From NCBI GenBank assembly GCA_004298675.1, contig SCRI01000037.1:1-11797 (forward strand): a stretch of 11,797 nucleotides of DNA, written 5' to 3'. Position 1 is the stretch's first letter, and each line of letters starts with the position of its first letter. This stretch comes from a bacterium. Its GTDB lineage: Bacteria; Vulcanimicrobiota; Vulcanimicrobiia; Vulcanimicrobiales; SCRA01. Both the position numbers and the translations under genes were made by a program. The notes under the pieces are model-generated. The model was not told where the DNA came from. It ran no database searches and worked only from the letters and a program-made list of their open reading frames with translations. This document shows, in pieces, positions 1 through 11,797 of the stretch.

Positions 1-198
1 CTCTGAGGCGCGCGCGGAGCCATGGATGGCGAGAGCGCGCGCGAAGGCAGTAGGAGCGGTGCAGGATAGCACCGCGACGGGCGGCCCCTCAGGGGCGATG
101 TCGCACGCCCAGACGCGGGCTCACGCAAGCATGGCCGCCACGCGGGCACGGCGATATCGAGCGGGTGCGTTTGACCGTTGCGGTACAATGGGGTTGCC
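1..198. other. Upstream non-coding region of def
   Basis: I see no convincing gene in the first 198 bases. One frame stays open on the + strand, but its translation is compositionally odd (rich in Ala and Arg, no recognisable motif) and it runs into def in another frame. A short inverted repeat at 84-96 (GCCCC, three-base loop, GGGGC) has no T-run after it, so it is not called a terminator. The last 15 bases hold a possible -10 element, listed separately. The window may begin just after the end of an upstream gene, which cannot be identified. Confidence 0.5.
184..189 (+). promoter_or_regulatory. Possible -10 element for a leaderless def transcript
   Basis: The hexamer TACAAT matches the bacterial -10 consensus TATAAT at five of six positions and ends nine bases before the def ATG at 199. 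Transcription from it would begin at or next to the start codon, leaving little or no leader. No Shine-Dalgarno sequence of normal strength and spacing precedes the ATG. A TTGACC lies at 171-176, but only seven bases separate it from the hexamer, too few for a normal -35/-10 pair. Confidence 0.4.
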
Positions 199-759
199 AT
201 GGGTAAGCCCTTCCTCCTGACGATCGTAACCGACGGTCATCCCACGCTTCGCAAGGTCGCCAAGAAAGTTGCCGAGAGCGAGATCCACCAGCCGGCGTTT
301 CAGCAGCTCATCGACGACATGTTCCACACCATGTACGAGGCGCCGGGCATCGGTTTGGCTGCGCCGCAAGTCGACGTCAGCAAGCGTTTGATCGTGGTGG
401 ATCTGCAGGATGACGATAGCGAGCCCTACGTCTTCATCAATCCGAAGATCAGCGGGGGCGAGGGTGAAGTCGTGTCGCTGGAGGGTTGCCTTTCGGTACC
501 GGGCATGGTCGGCGACGTCAAGCGCTTCGCGCAGGTGACGATGAGCGGTCTCGACCGCCATGGACGGCGCCACCGCGTGAGTGCGACGGGTTTGCTGGCG
601 CGTTGCTTCCAGCACGAGTTGGATCATCTCGACGGCATTCTCTACACCGACAAGGCGACCAACATTCGCCCCGCTCAGAGCGAGGCCGAACAGGCTGCCG
701 CCGATGAGGGCGGCGTGGCCTATGACGCGCGCGTCGACGCGCAGTCGGCTGTACGGTAG
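199..759 (+). CDS. def: Peptide deformylase
   Basis: Removes the N-formyl group from nascent proteins in the cytosol, a metal-dependent hydrolysis. All three family motifs are present in order: GIGLAAPQ at residues 50-57, EGCLS at 95-99 with metal ligand Cys97, and QHELDHLDG at 138-146 with ligands His139 and His143 and catalytic Glu140. The 186 residues are a little longer than many bacterial enzymes because of an acidic, Ala-rich tail after residue 158. I chose the ATG at 199; an in-frame TTG at 178 would add seven residues outside the family alignment and would lie upstream of the likely -10. The gene is directly followed by fmt, which adds the formyl group that Def removes, a classic pairing. 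Confidence 0.96.
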   Translation: MGKPFLLTIVTDGHPTLRKVAKKVAESEIHQPAFQQLIDDMFHTMYEAPGIGLAAPQVDVSKRLIVVDLQDDDSEPYVFINPKISGGEGEVVSLEGCLSVPGMVGDVKRFAQVTMSGLDRHGRRHRVSATGLLARCFQHELDHLDGILYTDKATNIRPAQSEAEQAAADEGGVAYDARVDAQSAVR

Positions 760-767
760 GCCCCAAA

Positions 768-1724
768 CTGCGTCTCATCTTCTTTGGCACCTCGCCGTTC
801 GCGTTGCCGGCGCTAGAGGCGTGTACGCGCGCGCATGACGTGACGGCAGTCGTTACGCAGCCGGATCGTGCCGCCGGGCGTGGGCAGCGCCTACGTCCCA
901 CGCCGGTGAAGGAGGCGGCGCGGGCACGAGGTTTATCCGTGCTCGAGCCGACCAAGCTGAGGGTGTTCGCGGCGCAGGCGCGCGCGTTGCGTCCCGATGC
1001 CTTCGCCGTCGCGTCGTACGGGCGCATCCTGCCTGCCGAGCTGCTGGCCCTACCGCCGCGCGGTGCCTTCAACGTTCATCCGTCGCTGCTGCCGCTCTAC
1101 CGCGGCGCCACGCCGCTGCAGAGCGCGCTGCTGGACGGCGCCACCGAGACCGGCGTGACGATCTTTCTCATGGATGCGGGCATGGACACCGGCGAGATCG
1201 TCGTGCAGGAGCGCGCGCCGATCGAACCCGGTCTGGACTACGGCACGTTGCACGATCGCCTTGCGGCACGCGGCGCGGAACTGCTGCTGCAGGCCCTGGC
1301 GCTGGCGAGCGAGGGCCGTCCGCCCACGCATCCGCAGGTGGGCCCCGCGACGGAGATCGCGCGCACGCTCACCCACCCGCTGACCAAAGAAGACCGGCGC
1401 TTGCGCTGGAGCGAGCCCGCACGCCGCGTCGTCGACCGCGTGCGCGCCTTCGCACCCCAGCCGGGGGCGCAGGCGCTGCTTGCGGGGCGGCGCCTGAAGT
1501 GCCTGCAAGCGCGCGTGGTCGAAGGGTACGAGGCCGCTGCAGCGGCCCCCGGTGCCGTCGTCGGCGCGATCAGCGACGAGCTCCACGTCGCTGCCGGGGA
1601 TGGGGGCGTCGTAGCGCTGCAGCGCGTCGTTCCGCAGGATAAGGGCGTCATGAGCGGCGGCGATTTCGCGCGCACGCTGCTGCCGCGTTGGTGCGATGGC
1701 CAAGAGCATCCCCGCTTCGATTAA
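768..1724 (+). CDS. fmt: Methionyl-tRNA formyltransferase (apparent CTG start)
   Basis: Transfers a formyl group from 10-formyl-tetrahydrofolate to initiator Met-tRNA in the cytosol. The N-terminal formyltransferase domain shows FFGTSPFA at residues 5-12, QPDRAAGRG at 31-39, and the active-site set Asn102, His104 and Asp140 in NVHPSLLP and MDTGE. A C-terminal tRNA-binding domain follows from about residue 205. From 768 the protein is 318 residues, the usual size. There is no ATG, GTG or TTG between the frame's upstream stop (723-725) and base 804. The TTG at 804 would remove the conserved first strand and FFGT loop. The CTG at 768 sits exactly where the family's initiator Met is expected, with a weak GGTAGG seven bases upstream. 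The gene begins eight bases after def ends and overlaps rsmB by 29 bases. Function is very secure; the start is less so. Confidence 0.93.
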   Translation: MRLIFFGTSPFALPALEACTRAHDVTAVVTQPDRAAGRGQRLRPTPVKEAARARGLSVLEPTKLRVFAAQARALRPDAFAVASYGRILPAELLALPPRGAFNVHPSLLPLYRGATPLQSALLDGATETGVTIFLMDAGMDTGEIVVQERAPIEPGLDYGTLHDRLAARGAELLLQALALASEGRPPTHPQVGPATEIARTLTHPLTKEDRRLRWSEPARRVVDRVRAFAPQPGAQALLAGRRLKCLQARVVEGYEAAAAAPGAVVGAISDELHVAAGDGGVVALQRVVPQDKGVMSGGDFARTLLPRWCDGQEHPRFD

Positions 1725-3015
1725 GGCGAGCAGCGCGCGCGAGTTGGCGCTGCACGTGCTGCGTGACGTCTTCGGCTCCACCCAGCGTGGTGCCCAGGAG
1801 AGCTTGGAGTATCGCGCCGCGCGCGCGACGCTGCCGCCGCGCGATCTGGCGTTGGCCACGGAGTTGGCGTACGGCACCGTGAAGATGCGCCGCCTCTTGG
1901 AATGGTATCTGCGGCCGTATCTCCAGGAGCGTCTGCACACGCTGCCCGAGCCGATTCGCGAGCTGCTGTACTTGGGAGCCTACCAACTCTTGATTGCCGG
2001 CGGCATCGCCGAGCACGCGGCGGTCTTCGAGACGGTGAGCCTGGCCAGACGGCTGGGACACCGCGGCACCGCCGGACTGGTCAACGCAGTGCTGCGCCGC
2101 ATCCAGCGCGAGCGCCCGGCACCGCCGCAACCCGCGGCCTTTGCCGACCCAGATGAGTATCTGGGCGTCGTCTACTCCTATCCTACTTGGATCGTGCGCG
2201 CATGGCGCGAGCGCTTCGGCGAGCGCTGCGCTGAGATCTTGGAGGCGGGTAACCGCCCCGCGCGGGGCGCCTTGAGCATCAACACGCTGCGCGGCACCGT
2301 CGACGAGGCACGCGCGCTGCTGGCGGAGCGCGGGCTCACCTGCGAGCTCTCGACGCTCGTGCCGACGGTGCTGCTGCCCGTAGACGGGCGCTTCACGCAT
2401 GCGCTCGAGGTGGCGGAACCCGGGCGCTGGTTCCTGCAGGGCGAGACGGCGGCGTTAGCGGCGCACCTGTTGGCGCCGCGCCCCGGCCAGCGTGTCTTCG
2501 ATCTCTGTTGCGGCCGCGGCCACAAGAGTCTGCAGTTGGCGGCGCTGATGGCGGACCGCGGCGAGCTGTGGGCGGTAGACAATCACGCCGGAAGGCTGCA
2601 GGCGCTCTCGGAGGCTGCCGCAACGGCCGGGGTTACCTGCATTCGCGCGCTTGCTGCCGATCTGGCGGCGCCTTGGCCCGCGGAGTTGCAGCAGGCCGAT
2701 GCCATCCTGCTGGACGCGCCTTGCTCGGGCCTGGGCATCCTCGGCCGCGCCCCCGAGGCACGCTGGCGCAAGCGCCCGGAGGATCCGGCACGCCTGGCGG
2801 CCGTGCAGCGCGAGCTGCTGGCACGGGCGCTCGGTGTGCTCGCTCCGGGCGGACGCCTGGTCTACGCCGTCTGTTCCACCGACCAGCGCGAGGGTGAAGG
2901 CGTGCTGGAGGTGCTCGCTGCACGCCCGGATATCCACGAGGAGCGGCGGTTGCTGATCCCGCCCTGCCTGGAGGGGCGCGACGGGTTCTTCCTTGCCGTG
3001 CTCACGCGCGGCTAG
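1696..3015 (+). CDS. rsmB: 16S rRNA (cytosine-C5)-methyltransferase, RsmB/Sun family
   Basis: A SAM-dependent RNA m5C methyltransferase; the family enzyme modifies C967 of 16S rRNA (E. coli numbering). The 439 residues have the full RsmB layout: an N-terminal NusB-like RNA-binding domain (about 1-145), a middle linker domain, and a Rossmann methyltransferase domain from about 240. Visible motifs are the SAM-binding DLCCGRGHKS at 269-278, DAPCSGLG at 340-347 with Cys343, and VCST at 392-395 with Cys393, the expected nucleophile. Motif I is unusual: the family norm is close to DLCAAPGGKT, whereas here the PGG is replaced by GRGH. The ATG at 1696 lies inside the end of fmt, so translation is probably coupled. 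The NusB-like part separates RsmB from shorter NOL1/NOP2/Sun relatives. Confidence 0.92.
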   Translation: MAKSIPASIKASSARELALHVLRDVFGSTQRGAQESLEYRAARATLPPRDLALATELAYGTVKMRRLLEWYLRPYLQERLHTLPEPIRELLYLGAYQLLIAGGIAEHAAVFETVSLARRLGHRGTAGLVNAVLRRIQRERPAPPQPAAFADPDEYLGVVYSYPTWIVRAWRERFGERCAEILEAGNRPARGALSINTLRGTVDEARALLAERGLTCELSTLVPTVLLPVDGRFTHALEVAEPGRWFLQGETAALAAHLLAPRPGQRVFDLCCGRGHKSLQLAALMADRGELWAVDNHAGRLQALSEAAATAGVTCIRALAADLAAPWPAELQQADAILLDAPCSGLGILGRAPEARWRKRPEDPARLAAVQRELLARALGVLAPGGRLVYAVCSTDQREGEGVLEVLAARPDIHEERRLLIPPCLEGRDGFFLAVLTRG

Positions 3016-3028
3016 CATGCTCCGGCGG

Positions 3029-3048
3029 GAGGCGCCCGCTCGCGCCTC
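3029..3048. other. Hairpin-forming inverted repeat between rsmB and the FHA operon
   Basis: A seven-base inverted repeat (GAGGCGC, six-base loop, GCGCCTC) fills most of the 46-base gap between rsmB and the next gene. It is not followed by a T-run, so it does not qualify as a standard intrinsic terminator. It could slow polymerase or shape the 5' end of the downstream message. Confidence 0.4.
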
Positions 3049-3061
3049 GTAACCGAGCGGC

Positions 3062-3724
3062 GTGAGCTTCTTGGCCCGGATCGAGGGAGCGTGCTCCGCC
3101 TTCGTCGAGCGCGTCTTTGCCGCGACGTTTCCCGGTGAGGTCCAGCCTGCGGAGGTGGCGCGGAAGATGGCCGCCGTGCTGGAGGCCTACGCCCTGGGCG
3201 AGCGCGAGCGGCGCGGCCCGCGCCTGTTTTTGGTGCGTGTCTCGACGCGCGATTTCGAGCGCCTCGCGCCCCGCCGGGCCGAGCTGACGGAGCATTGGCG
3301 AACCCTGGCCAAGGAGGCGGCCGAGGCGCTAGGGGCGCCCTTGCGCGAACCGCCGGAAGTCCGGCTCATCGCCGATCCCGCTGCCCCGCCCGGGACGGTT
3401 GACGTCGATCTCGACGACAGCGGCGCGGCGGCGGTGCTGGTCGTCCGCCGAGGTCTGCCTGCGGGCGGCCGCCTGCCACTCGATCGCGGCGGAACGATCG
3501 GACGCGACGCCTCGTGCGACCTGGTGCTCAACGATCCGCGCGTCTCGCGCCGCCATGCCTGCGCGCAGCGTGCCGGCTCCGCCTGGGAGATCGTCGACTT
3601 GCATTCACGCAATGGAACCATCGTCGACGGATGCCGCGTCGAGCGGGCGCCGTTGCGGCCGGGAAGCCTCGTGGAGCTAGGGGACACCCTGCTAGCGGTA
3701 GAAGAGGCTCCGTCCGGCTCGTGA
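3062..3724 (+). CDS. DUF3662 and FHA domain protein (FhaA type)
   Basis: A cytosolic phosphothreonine-reading adaptor. Residues 1 to about 110 match the DUF3662/FhaA N-terminal domain, with the typical opening of a helix, then EVQPAEVARKM at 26-36, and a later VRVSTRDFERL stretch. The C-terminal FHA domain (about 138-215) keeps all recognition residues: Gly147-Arg148, Ser162, His165 and Asn184-Gly185. FhaA in mycobacteria is known to bind phosphorylated pseudokinase MviN/MurJ and to tune peptidoglycan synthesis. At 220 residues this version is much shorter than mycobacterial FhaA because it lacks the long linker between the domains. The GTG at 3062 is chosen because the domain begins there; there is no clear ribosome binding site. 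The next gene starts on its last bases. Confidence 0.87.
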   Translation: MSFLARIEGACSAFVERVFAATFPGEVQPAEVARKMAAVLEAYALGERERRGPRLFLVRVSTRDFERLAPRRAELTEHWRTLAKEAAEALGAPLREPPEVRLIADPAAPPGTVDVDLDDSGAAAVLVVRRGLPAGGRLPLDRGGTIGRDASCDLVLNDPRVSRRHACAQRAGSAWEIVDLHSRNGTIVDGCRVERAPLRPGSLVELGDTLLAVEEAPSGS

Positions 3725-4122
3725 TCCCCGAGTTGCTGCGCGAACAGACACTTGGACTGCTCGGCGCGCTCGGCGTCTTCACGGCTTATGCGGCTCTCGC
3801 CCGGCCCCCTCGGGTACCGCGCGGCTCCGCGGCATTGCTGTTTCGTGTGCTCAACGACGGCCGCAGCATTCGTGTACGTGACGAAGCAACCATCGGCCGT
3901 TCGCACGAGTACGAAATCGTCTTGGAGGATTCGCGCGTGAGCAGACGTCACGCGTGCGTCACACGGCGCGGCGCTCAGGCCTGGGTAGAAGATGTAGGTA
4001 GCCGGAACGGCACCTACGTGAACGGGCGGCAGATCGAAAGCGCAGCGGAGCTGCGACCAGGGGATCGTATCGAAGTAGGGGCGTCGGCGGTGGAGTTCGT
4101 GGGGATGGAACCGTGGAAGTAG
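3721..4122 (+). CDS. Membrane-anchored FHA domain protein (FhaB/FipA type)
   Basis: A 133-residue protein with an N-terminal membrane segment (about residues 9-27, LGLLGALGVFTAYAALA) followed by one cytosolic FHA domain (about 38-128). The phosphothreonine-binding residues are all present: Gly59-Arg60, Ser74, Arg75, His77 and Asn96-Gly97. The size, anchor and position directly after an FhaA-like gene fit FhaB (FipA), which in mycobacteria links phosphorylated division proteins to the cell-wall machinery. The start is the GTG at 3721, which overlaps the preceding TGA in a GTGA junction, implying coupled translation. Reading the same frame further upstream adds sequence inside the preceding gene and is not needed. 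The next gene begins inside its last ten bases. Confidence 0.85.
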   Translation: MIPELLREQTLGLLGALGVFTAYAALARPPRVPRGSAALLFRVLNDGRSIRVRDEATIGRSHEYEIVLEDSRVSRRHACVTRRGAQAWVEDVGSRNGTYVNGRQIESAAELRPGDRIEVGASAVEFVGMEPWK

Positions 4123-5186
4123 CGGTCAGCTCCGAGCTAGGATCCAGCCGGCGCAACAACGACGATGCTTATGTCTCCGAAGGCATCGCCCCGGGCGCGA
4201 CGCTGTTGGCGGTGGCGGACGGCTTCGGGCGCATCACCAACGGTGCCGCGGGCCCTGCGGCACTAGGCCTGGCGCTGGTCCGCGAATATCTGCGCCGCCA
4301 CATGCGCGGATCGTACTTGTCACGATCGCTCTCGATCCCCGAGTTGCGCCAAACGCTCTTGGCGGCCTTGCGTCATGCCAACGGCCGCCTCTACGCGCAG
4401 AGCGGATCGCACGAGGACTTCGTGGCCGGTGGTGCGGCGCTGACATTGGTGCTCGTGGTTGGGTCGCACGCCTACGTTGCCCACGCGGGTGATGCACGTG
4501 CCTATATCCTGCGGGGCAGCTCCTTGCGCCGCCTCACCGTCGACGACTCGCTCTTCGCGGATCTGGTCCCGCATGGCGGGGCCGGCTCGCAGGCGCCGCG
4601 CGCGCTGCTGACGCGGACGCTGGGAACGCAGCCGGCGCTGGAGGCCTCCGTCGTCCACTTCGAGCTCACGCCCGACGACCAACTGTTACTGTGCACGGAC
4701 GGCATCCACAAGTTCGTTTCGGAGGAGGAGATCCGCGCGGCGCTCCAAGGGCATGCCAATGCGGCCGATGCCGTGCACCGGCTGGCGGTGCTCGCTCGCA
4801 GCCGCGGCGGCGCCGATAACGGCACCGCGTTGCTGGGGCGGCAGCTCAATCTGCACACGCAACCGATCGCGCCGGGCGCGCAGCCGCTGGCCTTCAATCT
4901 TTCACGCGTGATGGCCTCGCTGGCGCTGGTGTGGCTGCTGCTGCTGACGGTCATCAGCTTTCGTCTGCTCTCGTCGCACGACTACTTCACGGTGGTGCGA
5001 GGGCACGTGGCGTTGGCTCAGGGCTATCCCACCGACATCTTCGGCGTGCACACGTGGCGCGTGCTGAAAGTCTACGACGTGCAGGCAAACCGTCTGCAAG
5101 AACAAGCGCTGGCAACGCTCGAAGAGGCGCCGGTCGCTTCGGAGGAGCAGGCGGATCGTATCATCGAGCGGCTCTCTGCCAAGTAA
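4113..5186 (+). CDS. PP2C-type Ser/Thr protein phosphatase with membrane anchor (PstP type)
   Basis: Dephosphorylates Ser/Thr-phosphorylated proteins using a two-metal centre in the cytosol. The catalytic domain covers about residues 1-245. Metal-binding acidic residues are seen in NNDD (Asp18), VADGFG (Asp36), CTDG (Asp196) and GADN (Asp235), and HAGDARAY at 124-131 is typical. One membrane span (about 265-286) follows, then an outer domain of about 70 residues resembling the small extracytoplasmic part of actinobacterial PstP. The canonical DGMGGH motif reads DGFGRI here, a changed loop next to an intact metal ligand. The GTG start at 4113 has GGGGA seven bases upstream and overlaps the FHA gene by ten bases. 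It should reverse the phosphorylation read by the two FHA proteins; no kinase gene lies in this window. Confidence 0.9.
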   Translation: MEVAVSSELGSSRRNNDDAYVSEGIAPGATLLAVADGFGRITNGAAGPAALGLALVREYLRRHMRGSYLSRSLSIPELRQTLLAALRHANGRLYAQSGSHEDFVAGGAALTLVLVVGSHAYVAHAGDARAYILRGSSLRRLTVDDSLFADLVPHGGAGSQAPRALLTRTLGTQPALEASVVHFELTPDDQLLLCTDGIHKFVSEEEIRAALQGHANAADAVHRLAVLARSRGGADNGTALLGRQLNLHTQPIAPGAQPLAFNLSRVMASLALVWLLLLTVISFRLLSSHDYFTVVRGHVALAQGYPTDIFGVHTWRVLKVYDVQANRLQEQALATLEEAPVASEEQADRIIERLSAK

Positions 5187-5199
5187 CCTCGCGCTCAGG

Positions 5200-6429
5200 T
5201 TGCTCCCCACGGTCGCGGCGCTAGTCGTCGACGCCTTCGCGCTCTCGATCTTGCCTCCGGATGCGCTCTGGCGGCCGTTGCTGTGGATCGCGGCGGCGTT
5301 GGCGTTGCTCTGGGTCGGTATCCAGCCGGCGGGTGACGATCGCGACGATCTGCTGCCGGCATTAGCCGTGCTCGTGGCGGGCGTCGGTTTGATGGAGGTC
5401 ACGCGCCTCTCCGGGGAGTTGGGGCGCCGTCAAGAGATCGGCATGGTCGTCTCGCTGGCCCTCTTGGTGCTGCTGCGCCCGCTCTTGGAGGGCTACCGGC
5501 GCTGGGCGCGGGTGAAGTATCTCTGGATGCTGCTCTCGGTCGCGCTCTTCGCGATCGTCGCCGTGGCCGGTACCGAGGTCAACGGCGCCAAACTCTGGTT
5601 GCGTTTCGCGGGGGTCTCGTTCCAGCCCGTGGAGCTGATCAAGCTCTTTCTCGTCTTCTTCTTGGCGGCCTATCTGGCGGAGAAGGGGGAGGTGATCGCG
5701 CAGAGCGCGCCGTGGAAGCCGCGCGAGAATCTGCGCTACCTCGGGCCGCTCGTGCTGGGCTGGGGCAGCGCGATGGCGATCCTCGTACTCCAGCACGACG
5801 TCGGCATGGCGGTACTCTTTCTCGGCGCGTTCGTGACGATGACGTACGCGGCCACGCGGCGTCTGGATATCGTGTTCAGCAGCATTGCCGCCTTCGCCGC
5901 CGCAGCGATCGTGGCGGCGCGTTACTTTGCCTACGTACGCGTGCGCGTGGACGTGTGGCTCCATCCCTTCGCCGATCCGTTGGGGAGCGGCTACCAGGCC
6001 CTGATGGGGCTCTTCTCGCTGGCGGCGGGGGGACTCTTCGGCACGGGGTTGCGTCTCGGGCATCCCGCCATCCCCGACGTCGCGACCGACTACATCTACG
6101 CCGCATGGAGCGAGGAGACGGGGTTGCTGGGCGCGGTCATCCTGCTCGCGCTCTATGCGGTGCTCTTCGCGCGCGCCTTCGGCGTGGCGCGCCGCCGCCC
6201 CGATCTGTACTCGAAGTTGCTGGTGGTGGGGCTAGCATCGATGTTGGGCCTGCAGATCTTCGTCATCGTCGGCGGCGTCTTGCGGGTGCTGCCGCTCACC
6301 GGCATCACGCTGCCGTTCATTTCGTACGGCGGCAGCTCGCTGGTTGCCAACTTTCTCCTGGTCGACCTCGTCTGGATCGCCAGCGGCTTGGGCGTGAGAC
6401 TGCGCGGCGCGGCCGGGATACGTTCGTGA
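5200..6429 (+). CDS. SEDS peptidoglycan polymerase, FtsW/RodA family
   Basis: An integral membrane glycosyltransferase that polymerises lipid II, normally together with a class B PBP. The 409 residues contain about ten membrane segments and the SEDS signatures: NGAKLWL at 128-134, QHDVGMA at 198-204, the loop with TDYIYAAWSEETG at 296-308 including Asp297 (position of the catalytic Asp in RodA) and Glu305, and LPFISYGGSSL at 371-381. I cannot decide between FtsW and RodA. The position after the phosphatase gene matches rodA in actinobacteria. The start is uncertain: TTG at 5200 is the only usual start codon near the first membrane segment and it lacks a good ribosome binding site. The stop overlaps the next gene's start in a GTGA junction. 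Confidence 0.92.
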   Translation: MLPTVAALVVDAFALSILPPDALWRPLLWIAAALALLWVGIQPAGDDRDDLLPALAVLVAGVGLMEVTRLSGELGRRQEIGMVVSLALLVLLRPLLEGYRRWARVKYLWMLLSVALFAIVAVAGTEVNGAKLWLRFAGVSFQPVELIKLFLVFFLAAYLAEKGEVIAQSAPWKPRENLRYLGPLVLGWGSAMAILVLQHDVGMAVLFLGAFVTMTYAATRRLDIVFSSIAAFAAAAIVAARYFAYVRVRVDVWLHPFADPLGSGYQALMGLFSLAAGGLFGTGLRLGHPAIPDVATDYIYAAWSEETGLLGAVILLALYAVLFARAFGVARRRPDLYSKLLVVGLASMLGLQIFVIVGGVLRVLPLTGITLPFISYGGSSLVANFLLVDLVWIASGLGVRLRGAAGIRS

Positions 6430-6872
6430 AGCGTGCGGGACTGCGTGCCGCCGCCGCCGCCATCTCCTTCGCGCTGATCGCGGGTTGCGCGCCGCACCTG
6501 GCGCTCTCCGTGAACCCCAATCCGGTAGTGCTGGGGCGTTCCGACACCCACGCAGTCGTGCGTGCCACCGCCGTGGGCGAGGGCATCGGCCCGCTGCGCA
6601 TCGCGTCGATGCAGGTGAAGTTGTGGGGCGGGGCGCGCTACCTGGGCCACGACGTCGAGCTCTACTCGCGCAGCGCGACGGTCGATAAAACCATCTTCGT
6701 GCTCCCCTTGGCACGGGCCACGCGCTCCTACGACGTGCCCATCGACTCGCTGGAGGTGCTGATTGGGAACGCACGCTATGCGACCGTGGAGCTGCGCGAT
6801 CCAGCCGGCAACACGGTTGGAGCGGCGCGGATCGACTTCACGGTGGATCCGGCCGTGGCGCGCAAGTTCTAG
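6426..6872 (+). CDS. Small predicted lipoprotein, unknown function
   Basis: A 148-residue protein that I do not recognise. It starts at GTG 6426, overlapping the stop of the SEDS gene. Residues 1-20 form a lipoprotein signal peptide: basic start (Lys2, Arg3), Ala-rich hydrophobic core and a clean lipobox LIAGC with Cys21 as the lipidation site. The mature part (22-148) has no membrane segment and alternates hydrophobic and polar residues, with turns such as NPNP and DPAGN, which suggests a beta-sandwich of Ig or LEA14 type; that fold is a guess. Translational coupling to the SEDS gene and the export signal point to a role in the envelope, possibly as a partner of the polymerase or of the deacetylase encoded next. 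It is easily missed because a much longer open frame runs through it from inside the SEDS gene. Confidence 0.82.
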   Translation: MKRAGLRAAAAAISFALIAGCAPHLALSVNPNPVVLGRSDTHAVVRATAVGEGIGPLRIASMQVKLWGGARYLGHDVELYSRSATVDKTIFVLPLARATRSYDVPIDSLEVLIGNARYATVELRDPAGNTVGAARIDFTVDPAVARKF

Positions 6873-6886
6873 CCGTGCGCGTGTGA

Positions 6887-6892
6887 TAGACT
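6887..6892 (+). promoter_or_regulatory. Possible -10 element for a leaderless deacetylase transcript
   Basis: The hexamer TAGACT fits the TANNNT form and ends seven bases before the ATG at 6900, within a 27-base gap between genes. A start of transcription seven bases downstream would fall on the start codon. No Shine-Dalgarno sequence is present, which is consistent with leaderless translation. No clear -35 is visible. Confidence 0.4.
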
Positions 6893-6899
6893 AGCGGCG

Positions 6900-7916
6900 A
6901 TGGCGAAACGAAAGAAGCGCGGCTCACCAGCCGGCGGACCAACGCTCCTGCAGACCACGCTGCTGATCGTGCTCGCGCTGGTCGTCGGAGCGCTGGCTGC
7001 CAGTTACGTGAACCATCGCGCGGCCGTGCATGCGCGACATCCCAGGGCGCTGGCGCCCACCGCAACGGCACGCGCCGTGCCCGTCGCGGTGGCGAGTACC
7101 GCTGCGGTTGCCGCGCCACGGCCGGTGCGCACGCCGGTGGAACGCACCCCGCCGCCTCCCGCCTGGGACGGGCTGGAGCGCAACGCTCGTGTCGCAGCGG
7201 TGCCGCGCCCCGTCAGCACCACGCAAGCCGGCGGCATCCATCTGCCGAAGGTGAGCGGCGCGCCGCGCGTGGCGATCATCGTCGACGATTGCGGGCAATG
7301 GATCGATACCGAGCGCGGCTTTATTGCGCTGCCGGTTCCGCTGACGCTCTCGGTCCTGCCCGAGGTGCGCTACACCCGGACGATCGCGCGTGAGGCGCAG
7401 GACGCCGGCAAGGGAGTCATGCTCCACCTGCCCATGGAGCCGCTCTCACACATCAACCCCGGGCCGGGGAAGGTCACGACCGAGATGAGCGATGGGGCGA
7501 TCGTCGCGCAGGTGGAGAGCGACCTCGCGCAAGTCCCGCTGGCCGCGGGAGTCAACAACCACGAAGGCAGCGAGGCCACCGCCGATCCGCGCGTGATGCG
7601 TGACGTCATGGGCGTGCTCAAATCGAATGACAAGTTCTTCATCGACTCGCTGACGACGGGAAAATCGGTGGCTGGAACACTGGCCGGCGAGGACGGCATC
7701 CCAACGGCGTCGCGCGATGTCTTCCTCGACAACCGTGAGAGCGTCAGCTATACCGAGTCGATGCTGGAGCAGCTCGTCGAGGTGGCCCAGCGCAAGGGTT
7801 CGGCCATCGCCATCGGTCATCCGCGGCCCACCACGCTGGAGGCTTTGCGGGAGATGATCCCGCGCATGGAGTCGGCCGGCGTGCAGTTCGTCTTGGCGCG
7901 CGATCTCGTCCGCTAA
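6900..7916 (+). CDS. Divergent polysaccharide deacetylase, YibQ family
   Basis: A NodB-like fold protein of the divergent polysaccharide deacetylase family (YibQ), likely acting on envelope glycans outside the cytoplasmic membrane. A basic N-terminus (KRKKR) leads into one membrane span (about residues 16-36), then an Ala/Pro-rich linker (about 40-120), then the catalytic-like domain (122-338). Family landmarks are VAIIVDDCG at 124-132 with Asp129/Asp130, LHLPMEP at 175-181, GVNNHEGS at 217-224, FFIDS at 246-250, Arg272 and Asp277, and IGHPRP at 305-310. GVNNHMGS is usual, so Glu222 is a small departure. In E. coli yibQ lies next to envC, which activates cell-wall amidases; here the gene follows a division-type block, in keeping with an envelope role. 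Its substrate is unknown. It lies 27 bases after the lipoprotein gene. Confidence 0.88.
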   Translation: MAKRKKRGSPAGGPTLLQTTLLIVLALVVGALAASYVNHRAAVHARHPRALAPTATARAVPVAVASTAAVAAPRPVRTPVERTPPPPAWDGLERNARVAAVPRPVSTTQAGGIHLPKVSGAPRVAIIVDDCGQWIDTERGFIALPVPLTLSVLPEVRYTRTIAREAQDAGKGVMLHLPMEPLSHINPGPGKVTTEMSDGAIVAQVESDLAQVPLAAGVNNHEGSEATADPRVMRDVMGVLKSNDKFFIDSLTTGKSVAGTLAGEDGIPTASRDVFLDNRESVSYTESMLEQLVEVAQRKGSAIAIGHPRPTTLEALREMIPRMESAGVQFVLARDLVR

Positions 7917-8052
7917 GCGACTCAGCGCCACCTAGTGCGAAGGTCTTACGCCGCCTGGGCTGCATGAAGGTGGCCGGTACAAGCTAGCCGCTGTATCGTT
8001 CGAACAGCGGGCGGAAACGTCCGCGTGTGTGCCTCTCTCTTGGAGGATCTGT
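7917..8052 (+). promoter_or_regulatory. Structured leader upstream of the small peptide gene
   Basis: This 136-base gap, among the longest in the window, holds three inverted repeats. GCCACCT at 7927-7933 pairs with AGGTGGC at 7968-7974. CCGCTGT at 7988-7994 pairs with ACAGCGG at 8004-8010, closing a nine-base loop. GCGGA at 8011-8015 pairs with TCCGC at 8020-8024 around AACG. The last two stand side by side, then a pyrimidine-rich tract leads to the ribosome binding site. This may be a terminator region for the deacetylase gene, an operator for the peptide gene or a folded 5' UTR; no known riboswitch class is recognised. A TATCGT at 7994-7999 could be a -10 but lies within the second repeat and has no good -35. 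Confidence 0.4.
8042..8046 (+). promoter_or_regulatory. Strong Shine-Dalgarno sequence for the small peptide gene
   Basis: GGAGG lies six bases before the ATG at 8053, ideal sequence and spacing. Most genes in this window have weak or no such site, so its strength supports the 37-codon frame as a real, well-translated gene. Confidence 0.75.
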
Positions 8053-8166
8053 ATGGCGTACCTTGCACCAGAGATAGTCAGCAGCTATCTCGTACCGAGC
8101 CTCTATGCGGCGGCTAGCGGCTTTTGCAGCATCAGCACGAGCGACGATAACTGCACGGACGACTAA
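8053..8166 (+). CDS. 37-residue peptide, candidate RiPP precursor
   Basis: I do not recognise this peptide from a known family. It begins MAYLAPEIVSSYLVP and ends in a polar stretch. Residues 3-20 consist of two related nine-residue units (YLAPEIVSS and YLVPSLYAA), followed by a linker (ASGF) and a tail at 25-37 with Cys25 and Cys34, several Ser/Thr, Asn33 and four Asp. There is no Lys, Arg or His, so it is strongly acidic. This split into a hydrophobic, conserved-looking front and a Cys/Ser/Thr/Asp-rich end resembles leader and core of a RiPP precursor. The strong ribosome binding site, the hairpin directly after the stop and the dioxygenase gene downstream support this. About 27 of 37 codons end in G or C, in line with the genome's base use. 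It could instead be a regulatory leader peptide or a small unmodified peptide. Confidence 0.65.
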   Translation: MAYLAPEIVSSYLVPSLYAAASGFCSISTSDDNCTDD

Positions 8167-8183
8167 GCCGGAACGTTCAAAAA

Positions 8184-8207
8184 GGGTCCACGCCCAGGCG
8201 TGGGCCC
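8184..8207 (+). terminator. Terminator-like hairpin between peptide and dioxygenase genes
   Basis: A ten-pair stem (GGGTCCACGC, loop CCAG, GCGTGGGCCC, with one G-T pair) begins 17 bases after the peptide stop. It is preceded by AAAAA and followed by TTACTCTCT, a weak, broken T-run. It probably acts as a partial terminator, giving more transcript of the peptide than of the enzyme, or as an RNA-stabilising 3' end. Confidence 0.65.
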
Positions 8208-8253
8208 TTACTCTCTAGCAGCGGCGCGGGTGGGCGCCCCGGGGGAGAGATCC

Positions 8254-9465
8254 ATGTGGAGCCGAGAACCGAACGAACGCAGCGTCTTCGCCTGGCTGCT
8301 GTCACCGCATACGATCGAGGAGTTTGCGAGCTGGTATTACGAACGCGCGCCACTGCTCGTTTCACGGAGTTCTCCGGATTACTACCGGCGCTGCTTTAAT
8401 CTGACCGAGTTGGAGCGCGTGCTGTACGGCTCCGAGGTCGACTCGGAGGACCTGCGCGTGGTCAAGAACGGGACGCCCGCACGTCCCGAGACCTATCTGC
8501 GCGAAGGTTCACGTCGCGTGGACGCCGATCGCGTCAGCGCCCTCTTCGCGCACGGCTGCACCGTGGTGCTCGACAAAGTTCAAGCGTATTCCGGCCCGGT
8601 CCTCGAGCTTTGCCGCGGCCTCGAAGTGTGTCTGCGGCATCGGGTCAACGCCAATCTCTACCTCACGCCGTCCGGCAGCCAGGGTTTTGCCGCGCACTAC
8701 GACACCCATGACACCGTTATCTTGCAGGTGGAGGGGGCCAAGCATTGGCGTGTCTACGGTGCGCCGGTCGAGGTGCCGCTGCTGGCGCAGAAGCATGACA
8801 AGAAGAAGCATCTCGCCGGCGAGGTTGAGATCGACGTGGTGCTGCGCCCGGGTGATCTACTGTACTTGCCGCGCGGCGTCATGCATGAAGCGGTGTGCAC
8901 GGACGAGTTCTCTCTGCACGTGACGCTTGGTCTCCACCCGATTCTCTGGATCGACGTACTCGAAGAGGCCGCCAAGCGCGGCGGTCTCGACGAGGCGATG
9001 CTGCGGCGCTCCGCGGCCGAGGTGGAGCTGGCCGGCGGCGCCGGCGGTGAGGCGCTGAGTGAAGCGATTGGGCGCACCTTCTCGCCGCAACGGCTGTTGG
9101 AGACGCTGCAGGATCTGCGCAGCAGTTGGGTGGTGCAGCGCCGGAACGTGCTCGACGGACAATTGCGGCAGTTGGTGAGTCTCGCCAGTTTGACGCCGGA
9201 CTCACGCCTGGCGCTGCGCGCTCATCTCTTGTACGAGCTACGAGAGGACGAGGCCGGCACGCAGTTGCTGTTCTCGGGAAAAGTCGTGCGCTTGCCGCGT
9301 TGGGCGGCGGCGATGATACGCGATCTCGCCGCCGTGCCGAGCCTGGAGGTCGCGGTGCTCGCTCGCTACGGCGCGGAGGCGCCGGCCGTTGCGCGCCGTC
9401 TGGTCGAGGAGGGCTTCGCCGTTCGGGTGGAGTCCCAGATGCCGGCGCGCGCGCTGGTTCGCTGA
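8254..9465 (+). CDS. JmjC/cupin_4 2-oxoglutarate-dependent dioxygenase
   Basis: An Fe(II)/2-oxoglutarate oxygenase of the cupin_4 (ribosomal oxygenase-like: RoxA/YcfD, NO66, MINA53) family, expected to hydroxylate a protein or peptide side chain in the cytosol. The JmjC core (about residues 100-230) shows the iron triad His148, Asp150 (HYD) and His211 in LPRGVMHEA. Lys163 lies 15 residues after the first His, where NO66 and MINA53 carry the 2-oxoglutarate-binding Lys. A helical dimerisation region and a winged-helix-like C-terminus (about 300-403) complete the 403 residues. The ATG at 8254 is preceded by GGGGGAG at a six-base spacing; a GTG at 8200 would lie inside the hairpin and add residues unlike the family. 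Known members act on Arg or His of ribosomal proteins, but the position after a 37-residue peptide gene suggests a peptide substrate here. A ribosomal target remains possible. Confidence 0.9.
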   Translation: MWSREPNERSVFAWLLSPHTIEEFASWYYERAPLLVSRSSPDYYRRCFNLTELERVLYGSEVDSEDLRVVKNGTPARPETYLREGSRRVDADRVSALFAHGCTVVLDKVQAYSGPVLELCRGLEVCLRHRVNANLYLTPSGSQGFAAHYDTHDTVILQVEGAKHWRVYGAPVEVPLLAQKHDKKKHLAGEVEIDVVLRPGDLLYLPRGVMHEAVCTDEFSLHVTLGLHPILWIDVLEEAAKRGGLDEAMLRRSAAEVELAGGAGGEALSEAIGRTFSPQRLLETLQDLRSSWVVQRRNVLDGQLRQLVSLASLTPDSRLALRAHLLYELREDEAGTQLLFSGKVVRLPRWAAAMIRDLAAVPSLEVAVLARYGAEAPAVARRLVEEGFAVRVESQMPARALVR

Positions 9466-9467
9466 AT

Positions 9468-9479
9468 CTTCGTACGAAG
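9468..9479. repeat. 12-base perfect palindrome and short direct repeat between genes
   Basis: CTTCGTACGAAG is a perfect 12-base palindrome starting two bases after the dioxygenase stop. Just downstream, GCCTCTGG occurs twice (9488-9495 and 9498-9505), ten bases apart, one helical turn. This could be a regulator site for the next gene. It could also be chance, and no promoter can be read with confidence. Confidence 0.3.
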
Positions 9480-9519
9480 CGCTCTGCGCCTCTGGTAGCC
9501 TCTGGAGTGAGGTTGACCG

Positions 9520-10170
9520 ATGCGCTTGCCCTCCGCGGATGTATTCGAACTGCTCCATCGCTACGGTGTCCGCACCGCGCCGCGTCTTTACGCCAGTACC
9601 CTCGAGGATGTCGTGGCCTTCGCGCGGGGCGGGCCCGTGCTGTTGCGAGCGGAGGGCGCGGATACCGCATCCGGCGAGCTGGAGGCCGATGGCGAGGAGG
9701 AGATCCGTCGTGCCTACGAGCGCCTGTGGCCCGTCGCGGTGCAGCACGAGCCGGCGCTGCTGCTGGTGCTGCGCCGCCCGCCCGCTGGGCCGGTCGTAGC
9801 GATCGACGCCGCGATCGACGAGCATGGCGCATTGGTTCTGACGCTGCTGGCGGGCCAAGCGGCCTCGCATGGCTACCCATCGACTCGCCGTGAGGCGGAT
9901 GAGATGGTGGAGCGTGTGCCAGGCTGGCTCTCTCTGCTCCACGGCGAGCGCGGGAGGAGTATGCTCTCGCACGTGTTGGTGAAGGCCGCGCGCCTCTTCG
10001 GCGACATGGAGCTGGAGCGGATGCGGCTGGCGCCCGTGGTGATCTACGAGAACACGTACGAGGTGGTCGACGCGCAGATGGAGGCCAGCCGCGCCATTGA
10101 GGTTCGCCACGAATTGACGCGGCGCGCGCACGACGTCAAGGGGTACTATAAGCCCTCGGGGCGCCAATAG
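9520..10170 (+). CDS. Degenerate ATP-grasp (acyl-CoA synthetase beta-like) protein
   Basis: A 216-residue protein that resembles the ATP-grasp_5 half of ADP-forming acetyl/acyl-CoA synthetases in layout. It has an N-terminal helix and LHRYGVRTAPRLYA (12-25), then the strand PVLLRAEG (39-46), a central domain, and a C-terminal stretch with RREADEMVERV, LLHGERGR and APVVIYENTYEVVDAQ (123-186). The likeness is from remembered family patterns. The functional motifs look lost: the usual Lys of the PVVLK strand is Arg43, the HKSDVGG loop is absent, and the metal-binding LDINP reads MRLAP at 168-172. It is therefore probably not an active ligase, or it has been repurposed. The ATG at 9520 has GTGAGGT seven bases upstream. 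It lies 54 bases after the dioxygenase gene in the same direction, and its last 35 bases overlap the convergent metallopeptidase gene. Confidence 0.65.
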   Translation: MRLPSADVFELLHRYGVRTAPRLYASTLEDVVAFARGGPVLLRAEGADTASGELEADGEEEIRRAYERLWPVAVQHEPALLLVLRRPPAGPVVAIDAAIDEHGALVLTLLAGQAASHGYPSTRREADEMVERVPGWLSLLHGERGRSMLSHVLVKAARLFGDMELERMRLAPVVIYENTYEVVDAQMEASRAIEVRHELTRRAHDVKGYYKPSGRQ

Positions 10171-10747
10171 TCAGCGCCTGGATGAAGTCGCGCGCGAAGA
10201 GCCGCTCCACGTAGTCGAAGGCGCGCACGTCGACGTCGCGCAAACGGTGACGTGTGGCGGCCGGCCAAGGCGAACGGTGGTCATTGGCTTCCACGTAGGC
10301 GCGCACGATCTCGGCAAAAAATTCGTCGGGTGCCGTGGCGGCATAGGGCGTGATGAACGACGTGGCCGTGAAGTAGATCGTACGCAGATCGCGGTCTTCG
10401 CTGGAGCGATAGCCGCCGTCGCCAAGCGCGCAGTCCAAAGCGTGGCCGAACTCGTGGGCTACGGCCAATGGTGAGCGCGAGCGCAGGTACGCGGTGCGCT
10501 CCTCGACCACGAAGAGGCCGGCGGGTGGGGCGGGCCAGGTATCGAGGTGCGGGGCAAGGTCGCGCAGGCGCGGCGAGCGGGCGGTGTAGCGCTCGCCGCG
10601 AGCAAGCGCGACCACGCGTACGCCACGCGCCCGTGCCAGGCGTAACGCCGGCAAACCGAAGCGCGAGAGCCTGCGGCTCAGGGTGAGCTTCGCGGCGGGA
10701 GAAGGGGCGTCAACCAGGCTTTCGGCGAGCGTCGTGGCGTCGAACAT
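10136..10747 (-). CDS. Zinc metallopeptidase, anthrax lethal factor/PPEP-like (M34 type)
   Basis: A 203-residue predicted gluzincin. Zinc ligands are His98 and His102 of HEFGH with catalytic Glu99. The third ligand is probably Glu142 in DEFFAE, and Tyr135 lies seven residues before it, the same Tyr-to-Glu spacing as Tyr728/Glu735 of anthrax lethal factor. The pattern YAxxxxDEFFAExxRxY is typical of the lethal factor C-terminal/ATLF domain, which also includes the Pro-Pro endopeptidases. There is no signal peptide or membrane segment, so it is likely cytosolic, unlike the secreted toxin relatives. Residues 1-75 are Arg- and Leu-rich with no domain I know. The ATG at 10747 has a TACGAT box eight bases upstream. 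It is tail-to-tail with the ATP-grasp-like gene. Substrate unknown; a function in leader removal from the nearby peptide is only a possibility. Confidence 0.78.
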   Translation of the reverse strand: MFDATTLAESLVDAPSPAAKLTLSRRLSRFGLPALRLARARGVRVVALARGERYTARSPRLRDLAPHLDTWPAPPAGLFVVEERTAYLRSRSPLAVAHEFGHALDCALGDGGYRSSEDRDLRTIYFTATSFITPYAATAPDEFFAEIVRAYVEANDHRSPWPAATRHRLRDVDVRAFDYVERLFARDFIQALTIGAPRAYSTP

Positions 10748-10755
10748 CGCCCGCG

Positions 10756-10761
10756 ATCGTA
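10756..10761 (-). promoter_or_regulatory. Possible -10 element for a leaderless metallopeptidase transcript
   Basis: Read on the minus strand, TACGAT ends eight bases before the ATG whose first base is 10747. It matches TANNNT and would start transcription at or near the start codon. It lies in the 53-base gap after the beta-propeller gene, so the metallopeptidase could have its own promoter. No clear -35 is visible. Confidence 0.35.
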
Positions 10762-10800
10762 ACGGTACGCGATTGCCGGCGCGTGACCGTCGCGTTGGCG

Positions 10801-11797
10801 TTACGGGCCGAAGGCGTAGAGCGTGCCGTTGTACGAGCTGACGTAGAGATGGCCGCCGTCCACGACCGGTTGCGCGAAGGTCTGTCCGATGATCGAGCTG
10901 CCGCTGTTCCAGAGCTGCGCACCGGTCTGCGCGTCGAAGGCGTAGACGTGCTTGCCGATTCCGTCGCCCGCGTAGACCACACCGTTGGCCACGGACGGCG
11001 GGGAGCGCGGCGCGTCATAGGTGAGCGTGGACGCGTTGACGCCGAAGACCTGCTGCCATGCCAAGCCGAGCGTGCAGTCCGGCTGCATCTGGAGTGCCAC
11101 CAAGCCGTGCAGGTACGTGCCGGAGGGTGAGTCGCTGGGGTTTCCTACGTAGAGCATGTTCGTGGCCGGTGAGTACGCGGGCAGGCCGATAAAATCTCCG
11201 AAGTCGCTGCCGGGCGACATCTGAATGATCTGCAGTGGCCCACTTGAGATGGCGTTGCGGTTGTAGACCACGAGCACCCCGCTCTTGTTCATCGCGGCCA
11301 GTTGCGGCTGACAGCCCGGGGCTTGATAGAGGGTGGGCGTGGCGCCGAAATCGGCGTCTGGGCTAGCCGGCAGGTTGGGGTAATTCGCTGCCAGCAGGTT
11401 GAGTGAGGGATCTAGCTGCGCGATATCCTCGGCATAGCCGTAGTTCTGCGGATTGCCGGTGGTGGTGTCGGCGTTGCCAATGGCGATGTAAACGTCGTTG
11501 GTAGCGGTGTCGATGGAGGCGCCGCCGTAGCCCCAGATGCCGCCGCCGCTCTGCCCTTGCGTGGGGAAGAACGAGGCTAGCAGTGCCGCGCTGCTGGTGC
11601 TGAAGACGTCGATGCGTCCGCTCCAGGGCGAGATGTCGCAGGTCGAGGAGGTCTCGGCGTAGATCAAGCCGTTGGCTGGATTGAAGGTGAGCGCGGAGTA
11701 GATGAAGTTGTGGTCCGGCGTCGTTGCCACAGTCGCGGGCCAGCCCCCGGCTTCAGCCCCCGTCGACATGTCCAGCGCGTGGAGTTGATCCTGTCCG
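10801..11797 (-). CDS. PQQ-like beta-propeller protein, 3' part (cut by window end)
   Basis: The visible 332 or so residues are the C-terminal part of a larger protein; the frame stays open to the window edge (reading GQDQLHALDMSTGAE), so the Met at 11767-11769 is internal. Repeated units such as HVYAFDAQTGAQLW and VVDGGHLYVSSYNGTLYAF are classic PQQ-binding-like propeller blades. The Gly, Ser, Thr, Asn and Tyr-rich composition and isolated Cys residues suggest an extracytoplasmic protein, perhaps with disulfides. Such propellers occur in quinoprotein dehydrogenases, in BamB-like scaffolds and in cell-surface proteins. I see no residues proving PQQ binding, and the N-terminus that would show a signal or catalytic domain is missing. 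The gene ends at TAA 53 bases upstream of the metallopeptidase gene on the same strand. Confidence 0.85.
   Translation of the reverse strand, partial: GQDQLHALDMSTGAEAGGWPATVATTPDHNFIYSALTFNPANGLIYAETSSTCDISPWSGRIDVFSTSSAALLASFFPTQGQSGGGIWGYGGASIDTATNDVYIAIGNADTTTGNPQNYGYAEDIAQLDPSLNLLAANYPNLPASPDADFGATPTLYQAPGCQPQLAAMNKSGVLVVYNRNAISSGPLQIIQMSPGSDFGDFIGLPAYSPATNMLYVGNPSDSPSGTYLHGLVALQMQPDCTLGLAWQQVFGVNASTLTYDAPRSPPSVANGVVYAGDGIGKHVYAFDAQTGAQLWNSGSSIIGQTFAQPVVDGGHLYVSSYNGTLYAFGP

Follow-up and report, generated by a model that had tools for sequence, protein, structure and literature searches.

A short peptide gene precedes a JmjC oxygenase gene

The window (the whole stretch of DNA analysed, 11,797 nucleotides long) contains a gene for a 37-residue peptide (MAYLAPEIVSSYLVPSLYAAASGFCSISTSDDNCTDD), a hairpin, a gene encoding a JmjC_2 oxygenase and a gene encoding an ATP-grasp-like protein, all on one strand as the first-pass annotation had described (Table 1).

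Table 1. Positions of genes and sequence features at the peptide-oxygenase locus
Feature	Position	Strand	Remarks
Divergent polysaccharide deacetylase (PF04748)	6900..7916	+	Left flank, outside the unit
Ribosome binding site region of the peptide gene	8040..8052	+	TTGGAGGATCTGT; GGAGG immediately 5' of the gene, also kept in G001
Gene for the 37-residue peptide	8053..8166	+	ATG 8053, stop TAA 8164-8166; residues 1-17 leader-like (MAYLAPEIVSSYLVPSL), residues 18-37 core-like (YAAASGFCSISTSDDNCTDD)
Hairpin with 12-bp stem	8182..8209	+	Putative RNA stabiliser or partial terminator, lacking a U-run
JmjC_2 (PF08007) Fe(II)/2OG oxygenase, 403 aa	8254..9465	+	H148/D150/H211, K163
C-terminal RRE-like winged-helix domain of the oxygenase (about residues 314-392)	9193..9429	+	Predicted from isolated fold and structure matches
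ATP-grasp_5-like protein, 216 aa	9520..10170	+	Same insertion block; probably not a pathway enzyme
HExxH metallopeptidase-like protein	10136..10747	-	Convergent neighbour, flank outside the unit; kept in G003

The peptide contains no Arg or His, as had been claimed, and also lacks Lys. The 37-codon frame with its strong ribosome binding site, noted earlier from the letters of the window, was borne out by comparison with the genome of a sister species (G001), which encodes an orthologue with 57% identity at the same location. Between these two orthologous peptides, the only ones compared, pS is 0.69 and pN is 0.27 (dN/dS about 0.18), and none of approximately 1,840 stop-free random-substitution simulations gave a pN/pS as low. 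The 37-codon frame is therefore a real gene under protein-level selection. In the same two sequences pN is 0.14 over residues 1-17 and 0.37 over residues 18-37, a leader/core-like pattern of a conserved N-terminal half and a variable, Asp-rich C-terminal half. Asp makes up 16% of the last two thirds of the window peptide, and the core-like part also contains Cys, Ser, Thr and Tyr. A gap of 87 nt separates the peptide gene from the oxygenase gene.

Homologues of the window peptide were found only in G000 and G001 among 149 genomes of the phylum, all other matches having E > 0.01. The peptide is present in both genomes that carry the JmjC gene and absent from two congeners without it. In one congener (G003) the deacetylase gene directly abuts the metallopeptidase gene, and the peptide, JmjC and ATP-grasp-like genes are all missing. 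Among the congeneric genomes the peptide-oxygenase-ATP-grasp block is thus either complete or missing altogether.

The oxygenase has a predicted RRE-like C-terminal domain

The encoded oxygenase matches PF08007 (E 7e-30), and the residues named in the first-pass annotation for a complete cupin_4 JmjC oxygenase (His148, Asp150, His211 and Lys163) are invariant across 19 homologues; its active site is intact. The protein has the HxD...H iron triad, the 2OG-binding Lys, the JmjC_2 domain and the winged helix of the JmjC_2 ribosomal-oxygenase superfamily. Its AF2 model (pLDDT 87.8) matches NO66 (Z 32), MINA53 (Z 30) and YcfD (Z 19-20) over the full length. Folded alone, the C-terminal domain (pLDDT 91.6) consists of strands followed by three helices and resembles both the winged helix of MINA53/NO66 and the RREs of PbtF, TbiB1 and PqqD, the MINA53 winged helix scoring higher (Z 11) than the PbtF RRE (Z 7.7) or PqqD (Z 7.2). 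The model thus predicts that this domain is RRE-like in fold. The winged helix of NO66 and MINA53 shares the RRE fold, and these two proteins, the closest in structure, have ribosomal proteins as substrates; the fold alone is therefore no proof of leader binding.

Asp-rich peptides are found upstream of JmjC_2 genes in several phyla

An initial search of the genome contigs with the window JmjC protein as sole query gave no match. In at least six phyla, JmjC_2 genes were found with an Asp-rich, often tandem-repeat peptide encoded just upstream. Across bacteria, a frame for a peptide containing 15% Asp or more lies upstream of 25 out of 76 JmjC_2 genes; among matched control genes, drawn from the neighbours of JmjC_2 in the same loci, the count is 5 out of 476 (Fisher p 5e-19, in a test that ignores relatedness). 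Frames at L168 and L178 (other-frame shadows of repeats), the second frame at L123 and the frame at L146 (both overlapping other genes) were left out as evidence.

Within the phylum of the window, precursor-like peptides lie directly 5' of other JmjC_2 genes, with tandem PDDxGRDD repeats in G119 and G122 and tandem ADGG repeats in G108, G051 and G094; such a peptide also directly precedes the JmjC_2 gene in G139 and G128. In G125, two GYYCYGD peptides (cores GYYCYGD[GN]) are encoded directly upstream of the JmjC_2 gene, inside a radical-SAM cluster. Many JmjC_2-associated peptides have in common the leader motif TL-[ST]-D-[DE]-[DEQ]-[IV]-x-[TV]; held-out matches to it occur in L120 and L128, and 171 kb of control DNA contains no match. 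The best match in the window leader, YLAPEIVSS, is weak and no better than chance against shuffles (P 0.31). Some peptides, in several Acidobacteria and Alphaproteobacteria, carry a Tat signal. A Suc_Fer-like gene (PF06999) lies directly downstream in 27 loci and is not universal in the Asp-rich group; downstream of the window oxygenase it is absent, and the ATP-grasp-like gene is found there instead.

The window peptide fits the layout of the Asp-rich group, being a short, SD-led frame directly 5' of a JmjC_2 gene with an Asp-rich C-terminal part. The window JmjC protein is placed in the tree outside the clade richest in precursors, and its seven closest JmjC_2 genes there, all from the same order, lack an upstream peptide of this kind. 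The absence at these seven genes corresponds to part of the refuting condition set in the first-pass annotation and speaks against its proposal of a RiPP locus.

A RiPP-type reading of the locus and its alternatives

We consider it fairly probable that the window contains a minimal RiPP-type unit in which an RRE-fused JmjC enzyme hydroxylates residues in the peptide core, most likely Asp or Asn. The locus shows a small precursor gene under protein selection adjoining a modifying enzyme, with a conserved leader and a variable core in the two sequences compared. The proposed unit would comprise the 37-residue precursor, the conserved hairpin and the JmjC_2 oxygenase with its fused RRE-like domain. 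This domain would bind the peptide through its conserved N-terminal half, and the Fe(II)/2OG centre would hydroxylate at least one side chain in the acidic C-terminal half; Asp (or Asn) within SDDNCTDD is the most likely target. Through the hairpin, the oxygenase may be made in smaller amounts than the peptide, and cleavage or export may follow. The lack of a protease, an exporter and a downstream Suc_Fer-like gene in the window speaks against such a unit, as do the poor match to the leader motif and the seven closest JmjC_2 genes without a peptide. The earlier proposal of a RiPP locus is thus retained for the selected peptide with leader/core-like halves, the RRE-like domain and the layout recurring in several phyla, and dropped for the ATP-grasp protein as a pathway enzyme.

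A RiPP pair in which the enzyme closes a ring oxidatively, or oxidises Ser, Thr, Cys, Tyr or Pro, is rather unlikely. Residues of this kind occur in the window core and in the G125 cores, and PMC12710340 cites Xia 2025 (its reference 45) for a ring-closing alpha-ketoglutarate dioxygenase in RiPPs. Against this chemistry, Asp is the sole residue found in all 41 cores examined, Cys occurring in 10% and Tyr in 17%, a count that is partly circular because many cores were picked for Asp content (for the 11 cores of the window's phylum, however, position was the criterion).

It is unlikely that the protein is an ordinary RoxA/NO66/MINA53-like oxygenase acting on a ribosomal protein, with the peptide an unrelated small protein and a chance neighbour. 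The full-length structure matches, the winged helix common to NO66, MINA53, YcfD and the window enzyme, and the seven closest JmjC_2 genes without a peptide all agree with it. The joint presence or absence of peptide and oxygenase within the genus and the strong enrichment of adjacent Asp-rich peptides at JmjC_2 genes elsewhere argue against it, and so does the restriction of JmjC_2 to 19 of the 149 genomes of the phylum, a distribution that does not suit a housekeeping ribosome modifier.

That the ATP-grasp-like protein belongs to the same pathway and adds an amide or ester bond in a graspetide-like manner is improbable, even though the three genes lie on a single strand and are gained or lost together between the same flanks. 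The protein matches PF13549 (E 4e-8), and among Pfam and NCBIfam models only ATP-grasp_5 and acetate/hydroxypropionate-CoA ligase models were matched; no graspetide-type model was. It is a member of a phylum-wide family near stress genes. In the loci read, its relatives in 17 other genomes adjoin genes for HPF, phosphoketolase, universal-stress proteins or permeases, and none adjoins JmjC; in G001 about 270 nt separate it from the oxygenase gene. Because of these gene neighbourhoods a role as RiPP ligase was judged unlikely: the degenerate ATP-grasp gene of the first-pass annotation is present on the same strand and probably lies outside the RiPP-type unit.

The hairpin starts 16 nt after the peptide stop (fold z -3.4), and a hairpin of different sequence is found at the same place in G001 (z -2.6). 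The stem-loop noted earlier is therefore real, and the term leaky terminator is an interpretation, since no U-run follows on the + strand and a terminator scan matched on the - strand only. That the frame encodes a regulatory leader peptide, its translation governing read-through past the hairpin towards the oxygenase gene, is very improbable: the strong ribosome binding site, short frame and conserved hairpin would suit it, but the amino-acid conservation is well above what attenuation needs, and no regulatory codon run, U-run or Rfam match was found.

Possible significance and comparison with known systems

The pairing of peptide and JmjC_2 genes across several phyla suggests that these ribosomal peptides form an oxygen-modified family so far little described. 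More tentatively than for the window itself, we suggest that JmjC_2 proteins with a fused RRE-like domain may be widespread, largely undescribed RiPP enzymes that hydroxylate Asp (or Asn). Their precursors would be rich in Asp, often built of tandem repeats, and would share a leader motif, with a Tat export signal added in several Acidobacteria and Alphaproteobacteria; the window would be a short, non-repeat, divergent case. If true, a large oxygenase family known so far mainly for ribosome hydroxylation would be tied to ribosomal peptide natural products, its RRE-like winged helix would have a role in leader binding, and simple two-gene systems for Asp/Asn hydroxylation would be at hand; it would also bear on why human NO66 and MINA53 possess an RRE-like fold. 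Peptides rich in hydroxyaspartates would be plausible metal binders. Annotation pipelines probably pass over such precursors, because, apart from Tat models, no Pfam or NCBIfam family covers those tested, and because the window contains no standard RiPP marker, in agreement with the first-pass annotation.

NO66 (RIOX1), MINA53 (RIOX2) and YcfD/RoxA share the full-length fold, catalytic residues and winged helix with the window enzyme but hydroxylate His or Arg of ribosomal proteins and have no adjacent substrate gene. Bacillus subtilis YxbC (7ZCC, 1VRB; deposited as putative asparaginyl hydroxylase) matches the JmjC fold over 267 residues (Z 19.7), the match ending at residue 297, ahead of the RRE-like domain. 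In the collection of papers searched, none linked 'sucrase ferredoxin' with JmjC, or cupin_4 with RiPP.

A target other than Arg or His had been put forward as a new activity for the family. The recurrence of Asp-rich cores across several phyla fits with such a target, for instance Asp or Asn, while JmjC proteins in RiPPs are not wholly new. In biphenomycin-type RiPPs, ornithine is hydroxylated by BipG, BpmG and PbsQ, which are JmjC or cupin-like (PMC12257519, PMC12707348). In line with the activity proposed here, they are Fe(II)/2OG JmjC-type enzymes that modify a side chain of a ribosomal precursor peptide. The Orn on which they act comes from an arginase, and their clusters also encode MNIO, B12-radical SAM and protease, whereas the window peptide lacks Arg and none of these enzymes is encoded nearby; in the absence of an FRF core as well, a biphenomycin-type cluster was rejected. 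A passage of PMC12710340 remarks on PF08007 JmjC proteins that, like the window enzyme, have an RRE-like domain at the C-terminus; it mentions neither a precursor family nor a leader motif, an Asp-rich core, a Tat type or a partner gene. The chemistry that we propose for the window, beta-hydroxylation of Asp in a ribosomal peptide, is carried out by the RiPP enzymes SmaO/SmaX and PesHI (PMC13097080, PMC13060819); these belong to other kinds of RiPP cluster, and no JmjC is named in the two papers.

Conservation and context of the peptide gene

The window comes from a draft genome (3.0 Mb in 87 contigs). The block formed by the peptide gene, hairpin, oxygenase gene and ATP-grasp-like gene occupies the same place in the sister species G001, with identities of 57% for the peptide, about 65% for the oxygenase, 59% for the ATP-grasp-like protein and about 79% for the flanks. 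Judged by its substitutions between the two species, the 37-codon frame is a real gene, as the first-pass annotation had proposed: pS was 0.69, pN 0.27 and dN/dS 0.18, and no stop-free simulation of the peptide with equally many random changes reached an equally low value. The leader-like half (residues 1-17, pN 0.14) is conserved and the core-like half (residues 18-37, pN 0.37) variable, with D32, N33, D36 and D37 unchanged within the latter. No peptide homologue at a convincing score was found in the other genomes of the phylum. The stem-loop after the peptide is found in both species with differing sequences; its earlier reading as a terminator is reduced to a candidate role, because a U-run is absent on the + strand.

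Features of the window
Feature	Position	Remark
def, fmt, rsmB, two FHA proteins, PP2C, FtsW/RodA		left part, in this order; names by sequence reading
Small lipoprotein-like gene		between FtsW/RodA and deacetylase; frame reading
Polysaccharide deacetylase	6900-7916	divergent; left neighbour of block
37-aa peptide gene	8053-8166	
12-bp hairpin	8182-8209	
JmjC_2 oxygenase	8254-9465	PF08007, E 7e-30
ATP-grasp_5-like gene	9520-10170	E 4e-8
HExxH metallopeptidase-like gene	10136-10747	minus strand, convergent
PQQ-type beta-propeller gene		after metallopeptidase-like gene

In the congener G003 the deacetylase and metallopeptidase genes directly adjoin and peptide, oxygenase and ATP-grasp-like gene are all absent; peptide and oxygenase are also absent from the congener G002. 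The block is gained or lost as one unit in the genus, a pattern seen in two of four genomes, a small sample in which G002 and G003 are fragmented. Each of the four congeners carries the metallopeptidase-like gene, and G001 has it twice; its product contains AVAHEFGHALD and has weak Pfam matches of M90/ATLF/Mx1 type.

The first-pass annotation had included the ATP-grasp-like protein in a RiPP locus, a view considered unlikely here because its relatives, where their loci were read, sit by stress or metabolism genes and not by JmjC genes. Across the phylum, 17 further genomes encode relatives in which a C-terminal AHDxKG-x-Y-xPSGRQ is conserved. Among the loci read, their neighbours are HPF-like, phosphoketolase-like, universal-stress-like or permease genes (named by sequence reading), with no JmjC gene nearby, and one relative in G082 adjoins the same metallopeptidase gene as in the window. 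The protein probably has a separate role in stress or metabolism and either came along in the insertion or was already a neighbour before it. This short ATP-grasp_5-like family is represented by the window protein and in L061-L076.

Structure of the oxygenase

The JmjC active site is complete, as noted at first pass, H148, D150, H211 and K163 being invariant across 19 homologues. The AlphaFold2 model (pLDDT 87.8) matched human NO66 (Z 32), MINA53 (Z 30) and YcfD (Z 19-20) over its full length and B. subtilis YxbC over residues 8-297 (Z 19.7). Folded alone, the C-terminal domain (strands, then three helices; pLDDT 91.6) best matched the MINA53 winged helix (Z 11), followed by the RiPP recognition elements (RREs) of PbtF, TbiB1, TigE and PqqD (Z 7.2-7.7; Foldseek gave PbtF a probability of 0.99 and PqqD one of 0.93, with weak E-values). 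Since Z values under 8 may reflect a common structural arrangement, these matches support an RRE-like fold for this domain but not leader binding. In PMC12710340, RRE-like folds are reported for PF08007 proteins of eukaryotes, with the remark that homologues from bacteria turned up in RiPP-like contexts.

Peptides paired with JmjC_2 genes

PF08007 is present in 19 of the 149 genomes of the phylum, and precursor-like peptides lie directly 5' of several of its JmjC_2 genes in the loci read (G119, G122, G108, G051, G094, G139, G128 and G125). Those of G119 and G122 share MQSKTR..D.DV.TIWPN.P followed by tandem PDDxGRDD, and those of G108, G051 and G094 carry tandem ADGG. In G125, a JmjC_2 gene is preceded by two paralogous peptides, one ending in GYYCYGDG and the other in GYYCYGDN, and shares a cluster with genes for a radical SAM protein, DUF6895 and another JmjC_2; this looks like a full RiPP cluster within the phylum. 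This locus (L042:335-9122) also encodes a squalene-hopene-cyclase-like protein, and both peptides are 39 aa long. In L030 (G091) and L033 (G090) only a few bases separate JmjC_2 from the end of a preceding signal-peptide protein (155 aa in L033), which could be another kind of substrate.

Scanning public genomes added 80 JmjC_2 loci, many with an SD-led Asp-rich peptide upstream (Actinomycetota, Chloroflexota, Acidobacteriota, Pseudomonadota, Bacteroidota). Under matched criteria, an upstream peptide whose last two thirds hold at least 15% Asp accompanied 25 of 76 called JmjC_2 genes versus 5 of 476 other genes from the fetched loci (Fisher p 5e-19, an optimistic value because related loci were counted separately). 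One of the five control positives is a motif-bearing peptide beside two JmjC_2 genes (L132). On the tree the peptide label needs 26 changes versus a mean of 35 in shuffles (0 of 500 as low), so the peptide has been gained or lost many times. Asp-rich motif-bearing peptides also lie 3' of JmjC_2 genes (L132:6545 and L128:5224, both +), so upstream-only searches undercount. Asp occurs in 41 of 41 C-terminal halves, and 17 of these contain neither Arg nor His, on which the characterised PF08007 enzymes act; most of the 41 peptides were picked partly for Asp, and 11, from the window's phylum, by position.

Many Asp-rich peptides share TL-[ST]-D-[DE]-[DEQ]-[IV]-x-[TV] close to their N terminus. The matrix built on 26 of these peptides recovered two held-out ones, L120 (score 20.5) and L128 (13.9; peptide downstream of the oxygenase), and gave no match scoring at least 12 in control loci totalling 171 kb. 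An RRSFL-type Tat signal (Tat model matches obtained for L133 and L144) separates the motif from the Asp-rich tail in L118, L120, L123, L125, L126, L133, L144 and L159; these peptides are possibly exported by Tat and modified. After the signal come DPDKK or DPIGGGSD repeats. Tested precursors matched no Pfam or NCBIfam family, Tat models and low-complexity noise aside. Directly 3' of the oxygenase, 27 loci have a Suc_Fer-like gene (PF06999, name assigned for L037); in L163, L169, L175 and the others it forms a three-gene unit with an Asp-rich, mostly ADGG-type peptide and JmjC_2. In L119 a small frame 3' of JmjC_2 (about 5050-5280) resembles a winged-helix or RRE-like segment (FTVRDEGQNVVLSFCRRTIRFPKYVKPHLEF...LVLVRRLVREGFL).

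In favour of its fit to this group, the window has the position, ribosome binding site, acidic tail, selection and RRE-like oxygenase. Tandem repeats and a Suc_Fer-like gene are absent from its unit, and the best motif match in its peptide, YLAPEIVSS, is not significant (P 0.31). Cupin_4 homologues without an upstream peptide, which the first-pass annotation had named as evidence against its reading, do exist: on the tree the window oxygenase groups with seven order-mates without such a peptide. For these reasons we regard the window as working like the Asp-rich group and do not file it as a proven member.

Proposed mechanism and comparison with known systems

Most likely, the winged helix of the oxygenase would hold the peptide leader while the iron centre would hydroxylate core residues, with Asp or Asn as first choice. 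Ring closure in RiPPs by an alpha-ketoglutarate dioxygenase has reportedly been described (Xia 2025). No description of Asp-rich, motif-led JmjC_2 peptides was found in the freely readable literature covered. Biphenomycin biosynthesis uses JmjC/cupin Orn hydroxylases (PMC12257519, PMC12707348), and Asp hydroxylation is known from other enzymes (PMC13097080, PMC13060819). The biphenomycin enzymes act on Orn, whereas Asp or Asn is the target proposed for the window.

Follow-up and report, generated by a model that had tools for sequence, protein, structure and literature searches.

The window, that is, the whole stretch of 11,797 nucleotides analysed here, carries a cassette of three genes, namely a short peptide gene, a JmjC_2 oxygenase gene and a small ATP-grasp-like gene, which stand in identical order in the genome of the window (G000) and in a second genome of the same genus (G002). 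The features of the cassette are the following.

7917..8001, plus strand: conserved 5' non-coding block, 75% identity between G000 and G002
8042..8046, plus strand: Shine-Dalgarno sequence GGAGG, which G002 has too
8053..8166, plus strand: gene for a 37-residue precursor-like peptide, stop included, with a same-place homologue in G002 and frame-specific pN/pS
8182..8209, plus strand: 12-bp hairpin between the peptide and enzyme genes (fold z -2.3)
8254..9465, plus strand: JmjC_2 (PF08007, cupin_4) 2-oxoglutarate/Fe(II) oxygenase of the NO66/MINA53 type (Pfam E 7e-30)
9520..10170, plus strand: ATP-grasp_5-like protein, the third cassette gene (Pfam E 4e-8), found in G000 and G002 and without a match in G001 and G003

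The ORF at 8053-8166, with its ATG at 8053 and its stop at 8164-8166, is translated as MAYLAPEIVSSYLVPSLYAAASGFCSISTSDDNCTDD and, as judged by sequence comparison, is a genuine gene. In a search of 101 related genomes a full-length homologue, MTYLAPEIVNTYFVPNLFGAVSGFSSSLGDGDNPADDGG, was found in G002 with 57% identity (E 8.6e-8), and it lies on the public contig SCRA01000079.1 in the equivalent position, about 85 bp 5' of the JmjC_2 gene, with the same start and Shine-Dalgarno sequence as the window ORF. Counted according to Nei and Gojobori, pN/pS between the two ORFs is 0.35 in frame, against 1.57 in frame +1 and 1.02 in frame +2, where only the ratio and the contrast between frames are usable because synonymous changes in so short an ORF are close to saturation. 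The first-pass annotation had taken the ORF for a short gene and mentioned cupin_4 enzymes as possible partners; it named as refutation a lack of homologues with the frame kept in close relatives, or substitutions blind to codon position. The ORF passes this test, as the reading frame is kept in G002 and the substitutions respect codon position, and a cupin_4 enzyme gene does adjoin it. A chance origin of the reading frame is hardly credible: the ORF is indeed short, and no Pfam or NCBIfam model matched it, but the frame-specific selection and the full-length homologue with its conserved start signals argue against such a reading. The distribution of the peptide family is narrow, as a phylum-wide profile search of 149 genomes gave no homologue above noise besides G000 and G002, its only two carriers, and a scan of IMG/VR did not find the peptide.

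The peptide itself can be divided into a conserved front and a variable tail, with the following parts.

8059..8076, plus strand: first [YW]xxPx[LVIAFY] unit YLAPEI, residues 3-8, from the motif scan, identical in G002
8086..8103, plus strand: second unit YLVPSL, residues 12-17, from the motif scan, YFVPNL in G002
8125..8163, plus strand: variable acidic tail, residues 25-37, the presumed core, with an alignment-based pN/pS of 0.71, which is near neutral and comes from 13 codons

Between the window and G002, purifying selection is concentrated in residues 1-24, where pN/pS is 0.19. A conserved leader and a more variable tail beside a modifying enzyme are what is generally expected of a RiPP precursor, and this arrangement is the same in the two genomes. 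The duplicated nine-residue front described in the first-pass annotation is present at residues 3-11 and 12-20, where the two 9-mers share 3 of 9 residues with a BLOSUM62 score of 21. By chance such a duplication has a P of about 0.001 for two adjacent 9-mers and 0.02 for any pair of 9-mers, and in the G002 homologue the corresponding values are 0.017 and 0.20, so that with such modest values the bare repeat is suggestive only. More telling is the motif within it: [Y/W]xxPx[L/V/I/A/F/Y] is the consensus to which most discrete lasso RREs bind, known from PQQ precursors as well (PMC13381572), the same YxxPxL motif having been described elsewhere (PMC6784204, PMC10368454), and it is found in two copies in each of the two species, with both units and the Tyr-x-x-Pro spacing retained. 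When the window peptide is shuffled, two matches arise in 0.07% of the trials, and with the G002 peptide in 0.06%, although these figures are post hoc and flatter the match, as the motif was recognised after seeing the sequence. Among 116 loci, two matches recur in only one other ORF of 25-60 residues, which is unrelated and lies on the L008 minus strand. Since the front is the conserved part and both its units match a known RRE-binding motif, it behaves like a recognition region, and to this extent the earlier idea of a repeated recognition motif in a leader stands; as for its possibly engaging a dimeric enzyme, the spacing of 9 residues between the motif starts leaves little room for two domains to bind at once.

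Alternatively, the peptide might be a small membrane-associated protein, in which a hydrophobic helix spans residues 3-21 while the tail with its acidic residues is soluble. The front is hydrophobic and has no positive charge, but over 19 residues the hydropathy reaches at best 1.2 and 0.9 in the two peptides, and two conserved prolines and a glutamate stand in the front, where the Tyr-x-x-Pro spacing is kept, and we regard this alternative as quite improbable.

In the tail, Cys25 and Cys34 as well as D31, D32, N33, D36 and D37 are present in the window peptide just as described earlier. The four residues D32, N33, D36 and D37 are conserved in the G002 homologue, while the cysteines are replaced there by Ser and Pro respectively; the idea of a disulfide between them fails on this comparison and was dropped, neither Cys being conserved. 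His, Lys and Arg are absent from both peptides, and modification is likely to fall on the acidic tail.

Around the peptide gene, the comparison with related genomes indicates that the three genes form one unit. In G001, a third genome of the genus, the deacetylase gene from the upstream side of the cassette directly adjoins the convergent metallopeptidase gene from its downstream side, and all three cassette genes are absent between them; in G003 a gene that by eye resembles a cation ATPase comes after the deacetylase, and neither the peptide, the JmjC_2 nor the ATP-grasp-like gene has a match. Moreover, the protein identity between G000 and G002 is 56-64% for the cassette genes against 75-92% for their neighbours. 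The shared order, the joint absence in G001 and the higher divergence than that of the neighbours argue that the three genes belong together, and the cassette may have been either gained once or lost in G001. It lacks a transporter, a cyclase and a protease of its own, and Pfam detected neither a lasso-type Asn-synthase-like cyclase nor a transglutaminase-like leader protease among the seven window proteins around the ORF. The ATP-grasp_5-like protein is divergent, with a conserved C-terminus AHDxKG..Y[KR]PxGxQ, and in other members of the order (G023, G056 and G048) its homologues adjoin genes that resemble, by eye, ribosome-hibernation factors.

The non-coding parts of the cassette are conserved unevenly. 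While the block at 7917-8001 is well conserved, the identity between G000 and G002 is lower elsewhere, with 37% for 8002-8038 and 43% for 8167-8253. This block is probably the promoter region of the cassette, although a sigma-70-type site was sought in it and none was found; a search across the genus for copies of it at a second site gave none convincing. It is also more alike between the two species than the tail of the peptide. The hairpin at 8182-8209 is possibly an attenuating terminator, and since so stable a hairpin separates the ORF from the enzyme gene, the ORF might be a regulatory leader peptide through which JmjC_2 expression is attenuated. Against this stand the absence of any run of a single amino acid, the lack of any Rfam family in the window, and the G002 intergenic RNA, which is poorly alike in sequence and folds well (z -3.7) but as a different structure. 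Above all, it is the amino acids and not the codons that are conserved, and for this reason the hypothesis was dropped as very unlikely.

The JmjC_2 protein is clearly assigned to its family, with a PF08007 match of 103.6 bits against a cut-off of 22 and with the iron triad H148, D150 and H211 (HxD...H) invariant in an alignment of 13 sequences. Its nearest solved structures are those of human NO66 (E about 1e-33), and its only close relative in public genome contigs is the protein encoded on the G002 contig SCRA01000079.1, which is 65-66% identical. Behind the catalytic domain there is a further domain.

9187..9462, plus strand: C-terminal RRE-like winged-helix domain of the JmjC_2 protein (model pLDDT 75, pTM 0.62)

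No Pfam model matched this domain and Foldseek gave no match for it below E 0.001, and the model of the full-length protein is unusable (pLDDT 37). With the isolated domain, each of the best 10 rows of VIA-align is an RRE or a RiPP enzyme that contains one (Z 4.4 to 3.1), among them CteB, PqqD, MccB, PbtF, TbiB1 with its leader, McbB, LynD and SuiB, and the next are the winged helix of YcfD (Z 3.0) and OmpR-type domains (Z 2.9), where the rows cover chains preselected by Foldseek and Z differences below 1 count as ties. The order predicted in the model would fit an RRE, and a profile comparison with local PqqD proteins has the correct register with a P of only 0.016. The RRE likeness, with Z under 5 and a model of medium confidence, is suggestive, and the domain is the likely, though model-based, docking site for the leader. 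Independently, PMC12710340 describes an RRE-like domain fused to PF08007 in proteins whose bacterial homologues lie in RiPP-like contexts. However, such a domain does not by itself mark a RiPP enzyme, because a C-terminal winged helix, one without an agreed function, is common to all ribosomal oxygenases (PMC6182338).

It is conceivable that the JmjC_2 protein belongs with the ribosomal oxygenases and has a ribosomal protein as its substrate, like NO66, MINA53 and YcfD, and that the peptide is real and unrelated, only sharing the operon. The unclear role of the winged helix in this family (PMC6182338), NO66 as the closest solved structure, and one JmjC_2 clade with no short upstream ORF are in favour of it. 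On the other hand, JmjC_2 proteins are patchy, being found in 13 of 101 relatives and in 16 of 147 genomes of the phylum, the enzyme and the peptide travel as a cassette that is absent from G001, and unrelated short ORFs recur 5' of other JmjC_2 genes. We therefore consider this reading unlikely, while it is the strongest of the alternatives.

The recurrence of short ORFs is seen from the 20 JmjC_2 loci examined. Besides G000 and G002, JmjC_2 is preceded in seven further genomes by other short ORFs whose tails bear Asp or Asn, on the same strand, with a Shine-Dalgarno-like site and just 5' of the enzyme gene, and Asp is present in every tail; G010, where the short ORF has an Asn-rich end, is a less sure case. 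In G139 the precursor MNTKPSKKEPWETPVLLPLDLSKAAGGVNFGDEPVFTGLDIDGDFGS has 47 residues with WETPVL and an acidic tail, and overlaps the JmjC_2 gene. In the JmjC_2 tree, whose deep branches are weakly supported and whose G139 and G010 rows are long, each precursor type stands on a single JmjC_2 branch, and 7 of the 18 proteins, namely one five-member clade and a pair, have no short upstream ORF. Two of the precursor types are built of repeats.

L138:6120-6386 (minus strand), L139:3175-3408 (minus strand), L066:4593-4841 (plus strand): precursors with GPADGGASGxPGVHDGGADGGADGGAE units, under purifying selection
L140:6491-6685 (minus strand), L065:2705-2926 (plus strand): precursors with PDDxGRDD repeats, in two genomes

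The former, a multi-repeat precursor before JmjC_2 (PADGG...HDGGADGG), occurs in three genera (G021, G029 and G057), with pN 0.09 against pS 0.51 between G029 and G021; the latter, of the form MQSKTR..TIWPN with PDD[QA]GRDD repeats before JmjC_2, occurs in G050 and G060, with pN 0.23 against pS 0.62. Richer surroundings are seen at two loci. At L136:4263-7714 (G139, contig 1) there is a lasso-type cluster with a divergent Asn-synthase-like cyclase, a PqqD-family protein, the precursor and JmjC_2, as well as a kinase-like gene with a distant resemblance to HPr kinase; at L057:6668-12122 (G030, contig 8) there is a RiPP-like cluster in which a radical SAM/SPASM maturase accompanies two JmjC_2 proteins and two tandem 39-residue precursors ending in YYCYGDG and YYCYGDN, with two PhyH-type genes upstream.

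Taken together, the locus probably encodes a minimal RiPP pathway, a reading in which we have fairly good confidence. The ORF would be the precursor, with residues 1-24 as a leader bearing two [Y/W]xxPx[L/V/I] docking motifs and residues 25-37 as an acidic core; the adjacent JmjC_2 oxygenase would bind the leader through its C-terminal RRE-like domain and hydroxylate the core, most likely at the beta-carbon of the conserved Asp or Asn residues (D32, N33, D36, D37). Asp/Asn beta-hydroxylation is favoured over that of His or Arg because Asp is present in all the tails, because His, Lys and Arg are missing from the window and G002 peptides, and by analogy with CanE, which together with CanB1 hydroxylates Asp in canucin (PMC9266682). 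We infer the docking, the hydroxylation and its site, the removal of the leader and the role of the product from these comparisons. A broader and rather doubtful conjecture is that this uncultivated phylum harbours a one-enzyme RiPP family of self-docking JmjC_2-RRE hydroxylases, each with its own type of Asp/Asn-rich precursor, where in the branch of the window a bivalent two-motif leader presents one core to a dimeric enzyme, NO66, MINA53 and YcfD being known to dimerise (PMC6182338), to yield a poly-hydroxyaspartate peptide. If the proposed pathway is real, a ribosomal-oxygenase-like family would be tied to peptide recognition with its winged helix as the leader-binding RRE, matched enzyme-precursor pairs small enough for co-expression in E. 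coli would be at hand, and the enzyme could serve to locate the short precursors ahead of JmjC_2 genes, which escape every family model.

Compared with known systems, the locus is best seen as a new variation on RiPP biosynthesis, with a JmjC_2 hydroxylase that has an RRE-like domain. Canucin A (CanA/CanE/CanB1, PMC9266682) resembles the proposed pathway in that a 2-oxoglutarate enzyme hydroxylates an Asp of the linear precursor and an RRE binds the leader, but there CanE is a separate Fe/2-OG enzyme and the RRE a separate protein, whereas in the window the domain is fused to JmjC_2, and canucin has a lasso protease and cyclase, neither of which is seen in the window. In biphenomycin biosynthesis the JmjC-domain proteins BipG and BpmG hydroxylate a RiPP precursor (PMC12707348, PMC12257519), as is proposed here; they differ in acting on ornithine after arginase and MNIO steps within a multi-enzyme cluster, while the window peptide has no Lys or Arg. 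Lasso and PQQ precursors (PMC13381572, PMC6784204) have the same leader consensus as the window peptide, in which the motif is however doubled, and the lasso cyclase and protease are absent among the scanned neighbours. NO66, MINA53 and YcfD (PMC6182338) share with the window enzyme a JmjC_2 catalytic domain and a C-terminal winged helix, yet the residues that they hydroxylate in ribosomal proteins are His or Arg, neither of which the window peptide has. The PF08007 JmjC proteins of PMC12710340 likewise join JmjC_2 to an RRE-like fold and have bacterial homologues in settings that resemble RiPP loci; the single passage on them describes neither a precursor nor a doubled docking motif, both of which are found next to the enzyme at the present locus.
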